Below are positions 1 to 38,920 of a DNA stretch of 38,920 bases, piece by piece. The notes under the pieces were generated by a model. It saw nothing but the letters and a program-made list of their open reading frames with translations. It had not been told where the DNA came from and searched no databases. Source of the stretch: Anaerococcus sp. AGMB09787. GTDB lineage: Bacteria; Bacillota; Clostridia; Tissierellales; Peptoniphilaceae. Both the position numbers and the translations under genes were made by a program. Location: NCBI RefSeq assembly GCF_022808955.1, contig NZ_JAKZEY010000014.1, positions 1 through 38,920 of the forward strand. The letters run 5' to 3'. Position 1 is the stretch's first letter. Each line of letters begins with the position of its first letter.

Positions 1-603
1 CCTAATAATAAATTTTAATAATGAAAATCAATAAGTTGACCCCGTGAATAGATTATAGACTAGAAAATATTAATTATAGTCAAAAATTCTTTAAAAATTT
101 CAAAAAAAATATAATTTATTTTAATTCAAATCACTTTTGAACCCTATGATTTTATTTTCACTATTTATTCATTTCAATTCTAAAGAAATTAACAAAATCC
201 AGACATAAATACTTTAGAGGTTTATATACTTTGTCGGTTTATTTGCTAAAAATACCAGTGTTTAGAGAAATGCTTTTATATTAATTTAGCTCATAATTTT
301 ATTTTACTCAGAATAATATTAGTTTATAAAATTAAAGTGAAAAATTATTAAATAGATAAAAAAACTACTTTTAATAAGTATTGATATAAACTTGTATATT
401 TTCATAAATTCGTCATAATTAAGATGTAAGCAAATGATTTCTCAATTAAATCTTGGTTGAAATAATTTGTGGTAGGGTACAATTATATTAAGAGGTGAAA
501 TTCATTGGTATTTAAGGAAATGTTAAATTTGTTGAAAGTTTTTATTTTTCTTTAAATCATGATTGTGCATCTTGAAAACGTATTATATTAAAAGGAGGAA
601 ATT
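1..603. other. AT-rich intergenic region upstream of pnt operon
   Basis: No convincing coding region or RNA gene was found on either strand. The only short ATG frames, such as one at 146, lack a ribosome binding site and stop within about 20 codons. The right end holds the pnt ribosome binding site (AAAGGAGGA at 591-599). A weak promoter candidate is TTGAAA at 457-462 with TACAAT at 478-483; its 15-base spacing is short, so it is not listed separately. Confidence 0.6.
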
Positions 604-1767
604 ATGATTATAGGAATTCCAAAAGAAATTATGCACGACGAAGCTAGAGTATCAGCATCACCAGAATCTGTAAAGAAGTATGTTAATGATGGATTTGAAG
701 TGTTGGTAGAAACAAATGCTGGAAGTGGAGCTCACTATTTTGATGAAGACTATAAGGAAGCTGGAGCTAAGATTATAGATTCACCTAAGGAAATTTATGA
801 AAGAGCTGACATAATTTTGAAGGTTAAAGAACCGTTATTCAATGAAGAGTTAAATGTTCACGAAGTTGATCTTATGCATGAAGGTCAGTATTTGATTACT
901 TTTATCCATCCAGCAGCACCAGCTAACCATGAGATGGTTAAGAATATGGCTAAAAAAGGAGTAATATCATTTACATTGGACGGAATTCCTAGAATTTCCC
1001 GTGCGCAAAATATGGATGCCCTTACTTCAATGTCAACATGCGCAGGATATAAGGGAATTCTAATTGCTGCAAATCTACTTACAAAATTTATACCTCAAAT
1101 TTTCTCAGCAGTTGGTATGATGAAGCAAGCTAATGCTTTAGTTATAGGTACTGGAGTAGGTGGTCTTCAAGCTATTGCTACAGCAAAGAGACTAGGTGCT
1201 AAGGTTAAGGCAGCTGATATTAGACCAGATGCTTCAGAGCAAGCAGGAAGCTTGGGAGCGGAAGTTATTGACTTGGGAGTTGATCCAAAGCTTGCAGTTG
1301 GAGAAGGTGGCTATGCCCTAGGCCTACCAGATGATGTCCTTGCTAAGGAAAGAGAAGTCCTAAGAGAGCATGTAAAAGAAGCAGACATTATATTCCTATC
1401 AGCATTAGTACCAGGTGAGCTTGCACCTACCCTTATCACTGAAGATATGGTTAAGGAAATGAAGGATGGTTCTGTAATAGTTGATATTTCTATAGACCAA
1501 GGTGGTAACTGTGAAATAACTCCTCCAGGAGAAATAGGAAATAAATACGGTGTATCTCTTGTAGGTATCAAGAATATACCAGGTGAGCTTCCAACATCTT
1601 CAACATGGATGTTCTCACAAAATGTTTATAATTTAGTATCTTACTTGTTCAAGGATAACAAGCCATCATTTGATTTAGAAGATGAAATAGTTTATAAATC
1701 ACTTGCTACTTATGAAGGAAAGATTGTTCATAAGGGAGCTAAGAAGGCAATGGGTTTAGGTGATTAA
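604..1767 (+). CDS. pntAA: NAD(P) transhydrogenase subunit alpha, part 1 (domain I)
   Basis: This is the soluble NAD(H)-binding domain I of the proton-translocating transhydrogenase, 387 residues, the usual size when the alpha subunit is split in two. It belongs to the alanine dehydrogenase/PNT fold. The start MIIGIPKEI is typical. The motif SRAQNMDAL (about residue 130) carries the Arg, Gln and Asp known to touch NAD in domain I. The Rossmann loop is GTGVGGLQAIATAKRLGA (from about residue 180), followed by ADIRP. The mobile-loop region GEGGYA and the C-terminal STWMFSQN segment are present. The start is set by AAAGGAGGA at 591-599. The next gene begins immediately after the stop codon, so the subunits are probably translationally coupled. 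Domain I looks intact, in contrast to the oddities in PntB. Confidence 0.95.
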   Translation: MIIGIPKEIMHDEARVSASPESVKKYVNDGFEVLVETNAGSGAHYFDEDYKEAGAKIIDSPKEIYERADIILKVKEPLFNEELNVHEVDLMHEGQYLITFIHPAAPANHEMVKNMAKKGVISFTLDGIPRISRAQNMDALTSMSTCAGYKGILIAANLLTKFIPQIFSAVGMMKQANALVIGTGVGGLQAIATAKRLGAKVKAADIRPDASEQAGSLGAEVIDLGVDPKLAVGEGGYALGLPDDVLAKEREVLREHVKEADIIFLSALVPGELAPTLITEDMVKEMKDGSVIVDISIDQGGNCEITPPGEIGNKYGVSLVGIKNIPGELPTSSTWMFSQNVYNLVSYLFKDNKPSFDLEDEIVYKSLATYEGKIVHKGAKKAMGLGD

Positions 1768-2067
1768 ATGAACTTTTTACTAAATCCACTGGCAAAACCT
1801 CTGATTTCCATAGTTTTATTTGTTGTGTCAATGGTTTTAGGCTATAAAATTATCAAGAATGTTCCAAGTTTATTACACACTCCTTTGATGAGTGGGATGA
1901 ATGCACTATCTGGGGTTACCATTATTGGTGCCCTAGTGGTGTTTTCACAAGATTTAGGAACTCGGGGCAAGATTTTTGGCTTTATAGCTATTGTTCTAGC
2001 GACATTTAATGTAGTTGGAGGTTTTAAAGTTACTGACAGAATGTTGAAAATGTTTTCTAACAAGTAG
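1768..2067 (+). CDS. pntAB: NAD(P) transhydrogenase subunit alpha, part 2
   Basis: A 99-residue membrane protein matching the C-terminal part of E. coli PntA, which forms part of membrane domain II. It has about three hydrophobic segments. It contains the conserved LLHTPLMSGMNALSG stretch (35-49) and ends in GGFKVTDRMLKMF, as family members do. At the position where some homologues have a proton-path histidine (NAIHG) this protein has Ser48 (NALSG), as E. coli does. Its ATG directly abuts the pntAA stop, and pntB follows after nine bases. Confidence 0.93.
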   Translation: MNFLLNPLAKPLISIVLFVVSMVLGYKIIKNVPSLLHTPLMSGMNALSGVTIIGALVVFSQDLGTRGKIFGFIAIVLATFNVVGGFKVTDRMLKMFSNK

Positions 2068-2076
2068 GAGACTAAT

Positions 2077-5052
2077 ATGATAATTTTAGGAATCCTTATT
2101 TTAGTTATACTCTTTGGAATTAATTCCATGAGTAAGGTTCAAAATGCCAAGTTTGGTAATAGGCTATCAGCCCTTGCCATGCTTGTTGCTATAATCTACA
2201 CTGTTTTTAAGTTCGAAATATTATCAGAGCCTGTGATATGGGCAGCCATTATCGTGGGTTTTGTTATAGGCTACTATATGGCGGTCAAGGTATCCATGAT
2301 ACAAATGCCTCAAACAGTTGCCCTATTAAATGCCTTTGGAGGTCTGGCAAGTGCCATAGTTGCTATAATATCTATCAATATGGAAGATAAGTTTGTGGCT
2401 ATCACAGGTATGCTTGCTATCTTTATCGGTATCGTAACCTTCGTTGGAAGTGTGGTGGCAGCCCTTAAGCTTGCTAAGGTTATAAATGGAAGACCTATTA
2501 TAATTGGAGGTCATTCTATTTTATTAAACCTAAGTTTAATAGCAAGTATAGTAATATCTCTTCTTGCCATAATGAATATATTACCAACAAATTTCTCAAT
2601 ACTTATAGTGTCTATCTTATCAGTAGTATTTGGTATATTATTTGCAATAAGAGTTGGTGGGGCAGATATGCCTATTGTAATATCCCTACTAAATTCTACA
2701 TCAGGAGTGGCAGGATCCATATCAGGAATGGTAATATTTAACCCTCTATTGATATCAGTAGGATCTATAGTAGGCGCAAGTGGTCTTATCCTAACACAAA
2801 TAATGTGTAAGTCAATGAATAGGAGACTTATAGATATCCTAATAGGATCAACAAGCACCAAGAAGCCTAGCAAGAAGACCCAAACTAAGGCAAGTGTACC
2901 AGTTGTAGAAAATAAGGAAATAGAAAAAGAAATAAAAGATGTATTTTCTTATGATAATCTAAAGAAAGTAACTATAGTCCCAGGCTATGGAATGGCTTTA
3001 TCCCAAGCTCAAGCCAAGGTAAAAGAATTAATGGAAGCCTTGGAGAAAAAGGGAGCAGAGGTAGACTTTGCCATCCATCTGGTAGCAGGAAGAATGCCAG
3101 GACATATGAATGTTCTTTTGGCAGAAGTAGACATAGACTATACAAAATTTAAGGAATTAGAAGAAGCAAATAAAAACTTTGAAAATACAGATCTAGTAAT
3201 AGTAATAGGAGCAAATGACGTAGTAAATCCAGCAGCCAACACTGCCGAGGGAACCCCAATCTATGGAATGCCAGTATTGGATATATATAAGGCAAAGAAA
3301 ATATTTGTCCTAAACTTTGATACCAAATCAGGTTATGCAGGAGTAGAAAATCCTCTATATGAAGATGAAAATACTAGGTTAATCCTAGGCGATGCTAAAG
3401 AGTCTATAGAAACACTTTTATCTGAAATAAGAAATGAAAAATCTGTAGCAGTAGGCGTGCCTCCTGTTAATGTTGATAGCTTTGACTATAATAACTTAAA
3501 GAAAGTAACCATAGTCCCGGGCTATGGAATGGCTTTATCCCAAGCTCAAGCCAAGGTAAAAGAATTAATGGAAGCCTTGGAGAAAAAGGGAGCAGAGGTA
3601 GACTTTGCCATCCACCCAGTCGCAGGAAGAATGCCAGGCCATATGAATGTATTGCTGGCAGAAGTAAACATAGACTACACCAAATTTAAGGAACTCGAAG
3701 AAGCTAATAAAAACTTCGAAAGCACTGACCTAGTAATAGTCATAGGAGCAAATGACGTAGTAAACCCAGCAGCAAATACAGCCGAAGGGACCCCAATCTA
3801 CGGAATGCCAGTATTGGATATATATAAGGCAAAGAAAATATTTGTCCTAAACTTTGATACCAAACCAGGTTATGCAGGGGTAGAAAATCCTCTTTACGAA
3901 GATGAAAATACTAGGTTAATCCTAGGCGATGCTAAAGAGTCTATAGAAACACTTTTATCTGAAATAAGAAATGAAAATACTACACCAGTAAGCGAAGTTG
4001 TAGGAGTAGCTAGTGATTCTTTCGATTATAATAACTTAAAGAAAGTAACCATAGTCCCAGGCTACGGAATGGCCCTATCCCAAGCCCAAGCCAAGGTAAA
4101 AGAATTAATGGAAGCCTTGGAGAAAAAGGGAGCAGAGGTAGACTTCGCCATCCATCCGGTAGCAGGAAGAATGCCAGGCCATATGAATGTATTGCTGGCA
4201 GAGGTTGACATAGACTATACAAAATTTAAGGAATTAGAAGAAGCAAACAAAAATTTTGAAAATACAGACCTAGTAATAGTAATAGGAGCAAATGACGTAG
4301 TAAATCCAGCAGCAAATACAGCCGAAGGAACCCCAATCTATGGAATGCCAGTATTGGATATATATAAGGCAAAGAAAATATTTGTCCTAAACTTTGATAA
4401 AAAACCAGGTTATGCAGGGGTAGAAAATCCTCTATATGAAGATGAAAATACTAGGTTAATATTAGGAGATGCTAAAGAATCTATATCTATATTACTTGAT
4501 GAGATCAAAAATGATAATCCTAATTTAGGAAAAAATGTTGAAAATTCTAATGATAAATTTTCTTACGATAATCTAAAAGAAGTAACTATAGTCCCAGGCT
4601 ACGGAATGGCCCTATCTCAAGCTCAAGCCAAGGTGAAAGAATTAATGGAAGCCTTGGAGAAAAAGGGAGCAGAGGTAGACTTCGCCATCCATCCGGTAGC
4701 AGGAAGAATGCCAGGACATATGAATGTTCTCTTGGCAGAGGTAGACATAGACTACACCAAATTTAAGGAATTAGAAGAAGCAAACGAAAATTTCAAAAAT
4801 AAGGACTTGGTAATAGTAATCGGAGCAAATGACGTAGTAAACCCAGCAGCCAACACAGCTGAAGGAACTCCAATCTACGGAATGCCAGTGCTCAATGTAA
4901 GCGAGGCTTCCAAGGTCTTTGTCCTAAACTTTGATACCAAATCAGGTTATGCAGGGGTCGACAATCCTCTTTATGAAGATTCTAAGGCAAGGTTGATATT
5001 AGGAGATGCAAAAGAGTCAATTGCCAAATTAATTGAAGAAATCAACGGATGA
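2077..5052 (+). CDS. pntB: NAD(P) transhydrogenase subunit beta with four tandem domain III copies
   Basis: PntB holds membrane domain II and the NADP(H)-binding domain III of transhydrogenase. The protein is 991 residues; the usual length is about 460. Residues 1 to about 260 are the normal multi-span domain II, with the MIQMPQTVALLN and GGADMPIVISLLNSTSG motifs. A Lys/Glu-rich linker follows (about 260-289). Four domain III units then start at residues 290, 469, 649 and 828. Each carries the nucleotide fold VPGYGMALSQAQ, AGRMPGHMNVLLAE, VIGANDVVNPAAN, GMPVL, a GYAGV lid and GDAKES. Units are nearly identical and separated by variable linkers of about 20 residues. All copies read LNFD where characterised enzymes have a Lys-Arg-Ser triplet that binds the NADP 2'-phosphate. 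Asn85 replaces E. coli His91. A single continuous frame across four diverged copies argues for a real protein and not a pseudogene. Confidence 0.95.
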   Translation: MIILGILILVILFGINSMSKVQNAKFGNRLSALAMLVAIIYTVFKFEILSEPVIWAAIIVGFVIGYYMAVKVSMIQMPQTVALLNAFGGLASAIVAIISINMEDKFVAITGMLAIFIGIVTFVGSVVAALKLAKVINGRPIIIGGHSILLNLSLIASIVISLLAIMNILPTNFSILIVSILSVVFGILFAIRVGGADMPIVISLLNSTSGVAGSISGMVIFNPLLISVGSIVGASGLILTQIMCKSMNRRLIDILIGSTSTKKPSKKTQTKASVPVVENKEIEKEIKDVFSYDNLKKVTIVPGYGMALSQAQAKVKELMEALEKKGAEVDFAIHLVAGRMPGHMNVLLAEVDIDYTKFKELEEANKNFENTDLVIVIGANDVVNPAANTAEGTPIYGMPVLDIYKAKKIFVLNFDTKSGYAGVENPLYEDENTRLILGDAKESIETLLSEIRNEKSVAVGVPPVNVDSFDYNNLKKVTIVPGYGMALSQAQAKVKELMEALEKKGAEVDFAIHPVAGRMPGHMNVLLAEVNIDYTKFKELEEANKNFESTDLVIVIGANDVVNPAANTAEGTPIYGMPVLDIYKAKKIFVLNFDTKPGYAGVENPLYEDENTRLILGDAKESIETLLSEIRNENTTPVSEVVGVASDSFDYNNLKKVTIVPGYGMALSQAQAKVKELMEALEKKGAEVDFAIHPVAGRMPGHMNVLLAEVDIDYTKFKELEEANKNFENTDLVIVIGANDVVNPAANTAEGTPIYGMPVLDIYKAKKIFVLNFDKKPGYAGVENPLYEDENTRLILGDAKESISILLDEIKNDNPNLGKNVENSNDKFSYDNLKEVTIVPGYGMALSQAQAKVKELMEALEKKGAEVDFAIHPVAGRMPGHMNVLLAEVDIDYTKFKELEEANENFKNKDLVIVIGANDVVNPAANTAEGTPIYGMPVLNVSEASKVFVLNFDTKSGYAGVDNPLYEDSKARLILGDAKESIAKLIEEING
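2944..5049 (+). repeat. Four in-frame tandem repeats encoding PntB domain III
   Basis: Units lie at 2944-3480 (537 bp), 3481-4020 (540 bp), 4021-4557 (537 bp) and 4558-5049 (492 bp, no trailing linker). Long blocks are identical or nearly so at base level, for example the block beginning AAGGTAAAAGAATTAATGG, while synonymous differences (cca/ccg, ctat/ctac) are scattered through them. Differences concentrate in the linkers and in the second half of unit 4. The head of unit 1 (FSYDNLK) resembles that of unit 4, while units 2 and 3 share FDYNNLK. This suggests expansion from an ancestral single copy by unequal crossing-over. Confidence 0.93.
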
Positions 5053-5058
5053 ATTTTA

Positions 5059-5086
5059 AGGGGTGGCTCTTTGGGCTACCTCTTTT
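5059..5086 (+). terminator. Rho-independent terminator after pntB
   Basis: A nine-pair stem with two G-U pairs, AGGGGTGGC (5059-5067) with GCTACCTCT (5075-5083), is followed by TTT. It lies seven bases after the pntB stop and separates the pnt operon from the symporter gene. Confidence 0.7.
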
Positions 5087-5202
5087 AGTATAAGTTTAAA
5101 AATTAACAAAAATTGATTAAGAGCTTTTAAGTGTAGAGATTTTTCCGGGTTAATCTTTACTTAATTGGATAATAAGTTTATTTAAGAAGGAAAGGTTTGA
5201 TT

Positions 5203-6612
5203 ATGGCTAAGCTTATAAAGTTAAATGAAGAGCTGAGCGATTTTTTGTGGGGAATCCCGATGATCGTAGTTTTGTTGTTTGGTGGGATATACTTATTATA
5301 TAAGTCAGAATTTTGGGTTTTTAGAAATTTTATCTATATTTTTAAAAACACCTTTGGAAGATTGGTTAAGGATTCATCTAGCGATGAAAATTCTATATCC
5401 CCTTTTCAAGCTGTATCTACAGCCCTTGCAGGAACTATAGGGGCGGGTAATATTGTAGGAGTAGCTACGGCAATAAGTTTTGGAGGTCCAGGAGCTATAT
5501 TTTGGATGTGGGTTGCAGCCCTTGTATGTATGACTACTAAGATGGTTGAAGTTACCATGGCCCTTGCCACAAGAGAACGTGATGAGATGGGTAATTATAT
5601 AGGCGGTCCTATGTATTATATATCCAAGGGGGCAGGATCTAAGTTTCTGGCGAAGCTTTTCTCATTCTTTGCCTTTATAGCGATAATTGGAACAGGAGCC
5701 TTGGTTCAAGCAAATTCAATGTCTGAATCTATTAATAATATCACAGGCCTATCCCTTCCTCTAATAGGAGTCTTGATAGTAATCTTTATGCTATTGGTAG
5801 TTGTTGGAGGAATTAAGAGAATAGGATCTTTTGCAGAAAAAGTCGTGCCTTTTATGTCAATATTTTATGTCTTGGGTTGCCTGGTGATTTTGTTTGCCAA
5901 TGCCAACCTCATTATTCCAGCTTTTAAGAGAATAGTAGTGGGAGCCTTCACTACTTCTTCAGCTGTGGGAGGATTTGCAGGAACGACTATGCTTATGTCC
6001 TTGAGATGGGGACTTGCTAGGGGGATTTTCTCCAATGAAGCAGGACTTGGAACTGCCCCTATGGCCCACGCAACAAGCCACACCGACCACCCAGTTAGAC
6101 AAGGAATGTGGGGATCTATAGAAGTTTTTGTATCTTCTATGATAATATGTACCATGACAGCCCTAGTTATAATTACAAGTGGTCTCTGGGTTGACCCTAA
6201 CCTTAATGGAGCATCACTCACTGCCAATGCTTTCTCTAAAACGATACCATTAGGAAAGTATTTGGTATCTCTAGCTCTAATCCTCTTTGCCTTTACAACA
6301 GCGGTATCTTGGTGCTATTATGGCCAAAGATGTGTAAAATATCTCACCGGCTCAACTAAGCTAGAATCTCTGTTTAAATACCTTTATATAGGATGCTGCT
6401 TTGTTGGCTCAATTGGTGGGCTAAAATTTGCTTGGAATGTAGCAGATACAGCCAATGCCTTGATGGTAATACCAAACATAATAGCCCTAATTATGATGGC
6501 CAATACCTTCAAGAAACTCCTCAAGGACTTTGATAAGTATAAGGACAATGAGAAAAAGGGCGATTATAATTGGACTTTCGAAAACAAGTGGAAGGCATAT
6601 TTTAATAATTAA
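5203..6612 (+). CDS. Sodium:alanine/glutamine symporter, AGCS family
   Basis: A membrane carrier of the alanine/glycine:cation symporter family, which takes up small neutral amino acids with sodium. Many hydrophobic segments are visible. Family signatures are GTIGAGNIVGVATAISFGGP in the first third, the GGPMYYI segment, and NEAGLGTAPMAHA in the middle. From the ATG at 5203 it is 469 residues, a normal length. An in-frame TTG at 5197 would add two residues, but the ribosome binding site AGAAGGAAAGG (5185-5195) is better placed for the ATG. The gene is monocistronic, with terminators on both sides. The exact substrate (alanine, glycine or glutamine) cannot be read from sequence. Uptake fits an amino-acid fermenter that keeps a sodium gradient. 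Confidence 0.9.
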   Translation: MAKLIKLNEELSDFLWGIPMIVVLLFGGIYLLYKSEFWVFRNFIYIFKNTFGRLVKDSSSDENSISPFQAVSTALAGTIGAGNIVGVATAISFGGPGAIFWMWVAALVCMTTKMVEVTMALATRERDEMGNYIGGPMYYISKGAGSKFLAKLFSFFAFIAIIGTGALVQANSMSESINNITGLSLPLIGVLIVIFMLLVVVGGIKRIGSFAEKVVPFMSIFYVLGCLVILFANANLIIPAFKRIVVGAFTTSSAVGGFAGTTMLMSLRWGLARGIFSNEAGLGTAPMAHATSHTDHPVRQGMWGSIEVFVSSMIICTMTALVIITSGLWVDPNLNGASLTANAFSKTIPLGKYLVSLALILFAFTTAVSWCYYGQRCVKYLTGSTKLESLFKYLYIGCCFVGSIGGLKFAWNVADTANALMVIPNIIALIMMANTFKKLLKDFDKYKDNEKKGDYNWTFENKWKAYFNN

Positions 6613-6620
6613 GACAAAGA

Positions 6621-6652
6621 CTCTAAAGGCGAAACTGCTTTTAGAGTTTTTT
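6621..6652 (+). terminator. Terminator after AGCS symporter
   Basis: A ten-pair stem, CTCTAAAGGC (6621-6630) with GCTTTTAGAG (6637-6646), has a six-base loop and is followed by six T. It begins eight bases after the stop codon. Confidence 0.85.
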
Positions 6653-6691
6653 GTATCCATAATAATGGGAAGCTTTAATATAGATAAGTTT

Positions 6692-6729
6692 AAATAAAAA
6701 ACTAGAGTTAGGGTAGTAGCTAACTCTAG
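6692..6729 (-). terminator. Terminator of the minus-strand ferritin-like gene
   Basis: A perfect ten-pair stem, CTAGAGTTAG (6702-6711) with CTAACTCTAG (6720-6729), has an eight-base loop. On the minus strand it is followed by a T-rich run (complement of AAATAAAAAA, 6692-6701). Confidence 0.85.
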
Positions 6730-6742
6730 CAAAATATATTTA

Positions 6743-7198
6743 TTATAATTGGGCGTATAGCCAATTTTCTTTACCGATTTTTTCTGCTAGTTCAAGTTGA
6801 GATTCGCTCCATAGCATATCATCTTCTTCGTCTGCATAGTATTCCTTGAGTAGGTCATAGGTAGTGTGATCACTTATGGCTGAGCTTGTAAGGTCTTTAA
6901 TTCCTGTTAGGCCTTCTTTAGAAATTTCGTAGTCAGCCTTGATAAAATCGATTGGATCTTTATATAAGCTTATTGGTTCACGAGCTTCAAGGCTAACTTC
7001 TCCACCCAAATCAAAAATTCTTTGGATGAATCTTCTTTGGAATTCTCTTTCTTCTGCGGCATGGTCTGTATATTTTTCTGCAAGCTTAGTAAACTCTTGG
7101 TCTTCAAAAATCTTACCTTGGAACATGTGCATTTCTGCTTGGTTAGATAGACCACTTACTATTGCTTGTAGGGCTTGTATTAATTGTTCTTTATTCAT
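6743..7198 (-). CDS. Ferritin-like (bacterioferritin-related) protein
   Basis: A 151-residue, all-helical protein that aligns with bacterioferritin. RFIQRIFDLGG (about 55-65) matches the second-helix end, and DEEDDMLWSESQLELAEKIG (from about 122) matches the last core helix. True bacterioferritins store iron using a di-iron site with Glu and two ExxH motifs. Here both His positions appear to be replaced (by Phe and by Asp), the haem Met position is Arg, and helix A and C ligands are not obvious, so ferroxidase activity is doubtful. The start is fixed by AGGAGG (complement at 7204-7209), and a promoter lies at 7235-7262. It is a single gene with its own terminator. It could instead be a stress-related ferritin-like protein of unknown function. 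Confidence 0.75.
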   Translation of the reverse strand: MNKEQLIQALQAIVSGLSNQAEMHMFQGKIFEDQEFTKLAEKYTDHAAEEREFQRRFIQRIFDLGGEVSLEAREPISLYKDPIDFIKADYEISKEGLTGIKDLTSSAISDHTTYDLLKEYYADEEDDMLWSESQLELAEKIGKENWLYAQL

Positions 7199-7234
7199 AT
7201 AATCCTCCTCTTATTCTTCGTGTTTTATAGGTAT

Positions 7235-7262
7235 ATTGTATGATAAAGATAATTAATAACAA
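7235..7262 (-). promoter_or_regulatory. Promoter of the ferritin-like gene
   Basis: On the minus strand, TTGTTA (complement of 7257-7262) and TACAAT (complement of 7235-7240) are separated by 16 bases, about 40 bases before the start codon. Confidence 0.55.
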
Positions 7263-7310
7263 TTCATAACTTTTAAGATTAATCAACTTTTTGATAAATT
7301 CGACAAATCA

Positions 7311-7861
7311 TCAACTAACCATATAGTCCCTAAGCCTAACTGGGAGGGCCTCAAAGATGAGGTCGGTAAATTCATCTAGGCTAAGATCTTCCATATTTTC
7401 AACCCAATAGGCATAGATCCATACATTGGCAGTAACTGACATCTTTAGAAAAAATCTATATTCTTAGGTAAAGTTTCTATATTTTTCTTCTTGAGTAGGT
7501 AATTTCTTAGGACTTTATAGGCATTTTTTCCAGAAGTAAGGCCGTAGGAGTCCTGGCCTGATGTATGCTTTATAGCATTTAGCATAAAATTCTTATGGTC
7601 AAAATAAAACTTGGCGTTATTATATATCAATTCTCTAAGGCTTATCTTCTCATCTTCAAAATCCTTGATTAATCTATCTCCCTCTTTTTTGTGAATGGAT
7701 AAGATTAGGTCATCCTTGTCTAAGTAGTAGTTATAAAAGCTTTGTAGGGAGAGACCACTTTCCTCTACTATCATCTTTACTGTGATTTTGTCCAAGGACT
7801 TATTTTTGGATAGGTCAAGGATGGTCTCTTCAAATATTTCTGGAACAGATCTTTTTTTCAT
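7311..7861 (-). pseudogene. TetR/AcrR-family regulator, frameshifted near the C-terminus
   Basis: The first 138 codons (7861 to 7445) encode a TetR-type repressor. The N-terminal helix-turn-helix reads ITVKMIVEESGLSLQSFYNYY (split at about residue 35 to 45). The frame stops right after NIDFF at a run of six A (7449-7454 on the plus strand). Adding one base there continues the frame with LKMSVTANVWIYAYWVENME and on to a TGA at 7311-7313. That gives about 183 residues, the normal TetR length, with a typical ligand-domain end. So either the gene lost one base in the homopolymer or the run was misread in sequencing. The target is unknown. It is divergent from polA, with a shared inverted repeat in the gap. 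A clear ribosome binding site is not seen. Confidence 0.8.
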
Positions 7862-7892
7862 ATTCTTCCTTTGTGGTTTTAAAATTTTATTA

Positions 7893-8019
7893 CTTATATT
7901 CTACCATAAAATAATGCCTACATAGTTTAATGTTTTTCTGCCTATAAAGATAATTTTTCTCTCTTCAAAGATGCTTATATTTTTGTTAACAATTTCCCTT
8001 TTAACAAGTAGAATATAAG
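7893..8019. repeat. 12-bp inverted repeat flanking the tetR-polA gap
   Basis: CTTATATTCTAC at 7893-7904 and its exact reverse complement GTAGAATATAAG at 8008-8019 lie about 30 and 46 bases before the divergent tetR and polA starts respectively. Each contains a TAGAAT/TATAAG core that could serve as a -10 element for the adjacent gene, and together they could be an operator pair. The 7862-8065 gap holds no gene. Confidence 0.5.
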
Positions 8020-8065
8020 GTAAGAGTGGTTTATGATTTGATCAGATAGACTTAAAGGAGACTGT

Positions 8066-10705
8066 ATGAAAGAAACTATTATGTTGATTGATGGTTCTAG
8101 TTTGATTTTTAGGGCCTTTTTTGCCCTACCTAAGCTTACCAACAATGACGGTGTTATGACTAATGGAGTTTATGGCTTCTTGACTATGTTTAAGAGCGCC
8201 TATGATAAATACAAGCCTGATTATATTTTGGTTGCCTTTGATAGGGCATCAAAGACCTTTAGGCACAAAGAGTTTGAAGACTATAAGGGAACTAGGGATA
8301 AGATGCCTAGTGAGCTTTCTTACCAATTTGGGATTTTGAAGGATATTCTTGACTCTTTGAATGTAAAATATACTGACCTAGATGGCTTTGAGGCTGATGA
8401 TATAGTAGGAACCTATGCCACTATGGCAAAGGATAAGGGTCTAGCTTCTATCCTTATAACAGGGGATAGAGATTACTTGCAATTGGTAGATGATGATATC
8501 CTCGTATCCCTTACCAAAAAGGGAGTTAGCGAGACCAAGGAATATAGTGTGGCGACCATAAAGGAAGAATATGGCTTGACCCCTAAGCAACTTATAGATG
8601 TAAAGGGTCTTGAGGGGGATAAGTCTGACAATATTCCTGGTGTAGATGGGATAGGTCCTAAGAAGGCTATTAATTTCATTCAAGAGTATGGGTCTCTTGA
8701 AGGATTATATGAGCATATAGACGAAGTATCTGGCAAGAAGACCAAGCAAAACCTAATCGACTCAGAGGCCATTGCCTATATGAGTAAGAAGATCGGTACC
8801 ATTGTAACCAATGCTCCAGTTGACTATGACCTAGCAGAACTAAAGGTAATAAAGCCTGACTATGAGTCCTTGAGGGAGAAGTTTTCTAAGTATAATTTTA
8901 ATAAGTTCTTGGAAGAGATGGGGGCTAGTGGATCAAGTAAGGAAGAAAGGGACTTTGCCTATGAGATTTTGGATGATAGGAAGGCCCTAGTTGAAAAAAT
9001 CAAAAAGGCGGGAGAATTTACCTTCAAGTCTGTTTTTGATGGAGAAAGATATCTAGGAAGTGAAATTTACAAAATTGCCATCAAGGTCAAGGGTGGGGAG
9101 ACCTATCTAGCTGACTTTGATGAGGACTTTGTGGAAGCCTTCAAGAAAGTTTTTGAAGATGATAAGATTATAAAAACTTCATTTGATATTAAGGAAGATA
9201 TAGTTCTCCTTGCTAAGGCTGGGATTGACTTGAGTTTAGATTTTGATGACCTAATGCTTATGCAATACCTCCTAGATCCTTCCAGGTCTTCTTATGACAT
9301 CAAGCTCCTTAGTGAGTCCTACCTTGATTATAATGTATCTAGCAGGGAAGAACTCCTCGGCAAGGGGAAGAAGGCCAAACGCTTTGAGGACTTGGATGAT
9401 GATGCCCTGGGAGTCTTTATGGCAGCCAACCTTACAGCCCTAGAAGATGCCAAGGATAAGCTAGTTGATGAGCTAGACAAGGCTAATATGTACGATCTCT
9501 ATAAGGAAATTGAGATTAAGCTTTGCAAGGTCCTAGCCGACATGGAATTATCTGGATTTGTCTGTGATGCTGATGTCCTAGAAGAGCTAAAGGAAGATAT
9601 AGATGCTAGGATAGATGACCTAAAGAAAGAAATCTATGAGCTAGGAGGATCAGAATTTAATATCAATTCTACCAAGCAACTAGGGGAAGTTTTATTTAAG
9701 GACTTGGACTTACCAGTTATCAAAAAAACCAAGACAGGCTTTTCTACTGATGCGTCAGTTCTAGAAAAACTAAGGGATAAGCATCCTATAATTCCTAAAA
9801 TCGAAGCCTATAGGGAATTATTTAAGCTAAGGTCCACCTATATAGAAGGTCTTGAGAATTCAATAGCAGATGATGGCAAGATCCATTCAACCTTTAGGCA
9901 AAACATAACCTCAACTGGTAGGCTCTCATCCCAAGATCCGAACCTCCAAAACTTGCCAATAAAAACTGACGAGGGCAGGTTAATTAGGAAGGCCTTTAAG
10001 GCAGGGGAAGGGAAAATCCTTATTGATGCAGACTATTCCCAAATCGAGCTAAGGATCTTGGCATCCCTCTCTAAGGATAAGCACATGATGGAGGCCTTCA
10101 TCAAAGGAGAAGATATCCACGCTCAAACAGCATCCAAGGTTTTCCACACTCCACTTGATAAGGTGACAAAAAGGCAAAGGTCAGAGGCCAAGGCAGTAAA
10201 CTTTGGAATAATCTATGGGATAAGCGACTATGGCTTGTCACAAAACCTCAATATCCCAAGGAAGGAAGCCAAGGAATATATCGATAACTACATGGCATCC
10301 TTTCCTTCAGTAAAAGAATATATGGATGGGGTAGTGGAGAAGGCCAAGGAAGATGGCTTTGTTGAGACTATCTTTAAGAGAAGAAGGTATGTGCCAGAAA
10401 TCTCATCAAAGAATTTCAATGTGAGAAGCTTTGGTCAAAGGGTAGCCCTCAATACCCCTATCCAAGGCTCAGCTGCCGATATTATAAAGATTGCCATGAT
10501 CGAAACTGATAAGAACCTAAGGGAAGCAGGGATAGATGCAAGGATCATCCTCCAAATCCACGATGAAATTATCCTTGAAGCAAGCCTTGAAGATAAGGAT
10601 AAGGCTATGGAGATTTTGAAAGACTCTATGGAAAATGCAGTAGAATTGGAAGTTCCTTTGATAGTTGATATAGACACAGGGGATAGCATGTATGAGTCCA
10701 AATAA
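8066..10705 (+). CDS. polA: DNA polymerase I
   Basis: Family A polymerase for repair and Okazaki-fragment maturation, 879 residues, normal length. The N-terminal 5' nuclease is intact, with LIDGSSLIFRAFF, FEADDIVGTYA, TGDRDYLQLVDD and KGLEGDKSDNIPGVDGIGPK (to about residue 200). The middle domain corresponds to 3'-5' exonuclease but reads FKSVFDGERY where the catalytic DxE would be, so proofreading is probably lost, as in several Gram-positive and thermophilic Pol I enzymes. The polymerase motifs are present: A, DYSQIELRI from residue 656; B, RSEAKAVNFGIIYG from 705; and C, IHDEI with D833 and E834. The start is set by AAAGGAGA at 8054-8061. It overlaps coaE by 14 bases, an arrangement typical of Firmicutes. 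Confidence 0.97.
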   Translation: MKETIMLIDGSSLIFRAFFALPKLTNNDGVMTNGVYGFLTMFKSAYDKYKPDYILVAFDRASKTFRHKEFEDYKGTRDKMPSELSYQFGILKDILDSLNVKYTDLDGFEADDIVGTYATMAKDKGLASILITGDRDYLQLVDDDILVSLTKKGVSETKEYSVATIKEEYGLTPKQLIDVKGLEGDKSDNIPGVDGIGPKKAINFIQEYGSLEGLYEHIDEVSGKKTKQNLIDSEAIAYMSKKIGTIVTNAPVDYDLAELKVIKPDYESLREKFSKYNFNKFLEEMGASGSSKEERDFAYEILDDRKALVEKIKKAGEFTFKSVFDGERYLGSEIYKIAIKVKGGETYLADFDEDFVEAFKKVFEDDKIIKTSFDIKEDIVLLAKAGIDLSLDFDDLMLMQYLLDPSRSSYDIKLLSESYLDYNVSSREELLGKGKKAKRFEDLDDDALGVFMAANLTALEDAKDKLVDELDKANMYDLYKEIEIKLCKVLADMELSGFVCDADVLEELKEDIDARIDDLKKEIYELGGSEFNINSTKQLGEVLFKDLDLPVIKKTKTGFSTDASVLEKLRDKHPIIPKIEAYRELFKLRSTYIEGLENSIADDGKIHSTFRQNITSTGRLSSQDPNLQNLPIKTDEGRLIRKAFKAGEGKILIDADYSQIELRILASLSKDKHMMEAFIKGEDIHAQTASKVFHTPLDKVTKRQRSEAKAVNFGIIYGISDYGLSQNLNIPRKEAKEYIDNYMASFPSVKEYMDGVVEKAKEDGFVETIFKRRRYVPEISSKNFNVRSFGQRVALNTPIQGSAADIIKIAMIETDKNLREAGIDARIILQIHDEIILEASLEDKDKAMEILKDSMENAVELEVPLIVDIDTGDSMYESK

Positions 10706-11282
10706 AATAGTCATAACCGGGATAATCGCATCAGGCAAGTCTGCCCTAGCTGACATCATTAGAAAAAAAGGCCATGTGGTAATCTCTGCTGACGAGGTCA
10801 ATCGAGAGCTTTTAGAAAAGGATGGAGCCAACTACCAAGCTATCAAAGCTAGTGGGGCCTTTGATGAGGCCTTTGATGGGGAGACCTTGGATAAGAAAAA
10901 ACTTGGAGGAATAATTTTTGCAGATAAAGAAAAGAGACTCCTACTAAATGAGCTAACCCACCCCAATATCCTAGCAGAGATAGATAGGCAGGTGGCAGGG
11001 GCTAATGTCGAGAATGTTTTTATAGAAATGCCCCTATATTTTGAAGTTAGGGATGACTTTGATGCTGATAGGGTGATTCTAGTTGTAGCAGATAGGGAAG
11101 TTCAGATCAAAAGGCTAATGGAAAGGGATAAGATTGACTATGACTATGCCCTTAGCAAGATCCAAAGCCAGAAAGATTTAAACTTTATGAAGGAAAATTC
11201 TGATATAATTATTGACAATAGCCATGGTTTTGATAAGCTAGAAGAAGAAGTTGATAAATTATTAAGTAGAGGTGACTTTTGA
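10692..11282 (+). CDS. coaE: Dephospho-CoA kinase
   Basis: Catalyses the last step of coenzyme A synthesis, the ATP-dependent 3'-phosphorylation of dephospho-CoA in the cytosol. At 196 residues it has the usual size. The P-loop GIIASGKS is at residues 8-15, the SADEVNREL segment supplies the acidic residue after the second strand, and THPNI is the conserved lid and CoA-domain signature. The start ATG lies inside the end of polA in another frame, four bases after the polA codon for Met876, so translation is probably coupled. The stop overlaps the start of the transglycosylase gene. Confidence 0.94.
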   Translation: MSPNKIVITGIIASGKSALADIIRKKGHVVISADEVNRELLEKDGANYQAIKASGAFDEAFDGETLDKKKLGGIIFADKEKRLLLNELTHPNILAEIDRQVAGANVENVFIEMPLYFEVRDDFDADRVILVVADREVQIKRLMERDKIDYDYALSKIQSQKDLNFMKENSDIIIDNSHGFDKLEEEVDKLLSRGDF

Positions 11283-11938
11283 TGAAGGTTATAAAATTTA
11301 TTGGAAAGGCCCTAGGCTTTATTGCCCTCGGCCTTGTAATCTTATTTGCGATAAGCTTTGGCGTCATAGCCTACAATGCATCAAGAACTCAAATTGACTA
11401 CCAAGAGGAGATATATAAGTATAGCGATAAGTATAATATAGATCCCCTCCTAACAGCGTCTATCATCAAGGTAGAATCTGACTTTGATAATGAAGCTCAA
11501 AGCAGACAGGGAGCCAATGGACTTATGCAGCTCATGGAAGATACCGCAAGGCATAGTGCAGAGCTTGCGGGTATTGACTATTACCCAGAAAAATTAAATG
11601 ATGTTGACTATAACTTGGATCTGGGTGTAGGATATTTTAACTATCTCTATAACTACTACAACGATATAGACTTAGCCCTAGCGGCCTACAATGGTGGTGT
11701 GGGTAATGTTGATCAGTGGATTGAAGATGGAATAATCGATCCAGATAATATCAACCACCTAGATATCCCCTTTGAGGAAACTCGTCAATATGTCAGCAGG
11801 GTCAATAGCAACTACCAAGTTATGAAAAAATTCTATAGTAAAGCCTTGCCTACTGATGAAGAACTTAGTGATCTTAGGGGGCTAGCTATAAGGAATTTCA
11901 AGGTCTTTGTGGGTGATATATTAAATAATATTTTGTAA
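11282..11938 (+). CDS. Membrane-anchored lytic transglycosylase (SLT domain)
   Basis: Cleaves the glycan strands of peptidoglycan to leave 1,6-anhydro ends. It is 218 residues: one N-terminal membrane segment (about 8-29), then an SLT domain. Seen are IIKVESDFD, whose Glu is the expected catalytic residue, then GLMQLM, and AYNGGVGNV. The ATG at 11282 overlaps the coaE stop (TGATG). A TTG three bases earlier is also in frame, but the ATG with AGAGGTGAC upstream is preferred. Linkage of coaE with an SLT gene is common in Firmicutes. The protein probably acts outside the membrane as an anchored enzyme. Confidence 0.92.
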   Translation: MKVIKFIGKALGFIALGLVILFAISFGVIAYNASRTQIDYQEEIYKYSDKYNIDPLLTASIIKVESDFDNEAQSRQGANGLMQLMEDTARHSAELAGIDYYPEKLNDVDYNLDLGVGYFNYLYNYYNDIDLALAAYNGGVGNVDQWIEDGIIDPDNINHLDIPFEETRQYVSRVNSNYQVMKKFYSKALPTDEELSDLRGLAIRNFKVFVGDILNNIL

Positions 11939-11941
11939 ACG

Positions 11942-11970
11942 TTGAAGAAAAAGCAGATTTCATTTATAAT
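11942..11970 (+). promoter_or_regulatory. Promoter of the rnf operon
   Basis: TTGAAG (11942-11947) and a perfect TATAAT (11965-11970) are separated by 17 bases, placing the start of transcription about 30 bases before the rnfC start codon. No terminator was seen between the transglycosylase gene and this promoter. Confidence 0.8.
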
Positions 11971-12005
11971 TAATATGTGAGATTAAAAAAACAAAGGAGA
12001 AATAT

Positions 12006-13319
12006 ATGGCACTTAATACCGTGACATTTAAAAACGGTGTCCATATGGCTGAGTATAAGGAGCTCACTGAAAGTAGTGAGCTTAAGGTTGCGAGCATACC
12101 AAAACTCGTAACTATTCCCCTAACTCAACATATAGGTGCGCCTAGTAAATGTCTTGTAGCAAAGAAAGATGAAGTTAGTGTAGGAGAGCTTATTGGAGAA
12201 GCTGTCGGCAATTTCTCTAGCAATATTCACTCTTCAGTAGCAGGAGTGGTAAAAGACATTATCGATATCCAAACTGCATCTGGCAAGGATGCTAAGGCAG
12301 TCGTAATTGATACAGAAGGTTATGACCAAAATAAGGAATACATAGAAAAAGGCAATGTCGAGCTAACAAGAGAAGAAATTGTCGAAAAAATTAAGCTTGC
12401 AGGAATAGTAGGAATGGGAGGAGCAGCCTTTCCAGCCCATATCAAATACACACCTGCCAAACCTGTAGACACAGTAATAGTAAATGGAGCAGAGTGTGAG
12501 CCTTTCATAACCTGCGATGACTATTTACTAAAAAACAAATCAGGTGAAATCCTCAAGGGACTTCTTCAAGTAATGAAGGCAGTAGATGCAAAAAAAGGAA
12601 TCGTAGCTATAGAAGATAATAAGCCAAAGGCAATCGAGGCTATGAAGGAAGCAGTAAGTAGCCTAGGTAATTCGAATATCGAAGTAGTAGCCCTTGAAAC
12701 CAAGTACCCTCAAGGAGATGAAAAGAGAATCATAGATGCTATCCTAAATAGGCAAGTACCAAGTGGTGGTCTTCCAATGGATGTTGGAGTTATAGTATCA
12801 AACACTTCAACAGTATATGCAGTCTATGAAGCCCTCTACAAGGACAAACCACTCTATGAGAGGATAGTAACAGTTACAGGAAAAAATGTAAAAAATCCTA
12901 CCAATATGCTAGTTAGGATTGGAACAGAATTTGAATATGCTATCAATGAAGCCGGTGGAGCCGATGATATAGCAAAACTTATAAATGGTGGACCAATGTG
13001 TGGTATTGCCCAAGCTGATCTAAATAGACCAGTAGAGAAGGCAAGTAACTGTATCCTAGTACTAGGAAGCGATGAGGCAAAACCTCTAGAACTATCCCCA
13101 TGTATAAGATGTGGAAGGTGCGTAGATGTTTGCCCAGTAAACTTACTACCTCTATATATTCACAAGTTCTCCCTAGATGAGAGATTTGAAAAAGCCCAAG
13201 AATATGACATAATGGACTGCATAGAATGTGGATCCTGCTCATTTGTCTGCCCATCAAACAGACCTCTAGTTGAAGCGATCAAGTTTGGTAAGAGACAAAT
13301 AAGACAAACTGGAAAATAG
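12006..13319 (+). CDS. rnfC: Rnf electron transport complex subunit C
   Basis: The NADH-reactive peripheral subunit of the ion-pumping ferredoxin:NAD oxidoreductase. It has 437 residues. The N-terminus matches the family (FKNGVHMAEYKELT, then IPLTQHIGAPSK). A NuoF-like nucleotide/FMN region carries GMGGAAFPAHIKYTP (about 137-151). Two [4Fe-4S] clusters are near the C-terminus: CIRCGRCVDVCP and CIECGSCSFVCP. AAGGAG at 11994-11999 sets the start. It is the first gene of rnfCDGEAB, the usual order in Clostridia. Confidence 0.96.
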   Translation: MALNTVTFKNGVHMAEYKELTESSELKVASIPKLVTIPLTQHIGAPSKCLVAKKDEVSVGELIGEAVGNFSSNIHSSVAGVVKDIIDIQTASGKDAKAVVIDTEGYDQNKEYIEKGNVELTREEIVEKIKLAGIVGMGGAAFPAHIKYTPAKPVDTVIVNGAECEPFITCDDYLLKNKSGEILKGLLQVMKAVDAKKGIVAIEDNKPKAIEAMKEAVSSLGNSNIEVVALETKYPQGDEKRIIDAILNRQVPSGGLPMDVGVIVSNTSTVYAVYEALYKDKPLYERIVTVTGKNVKNPTNMLVRIGTEFEYAINEAGGADDIAKLINGGPMCGIAQADLNRPVEKASNCILVLGSDEAKPLELSPCIRCGRCVDVCPVNLLPLYIHKFSLDERFEKAQEYDIMDCIECGSCSFVCPSNRPLVEAIKFGKRQIRQTGK

Positions 13320-13328
13320 GAGGAGTAC

Positions 13329-14288
13329 ATGGAAAATAAAAAGCAATTATTGGTAACAGCTTCTCCTCACTTAAGAAGCTCTAATACAGTTAGAAGAGAT
13401 ATGCTTGATGTAATAATCGCCCTAATTCCTGCAGGAATCGTAGGAGTTTATCAATTTGGCTATAGGGCAGCAATACTAATCGCAGTATCTATCCTAGCTT
13501 GTGTGTTATCAGAACTTATATTTGAAAAAATAACAAAAAGAAAAGTAACAATAGGTGATTTATCTGCAGTAGTAACAGGAATCTTATTGGCATACAATGT
13601 TCCTTTTACCCTACCAGTATGGCAAATGGCTATAGGTGGTGTATTTGCTATAGTAATAGCTAAGATGTTCTTTGGTGGTTTGGGACAAAATATCGTAAAC
13701 CCAGCCCTTGCAGCAAGAGCCTTTTTGATGGCATCTTGGTCAGAATCAATGACATCCTTCATACCACCAGCAAGAAAGGGAGCCCTTGCAACTGTAGGCG
13801 ATGTATCAATGCTAACAGGAGCTACACCACTATCAGATCCAAATAGTTTCTCACTAATGGATCTCTTCCTAGGAAACATTCCTGGAGTGATCGGTGAAGT
13901 ATCAGCCCTAGCAATCTTGATAGGTGCTTGTTACCTACTAGTAAGAAAAGTAATTCACATAAGAATACCACTTACATATATTTTAACTACAGTGATATTC
14001 CTAGCTATCTTCAACAAGGGAGTAGCTAGCTTGCCAAAAGACATCCTATCTGGAGGACTACTCCTTGGAGCTTTCTTTATGGCTACAGACTATACAACAA
14101 CACCAATCACAATCAAGGGTCAATATATTTTTGCAATAGGAGCAGGCTTACTTACAGCTGTAATTAGAGCCTTCGGTGGATACCCAGAGGGTGTATCTTA
14201 TTCAATTCTATTGATGAACTTGGTAGTACCAATAATCGAAAATTACACAAGACCAAAGACTTTTGGTAAGGCTAAAAAGGAGAAGTAA
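13329..14288 (+). CDS. rnfD: Rnf complex subunit D
   Basis: Integral membrane subunit, 319 residues with many hydrophobic helices, related to NqrB. It carries a covalently bound FMN; the likely attachment threonine is in LTGATPLSD (about residue 159), which matches the S/T-GAT motif recognised by the flavin transferase ApbE. No apbE gene is in the window. The DYTTTPIT segment in the last third is also conserved in the family. The ribosome binding site is AGGAG at 13319-13323, and rnfG follows without a gap. Confidence 0.95.
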   Translation: MENKKQLLVTASPHLRSSNTVRRDMLDVIIALIPAGIVGVYQFGYRAAILIAVSILACVLSELIFEKITKRKVTIGDLSAVVTGILLAYNVPFTLPVWQMAIGGVFAIVIAKMFFGGLGQNIVNPALAARAFLMASWSESMTSFIPPARKGALATVGDVSMLTGATPLSDPNSFSLMDLFLGNIPGVIGEVSALAILIGACYLLVRKVIHIRIPLTYILTTVIFLAIFNKGVASLPKDILSGGLLLGAFFMATDYTTTPITIKGQYIFAIGAGLLTAVIRAFGGYPEGVSYSILLMNLVVPIIENYTRPKTFGKAKKEK

Positions 14289-14834
14289 ATGAATAATTCT
14301 ATTAAATTAGGTTTAAAACTACTTTTAATAACTTCTGTAACTGCCTTAGCCCTAGCTCTAACTAACATGCTAACAGCACCTGTTATAGAAGCTAAGGCCC
14401 AAGAACAACTTCAAGAATCCCTAGGAGTAGTATTCCCAGCAGATACCTATGAAGAAGCTGAACTTGCTAATAAACCAGATACTATAGTAGAAGTTTACAA
14501 GGCAACAGGATCTAATGGCGATGGCTATGTCTTCCAAATCCTATCACCAGGTGGATATGGTGGAGATATAGAATTCCTCCTAGGAGTTGATAGTGAGCAC
14601 AATATAACAGGCTTTGCCCCACTTAACCATGCTGAATCTGCAGGATTTGGTAAAAATATGGAAGAAGATTTCTTCAAAGAAGGAATGATCGGAGTAAATA
14701 TGGATGGCGAAGTAACTGCAGGCGAAACAACAGAAGAAAATCAAATCGTTGGAATAACAGGAGCTACAATTTCTACCGGAACAATTGTTAGGGGTATAAA
14801 TGATGCAGCTTCAATTATAGGTGAATTAGAATAG
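14289..14834 (+). CDS. rnfG: Rnf complex subunit G
   Basis: FMN-binding subunit, 181 residues. One N-terminal membrane anchor (about 7-27) is followed by an extracytoplasmic FMN-binding domain. The covalent flavin site is GITGATISTGT (about residue 156 onward), a match to the SGATxST motif. The HAESAGFGK segment is also typical of the family. The start ATG directly follows the rnfD stop, with GGAGAAG as ribosome binding site inside rnfD. Confidence 0.94.
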   Translation: MNNSIKLGLKLLLITSVTALALALTNMLTAPVIEAKAQEQLQESLGVVFPADTYEEAELANKPDTIVEVYKATGSNGDGYVFQILSPGGYGGDIEFLLGVDSEHNITGFAPLNHAESAGFGKNMEEDFFKEGMIGVNMDGEVTAGETTEENQIVGITGATISTGTIVRGINDAASIIGELE

Positions 14835-14842
14835 GAGTTATT

Positions 14843-15481
14843 ATGGAAAAACAAGTAGAAGTTAAAAAAGAAAAGAAAACTCCTAAGGCAAATTTGGGAA
14901 AAGTATTTGGAGATGGTATTTTCTCAAATAACCCAGTCTTTGTTCAAACTGTAGGTATGTGCTCAGTCTTGGCCATATCTTCATCTTTGGCAAATGCCGT
15001 AGGAATGGGAATTTCGGTAATCTTTGTAGTAGTTATGAGTAACTTGGTTATCTCCCTACTAAGAAATTTCATTTCTGATGAAATAAGAATACCAGCCTTC
15101 ATAGTAATCATAGCTGGATTCGTAACAATAGTACAAATGCTAATCAAGGCTTACTTACCAGCTCTTGATGAATCCTTGGGTATCTTTATACCACTTATAG
15201 TAGTAAACTGCTTGATCCTAGCCCGTGCTGAAGGATTTGCTTCACAAAACGGCCCTCTTGCATCAATAATAGATGGTATAGGTCAAGGACTTGGTTATAC
15301 CCTTGCAATTTCATTACTTGCCTTCTTTAGGGAACTATTTGGTGCAGGAACCTTATTTGGAGCAAGGATAATCCCTGAAGCTTATACTATAGGATTTTTA
15401 CAACAACCGGCATCATCCTTCATAATTCTTGGAATGTTAGTTGCTGGCTTTAATGCAATCAAAAGAGCAAAGAATAGATAG
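14843..15481 (+). CDS. rnfE: Rnf complex subunit E
   Basis: Integral membrane subunit related to NqrD, 212 residues with about six hydrophobic helices. Signatures include FSNNPVFVQTVGMC near the N-terminus, PLIVVNCLILARAEGFAS in the middle and FFRELFGAGTLFG. Together with RnfA it forms the symmetric pair of membrane subunits at the core of the complex. A Lys/Glu-rich extension precedes the first helix. Spacing to its neighbours is eight bases on each side. Confidence 0.95.
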   Translation: MEKQVEVKKEKKTPKANLGKVFGDGIFSNNPVFVQTVGMCSVLAISSSLANAVGMGISVIFVVVMSNLVISLLRNFISDEIRIPAFIVIIAGFVTIVQMLIKAYLPALDESLGIFIPLIVVNCLILARAEGFASQNGPLASIIDGIGQGLGYTLAISLLAFFRELFGAGTLFGARIIPEAYTIGFLQQPASSFIILGMLVAGFNAIKRAKNR

Positions 15482-15489
15482 GAGATACT

Positions 15490-16065
15490 ATGGGAAATTT
15501 ATTTTCAATAATAATAGCTACTATATTTGTAAGTAACTATGTACTAGGACAATTTTTGGGAATCTGTCCTACCTTGGGTGTAACAAGTAAGGTTGAAACA
15601 GCTAGAGGAATGGGCCTTGCCGTAATCTTCGTTATAACACTTTCATCAATCATAACTTGGGTAATTCAATATTACATATTAAATCCATTAAATATCGGAT
15701 ACTTACAAACAGTTGTATTTATCTTGGTAATAGCTGCTTTGGTACAAGCAGTAGAAACAGTTATGAAAAAATCTATGCCTTCCCTATATGGGGCCTTGGG
15801 AGTATTCCTTCCACTTATTACTACCAACTGTGTAGTATTGGGTGTAGCTATAAAGGTAATAGACAATTCTTATAACCTACTAGAAACAATAGTTTATGCC
15901 CTATCAGCATCAGTAGGATTCTTATTAGCGATTATGATACTCGCTTATATAAGAGAAAAGATAGAGTATAATTCTATACCTGAAACCTTCAAGGGTGTGC
16001 CAATTACCCTAGTAACACTAGGTCTTATGGCAATCGCCTTTATGGGATTTGCAGGCTTAGCTTAG
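15490..16065 (+). CDS. rnfA: Rnf complex subunit A
   Basis: Integral membrane subunit related to NqrE and RnfE, 191 residues with about six helices. It shows SNYVLGQFLGICPTLGVT near the N-terminus and PLITTNCVVLGVA in the middle. The conserved cysteines in these two inverted half-motifs are thought to hold an iron-sulfur centre between RnfA and RnfE. It is placed between rnfE and rnfB, as in other Firmicutes. Confidence 0.95.
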   Translation: MGNLFSIIIATIFVSNYVLGQFLGICPTLGVTSKVETARGMGLAVIFVITLSSIITWVIQYYILNPLNIGYLQTVVFILVIAALVQAVETVMKKSMPSLYGALGVFLPLITTNCVVLGVAIKVIDNSYNLLETIVYALSASVGFLLAIMILAYIREKIEYNSIPETFKGVPITLVTLGLMAIAFMGFAGLA

Positions 16066-16075
16066 GGGGATAAGA

Positions 16076-16873
16076 ATGAATATAATAATACCAGTAATAG
16101 TCTTAGCTGCCCTAGGATTCTTATTTGCAGCTTTACTAGGGGTAGTTAGCAAGAAATTTTATGTAGAAAAATCAGTTAAAGAACAAGAAGTCAGAAATGC
16201 CTTACCAGGTGCAAACTGTGGTGCCTGTGGTTTTCCAGGATGTGATGGTCTAGCAGAAGCCATTGCCAAGGGAGAAGCCCCAGTCGATGCATGTGCCATA
16301 GGGGGTAAGGCTGTAGCAGATGAAGTTGCTGCTGTTATGGGACTTGAAGCTAGTGGATCTGATGATAAGAAGGTAGCTGTTGTAAAATGTGATGGTAATT
16401 GTGATGCAGCCAAAGACCAATTTACTTATTCAGGTCTAGAAGATTGTAGGGCACAAATTGCCCTATATGGGGGCAAGAAAGCTTGTAACTATGGCTGCCT
16501 AGGCTGTGGAACTTGTGAGAAAGCTTGTCCTTTTGATGCAATTCATATAGAAAATGGAGTTGCCAAGGTAGATAGGTCTAAGTGCGTTGCCTGTGGCAAG
16601 TGTGTCAGTGTTTGTCCTAAGAAAATTATAAATCTTGTGCCATTTAAGCAAAAGCAAGTCGTTATCTGCTCATCCCACGATAAGGGTAAGGATGCTAGGG
16701 CAAATTGTAGCAATTCTTGTATAGGTTGTACAATATGTGCCAAAACTTATCCAGAAGCCTTCAAGATGGATAACTTTTTATCCAAGGAAGTTTGGGGAGA
16801 TGACTTTGATCTTGAATTATTAAAACAAGCTCAAGAGAAATGTCCAAACAAGTGTATAGAAATTTTTGAATAA
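16076..16873 (+). CDS. rnfB: Rnf complex iron-sulfur subunit B
   Basis: The ferredoxin-accepting subunit, 265 residues. It has one N-terminal helix (about 3-25), then the cysteine domain CGACGFPGCDG. Two ferredoxin-type [4Fe-4S] motifs follow, CLGCGTCEKACP and CVACGKCVSVCP. Further on is CSNSCIGCTICAKTYP, where the usual final CP of a third or fourth cluster is YP; a C-x3-C-x2-C-x2-C arrangement could still bind a cluster. The protein ends CPNKCIEIFE. It is the last gene of the operon, followed by a strong terminator. Confidence 0.95.
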   Translation: MNIIIPVIVLAALGFLFAALLGVVSKKFYVEKSVKEQEVRNALPGANCGACGFPGCDGLAEAIAKGEAPVDACAIGGKAVADEVAAVMGLEASGSDDKKVAVVKCDGNCDAAKDQFTYSGLEDCRAQIALYGGKKACNYGCLGCGTCEKACPFDAIHIENGVAKVDRSKCVACGKCVSVCPKKIINLVPFKQKQVVICSSHDKGKDARANCSNSCIGCTICAKTYPEAFKMDNFLSKEVWGDDFDLELLKQAQEKCPNKCIEIFE

Positions 16874-16880
16874 GAAAGAC

Positions 16881-16913
16881 CTACTGTGGAGTAAAATTCA
16901 CAGTAGTTTTTTT
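16881..16913 (+). terminator. Terminator of the rnf operon
   Basis: A perfect eight-pair stem, CTACTGTG (16881-16888) with CACAGTAG (16899-16906), is followed by seven T. It begins eight bases after the rnfB stop. Confidence 0.9.
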
Positions 16914-16922
16914 ATACTCAAA

Positions 16923-16952
16923 TTGACAAAATATAAGGTAAAATGATACACT
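16923..16952 (+). promoter_or_regulatory. Promoter of the NusG-II to RNase E/G gene run
   Basis: A perfect TTGACA (16923-16928) is followed after 18 bases by TACACT (16947-16952); GATACA two bases earlier gives 16-base spacing. It sits directly after the rnf terminator. No further terminator is seen until 25995, so it may drive about 9 kb. Confidence 0.65.
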
Positions 16953-16969
16953 AAAATCTGAGGTGTAAT

Positions 16970-17359
16970 ATGAAATTAAAAAAAGGAGATATCTTTATAA
17001 TAGGATTTCTTATGATTTTTTCTTTGGGATTGAGCTTCTTTATTTCCTTTATAACAAGTGGGATTAGGGGAAATGTATTAAGAATAGAGCAAGATTCAAA
17101 AATCATCAAAGAAGTTTCTCTTGATACTGATCAGGAGTTTAGAATAAATTATGGCGGACATTATAATATAGTAAGAATATCTGGAGGTAAGGCAGAAGTA
17201 TCAGACGCTGACTGTGCAGATCTTATTTGTACTCACATGGCACCAATATCCAATGTTGGCGAGACCATAGTGTGCCTACCTCATAGGTTGTTTTTGGAAA
17301 TTTATAATGTAAATGACAAGGCTCACATGGGCGATAGTATAGACAAGGTGGTTAGGTAG
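16970..17359 (+). CDS. NusG domain II-containing membrane-anchored protein
   Basis: A 129-residue protein with one N-terminal membrane helix (about 8-30) and an extracytoplasmic NusG_II-type domain. The hallmark is DADCADLICTHMAPISNVGE followed by IVCLPHRLFLEI. Function is not established; in many Firmicutes it lies next to a Gx-type transporter and to Rnf or electron-transfer genes, as here. The conserved cysteines could be redox-active or bind a metal, which is inference. The ribosome binding site is GAGGTG, and the next gene starts directly after the stop. Confidence 0.85.
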   Translation: MKLKKGDIFIIGFLMIFSLGLSFFISFITSGIRGNVLRIEQDSKIIKEVSLDTDQEFRINYGGHYNIVRISGGKAEVSDADCADLICTHMAPISNVGETIVCLPHRLFLEIYNVNDKAHMGDSIDKVVR

Positions 17360-17917
17360 ATGGCAAGAGGTATAAAAAGAATAACAGACCTTTCCCTCCT
17401 TACTGCCATGGCCTTAGCCGTATCCCTTATCGAGCATTATATACCCTTGCCCATACCAATTCCGGGTGCAAAATTGGGATTATCTAATATAATATTACTA
17501 GTAAGCCTATATTTTTATGGATTCAAATCGGCGCTTGTAATTGGGATTATGAAGTCGTTTTTGCTAGTCCTTATAACTGGATTTGTAACTTCTTTTTTCT
17601 TTTCACTAACAGGGGCAATCTTTGCTTCTATTTCTATGAACCTAGCCTTAAAGGGACTCGATAAGTCCTTTAGTTTTATAGGAGTTAGTGAGATAGGGGC
17701 GTTTTTCCATAATTTTGGGCAGGTGCTTGTTTCGGTTATAGTTATGGAAAATATTAAAATGTATTACTATTTCCCACTATTAGTTTTCATCGGAACATTT
17801 AGTGGGTTTTTTGTTGGATTAAGCTCAAATTACCTGATAAGGCATATGGAAAAAATTGGGAGAGTAAAATACGATGACAAAGTTGATGAAGGAGATGGAT
17901 CCGGATCAAAGGCCTAG
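17360..17917 (+). CDS. Gx transporter family protein
   Basis: A small membrane protein of 185 residues with about five hydrophobic segments and a glycine-rich PIPIPGAKLGLSN motif near the N-terminus, which marks the Gx transporter family. This family is often annotated as heptaprenyl diphosphate synthase component I, probably wrongly; its substrate is unknown. It is paired with the NusG-II gene, as in other Clostridia. Its 3' end overlaps radC by 44 bases, and its C-terminal tail is hydrophilic (DDKVDEGDGSGSKA). Confidence 0.82.
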   Translation: MARGIKRITDLSLLTAMALAVSLIEHYIPLPIPIPGAKLGLSNIILLVSLYFYGFKSALVIGIMKSFLLVLITGFVTSFFFSLTGAIFASISMNLALKGLDKSFSFIGVSEIGAFFHNFGQVLVSVIVMENIKMYYYFPLLVFIGTFSGFFVGLSSNYLIRHMEKIGRVKYDDKVDEGDGSGSKA

Positions 17918-18554
17918 AGAGAAGCTAATTAATGAGGGCTTTGAAAGTTTATCAGAAAAGGAACTTTTGGCCATTATTATTTCTACAGGCTCTAAGGGGA
18001 AAAACGCCCTGGAGCTTGCCCAAGAAATCTTGGATAGTTTTTCCTATGAAGAACTTAGGGATATAGAAGTAAGAGAGCTATCTAAGATAGGTGGCATCAA
18101 GGCTGCCAAGGCTAGTAAGATTGTCGCATCCCTCCAGTTTGGGATTAGGGTAAATGAGAAGATTTTAGCTAGGAAGATTGAGGCTATAACTTCGCCAAGA
18201 GATGCTTATGAAATAATGAGGGATAAGCTAGAATTTGCCAAGAAGGAGTATTTTTATGTAATCTTACTTAATAGTAAGAACGTAATAATTTCCAAGGAAT
18301 TAATTTCGATTGGGGACCTTAATACAACAATTGTAAACCCAAGGGAAGTTTTTAAGCCTGCTATCAAAAAATCTGCCAATGGTGTTATATTAATCCATAA
18401 CCATCCAAGTGGCAACCCAAGTGCTTCGAAAGAAGATTATCTAGTAACCCAGAGGCTAAAAGAGGCAGGAGAAATTCTAGATATAGATGTGATAGACCAT
18501 ATAATTATAGGCCATAATGACTACTATAGTTTTAAAAGAGAAGGAAAATTGTAA
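17874..18554 (+). CDS. radC: RadC/JAB-domain protein
   Basis: A 226-residue protein with an N-terminal helix-hairpin-helix region (GGIKAAKASKIVA, about 69-81) and a C-terminal JAB/MPN domain whose metal motif is HNHPSGNPSASKED (about 172-185). The name comes from an old DNA-repair assignment that was later withdrawn; its real role is unknown. The start chosen at 17874 has GGGAGAG at a suitable distance. Later in-frame ATGs at 17886 and 17895 are possible, and the core (RPREKLINEGFESLSEKELL) begins soon after. radC next to mreB is the ancient Firmicute order. Confidence 0.9.
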   Translation: MTKLMKEMDPDQRPREKLINEGFESLSEKELLAIIISTGSKGKNALELAQEILDSFSYEELRDIEVRELSKIGGIKAAKASKIVASLQFGIRVNEKILARKIEAITSPRDAYEIMRDKLEFAKKEYFYVILLNSKNVIISKELISIGDLNTTIVNPREVFKPAIKKSANGVILIHNHPSGNPSASKEDYLVTQRLKEAGEILDIDVIDHIIIGHNDYYSFKREGKL

Positions 18555-18563
18555 GAGGTGGAT

Positions 18564-19574
18564 ATGAAATTTAGAATAATTGCTAAGGATTTTGCTATAG
18601 ATCTAGGTACTAGCAATATTTTACTTTATAAAAAAAATGAGGGGCTAATAGCAAATGAGCCTTCCTTTATGCTTTTGGATGAGAATAATACCAAGGTCTT
18701 GAAGGTGGGAGCTGAGGCCAAGGAAATGTTGGGTAAGACCCATGACAAGGTCCATGTAGTTAGGCCTATAGAAAATGGAGTTATAACTGATTTTAACCTA
18801 ACTGAGGCCCTTTTAAATTACTTCTTTAAGAAGATAAACCCAGGCTTTTGCTTGGTTCAGCCAAGGACTTTGATAGCTGTTCCTAACCAAATTACTGATG
18901 TAAAGGCTAGGGCCCTAGAGGATGCAGCCCTTTATGCTGGCTCTAGGGATGTTATTTTGGTTGACCAAAACCTAGCTGCAGCCTATGGGATAGGACTTGA
19001 TCCTGATACAGCTAGTGCAAGTCTAGTGGTAAACCTTGGTGCAGGTCTTAGCGAAGCATCGACCCTTGCCCTTAATGGCATAATTAGTGCCAAGTCCATA
19101 AGTAAGGGTGGAGATTATTTGGACAAGAGGATAGGAGACTACTTTAAGAATAGTCTAAAACTTGAAATCGGTAAGAATACAGCAGAAGAAGTCAAAAATA
19201 ATATCCTATCTCTAAGGATTAGGGATAAATCTTTGACACTTAAGGTAGAGGGTAGAGACCTCGAAAGTGCTATGCCAAAGGAAGTAGAAGTAAATAGTGG
19301 ATCTCTAAAGGAGATAGCTCTTGACTATGCAGACTCTGTATATGAAATGATAGTAGAAGTCTTGGAGAAAACTCCTCCGGAGATATCTAGGGATATTAAG
19401 GATAAGGGGATTTTCTTAACAGGAGGACAAGCTATCTTACAAGGCCTAACAGAATACTTATCATCTAAGCTTTCCTTAAAGGTTTCATATTCAGATAATC
19501 CTCTTGAGGATGTAATCAGAGGTTGTGCAATAATCCTTGAGGATCCAGATAGGTACGCGAAGTATCGTAAGTAG
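18564..19574 (+). CDS. mreB: Diverged MreB-like actin homologue
   Basis: MreB forms ATP-dependent filaments at the membrane that guide cell-wall synthesis in rods. This 336-residue protein aligns along its full length with B. subtilis MreB, and its phosphate-1 loop is kept (DLGTSN, 13-18). Two ATPase sites are altered. The family's IEEP reads VDQN at 133-136, so the catalytic Glu pair is Asp-Gln. The phosphate-2 loop VDIGGGTTE reads VNLGAGLSE, with Asn157 for the catalytic Asp. LTGGG reads LTGGQ. It may still bind nucleotide or act as a scaffold, but hydrolysis is doubtful. GTG at 18558 is an alternative start. It is followed by mreC and mreD. Confidence 0.88.
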   Translation: MKFRIIAKDFAIDLGTSNILLYKKNEGLIANEPSFMLLDENNTKVLKVGAEAKEMLGKTHDKVHVVRPIENGVITDFNLTEALLNYFFKKINPGFCLVQPRTLIAVPNQITDVKARALEDAALYAGSRDVILVDQNLAAAYGIGLDPDTASASLVVNLGAGLSEASTLALNGIISAKSISKGGDYLDKRIGDYFKNSLKLEIGKNTAEEVKNNILSLRIRDKSLTLKVEGRDLESAMPKEVEVNSGSLKEIALDYADSVYEMIVEVLEKTPPEISRDIKDKGIFLTGGQAILQGLTEYLSSKLSLKVSYSDNPLEDVIRGCAIILEDPDRYAKYRK

Positions 19575-19580
19575 GTTCAC

Positions 19581-20474
19581 ATGGCATATAGAAGAAAGAA
19601 AAAAGATAGGAAGGGCTTTGTAGCAACAGTTGTTATCCTCCTTGTTGTTATAGTGGTATCTTCCCAAACAGAAAAATTAAATCAAACAGGATCCAATATA
19701 GCCAACACAATCTTTGCCCCTATTGAGAAGCTAAGCTACTCTATATCTTCTCAAGTTATAGAGCAATTCGAGAGAACTCTAGGTTCCAAGGAAACTAGGG
19801 AGGCTGTATCAAAACTTGAAGAAGAAAATAAGGCCCTAGAGATTGAAAATGCTAAGCTAAATACAATAATAGCTAAGTCTGAATTTTTGGAAATGGAAAG
19901 AAGAGCAGTAGACGAAAGTCCAAACTCCTACATGAAGGCAAGTGTAATAAATACAGATACCAACTCTATGACCAAAAATTTCACTATAGATAAGGGAGCT
20001 GTAGATGGGGTTGAGGTAAATGATATAATCCTTCAAGCCGTAGGAGATTCTTCATATTACACAGGTCTAGTTGGCAAGGTAACTGAAGTCTACCAAACAA
20101 CTTCAAGGGTAGAGACTATCAATAGTCAGTCAAATGATGTATCTTTTATTAACTCTGCCAGCGGAGACTATGGAGTGTTGGATAACTTTACCCAAAAGAC
20201 TATCCAAGGCTATATGATAGATGTGGATAGTACAGTTGCTCCTAAGGATGTTCTCTTGACCTCAGGTCTTGGTGGAGTTTATCCTATGGGAATTTATGTA
20301 GGTACAGTTAGCAATGTAACTATGAGTGAAGATGCCCTTAGGAAAAATATTACTGTTACATCACCAGTTGATTTTTCCCACCTATATAGAGTTTTGATTT
20401 TGAAACAAACCGATCAATATAATGTGGATGAAGTTATAGAAAACGAAGATTACCAAGGAGAGGGCGATGAATAA
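19581..20474 (+). CDS. mreC: Rod shape-determining protein MreC
   Basis: An envelope protein of 297 residues with one N-terminal helix (about 12-28), a coiled-coil (about 70-105, EEENKALEIENAKLN) and the beta-rich MreC periplasmic-type domain. GDSSYYTGLVGKVTEV and VLLTSGLGGVYPMGIYVGTV are clear family matches. MreC links cytoplasmic MreB and MreD to PBP2. It seems intact even though its MreB partner is altered. It overlaps mreD by eight bases. Confidence 0.9.
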   Translation: MAYRRKKKDRKGFVATVVILLVVIVVSSQTEKLNQTGSNIANTIFAPIEKLSYSISSQVIEQFERTLGSKETREAVSKLEEENKALEIENAKLNTIIAKSEFLEMERRAVDESPNSYMKASVINTDTNSMTKNFTIDKGAVDGVEVNDIILQAVGDSSYYTGLVGKVTEVYQTTSRVETINSQSNDVSFINSASGDYGVLDNFTQKTIQGYMIDVDSTVAPKDVLLTSGLGGVYPMGIYVGTVSNVTMSEDALRKNITVTSPVDFSHLYRVLILKQTDQYNVDEVIENEDYQGEGDE

Positions 20475-20958
20475 GTTTAAGACTTTTATAATACTTTTAA
20501 TATCTTTTATTTTGCAAACATCGGTCTTTTCAAAGATAGATATATTTGGAGCTAATGTAAATATTTTTATCCCAGCCATCGTAGCTCTTGCAGTCTTTTT
20601 GGGAGAAAGGGTAGGAGGCTATTCTGCCCTTTTACTAGGACTTGTGGAGGATTTTCTCCTAACTCCTGTGATAGGGGTTAGGGCCTTGTCATATTTTTTG
20701 ATAGGCTATTTGGTAGGAGCGGCTGGATTTAAGGCAAAGAAGGACAGACTTTCAGGTTTAGGTCTAACCATCCTTGCCAGTGTAATTAACTTTATCTTAG
20801 TTTCACTAATCTACTACCTACTAGGTAAAAAGGCTATAGAAATATTTGCCTACCTACCTCTAGGTATTTTTGTAGAAGCTATCCTAAACGGATTAATATA
20901 TTTTATCTACTACTCAATAGTAAAGAAGGTTATGTATATTCCAACTTATAGAATTTGA
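20467..20958 (+). CDS. mreD: Rod shape-determining protein MreD
   Basis: A 163-residue membrane protein with about five hydrophobic helices. LQTSVFSKIDIFGANVNIF at the N-terminus and GLVEDFLLTPVIGVRAL are typical of MreD. The start overlaps the end of mreC, so translation is coupled. In the family it works with MreC in the elongation machinery. Confidence 0.88.
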   Translation: MNKFKTFIILLISFILQTSVFSKIDIFGANVNIFIPAIVALAVFLGERVGGYSALLLGLVEDFLLTPVIGVRALSYFLIGYLVGAAGFKAKKDRLSGLGLTILASVINFILVSLIYYLLGKKAIEIFAYLPLGIFVEAILNGLIYFIYYSIVKKVMYIPTYRI

Positions 20959-20967
20959 GGTGTTTAA

Positions 20968-23900
20968 ATGAATAATAGAAAAGAAAAAAGACTGGTCTTT
21001 ATTGAAGTCCTTGTAGTGATTTTGTTTGTAATAATTGCTGCAAGACTATCAAAAATAATGCTAGTCCAAGGGGACTACTATAGGGATCTATCTGATAATA
21101 GGAAGGTAAAGGAGATAGACGATATAGCAAGCCGTGGTAATATCTACGATAGGAATGGTAATATCCTCGCTACATCCATACCATCCTTTGCAGTTTCCCT
21201 ATACAAGGATCAATTGACAAGCCTGGATGAAGAAGATAGAACTAAAAACATATCCGAGCTTGTAGATATCCTAGAAGAAGACGGGGTCAACTACACAGAA
21301 GACTTCCCAATTAGGTTAAACTCTTTTGAGTACAAGAGTGAAGAAGATTACTTTAGAGAAGATGATATGCCTATAGATAAGGTAGTAAATCTCATCATAG
21401 ATAATGACTTGATTAGGGACTTCATAAGCTCATCTTACAAGAACGATGGAATTGAGTATGAAACAGCCAAGACCTTCCTCTTAGCCCTTAGAAAAAGAGG
21501 AATTGTCCTACCTATCCATGTTGGACAAAGTGAAGACCAGGTAAGCTTGACCTACAAGGACAATGCTGAGGAAAAATTAAAGGAAGTAGGCCACACCATA
21601 GAGGAAGATCCCCTAGATGTAATAACCAAGGAAGTAGGCAAGGATGAATCTGTAATCTTGTCAGTGCTTCAAAATTCCCATGCAAGAAAACTGGCCTACA
21701 ATCTCTTAGCAGGAAATGATTTATTGGGTGACTTAGTTCTAAAAGATTATGCTAGCAAAAATGATGAAGATTTCCTAGAAAAGAAGGCTAAGCTCCACAA
21801 GATTTATGAAAATATCGACTTTGCTTCAGCCCCGGCAGATGATTTTTATGAAATAGTCAAGAAATCTACTGTAGAAGACCTCTTGACCAAGGCTTCTGTA
21901 AATGACAAGGGAGAATACATAATCCCTGCCAATATTTTGATAGAGAACCTATCTAACAAGGGAATTTATCCAAACTTTGAAACAGAAGTTATAACAGAAA
22001 AAGAAGATGATCAAAACGAGTATAGGGTAGAAGTTCGCTTTAGAAACCCTGACGCAGGCTCCCCTGTAGCAAAACTTGCTGAACTTGCTGATGAAAATGG
22101 TCTTTTAAAGGACTTGATCCTATCAGAAGATATAAAATATATGGCCCAAAATTCAAATACAACAGCAAATATTTACCCAAATATTGATATTACTGAGGAT
22201 GACCCAGAAGACTGGACTTATACCTTTAATAAGGACGAGAAGGATTTTTATACCTACTATGCCCAAAAAGATAAGACAAATTCTACCAAGGACATTGTAG
22301 AGATCCTTGCTAATGAAGCTGATGCAGGAAAAATCCTTGCCTACCTCAAAAAAATAAACAATATCGACCAATACAATGACTATGAGGCAGTAGGACTACT
22401 AACTATTGATAACACCTTAAATATGCAAGGTAACTATGGATATAGACCAATAAATGTAGTATATAATCTGGACGAATCAACTGTCCTAAAGATAGAAGAA
22501 AAAATCGACTCATCAGCGGGAGTTGTTGTCGATACAATTCCTATTAGATCCTATCCAAATAGGGAACTAGCTAGCCATATCTTAGGCTACATGGGACCAA
22601 TCGCTACATCAGATGAGCTAGATAAGTATGTAGATGATAGGGGATACCTAAGAGATGAGATCATAGGTAAGACTGGTATAGAAGAAGCCTATGAAGATAA
22701 CCTCAAGGGTAAGAATGGTAAGAGCCTAGTAACTGTAGATTCTAGTGGAAATAGACGCCAAACCATCTCCAAAACTACTTCAAAACCAGGAGATGATATC
22801 TACCTAACAATAGATAAGGACCTTCAAAAACAAGCAGAAGACTCCTTAAAGAATGTCCTAGATTCAATTAGACTAGGAAAAACCTATACTTCTGATTATG
22901 GTAGCTTCAATGCCATAGATCCAGCTCCTAATGCAGAAAGTGGGGCAGTTGTTGTTACAGATGTAAATACTGGTGAAGTCCTAGCCATGGCTTCATATCC
23001 AAACTACGATCCAAATATATTTGCGACGGGAGTTTCATCATCTGACTGGGATTCCCTCCAAGTAGATGAAGGATCTGGTCCATTAGTGCCTAGACCAATG
23101 CTAAACATTGCGACCCAAACAGCTGTAATGCCAGGCTCAACATTCAAGTTGGTATCATCTCTAGCAGCCTTAGAAAAGGGACTAGACCCTCTACAAACAA
23201 ACTATTGCTATGGCTTTATGGATATAGGAAGTAGGAGGTTCTCATGCTTGATATGGACCGAAACTGGTCAAACTCATGGGGAAGAAAACCTCTATGGGGC
23301 CTTGAGAGACTCTTGTAACTACTACTTCTACACCCTAGCCTTAGGCAAAAACCCTAGAGATGAAACAGATCTTGGAGTCAAATTAGAGTTAAATGATATA
23401 AGACTTACTGCAGAGAAACTGGGGCTAGGAGAAAGAACTGGTCTTGAGATTAACATACCTAACGAAACATCTGGTAATATACCAAGTGTAGGAAAGAAGG
23501 TAGAAGTTACCAAGGCTATGCTTAGAAAATACCTAAAAAATAACCTATCGCTCTTCCTAAAAGATGATGTTAAGAAAACAAGGGATGAATTTAATGCTGA
23601 TATTGAAGAAATAGTAAACTTTGCTGATGATCCAGAAAGATGGACCAGGGTTGAGATAATCGACTATCTCGAAGATAAGGGCTATGAACCTATAGGAATC
23701 TATGAAGGGCAAAGAGCAGGACTTGCAGATACAATCAAATTTACTTATTTGAATCAAGCAAGCTGGGATATTACAGATATGCTAAACATTGTTATAGGCC
23801 AAGGACAAAACTCCTACACACCAGCTCAAATGAATAGGGCTATGTCTACCATAGCTAATGGGGGATATTTAAATAAATTTACCTTGATAAATAAAATAGC

Positions 23901-24447
23901 CAGCCATGAGACTGATGAGGTTCTTTTCGAAAATGTTCCTCAAAGGGAAAAAATCGACATTAAAGACTACAACAACTTGGAAGACATAAAATATGGAACC
24001 ATGTTAGTAGCTAAGAACAATCCTATCCTTAACAAATTACCTATTGATATAGGAGTTAAAACAGGAACGGCAGAAGTTGAGGGTCAAAACGAAGATGGTA
24101 GTGACTATTATCCTTATGCTTGGATGATAGGATTTGCGCCATATGATGATCCTCAAATAGCTGTATCAATTATACTTACTCAAGGAGATACATCCTATAA
24201 TGTTTCACCTATTATGAGGGATATTATAGGAAAATACTTTGACCTAAATGTCAATATTTCTAATGATAATGATGACAAGTCTGATGTAAACAAAAGTGAG
24301 TTTGGTCATAGTGGCCACGAAGCCGATGAAAGCTTAGACCATGACCATGGAGATCCATGGAGAGAGGAAGAATGGGTAGAAGAGGGCGCTGGTGAAGAAG
24401 TGAATGAAACTACCGAAACCACAGATGCAGCCGAAGGTGACTTATGA
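20968..24447 (+). CDS. Very large class B penicillin-binding protein (PBP2-like)
   Basis: A peptidoglycan transpeptidase of 1159 residues; PBP2 proteins are usually about 600-750. It has one N-terminal helix (about 9-28), the pedestal start SRGNIYDRNGNILA (about 54-67), and a long non-catalytic region up to about 560. The transpeptidase motifs are S-T-F-K at 724-727, S-C-N at 782-784 and K-T-G at 1031-1033. SxxK to SxN spacing is normal, but SxN to KTG is about 250 residues, with an extra segment rich in Lys and acidic residues near 850-930. The C-terminal 55 residues are acidic with four His (GHSGHE, DHDHGD). It sits directly after mreD, the usual place for PBP2. The start has GAGGTG upstream. 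Confidence 0.92.
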   Translation: MNNRKEKRLVFIEVLVVILFVIIAARLSKIMLVQGDYYRDLSDNRKVKEIDDIASRGNIYDRNGNILATSIPSFAVSLYKDQLTSLDEEDRTKNISELVDILEEDGVNYTEDFPIRLNSFEYKSEEDYFREDDMPIDKVVNLIIDNDLIRDFISSSYKNDGIEYETAKTFLLALRKRGIVLPIHVGQSEDQVSLTYKDNAEEKLKEVGHTIEEDPLDVITKEVGKDESVILSVLQNSHARKLAYNLLAGNDLLGDLVLKDYASKNDEDFLEKKAKLHKIYENIDFASAPADDFYEIVKKSTVEDLLTKASVNDKGEYIIPANILIENLSNKGIYPNFETEVITEKEDDQNEYRVEVRFRNPDAGSPVAKLAELADENGLLKDLILSEDIKYMAQNSNTTANIYPNIDITEDDPEDWTYTFNKDEKDFYTYYAQKDKTNSTKDIVEILANEADAGKILAYLKKINNIDQYNDYEAVGLLTIDNTLNMQGNYGYRPINVVYNLDESTVLKIEEKIDSSAGVVVDTIPIRSYPNRELASHILGYMGPIATSDELDKYVDDRGYLRDEIIGKTGIEEAYEDNLKGKNGKSLVTVDSSGNRRQTISKTTSKPGDDIYLTIDKDLQKQAEDSLKNVLDSIRLGKTYTSDYGSFNAIDPAPNAESGAVVVTDVNTGEVLAMASYPNYDPNIFATGVSSSDWDSLQVDEGSGPLVPRPMLNIATQTAVMPGSTFKLVSSLAALEKGLDPLQTNYCYGFMDIGSRRFSCLIWTETGQTHGEENLYGALRDSCNYYFYTLALGKNPRDETDLGVKLELNDIRLTAEKLGLGERTGLEINIPNETSGNIPSVGKKVEVTKAMLRKYLKNNLSLFLKDDVKKTRDEFNADIEEIVNFADDPERWTRVEIIDYLEDKGYEPIGIYEGQRAGLADTIKFTYLNQASWDITDMLNIVIGQGQNSYTPAQMNRAMSTIANGGYLNKFTLINKIASHETDEVLFENVPQREKIDIKDYNNLEDIKYGTMLVAKNNPILNKLPIDIGVKTGTAEVEGQNEDGSDYYPYAWMIGFAPYDDPQIAVSIILTQGDTSYNVSPIMRDIIGKYFDLNVNISNDNDDKSDVNKSEFGHSGHEADESLDHDHGDPWREEEWVEEGAGEEVNETTETTDAAEGDL

Positions 24448-25055
24448 TATATGTAATTAATTCTGATAATGATAGAGCGAGAGTGAAATTTGCAGTTGCC
24501 CTTGCTAATGACCTAGCAAAATCAAGTAAAACTATCCTCATATCAAACAAAAGAAATGATGAAAATATAGAAGATTACTTTGGTATGGATGGGATTTTTG
24601 CCTATGACATCTATGATTACTTTATGGGTCTAATTGACCTAGATGACTTAATAGTAAAGAGAGATGAAGCTAATTTTATAATTGCTCCCCTCCTTGCTGA
24701 TAAGTATCAGCCTAGTGGGGAAGACTTTAGCAAATTATTAGCAGATCTCCCCTATGAAAATATCATCATAGACAGCCTAGATTTTGACTTAATCAAAGAA
24801 AAAAGGTCTCTTAGAATAGTCGAAAGTGCCTCTATGCCTATTGATATTAAGGAAGAATTTTTCTATATCCTAGGAGATCCTGACTTTGATGATAGAACTA
24901 TGAAGGAAAAAATCGAATCCTATGGCAAAAAATACCTAGGGACTGCCAAGAAAGATAGCAACCTAGTTGACCTTGCAAGATCCCTCGTAAGGGGTGAGGG
25001 CAAGGTAGTTCCTAAAATTGGTTTTTTCGAAAAAATAAAGATGAAATTTAGATAG
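24444..25055 (+). CDS. MinD-like protein without a P-loop
   Basis: A 203-residue protein in the position where many Clostridia have minC-minD. Its outline follows MinD: the first strand MIYVINS, a segment IFAYDIYDYFMGLIDLDDLI that parallels MinD's VYDLVDVVEG and later region, a Walker-B-like IIIDSLD, and a C-terminal amphipathic IGFFEKIKMKFR like the MinD membrane-targeting helix. The deviant Walker A motif GKGGVGKT is missing; residues 7-16 read SDNDRARVKF. ATP binding is therefore unlikely, while membrane binding may remain. No minC or minE is present. Its start overlaps the PBP2 stop (ATGA). This assignment is by pattern and gene order and could be wrong in detail. Confidence 0.65.
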   Translation: MIYVINSDNDRARVKFAVALANDLAKSSKTILISNKRNDENIEDYFGMDGIFAYDIYDYFMGLIDLDDLIVKRDEANFIIAPLLADKYQPSGEDFSKLLADLPYENIIIDSLDFDLIKEKRSLRIVESASMPIDIKEEFFYILGDPDFDDRTMKEKIESYGKKYLGTAKKDSNLVDLARSLVRGEGKVVPKIGFFEKIKMKFR

Positions 25056-25056
25056 C

Positions 25057-25980
25057 ATGTCTTATATATTTGTAGATGAAAAAGAAAAAGCCTTCGGAGT
25101 CATATCCGAGGGCAATATTTGTAAATTGAACTTTTATTCTGATGACCTAAATAATATTTATAGGGGAAGGGTAAAAAATAAAATCGACTCCCTCAATGCC
25201 TATTTTGTAGAATACGATAAGGGTAAGGACATCTTCCTAAACTCATCCATTCCCTACAAGGTAGGCGATAATGTAATAGTCCAATATGTAAAAGAAGGGG
25301 CCAATGGCAAGCTCCCCCAAGGAAGCCTGAATTTCACCATAGAAAATGACTCCTACCAGGTAAGGAGGTACCCTCTAAGAAAAAGACCCTGGCTAAAGGA
25401 GGGGAAGGCTAAGGATAAACAAAAAGCTAAGGACCTATGGGACCTCAAGGAAAAACTGATAAATGAAGAAAAATTCTACCCAACCCCCAAAGTCCTCTAC
25501 AAGAGGTCAGAACTAGATAGGTTTTTGGAAGCTAATAGGGATATGGAAGTCAATAAGGTCGACTTGAGAGAGCTAAGAGAATTTACTGACCTGGTAGAAA
25601 AATTGAAGGATAAGAGGGTTTATTATAAGGACCTATCGCTTATAATTGAAGAACTTGAGACCCTTACTGTAATAGATGTAAATTCCTCATCCAAAAAATC
25701 TAAAAATAATAAGGATAAGTACTTGGAAAATATAAACCTCGCTCTCGTAGATACCATAGTACAAGAGCTTAGCCTCCGTAATATAGGGGGAATGATTGTA
25801 ATTGATTTTCTAAGAAATAAGGATAAAGAAAGAATCGAAAAAGCCATGACATTAGCCCTGGAAAGAAATAATTTACCATGTAAGTCTTACGGCTTTAGCC
25901 AAATGGGCCTCTTTGAGATAAGTATCGAAAGACGTGGAGATAGCCTAAGAAAAGAACTTGCTAAGAGAAATCTCCTTTGA
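25057..25980 (+). CDS. Short ribonuclease E/G family protein
   Basis: An endoribonuclease of the RNase E/G family, 307 residues. An S1-like domain lies at about 30-95 (YRGRVKNKIDSLNAYFVEY). The metal-binding aspartates are D207 in TVIDVNSSS and D250 in IVIDFLRN, 43 residues apart, exactly as D303 and D346 of E. coli RNase E. LRNIGG is also conserved. After the FSQMGLFEISIERRGDSL segment the protein ends, so the CPxC zinc-link and small domain of RNase G are absent. Without the zinc link it may not form the usual tetramer. It begins two bases after the MinD-like stop with no clear ribosome binding site, suggesting coupled translation. Confidence 0.85.
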   Translation: MSYIFVDEKEKAFGVISEGNICKLNFYSDDLNNIYRGRVKNKIDSLNAYFVEYDKGKDIFLNSSIPYKVGDNVIVQYVKEGANGKLPQGSLNFTIENDSYQVRRYPLRKRPWLKEGKAKDKQKAKDLWDLKEKLINEEKFYPTPKVLYKRSELDRFLEANRDMEVNKVDLRELREFTDLVEKLKDKRVYYKDLSLIIEELETLTVIDVNSSSKKSKNNKDKYLENINLALVDTIVQELSLRNIGGMIVIDFLRNKDKERIEKAMTLALERNNLPCKSYGFSQMGLFEISIERRGDSLRKELAKRNLL

Positions 25981-25994
25981 AATTTTAATAAGAA

Positions 25995-26044
25995 AAGAGC
26001 TAGATAATCACTTAATAAAGTCCTTCACTAGCTCTTCTTTTTTT
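25995..26044. terminator. Terminator between convergent genes
   Basis: A perfect nine-pair stem, AAGAGCTAG (25995-26003) with CTAGCTCTT (26028-26036), is followed on the plus strand by a C and seven T. It closes the long plus-strand transcript. Its right arm lies within the last codons of the minus-strand GIY-YIG gene, and the left side is A-rich, so it could work in both directions. Confidence 0.75.
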
Positions 26045-26259
26045 GCCTTAGATAATTTCTTGATCCTGTATTCTAATTTTAAGCCAGTAGATTTATCGGC
26101 AACCTCCCTATAAAAAACTAACTTTACAGGTCGCCTTGCCCTCGTGTACTTGGCTCCCTTGCCAGAATTATGGGCCTTAACTCTATTGTCGAGATTAGTC
26201 GTGTATCCGGTATATAGTGAATTGTCCCTGCATCTTAGCATATAAACAAAATGTCCCAT
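26008..26259 (-). CDS. GIY-YIG nuclease-superfamily protein (UPF0213/YhbQ-like)
   Basis: A small single-domain protein of 83 residues. The GIY-YIG core is FVYMLRCRDNSLYTGYT, with the pairs VYML and YTGYT, followed by Arg in NLDNRVKAHNSGKG and the conserved KYTRARRPVKLV. Members are small predicted nucleases of unclear biological role. The ATG at 26259 overlaps the recX stop; an in-frame TTG at 26262 is less likely. It is the last gene of the recX transcript. Confidence 0.87.
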   Translation of the reverse strand: MGHFVYMLRCRDNSLYTGYTTNLDNRVKAHNSGKGAKYTRARRPVKLVFYREVADKSTGLKLEYRIKKLSKAKKEELVKDFIK

Positions 26260-26864
26260 CAAAAAAGCTCTCCTATAACCCTAGAAATAATATCATAGGC
26301 AAAGCCCTTAGATGCAAGGTGCCTATAGACCTTGTTTTTATTTTCAAAAGAATAATCGCCCCTGGCCTTTTTTTTAGCAAAATAGAGGGCCTTCTCATAC
26401 TCATCTTCACTATCAATAAGTTCATCAAGGGACCTATTAATCAAATCATCATCTATCCCCTTGGCCCTTAGCTTGTAGCTGATTTTATTTCTGGGCCAGG
26501 AATTAATCTCTGACTTATCCCTAATAAAAGATCTCACATAGGCCTCATCATCTACCAAATGATATTCATCAAGAAAGTCCATTACCCTATCAATAATAGA
26601 AGGGTCATAGTCCTTATCCATGAGGATCTTCCTTAGCTCAAAGGAAGTCTTATTGGCATAGGAAATACGTTTTAGGACGTAATTCTTGGCTTTATTATAA
26701 GAATTTTCCTCAATAATAAGCTTGTAAAGGTCAAAATCCACCTCATCTCCTTTGGTAAAATTATTCTCGTGGAAGAAATCATAGGAAGTATAGAAAGACT
26801 CACCCTCTATAGTAAGCCTCACAAGCTCATACTTGTCGCTATATTCTATTGAATCAATAATCAT
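26259..26864 (-). CDS. recX: Regulatory protein RecX
   Basis: A modulator of RecA filaments, 201 residues, made of three-helix tandem units. The recognisable features are AKNYVLKRISYANKTSFELR (first unit), IIDRVMDFLDEYHLVDDEAYV (split over the second unit) and IDDDLINRSLDEL (third unit). Length and composition fit Firmicute RecX. The start overlaps the stop of a 30-codon gene upstream (ATGA), so its translation is probably coupled to that peptide. recA itself is not in the window. Confidence 0.9.
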   Translation of the reverse strand: MIIDSIEYSDKYELVRLTIEGESFYTSYDFFHENNFTKGDEVDFDLYKLIIEENSYNKAKNYVLKRISYANKTSFELRKILMDKDYDPSIIDRVMDFLDEYHLVDDEAYVRSFIRDKSEINSWPRNKISYKLRAKGIDDDLINRSLDELIDSEDEYEKALYFAKKKARGDYSFENKNKVYRHLASKGFAYDIISRVIGELF

Positions 26865-26953
26865 AAAGTAGAAACAGCGTTATAAATAATAGGAGCAACC
26901 ATAGCAAGGGCTACAACTACAGCAAAAATTTTTAAAATAGTTTTCTTATTCAT
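26861..26953 (-). CDS. 30-residue single-span membrane peptide upstream of recX
   Basis: A short gene: Met-Asn-Lys-Lys, then a hydrophobic span (about residues 6-24, ILKIFAVVVALAMVAPII) and the end YNAVSTL. Support comes from a good ribosome binding site (GAGGTGA, complement at about 26957-26963) and the ATGA overlap with recX. The size, Lys-rich start and single helix resemble the tiny Prli42/DUF4044-type peptides of Firmicutes, but this likeness is from memory of overall form and is not proof. Function unknown. Confidence 0.7.
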   Translation of the reverse strand: MNKKTILKIFAVVVALAMVAPIIYNAVSTL

Positions 26954-27021
26954 ACATTCACCTCATAAACATCTTACTCCAAAAGGGAAAAAATAAAACA
27001 TAAAAAAATTTAAAGAAAAAC

Positions 27022-27050
27022 TTGACGAAAAATAAAATCCGTAGTATCAT
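27022..27050 (+). promoter_or_regulatory. Upstream promoter candidate before the tRNA genes
   Basis: TTGACG (27022-27027) and TATCAT (27045-27050) are 17 bases apart. It could be a second, upstream promoter of the tRNA pair or start a short RNA that includes the stem-loop at 27072-27109. Confidence 0.45.
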
Positions 27051-27071
27051 ATAATCATTGAGAGATGAGAC

Positions 27072-27109
27072 AAGCGAATATATAATAAAAATCAAAAAAA
27101 TATTTGCTT
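27072..27109 (+). repeat. Inverted repeat between two promoters
   Basis: AAGCGAATAT (27072-27081) can pair with ATATTTGCTT (27100-27109) with one G-T pair; the loop is A-rich. No T tract follows, so it is not a standard terminator. Confidence 0.45.
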
Positions 27110-27114
27110 CATAC

Positions 27115-27143
27115 TTGACAGACTATTAATTAAATAGTATACT
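27115..27143 (+). promoter_or_regulatory. Promoter of the tRNA-His/tRNA-Leu genes
   Basis: A perfect TTGACA (27115-27120) and TATACT (27138-27143) are 17 bases apart, ending 16 bases before the mature tRNA-His. Confidence 0.85.
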
Positions 27144-27159
27144 ATAAAAGTAATGGCTT

Positions 27160-27237
27160 GGTGGGTATGGTCCAGTTGGTTAAGACACCTGGTTGTGGCC
27201 CAGGAGGCCGTGAGTTCGAGTCTCACTACTCACCCCA
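27160..27237 (+). tRNA. tRNA-His (GTG)
   Basis: Acceptor GTGGGTA (27161-27167) pairs with TACTCAC (27227-27233). The extra 5' G at 27160 lies opposite discriminator C27234, the mark of histidine tRNA. The anticodon stem is CCTGG/CCAGG with loop TTGTGGC, anticodon GTG. The T arm contains GTTCGAG. CCA is encoded at 27235-27237. Confidence 0.95.
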
Positions 27238-27240
27238 TAT

Positions 27241-27326
27241 GCGGGATTGGCGGAATTGGCAGACGCGCTAGACTTAGGATCTAGTGGGAATTTCTCGTGA
27301 AGGTTCGACTCCTTTATCCCGCACCA
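27241..27326 (+). tRNA. tRNA-Leu (TAG)
   Basis: Acceptor GCGGGAT pairs with ATCCCGC. The anticodon stem is CTAGA/TCTAG with loop CTTAGGA, anticodon TAG. A long variable arm (TGGGAATTTCTCGTG) is typical of leucine tRNA, and the T arm has GGTTCGACTCC. CCA is encoded at 27324-27326. Three bases separate it from tRNA-His. Confidence 0.95.
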
Positions 27327-27334
27327 AAGAGTGC

Positions 27335-27366
27335 AAGGAATGTTGGTTAACAGCATTCCTTTTTTT
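27335..27366 (+). terminator. Terminator after the tRNA genes
   Basis: An eleven-pair stem with one G-T pair, AAGGAATGTTG (27335-27345) with CAGCATTCCTT (27351-27361), has a five-base loop and runs into a T tract. Confidence 0.85.
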
Positions 27367-27400
27367 GTACCTAAAAATGCTAGCTACTTAGAAATAGGGT

Positions 27401-27428
27401 TTGATTTTTATGACTTGTGTAATACAAT
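27401..27428 (+). promoter_or_regulatory. Promoter of the toxin-antitoxin pair
   Basis: TTGATT (27401-27406) and TACAAT (27423-27428) are 16 bases apart, 22 bases before the antitoxin start. A short palindromic stretch ATACAATAGTAGTAT overlaps the -10 box and is a possible site for antitoxin autoregulation. Confidence 0.6.
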
Positions 27429-27450
27429 AGTAGTATAAAGGGGTGATAAG

Positions 27451-27678
27451 ATGGATACAATCGTTAAATCAATAAGGTTTACTAGTGAAGAAGAAAAACT
27501 TATTAATGACTATGCTAAATTTGCTAATAAGACTTTTTCTGATGTTGTAAAAAGTGCCATACTCGAAAAACTTGAAGACGAATATGACTTAAAATTGGCT
27601 GAAGAGGCCTACCAAGAATATCTCAAGGATCCTGTAACTTATAGTATGGAAGATTTGTATAGGGAATTAGATGTATAA
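27451..27678 (+). CDS. Ribbon-helix-helix antitoxin (RelB/StbD-like)
   Basis: A 75-residue protein with an N-terminal ribbon-helix-helix: the strand IVKSIRFT is followed by helices EEEKLINDYAKFAN and TFSDVVKSAILEKLE. The acidic C-terminal half (EEAYQEYLKDPVTYSMEDLY) would wrap and neutralise the toxin. It overlaps the next gene by eight bases, as toxin-antitoxin pairs usually do. The ribosome binding site is GGGGTG at 27439-27444. The antitoxin probably represses its own promoter together with the toxin. Confidence 0.88.
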   Translation: MDTIVKSIRFTSEEEKLINDYAKFANKTFSDVVKSAILEKLEDEYDLKLAEEAYQEYLKDPVTYSMEDLYRELDV

Positions 27679-27934
27679 GTTAGTTAGAAGCAAGTCTTTT
27701 GATAATACTTTCAAAAAAATAGATAAGCATGAAGCCAGACTTATATTGAAGTATATAAAAAATAATATTGATGGAATTGAAGATCCTAGAAGCAAGGGAC
27801 GTGCCTTGGTAGGAGACAAGAAAGGCTACTGGAGGTATAGGATAGGTAACTATAGACTTATTTGCAAAATAGAAGACGACAAACTCCTAATCCTTGCCCT
27901 TGCAGTAGGCCATAGGAGAGAAATCTATAAGTAA
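27671..27934 (+). CDS. RelE/ParE-family toxin
   Basis: An 87-residue basic protein. YWRYRIGNYRLICKIED and the ending VGHRREIYK match the RelE fold, with the C-terminal Arg and Tyr positions used for mRNA cleavage in RelE-type toxins. Cleavage of ribosome-bound mRNA is known for the family and inferred here. The pair lies between tRNA genes and thiD, bounded by its own promoter and terminator, and so has the look of an inserted cassette. Confidence 0.88.
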   Translation: MYKLVRSKSFDNTFKKIDKHEARLILKYIKNNIDGIEDPRSKGRALVGDKKGYWRYRIGNYRLICKIEDDKLLILALAVGHRREIYK

Positions 27935-27960
27935 GGGTCATCAGGCGGTGGCCCTTTTTT
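27935..27960 (+). terminator. Terminator after the toxin gene
   Basis: An eight-pair stem, GGGTCATC (27935-27942) with GGTGGCCC (27947-27954), has a four-base loop and six T, starting directly after the stop codon. Confidence 0.85.
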
Positions 27961-28011
27961 AGATTTTTCCTATAATTCTTATCTAACCTTAGCAAATGAG
28001 AAAGCCCTTTC

Positions 28012-28040
28012 TTGTATTTGTTCCTTTCCTACCATATAGT
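28012..28040 (+). promoter_or_regulatory. Promoter of thiD
   Basis: TTGTAT (28012-28017) and TATAGT (28035-28040) are 17 bases apart. Transcription from here would give a leader of about 117 bases before the thiD start codon. Confidence 0.6.
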
Positions 28041-28046
28041 AAAAGT

Positions 28047-28163
28047 GAATAAGATATAAGCCTTTGGCTTAGGATGATTATGCTAGCCTTTGGGCTTGCA
28101 GTACTATTGATGAGGGGCTTAGAAGCTCCTATTTTTATTTAAAGAATTTGAAAGGTGGTTTTT
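28047..28163 (+). promoter_or_regulatory. Structured thiD leader with terminator-like hairpin
   Basis: Three hairpins follow each other: AAGCC/GGCTT (28058-28070, loop TTT), GCTAGCC/GGCTTGC (28082-28099, one mismatch) and AGGGGCT/AGCTCCT (28113-28130, loop TAGA), the last followed by ATTTTTATTT. The arms share AGCC and GGCTT, so they can swap partners and form exclusive structures. This is the form of a transcription attenuator. No TPP riboswitch consensus is seen. The ribosome binding site AAAGGTGG is at 28151-28158. Confidence 0.5.
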
Positions 28164-28970
28164 ATGAAAACAGCTCTTACAATAGCAGGTTCTGATAGTT
28201 CTGGTGGTGCAGGGATCCAAGCCGATCTTAAGACTATGATTATGAATGGTGTCTATGGGATGAGTGCTATAACTTCTCTTACTGCTCAAAATACTACTGG
28301 GGTCTTTGCTATTAAAGATGTTAGTGATGATTTTTTGAAGGAAGAATTGGATTCGGTTTTTGAAGATATTTATCCTGATGCTGTAAAAATAGGTATGGTA
28401 TCAACTTCTTCATTGATTAGGACCATAGTTGAGAGATTAAACCATTACCAGGCAAAAAATATTGTCCTTGATCCAGTTATGGTAGCTACTAGTGGCGCAG
28501 TTCTTATAAATGATGATGCTATAGAAATTCTAAAGAATGAACTTGTTCCGATAGCAAGCCTTATAACACCAAATATCCCTGAGGCTGAGATCCTTATAGG
28601 GGAGAAGATTACTAGTGAAGATGATATGGTTAGGGCAGGTGCAAAGATATATGATACATACAAGGTGGCAGCTTTGATTAAGGGAGGTCATAAGGTAAAT
28701 GATGCCAATGATCTCTTATATAATGAAAGGTCCTATACTTGGTTTAAGGGGAAGAGAATAGATAATCCAAATACCCATGGGACAGGTTGTACCCTATCAT
28801 CAGCTATAGCATCAAACCTTGCCAATGGATTTGATCTAGAAGATGCTGTAAAAAGGGCTAAGGATTATATCTCTGGAGCCTTGGCAGCAGGACTTGATCT
28901 TGGTAAGGGCTCAGGGCCAATCAATCACGCCTTTGATCTAGCAGGTGAGTATAAGAAAGAAAATAGCTAA
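28164..28970 (+). CDS. thiD: Hydroxymethylpyrimidine/phosphomethylpyrimidine kinase
   Basis: A ribokinase-fold kinase of 268 residues. It phosphorylates the thiamine pyrimidine precursor twice; some lone ThiD-like enzymes in Firmicutes also phosphorylate pyridoxine. The substrate loop TIAGSDSSGGAGIQADLKT is at the N-terminus. LDPVMVATSGA, TPNIPEAEIL and the nucleotide/anion hole NTHGTGCTLSSAIA (about 210) are intact. The ATG at 28164 is well placed after AAAGGTGG; an in-frame GTG at 28155 is less likely. No other thiamine or B6 gene lies nearby, so the physiological substrate is uncertain. Confidence 0.92.
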   Translation: MKTALTIAGSDSSGGAGIQADLKTMIMNGVYGMSAITSLTAQNTTGVFAIKDVSDDFLKEELDSVFEDIYPDAVKIGMVSTSSLIRTIVERLNHYQAKNIVLDPVMVATSGAVLINDDAIEILKNELVPIASLITPNIPEAEILIGEKITSEDDMVRAGAKIYDTYKVAALIKGGHKVNDANDLLYNERSYTWFKGKRIDNPNTHGTGCTLSSAIASNLANGFDLEDAVKRAKDYISGALAAGLDLGKGSGPINHAFDLAGEYKKENS

Positions 28971-29106
28971 AGCTATAGTTCTCGCTTTTAGTGAAGAGCT
29001 TTTTCTTTAATTAAGCTAGCTCCTAGACTAGAAATATAATATATGGTCTATGAAATAAAAAATATTTTTTAAATATATAAATATAATGGAAGGGAAGTTA
29101 AAGTTA

Positions 29107-29142
29107 TAAGCTAAAATTTTAATTTTATTTTGCTTTAGCTTA
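29107..29142. repeat. 9-bp inverted repeat upstream of htrA
   Basis: TAAGCTAAA (29107-29115) and TTTAGCTTA (29134-29142) are perfect reverse complements around a T-rich loop, 25 bases before the -35 box. It may be an operator or simply a hairpin. Confidence 0.45.
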
Positions 29143-29166
29143 AATAAGATATTAGCATCAATACCT

Positions 29167-29195
29167 TTGACAAATTTTCTTCATAATATTAGGGT
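29167..29195 (+). promoter_or_regulatory. Promoter candidate of htrA
   Basis: A perfect TTGACA (29167-29172) has the weak -10 TAGGGT (29190-29195) at 17 bases; TATCAT at 29195-29200 is a better box but 22 bases away. A weak -10 would suit an activator-controlled stress promoter. Confidence 0.4.
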
Positions 29196-29220
29196 ATCAT
29201 TATATAAATAGGAGGTAAAT

Positions 29221-30480
29221 ATGAGTGATAAAAGAAAATCAGGCTCAAGCTTTGCCCACTTCGCATCAGGACTACTTGGTGCTATAATAGGTGGAGCCTT
29301 GGTATTTTTTCTAGTTGGTGGCAGTAATGCTAACACTAACACAGAAGTAAGCCCAGGACAAGAAGTTCAAGAAAGAGCCGACAATAAAGATAATAAGAAA
29401 AATAATACTAGTATATCTTCATCAAATGGTGAAGAGTCAATGGAATCACTAGTTGTTAAAAAATCAATAGATTCTGTCGTTGGAATAAACACAATATCTG
29501 AAGTGGTTAAGGATACATTTTTTGGCCAACAATCTGGATATGTAGAAGGTATTGGTTCAGGATCTATTGTTACTGAAGACGGATTTATCGTAACCAATTC
29601 CCACGTAGTAAGCGATGGTAATGTAAATAAGATAAATGTTGTCTATTCTGATGGCGAGACCCAAGAAGCCAAACTCGTTTGGAATGACCAATCCCTAGAC
29701 CTCGCTATAATAAAAGTAGATGGCAAGGACCTACCAGCTATCGAACTTGGAGATAGTGATGAGATGGGAGTTGGTGATAGGGTAGTGGCTATAGGTAACC
29801 CTCTAGGACTAGAACTCCAATCAACAGTAACCAGTGGTATAATATCAGGACTAAACAGGACTGTATCCTTCAATACTGGTGTCAGCATGGATGGACTTAT
29901 GCAAACAGATGCAGCAATTAACTCTGGTAACTCTGGTGGAGCCTTGCTAAATACAAATGGTGACCTTATAGGAATAAATACTGCTAAGGCTGGTAATAGT
30001 GATGGTATAGGCTTTGCTATTCCAATCAACATAGTTAAACCAGTCATTGAAAAGGTAAGGGAAACTGGGGAATTTAGTTCAGTTTACCTAGGAATAACAG
30101 GACAATCCCTTGACTATTTAAAACAAATACCTAATTTTCTTACCGATGATTTGGGTATAGAAGAAGGTGTCTATGTTGTATCAGTCTTCGATAAGGAAAG
30201 TCCTTTCCAAGAAAAAGACGTGATAACTAAGGTAGATGGTATAGAAGTAAAAGATATGTCAGCCCTAAGAAAGGCCCTACTAAATTACACAGTAGGTGAT
30301 AGTGCAAAAATTACTATATATAGAGATGGTAAGGAAGAAAAATTAAATGTTACCTTTAATATCGATTCATCAAATGTAGATGAGTATAGTAATGCAAAAC
30401 CTCAAAGTGAGCAAAGCAATGAAGATAGTAAAGATAATGAAGATTCAGAAGAATTAGACTCTTTCTTCCAACTACCATAA
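29221..30480 (+). CDS. htrA: HtrA/DegP-like serine protease with PDZ domain
   Basis: A membrane-anchored quality-control protease of the envelope (family S1C), 419 residues. A short cytoplasmic start is followed by one helix (about 15-33) and a low-complexity linker. The trypsin-like domain has the triad His128 in TNSHVV, Asp160 in LDLAII and Ser238 in NSGNSGG. A single PDZ domain follows (about 285-385), then a Ser/Glu/Asp-rich tail. The ribosome binding site AGGAGG is strong. It is a single gene, with a terminator immediately after. Confidence 0.95.
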   Translation: MSDKRKSGSSFAHFASGLLGAIIGGALVFFLVGGSNANTNTEVSPGQEVQERADNKDNKKNNTSISSSNGEESMESLVVKKSIDSVVGINTISEVVKDTFFGQQSGYVEGIGSGSIVTEDGFIVTNSHVVSDGNVNKINVVYSDGETQEAKLVWNDQSLDLAIIKVDGKDLPAIELGDSDEMGVGDRVVAIGNPLGLELQSTVTSGIISGLNRTVSFNTGVSMDGLMQTDAAINSGNSGGALLNTNGDLIGINTAKAGNSDGIGFAIPINIVKPVIEKVRETGEFSSVYLGITGQSLDYLKQIPNFLTDDLGIEEGVYVVSVFDKESPFQEKDVITKVDGIEVKDMSALRKALLNYTVGDSAKITIYRDGKEEKLNVTFNIDSSNVDEYSNAKPQSEQSNEDSKDNEDSEELDSFFQLP

Positions 30481-30483
30481 TTA

Positions 30484-30515
30484 GGACAAGTCGGCTTGAT
30501 GCCGGCTTTTTTGTC
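30484..30515 (+). terminator. Terminator after htrA
   Basis: The stem GTCGGC (30490-30495) with GCCGGC (30501-30506) has a five-base loop and is followed by six T. An outer GGACAA/TTGTCC pair can extend it. Confidence 0.88.
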
Positions 30516-30541
30516 CTCACTTTTGCTGTCAACATTTTTAC

Positions 30542-30569
30542 TTGACATGGCTATTAGAGGGTGTATAAT
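30542..30569 (+). promoter_or_regulatory. Consensus promoter of the ylxM-ffh operon
   Basis: A perfect TTGACA (30542-30547) and a perfect TATAAT (30564-30569) are 16 bases apart, the best promoter in the window. Just downstream, GTCAAG (30576-30581) and CTTGAC (30589-30594) form a hairpin that ends next to the ylxM ribosome binding site. Confidence 0.9.
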
Positions 30570-30604
30570 ATGAGGGTCAAGTAAAAAGCTTGACGGGTGA
30601 TTTT

Positions 30605-30928
30605 ATGGAAAAAATAGTAAAAGTGGCTCAATTATTTGATATATATGGCCCACTTCTTAATGAAAAACAAAGAGACGTTATCAATAGCTACTATAACGAA
30701 GATCTTTCATTACAAGAAATAGCTGACAATACTCAAAGGAGCAAGCAGGCTATATCTGATATGATAAATAGATCTGTCGAGAAATTATTTGAGTTTGAAG
30801 ATGAGCTTTCTTTATTTGAAACTAAGCAAAACCTCAAGGATAGGCTATTTTTAATAAAAGAGCTGATGGATGATTCAAATTATACACAAGCTAAAGATGA
30901 GATAACAAGACTTATAGAAAAAATATAG
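30605..30928 (+). CDS. ylxM: YlxM/p13-like DNA-binding protein
   Basis: A 107-residue helical protein that accompanies ffh in most Firmicutes. It has a sigma-70 region 4-like helix-turn-helix: LNEKQRDVINSYYNEDLSL, then IADNTQRSKQAISDMINRS. It is thought to modulate signal recognition particle function in some bacteria. The ATG at 30605 follows GGGTGA; an in-frame TTG at 30590 is not favoured because it would place the start inside the leader hairpin. ffh begins 12 bases later. Confidence 0.92.
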   Translation: MEKIVKVAQLFDIYGPLLNEKQRDVINSYYNEDLSLQEIADNTQRSKQAISDMINRSVEKLFEFEDELSLFETKQNLKDRLFLIKELMDDSNYTQAKDEITRLIEKI

Positions 30929-30940
30929 AAGAGGGATATT

Positions 30941-32281
30941 ATGGTATTTGAAGGCCTTTCTGAAAGACTCCAAGCAACACTTGGAAAACTTACCGGTAAG
31001 GGAAAACTAAGCGAAAAAGATATAGACGCCGCTATGAGAGAGATCAGACTCTCTTTACTAGAAGCAGATGTTAATTACAAGGTTGTAAAGGAGCTTGTAA
31101 AGACAATCAAAGAAAGATCACTTGGCCAAGAAGTAATGACCTCGCTCACACCAGGACAAATGGTGGTTAAGATTGTAAATGAAGAACTTACAAATCTTAT
31201 GGGTAAGGAAAATTCAAAACTTGACTTTAAGGGATCAACTCCCCACATGGTTATGATGGTGGGACTCCAAGGTTCAGGTAAGACAACTCACAGTGGTAAA
31301 CTTGCTGTAAAATTAAAAAAAGAAAACAGAAATCCTATGCTTGCAGCTCTTGATATCTATAGACCTGCAGCTATTGAACAACTTAAAGTTGTAGGAGAGA
31401 AGGCTGGAGCCTATGTTTTCGAAAGAGGTAAGAAAGACCCGGTAGAAATCGCCAAAGAAGCCAAGGACTATGCTAGGGCTAACAACTACGATGTGGCCAT
31501 AGTCGATACTGCAGGTAGACTTCAAATAGATGAAGACCTTATGGATGAGCTAAAAAATATAAAAGAAGCAATCAATCCTGACGAGATATTACTTGTAGTT
31601 GATGCAATGACTGGTCAAGAGGCAGTAAATGTTGCCAAGACCTTTGACGAATACTTGGATATAACAGGGGTAATCCTAACCAAACTTGATGGTGATGCCA
31701 GAGGTGGTGCAGCACTTTCAATAAGAAAGGTTGTAGGAAAACCAATCAAATTTATAGGTGTAGGAGAAAAACTTGACGACCTAGAACCCTTCCATCCAGC
31801 AAGAATGGCTAGTAGAATCCTAGGCATGGGAGACGTCCTTTCACTAATCGAAAAAGCCGAGAAGCAATTATCCATAGATAATGCCAAAGAGCTTGAGAGA
31901 AAAATGAGAGAACAAACCTATACCCTAGATGACTTTATGGAGCAAGTTAACCAAATAAGAAACATGGGTCCACTTGAAGAGCTACTAGGCATGCTACCAG
32001 GAGTTAACTCAAAGATGCTTAAGGATGTTAACGTAGATGATAGTGGCTTTGTCAAAATCGAAGCTCTTATCAATTCAATGACCAAGAAGGAGAGAGAAAA
32101 ACCTGAAATAATTGGCAAGTCTAGAAAAGAAAGAATAGCCAAGGGATCAGGTGTCGATATCAACGAGCTTAACAAATTGCTCAAGCAGTTCAAAGAACTC
32201 AAAAAAATGATGAAAAAAGTGGCAAACTTCAAAGTAAGCAAAAGGGGAAGAAGATTCCCAAGAATGCCATTTTTTAAATAA
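30941..32281 (+). CDS. ffh: Signal recognition particle GTPase
   Basis: The protein part of the signal recognition particle, 446 residues. The N domain is at 1 to about 90. The G domain has GLQGSGKTTHSGKLA (about 107), the DIYRPAAIEQL box, DTAGRLQIDEDL, TKLDGDARGGAALS and GVGEKLDDLEPF. The C-terminal M domain starts near 300, with the methionine-rich RNA- and signal-binding segments (LKKMMKKV near the end). All GTPase motifs look intact. It is the second gene in the translation and secretion operon. Confidence 0.97.
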   Translation: MVFEGLSERLQATLGKLTGKGKLSEKDIDAAMREIRLSLLEADVNYKVVKELVKTIKERSLGQEVMTSLTPGQMVVKIVNEELTNLMGKENSKLDFKGSTPHMVMMVGLQGSGKTTHSGKLAVKLKKENRNPMLAALDIYRPAAIEQLKVVGEKAGAYVFERGKKDPVEIAKEAKDYARANNYDVAIVDTAGRLQIDEDLMDELKNIKEAINPDEILLVVDAMTGQEAVNVAKTFDEYLDITGVILTKLDGDARGGAALSIRKVVGKPIKFIGVGEKLDDLEPFHPARMASRILGMGDVLSLIEKAEKQLSIDNAKELERKMREQTYTLDDFMEQVNQIRNMGPLEELLGMLPGVNSKMLKDVNVDDSGFVKIEALINSMTKKEREKPEIIGKSRKERIAKGSGVDINELNKLLKQFKELKKMMKKVANFKVSKRGRRFPRMPFFK

Positions 32282-32297
32282 CGAATAGGAGGAAAAT

Positions 32298-32543
32298 ATG
32301 GCAGTAAAAATTAGATTAAAGAGAATGGGACAAAAGAAAAAACCATTTTACAGAGTTGTAGTTGCAGATTCAAGAAGTCCAAGAGACGGAAAATTCATTG
32401 AAGAAATCGGAACATATAACCCAATCTCTAATCCAAAAGAATTTAGAGTAGACAACGAAAAAGCTAAACAATGGATCAAAAACGGTGCAAAACCAACTTC
32501 TATTGTAGAAAAACTATTCAAAGACAACGACGTATTAGCTTAA
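32298..32543 (+). CDS. rpsP: 30S ribosomal protein S16
   Basis: An 81-residue ribosomal protein, normal size. [20 protein letters not shown] and [19 protein letters not shown] are diagnostic. It has a strong ribosome binding site (AGGAGG) and lies between ffh and khpA in the standard Firmicute order. Confidence 0.98.
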
Positions 32544-32544
32544 T

Positions 32545-32769
32545 ATGAAACAACTAGTTGAATTAATAGTCAAAGAATTAGTAGAAGATACTGACGCTGT
32601 AAATATAGAAGAAACCAACAATGATGGAGAAGTTGATATCATAATCCATGTAGCAGAAAGCGACAAGGGAAGAGTGATAGGACTTCATGGTAACATCATC
32701 AATTCTATAAGGGCTATAGCCAGGGCAGCGGCAATCAAGGAAGATGTTAAGGTCAACATCAGAATATGA
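32545..32769 (+). CDS. khpA: KH-domain RNA-binding protein KhpA
   Basis: A 74-residue protein made of one KH domain. The GxxG loop is GLHG in RVIGLHGNIINSIR. In Gram-positive bacteria KhpA works with KhpB in small-RNA and cell-wall control. There is no clear ribosome binding site; the ATG is two bases after the rpsP stop, so coupling is likely. Its stop overlaps the rimM start (ATGA). Confidence 0.93.
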   Translation: MKQLVELIVKELVEDTDAVNIEETNNDGEVDIIIHVAESDKGRVIGLHGNIINSIRAIARAAAIKEDVKVNIRI

Positions 32770-33254
32770 AAATTACAGTTGGAGAAATCACAACAAGCCA
32801 TGGCATAAGAGGAGCCCTCAAGGTAAAAATTCTTTCAGATAATCCTGAGAGATTTAAGGAGGGAGCCAAGCTAAACATAGGCGAAGAAGTACTTACAGTT
32901 GAAAAAACTTTTGATCAAAAGGGACAAAAAGTCATTAAATTCAAAGAATATGATGACATAAACCAAGTACAAAAGTTCATAGGAAAAGACGTCACCATAG
33001 ATGAAAAAAAACTAGGAAAACTAAAAGACAATGAATTTTATATCTATAAGCTAATAGGAGCTGAACTTATCTCAAATGGGCAAAAAGCAGGTAAGGTTAA
33101 GGATATAATCAGTGGTGTCTATCCCAATGACGTATATATAATCGAAACAACTGACAACAAGGAAATACTCCTACCAGCTTTAAAATCTGTAATCAAAAAT
33201 GTTGACGTAGACAACAAAACCATAGAAGTAGATAACTTAGAAGACTATGAATAA
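32766..33254 (+). CDS. rimM: Ribosome maturation factor RimM
   Basis: A 16S rRNA processing factor that binds S19, 162 residues. The N-terminal RimM barrel begins with GEITTSHGIRGALKVK, and the C-terminal PRC-barrel contains GKVKDIISGVYPNDVYII and ILLPAL. The start overlaps the khpA stop, and the end overlaps trmD by eight bases. Confidence 0.95.
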   Translation: MKITVGEITTSHGIRGALKVKILSDNPERFKEGAKLNIGEEVLTVEKTFDQKGQKVIKFKEYDDINQVQKFIGKDVTIDEKKLGKLKDNEFYIYKLIGAELISNGQKAGKVKDIISGVYPNDVYIIETTDNKEILLPALKSVIKNVDVDNKTIEVDNLEDYE

Positions 33255-33963
33255 AGTTACCATACTTACCCTATTTCCAGAAAGTTTTGAATTTCTAAAA
33301 ACCTATGGAGTTATAGGAAAAGCGATCGAGAACAAAAAATTAGAAATAAATCTAGTAAACATAAGAGATTTTTCAAACGATAAGCACAATCACGTAGATG
33401 ATACAGTATACGGTGGGGCAGCTGGTATGCTTATTAAACCCCAAGTCTTATATGATGCTTTGATGTCTGTAAAAAAACAAAAATCAAAAGTCTGCTATAT
33501 GTCAGCAGCGGGCAAGAAATTAAATCAGAAATTAGCAATCGACTTTGCAGAAATCAAAGACCTTATAATAATTTGCGGTCACTACGAGGGCATTGATGCG
33601 AGAATTACCAACCACTATGTGGACTATGAAATATCTATAGGAGATTATGTACTAACAGGTGGAGAGATACCTGCTATGGTACTCATAGATTCCATGGCAA
33701 GATTTATAGAGGGTGTTGTAGGAAAAAGAGAATCCCTAATTACAGATTCCCATTACAATACCTTGATTCAGGGAGATGAATACACCAAGCCTAGAAACTT
33801 CCGAGGCTACATGGTACCAAGTGAACTAATAAGTGGCGACCATAAGAGAGTAGATGAGTGGAATAGGCGAAGTGCAATAGATAAAACAAGAAGAGTAAGA
33901 CCTGATCTATACGAAAAATTCTTACGAGAGGAGAGTAAAGATGGAATTAATCAAGAAAATTGA
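33247..33963 (+). CDS. trmD: tRNA (guanine-N1)-methyltransferase
   Basis: Methylates G37 in tRNAs read with a G36-G37 context, using S-adenosylmethionine and a trefoil knot. It has 238 residues, normal length. The signatures are [38 protein letters not shown] and the knot [19 protein letters not shown]. The tRNA-Leu (TAG) in this window has the G36-G37 context that is a TrmD substrate. It overlaps rplS by 23 bases. Confidence 0.97.
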
Positions 33964-34288
33964 AAAAGATAACCTACGTAAAGAAAACTACGACTTTAGA
34001 GTAGGTGATACAGTTAGAATAAGCTACAGAATCAAAGAAGGCGATAAGACTAGACTTCAAGACTTCGAAGGAACAGTAATCCACATCCACGAAGGTGGAA
34101 TCAACAAGACCTTTACAGTTAGAAGACTAAGCTATGGAGTAGGTGTAGAAAGAACCTTCCCATACCATTCACCAAGAATCGAAAAATTAGTAGTAACCAG
34201 ACGTGGTAAGGTAAGAAGAGCTAAACTAGGCTACCTAAGAAATCGTCAAGGTAAGGCTGCTAAGGTTAAAGAAAAAACAAATTATTAA
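33941..34288 (+). CDS. rplS: 50S ribosomal protein L19
   Basis: A 115-residue ribosomal protein, normal size. [28 protein letters not shown] and [21 protein letters not shown] are diagnostic. The start lies inside the end of trmD, preceded by GAGAGGAGAG. It is the last gene of the ylxM-to-rplS operon. The inverted repeat at 34305-34353 may provide termination. Confidence 0.96.
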
Positions 34289-34304
34289 AAACAAAAGCTT
34301 CTTG

Positions 34305-34353
34305 AACTGACCTACAAAAGTTAGAGACAAAAACTAACTTAAGGAGGTCAGTT
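34305..34353. repeat. Nested inverted repeat at the left end of the IS remnant
   Basis: Outer arms are AACTGACCT (34305-34313) and AGGTCAGTT (34345-34353); inner arms are AGTTAG (34319-34324) and CTAACT (34334-34339). The stem is followed by TTT and can act as terminator for rplS. The sequence TGACCTACAAAAGTTAGAGAC resembles the terminal repeat of IS3-family elements, and the right arm contains the transposase ribosome binding site AAGGAGG. Confidence 0.65.
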
Positions 34354-34358
34354 TTTAA

Positions 34359-34751
34359 ATGGCAAAATATAGTAGAGAATTCAAAAGTAAAGTAGTCAAT
34401 GAATATTTTTGTTAATTAACAAAAATATAATCTTCCAGATAAAAATATCATTAGATAATAGGTTAATGCATATCAAAACTTAGGTTATGATGGACTAAAA
34501 CAATAAATACTAATTACGCTTTAGAATTTAAGCTAAATCTAGTAAACTTTTATTTAAAAGGAGAATTGTCCTATAAAAGTCTAGCTAATGAATTTAAAAT
34601 CAATAACCCCTCAGTAATTGTAAGATGGGTAAAAGAATTTAGAGAAAAGGAATTGAAGGATAAAAATCTAAAAAGAGAGGAAGACCTTGAGGACTGGACA
34701 ACATCATCTAGAAACATATTAGAATGTATCATTAAATATTGTACTAGATAA
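34359..34751 (+). pseudogene. Decayed IS3-family transposase orfA
   Basis: The remnant begins MAKYSREFKSKVVNEYF at 34359 and stops after 18 codons. Read in shifted frames it continues with LPDKNIIR, two stops, VNAYQNLGYDGLK, then NYALEFKLNLVNFYLKGELS and YKSLANEFKINNPSVIVRW, and ends at 34751. This is the two helix-turn-helix layout of IS150-type orfA proteins, with frameshifts and in-frame stops. No orfB (DDE integrase) follows, so it cannot move by itself. It separates the conserved translation operon from the surface-protein gene. Confidence 0.82.
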
Positions 34752-34899
34752 ATTTACACAATATTCTGGACTTTACTGTTAATTGATACTATAATCTTAA
34801 TAAGATTTAAATTAATAATTTGTTTTTTATATATTAGATTTTTTGTTAGTTGTAAATGATGAAATTTGATTTAAATCAAAAATATAGAAAGGAAATTGT
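34752..34899. other. Leader region of the surface-protein gene
   Basis: A perfect TATAAT at 34790-34795 is a likely -10 box, though no good -35 is seen at the right distance (CTGGAC at 34766-34771, 18 bases, is poor). The ribosome binding site AGAAAGGAA (34886-34894) lies five bases before the start codon. No gene is seen in this gap. Confidence 0.45.
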
Positions 34900-37800
34900 A
34901 TGAATTCTCAAGAAAAAATGAAGCAAATTATTGCTCGTAAAAAACAAATGACTAGTGAGAAAAAACCTAAATATGCAACTAGGAAACTCTCTATAGGTTT
35001 GGTATCTTGTTTATTGGGATTTTGGATACTTGTTACACCTCAACAAGTAAAGGCTTCTGAAATATCTCCAATACCTACAGAAGAGAAAGAAAGTGCAAAT
35101 CTAGAAGAGCTTACTACGATTTTAGACAAAGATACAGAGCTAAAAGAAGAAAATCCTGTAACTCCTACAAGTGAAAATGGCGAAGAAGTTACTAATGATC
35201 TATTAGAAGAAAATCAAAGTCTAAAACAAAATGCAGAACTTCCAACTTCTAAAAACGAAAGTGATGAAGAAGTTATAGAAGATGAAAAAACAGAAGAAAA
35301 ACTAAGTGATCTATTAGATGTAAAACTAAAAGAAAGTCTTGAATTTAAAGAAAAAATTAAAATCGAAGATCTAATAGAAAATATAAGCGATCTTGAAGGT
35401 GCAAAATATGAATGGACTATTGAGCCAAATAGCCAAAGTCTTAATGGAACTTTTAAAGTAACTTATAAAGATAATTCATCAGAACTTGTAGATGTAACCT
35501 TTGCTAATGCAGCTGAAGCGGCTTTGTATGAAAATAGAGCAGCCGAAGGAGAAAGTGAGCCTTCTACAACAAATAAACCAGAAGGTACTATAGTTTCTAG
35601 CGAAACCGAAGTAAAAGAAAACTGGGAAAGCACTTCAAGCGACGAAGATTACTGGAATTTATCTGAAAATCAAAGACTAGTAAGAGTCGGAGAAAGTGAT
35701 CCAATAGATACAGTAGATATAAACTATGATGGTTACTTTTTAGATAGCGAAGGTAATACTAACCTAAGACTAGTTTATAAAGAAATGTCAACAGTAGTAT
35801 CTGCAGTATGGCACAATGCAGTATTTAAAATTGACAGTGATCTTGAAGATAAGATCGACTGGGAAAAATCATATGCAGTATCAAAAGATGGAAATAAATT
35901 TACTTTTACTGATCTAGGTGGATATAAGGCTTTAAAGGTCGATGATAAATTAAATAGAAGTGGTCAAATAAACAATCTTCCTATAAATCTTGTTTTAAAA
36001 GATGGTAATACTATAGAATCTCTTGGTAAAAACAACTACTCTATCCAAATGAGATTTGTAGATAATAAAGGTGAGATGGTATATGCCTATGCACCAAAAG
36101 GAAGTCCATTAGATTATTCTACTTATACTAGAAAGACAGCTATTGCCTTAGCAGATGGCATAAGATCTGAATTTTTAAAAGGACCTCAAGCTGATAGTGA
36201 CCAAAATGCTCTTCAAAGTCAATTTATGACAGAGTTTATATCAAATCCAGAGACTACAGATGAGAACTTAGCAATACTAAGAACTCAATATGAAAGTTTA
36301 GATGACGTAGGTTTAACTGCTAACAAAAATACTATAAGCAGTAAGAGTCTAGAAGATAAGCCACAAGGCTTTACTCAAGTCTTTGATGCTCGTCTTGTTG
36401 AATTCTTCAAAGAAGATGAAAATGGAAGTATAGCGAAGGTATATTTAGCTGATGCAGATAAGAAGCCAAATAATATTGAAGATGCTATTTATATTAAAAA
36501 ATCAGATATAAATTATTCAGAAGATGGTAAAATTGCTTATATAGTTATAGCAGAAGAAAACTTTACAAAAGATGGAGTAAAGACAGTTAGAGTAGATAGA
36601 TTAAGAGGAACTGTCTATAATAATAGCCTATACTTTACAACAGTAGATTATAATGTAGATAAAAGCAAGTTCCAAGACATCTTAACTACAGAAAAGAATC
36701 AAGAAAAGTTTTCGTTGATGACAGGCTTCCTTGAAACAAACCCCGTAGGTTGGAATATCTTTGAAGAAAATAAAGATACTGAATCTGTAATAAGTCCAGG
36801 CCAAAAGTTTATAATAGATGTATCTGGCATTGCAAAAGATGATACACAAGATATCATGGTTCAAATAGGTGATAAAGATACAGCCCTTATAAGAACTATG
36901 CAAGGTTATTATGTAAAAGGTAAAAATTTAGATGTAGGTACAAGTAGTATTGATTCTATAGAAGAAGTAGCTGCAGGCATCTATGAAATAACTCTTCGTG
37001 AAGGTGCTACTCTAAAAGCGGGTGAAGCTATAAGAGTTTACCTACCAGATAACAACGCTATCGAAGGTCCAGTATCATTTATTGAACAAAATAACGGCTC
37101 AGAGAGAAATGAGGGAGCTGCTACTTTAGAAATAAATAATAATAGAAATATAGATCTTCATATCTACAGAAAGGATAAGGGTTCATTTAAACTTATCTAT
37201 ACTCCAAAAGGATCAAGCGAAACTAAAACCATAACCTTTACTAAGGGAGGAACATGGAAAGATGATGACGAAGATGATTTGTTTAATAGTGCAAATAGAG
37301 CAGTATTACCAACTGGTGGTAATTTTGAGATAGATGTAGACAAACTCGAAGCTGGCACAGATATAATTGTAGAAGCCTACAATGAAGATGGAGTCAAAGA
37401 AGAAAATCTAACATCATATATCAAATACACTCCTCTTACAAAATCAGATGAAAGATACGAAAAAATGGCTTGGGTAGATCATACAGACAACTTATCAATA
37501 GTTTCAGTAAACAAGTCAATTTATCTTCCATACTTAGAAGCATTTACAAATAACACTTATGAAAGTGCTTTTAATGATGAAGAGATAATTTATAATGAAA
37601 ATGCCTTTAACGATCAATTTAATAACCAAGTAGATGCTAATGACTTTAACGATCCTACCAACTATATCCTAGGCTTTACTAAATATGATGGTGGAAATAT
37701 TAGAATGCGTTACTATGCTCCAGACGGAAAAGTTTACGTAGCAACAGCTGTTGCAGCTTCTAATGAATATGATGGTGATGGCAATATAGTAGGAGAAGAT

Positions 37801-38920
37801 CTTTCAAAGCTAGTAGTAGTAGATGGACAAGAGTACAAAGTATTCCCATATAGAATAAGTCTAGATGACCTAAGAGAATTAGGAGTAGGAGAAGGAGAAG
37901 CACTTAACCTAAACCTATTAAAAGATATGAGATTCTATACTAATGCTTCAGACGGTTCATCTCTGGCATCAGATTGGTTAGAAACTAGAGTAAAGGCTAG
38001 AGTACTATTTGATGCAACAGAAGGTGCTTTTACTGACGGCTCACAAACTACTTCAAAGGTAGTACCAGATAATGTGTTATTCCGTGACCAAGCAGGATAT
38101 ATGGCAAATGGTTTTGAAGGAACTGGAGTAGTAGAAGGAACAGGAGATGGATTTGCAGAAAATCCAACAGCTGCTGGAAAAACATTCCTAGGTTGGGTAA
38201 CTGAAGAAGGTAAAAATCAACTTGGAAGTACCACAGTTAAAGCAAGTGCATTTGATGCTCTTGATTCTAGCTATAAATTCACATCAGAAACACCAGTGGA
38301 ACAACACCAAAAGGTATATGCTATTTACTCAGATGAAATACTAATTACCTTTAATGCAAATGGTGGAAAGTATGAAGACGGAACAAGTACAAAGTCAGAC
38401 AATATAGAAGATGGAATAAATGCACCAAGTCCAAGCCAAGAAGGAAAAGAATTCTTAGGATGGGCAAGCACACCAGATGCAAAAGCTGCAGAAGATGGCA
38501 TACTTGATAATGTAACAGAATCAAAAACAGTCTATGCTGTATGGGGTGAAAAAGCAAATAAAGAAAAAGACATCTACACTCCAGAAGTAAGCCCAGTTAC
38601 AAAAGAAGGAACAGCAGTAACAGAAGCTGACATCACTGGAGCAATTACAGTACCAGGCTATCCTGAAGATGCCGAAGAAAAACCTGTAATAACAATAGAT
38701 GAAGGACAAACTTTACCAGACGGAACAGAAGCTGGAGAATATAAAATAACAGCAACAGTAACATATCCAGATGGAACAAGTGAACAAGTAGAAGTAACTG
38801 TAACAATAACAGAAAAAGCAACAGCTAAAGAAGCCTTAGAAGCAGAAGTAGCTAAAGCTGATGAAGTAAAAGCAGGAGATTCTTACACAAACGCAAGTGA
38901 AGAAAAGAAACAAGCATACG
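34900..38920 (+). CDS. Large YSIRK-type surface adhesin with Rib and FIVAR domains (partial, 3' end outside window)
   Basis: The frame is open from the ATG at 34900 to the window edge (1340 codons, no stop). The N-terminus has a long YSIRK-like signal (YATRKLSIGLVSCLLG, 25-40) with likely cleavage after VKA (residue 52). A Glu/Ser/Thr-rich stalk (about 53-140) is followed by a large region, about 140-1060, that I do not recognise. Next come InlB B-type repeats: one near 1065-1145 (FLGWVTEEG) and one from about 1149 (ITFNANGGKYEDG to FLGWASTP). A Rib-type domain lies at about 1215-1305 (VPGYPEDAEEKP, then VTYPDGTSEQVEVTVTI). The start of a FIVAR domain is at 1308 (AKEALEAEVAKADEVKAGD). An LPxTG anchor is expected beyond the window. 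It probably mediates adhesion; the ligand is unknown. Confidence 0.9.
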   Translation, partial: MNSQEKMKQIIARKKQMTSEKKPKYATRKLSIGLVSCLLGFWILVTPQQVKASEISPIPTEEKESANLEELTTILDKDTELKEENPVTPTSENGEEVTNDLLEENQSLKQNAELPTSKNESDEEVIEDEKTEEKLSDLLDVKLKESLEFKEKIKIEDLIENISDLEGAKYEWTIEPNSQSLNGTFKVTYKDNSSELVDVTFANAAEAALYENRAAEGESEPSTTNKPEGTIVSSETEVKENWESTSSDEDYWNLSENQRLVRVGESDPIDTVDINYDGYFLDSEGNTNLRLVYKEMSTVVSAVWHNAVFKIDSDLEDKIDWEKSYAVSKDGNKFTFTDLGGYKALKVDDKLNRSGQINNLPINLVLKDGNTIESLGKNNYSIQMRFVDNKGEMVYAYAPKGSPLDYSTYTRKTAIALADGIRSEFLKGPQADSDQNALQSQFMTEFISNPETTDENLAILRTQYESLDDVGLTANKNTISSKSLEDKPQGFTQVFDARLVEFFKEDENGSIAKVYLADADKKPNNIEDAIYIKKSDINYSEDGKIAYIVIAEENFTKDGVKTVRVDRLRGTVYNNSLYFTTVDYNVDKSKFQDILTTEKNQEKFSLMTGFLETNPVGWNIFEENKDTESVISPGQKFIIDVSGIAKDDTQDIMVQIGDKDTALIRTMQGYYVKGKNLDVGTSSIDSIEEVAAGIYEITLREGATLKAGEAIRVYLPDNNAIEGPVSFIEQNNGSERNEGAATLEINNNRNIDLHIYRKDKGSFKLIYTPKGSSETKTITFTKGGTWKDDDEDDLFNSANRAVLPTGGNFEIDVDKLEAGTDIIVEAYNEDGVKEENLTSYIKYTPLTKSDERYEKMAWVDHTDNLSIVSVNKSIYLPYLEAFTNNTYESAFNDEEIIYNENAFNDQFNNQVDANDFNDPTNYILGFTKYDGGNIRMRYYAPDGKVYVATAVAASNEYDGDGNIVGEDLSKLVVVDGQEYKVFPYRISLDDLRELGVGEGEALNLNLLKDMRFYTNASDGSSLASDWLETRVKARVLFDATEGAFTDGSQTTSKVVPDNVLFRDQAGYMANGFEGTGVVEGTGDGFAENPTAAGKTFLGWVTEEGKNQLGSTTVKASAFDALDSSYKFTSETPVEQHQKVYAIYSDEILITFNANGGKYEDGTSTKSDNIEDGINAPSPSQEGKEFLGWASTPDAKAAEDGILDNVTESKTVYAVWGEKANKEKDIYTPEVSPVTKEGTAVTEADITGAITVPGYPEDAEEKPVITIDEGQTLPDGTEAGEYKITATVTYPDGTSEQVEVTVTITEKATAKEALEAEVAKADEVKAGDSYTNASEEKKQAY

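Follow-up and report, generated by a model that had tools for sequence, protein, structure and literature searches.

The transhydrogenase of Escherichia coli, PntAB (PDB 9l76), is encoded by two genes (PMC5742237) and has one copy of domain III (dIII), with a KRS loop. The Thermus thermophilus enzyme (PDB 4o9u) also has one dIII, with the loop reading KRG, and is split over genes for alpha1, alpha2 and beta. According to one proposal, dIII swivels so as to attend to domains I and II by turns; in a dimer its two copies are oppositely oriented, and on its own dIII has a much higher affinity for NADP(H) than within the holoenzyme (PMC5742237). Eukaryotic alpha-beta and beta-alpha transhydrogenases use the same domains in rearranged or fused chains, with tandem nth genes in Porospora; in the portions of that account drawn on here, whole genes or subunits are rearranged or repeated, not dIII inside one chain (PMC7614955). 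The PntB protein discussed below resembles the T. thermophilus system in its gene split, in the folds of domain II and dIII, and in its coupling Asp and Arg, and it shares 38% identity with the E. coli protein over the whole chain (Foldseek alignment). It differs from both in carrying four dIII instead of one and an NFD loop in place of KRG or KRS, and from the E. coli system in having three genes instead of two.

A pntB gene with four domain III units

The window, meaning the whole 38,920-nt stretch that was analysed, is contig C6:1-38920 of a 2.0 Mb, 53-contig draft genome (G000). Three consecutive genes on its forward strand encode pntAA, pntAB, and pntB, with the first two intact upstream of pntB. 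The 387-residue product of pntAA (604..1767, +) is the NAD(H)-binding domain I, with matches to Pfam AlaDh_PNT_N and AlaDh_PNT_C and to PDB 1f8g (E 2.6e-80); its ribose Asp lies within ADIRP and its RQD loop reads RISRAQNMDALTS. The 99-residue product of pntAB (1768..2067, +; Pfam PNTB_4TM) supplies the first transmembrane helices of domain II. It can be aligned with T. thermophilus alpha2 through the histidine of HTPLMSG, and by this motif the TM3 channel histidine is present (His42 of alpha2 in the numbering of the review). The 991-residue pntB frame (2077..5052, +), delimited by its open reading frame, Pfam matches, and motifs, begins with the rest of the domain II helices (residues 1 to about 256; 2077..2844, +), as judged by alignment to 4o9u and 9l76 and by the helices of the predicted model. 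Residues D197 and R249 of this part align with T. thermophilus D202 and R254, whose coupling roles have been described (PMC5742237), and T. thermophilus T214, important in that enzyme, is Ser here. The protein probably functions as a PntB. Downstream of pntB on the same strand lies a gene of the sodium:alanine symporter family (Pfam Na_Ala_symp, window 5197-6612).

After a low-confidence linker (residues 259-288; 2851..2940, +), the pntB frame continues into four dIII units. As the first-pass annotation had it, these begin in frame at residues 290, 469, 649, and 828 (nt 2944, 3481, 4021, and 4558). Unit 1 with its trailing linker spans 2944..3480 (+; NFD loop at 3313-3321), unit 2 with its linker 3481..4020 (+; loop at 3850-3858), unit 3 with its linker 4021..4557 (+; loop at 4390-4398), and the terminal and most diverged unit 4 occupies 4558..5049 (+; loop at 4927-4935). 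A repeat search returned four 300-nt copies with 90-92% identity to the first copy and a spacing of 537, 540, and 537 nt. The Pfam family PNTB matches the protein in four stretches, with 1251 bits against a curated cut-off of 31.7, and units 2-4 score E 2e-77 to 1e-75 when each is compared alone with the family model, which excludes a chance resemblance. The 150-residue cores of the units are pairwise 87-97% identical in protein and 83-93% in DNA.

Each unit had also been credited with all the motifs of the fold. This holds for the dIII fingerprints, and no unit contains an internal stop: the Rossmann motifs GYG, HPVAGRMPGHM, GANDVVNP, and GYAGV occur in all four, except that unit 1 has His-Leu in place of His-Pro, the only such change among 106 aligned units. 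It does not hold for the KRS loop, which reads NFD in four of four. The second half of unit 4 is indeed distinct, with the differences of this unit concentrated there; they include unit residues 113-120, after GMPVL. In near-invariant columns, unit 1 carries P39L and P122S and unit 4 carries P122S.

In an AlphaFold model, strands and helices follow one another in almost the same order in each of the four units, and the whole-model pTM is only 0.41. Best Foldseek hits include the E. coli and T. thermophilus PntB proteins and isolated dIII chains (2fsv, 1pno). The model also agrees with the flexible linkers proposed earlier, with pLDDT below 50 at residues 259-288, 454-466, 633-646, and 814-825. 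Between model-matched cores, 33 inter-unit spacers measure 27-62 residues and are rich in alanine and glutamate, and these lengths are compatible with free arms.

We regard the four-unit frame as genuine on the sequence evidence. A single dIII could in principle have been falsely multiplied during assembly or sequencing, given that G000 is a 53-contig draft and that many related drafts are broken inside dIII. True repeats, however, themselves cause drafts to break. Up to 17% of nucleotides differ between units, and a misassembly would not invent the synonymous distances of 0.31-0.78 that separate them. Because the longest exact stretch common to any two units is 95 nt and arrays also occur in three single-contig genomes (two units each in G155 and G625, four in G632), such an error is very unlikely.

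Distribution and history of the arrays

The four-unit protein had been taken for a singular architecture, a view not borne out by counting the dIII units of each PntB homologue, which uncovered multi-unit proteins of two to four units in many relatives. Searches with PF02233 covered 31 genomes of the genus (2 with a match), 130 of the family (4), 249 of the order (7), and an even sample of 398 genomes from the phylum, in which 51 had a match and 49 were over the cut-off. All of these 49, the window included, were read. In 17, domain II is followed in the same frame by two or more dIII (in G547 and G747 the frame is cut by a contig end, and in G473 it crosses an N gap in a linker), and in five more, contigs that are gapped or split carry two or more dIII (G409, G558, G647, G730, and G772). 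Another five are split inside dIII and hence are not countable (G583, G623, G671, G726, and G786). A single dIII is found in 21, of which 15 have the loop motif N-x-D and six have KR[SG]. One of the 15 N-x-D singles, G743, also has a second copy, with a gap, in which another unit begins. The remaining genome, G459 (L115), has an N-x-D pntB broken across three frames and holds either a pseudogene or a badly read gene. In G485 (L123), a detached third dIII-like frame of 157 aa beyond the stop of a two-unit pntB is possibly a decaying unit. Four contigs (L113 of G409, L131 of G558, L119 of G473, and L157 of G730) contain ten N runs of 109-308 bases, eight of them in a dIII array or linker. Since scaffolds break at dIII repeats, databases undercount the units.

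The search was extended to other phyla, where PF02233 matched three of 147 genomes in the family of an Anaerolineaceae genome, 153 of 400 (150 over the cut-off) in an even sample of the phylum of that genome, and 117 of 247 in the phylum of a Proteiniphilum MAG. All three Anaerolineaceae PntB proteins have three units. Eight genomes of the 400-genome sample besides G249 have two PF02233 matches. Three of these (G890, G1075, and G1092) have one dIII each, partial in G1075 and split over two frames in G1092, and the other five have frames of 278-581 aa, below the shortest two-unit protein found (641 aa). No array was found in the 247-genome phylum of the Proteiniphilum MAG, where the second match of one genome is weak and lies in a frame of 54 aa. 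Among plasmids, 296 records carry PntB, all below 60% identity; the best 5 of the 296 match over about 1.3 kb each, with no array among these five. Complete frames with four units are present in four proteins (the window, G462, G471, and G632), frames with three units in five (G249, G250, G329, G501, and G704), and frames with two units in eleven. The arrays found in these other genomes rule out an invention unique to this species.

Within the genus, PntB occurs in only 2 of 31 genomes and zwf has no match in any of the 31, a patchy picture in which NADPH routes were gained or lost. A TIGR01316-type protein scores above the cut-off in 28 of the 31; the name of that family is glutamate synthase-like, so this count is silent on other NADPH routes.

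The units of an array are kept, as the first-pass annotation had proposed, and not merely duplicated. Unit pairs of the window have dS 0.31-0.78 and dN/dS 0.05-0.13, indicating purifying selection. Pairing units within 21 arrays or fragments of arrays gave 51 pairs, and the 30 pairs with dS 0.2-2 have a median dN/dS of 0.057 and a maximum of 0.174; young pairs, which fall outside this range, reach 0.31 on very few changes (G068), and saturated ones give few usable values. By these sequence comparisons, diverged units are under strong purifying selection. Gene conversion lowers both rates and by itself should not yield such dN/dS values. Nearly identical units are seen in G155, G068, G625, and G529 (nucleotide identity 0.97-0.98) and in three of the four units of G632, and such units are too young to show selection. 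Over 59 near-invariant columns, the mean number of deviations is 0.95 for 55 array units and 0.36 for 22 single-unit sequences, a difference partly explained by the columns having been picked on the singles.

Array length has changed often. On a tree made from domain II only (80 rows), at least 11 changes between single and multiple units are required (67 rows counted, 13 left out as not countable), and the multi-unit proteins, 22 of 44 N-x-D proteins, are scattered over it. On a tree of 82 N-x-D units, read by eye, the units group by protein in 13 of 21 arrays, which suggests recent duplication or homogenisation. The four units of the window form one such group, with the one unit of G019, a genome of the same genus, inside it beside unit 4. 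A possible view of length variation comes from the MAG Anaerococcus sp. SUG356, in which the pntB contig (L009) ends 95 nt into unit 1 and the next contig (L028) starts with the last 141 nt of L009 as an exact overlap and continues into a unit whose place on the tree is with unit 4 of the window. The contig names carry k141. This overlap probably represents a fork in the assembly graph, with alleles of different array length in that sample, and less probably a misassembly. Array length would change through unequal recombination between similar units.

This lability invites the explanation that recombination simply lengthens and shortens the array, with extra units that are useless but tolerated since they fold without interfering. 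The grouping of units by protein and the existence of same-genus relatives with one unit (G069 vs G068, G154 vs G155) fit such a neutral expansion. Nevertheless, we consider it unlikely, given the strong purifying selection on long-diverged units and the retention of three units in all three Anaerolineaceae proteins. It also sits poorly with the unit tree, on which the last units of G462, G501, G772, and G730 cluster (93/89), as do the first units of G462, G501, G772, and G471 (96/96). These clusters across genomes indicate that the array of the G462/G501/G772 lineage probably predates the separation of those genomes and has outlived it intact.

The same positional grouping hints at a division of labour in this one lineage, in which position would assign the job, for example with one unit docking on domain II and the others acting as hydride acceptors or as an NADP(H) reserve. 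Residues 113-120 of unit 4 and the His-Leu of unit 1 in the window could be read in the same way. Set against this are the active residues, which are identical across the four units of the window, and the by-protein grouping in the window, G632, G704, G250, and G329, with the lone G019 unit falling within the window group. Position-specific jobs therefore appear quite unlikely.

A replaced loop at the nucleotide site

In all four units of the window, the KRS loop at the dIII NADP site is replaced by NFD. Over 106 units, the loop triplet reads N[LYFRM]D in 82 and KR[SG] in 24, with no intermediates, and the solved chains in the alignments have KRS or KRG. The K and R of KRS hold the 2'-phosphate. 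Residues 424-426 of E. coli PntB are this KRS motif, part of the nucleotide-binding site, and the preference for NADP(H) over NAD(H) is attributed to loops D and E (PMC9529548). With this motif replaced, the label "NADP-binding" is uncertain for the units of the window.

The loop change marks a division within the family. On the domain II tree, made without dIII, a single branch (100/100) splits the N-x-D and KR types and the window PntB falls with the N-x-D sequences (100/100); the tree program warns of long branches, which leaves the depth and root of the split unsure. The N-x-D clade, in which 82 of 82 units have this loop, is found mainly in anaerobic bacteria. Arrays occur in 22 of 44 N-x-D proteins (21 others are single and one is not countable) vs none of 24 KR proteins, for a Fisher p of 5e-6 that ignores relatedness, N-x-D being one clade. 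The array-bearing N-x-D clade is a new form of a known enzyme, with no description of a multi-dIII PntB or of the clade found among the matches listed in the open-licence literature. The pntB of Limnochordia sp. 5 has been reported as expressed (PMC11844248).

Specificity in domain I has not shifted along with the loop. All 40 N-x-D operons and all 23 KR operons have the NAD-type ribose Asp of domain I, and the residues R, Q, and D of the RQD loop are likewise kept in all 40 N-x-D operons, which rules out a change of specificity in domain I. A second clade-specific change is seen in this partner domain, where DQGGN is the form in 39 N-x-D operons out of 40, with X in the last one, and in none of the 23 KR operons, which have ten other forms there. 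A conserved lysine after the loop (NxDxK) is a weak candidate for a KR substitute, as it is absent in G632 (NYDTS in all four units) and G485 (NFDAN).

The dIII of the N-x-D clade might bind NAD(H) or recognise the 2'-phosphate otherwise, and arrays might have evolved as binding became weaker or exchange no longer needed domain II. The clean split of the loop triplet, its location at the NADP(H) site, and the restriction of arrays to the N-x-D clade among the proteins read would suit such a change of nucleotide. Yet N-x-D singles are as common as arrays (21 vs 22), and domain I remains of the NAD type. If both sides used NAD, the enzyme would do no more than let protons leak and dissipate the gradient, which leaves either another way of holding the 2'-phosphate or an undescribed activity. 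As an explanation of the arrays, we judge a changed nucleotide distinctly improbable. A speculative extension, with the odds clearly against it, is that the N-x-D clade gave up the canonical KRS loop, that its arms hold another nucleotide or hold theirs more loosely and exchange it away from the channel, and that dIII was so freed to multiply, to as many as four shuttles per channel. If this were true, the N-x-D array would be a multi-arm redox pump unlike any characterised transhydrogenase.

A proposed role: several arms for one channel

Our preferred reading, to which we give a probability of roughly 0.5 on sequence and analogy, is that the window PntB is the beta subunit of a three-gene proton-translocating transhydrogenase in which four selected dIII units act as interchangeable carriers. 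Each dIII would be a swinging hydride carrier on a flexible linker. One arm could engage domain II for nucleotide exchange and the proton step while another engages domain I for hydride transfer, and a loaded neighbour could immediately take the place of a docked arm. With more loaded carriers for each membrane channel, the local carrier concentration and the flux would rise. One unit is enough for 21 of the 44 N-x-D proteins, so an array is dispensable.

Multiplied carrier domains have precedents outside this family. The lipoyl domains of pyruvate dehydrogenase E2 are swinging carriers in a soluble complex, with a fold unrelated to dIII. Acyl carrier proteins are likewise unrelated to dIII in fold and chemistry, with a covalent acyl carrier vs a bound nucleotide. 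As functional parallels rather than family members, lipoyl domains vary in number in E2 (PMC8421416), and the tandem acyl carrier proteins of PUFA synthase, the closest parallel that has been put to the test, increase output as their copy number grows (PMC5067506).

Bioenergetics has long asked how dIII divides itself between domain I and the proton channel, and has done so with enzymes whose dimers contain two dIII (PMC5742237). Nature also supplies enzymes with four, six, or eight dIII in each dimer, if a dimer is assumed, and close relatives that have one or two units; together these permit a direct test of the swinging arm. The N-x-D loop in turn calls into question which nucleotide is bound, and thus bears on the supply of NADPH in anaerobes and on annotations of these proteins as NADP(H)-dependent.
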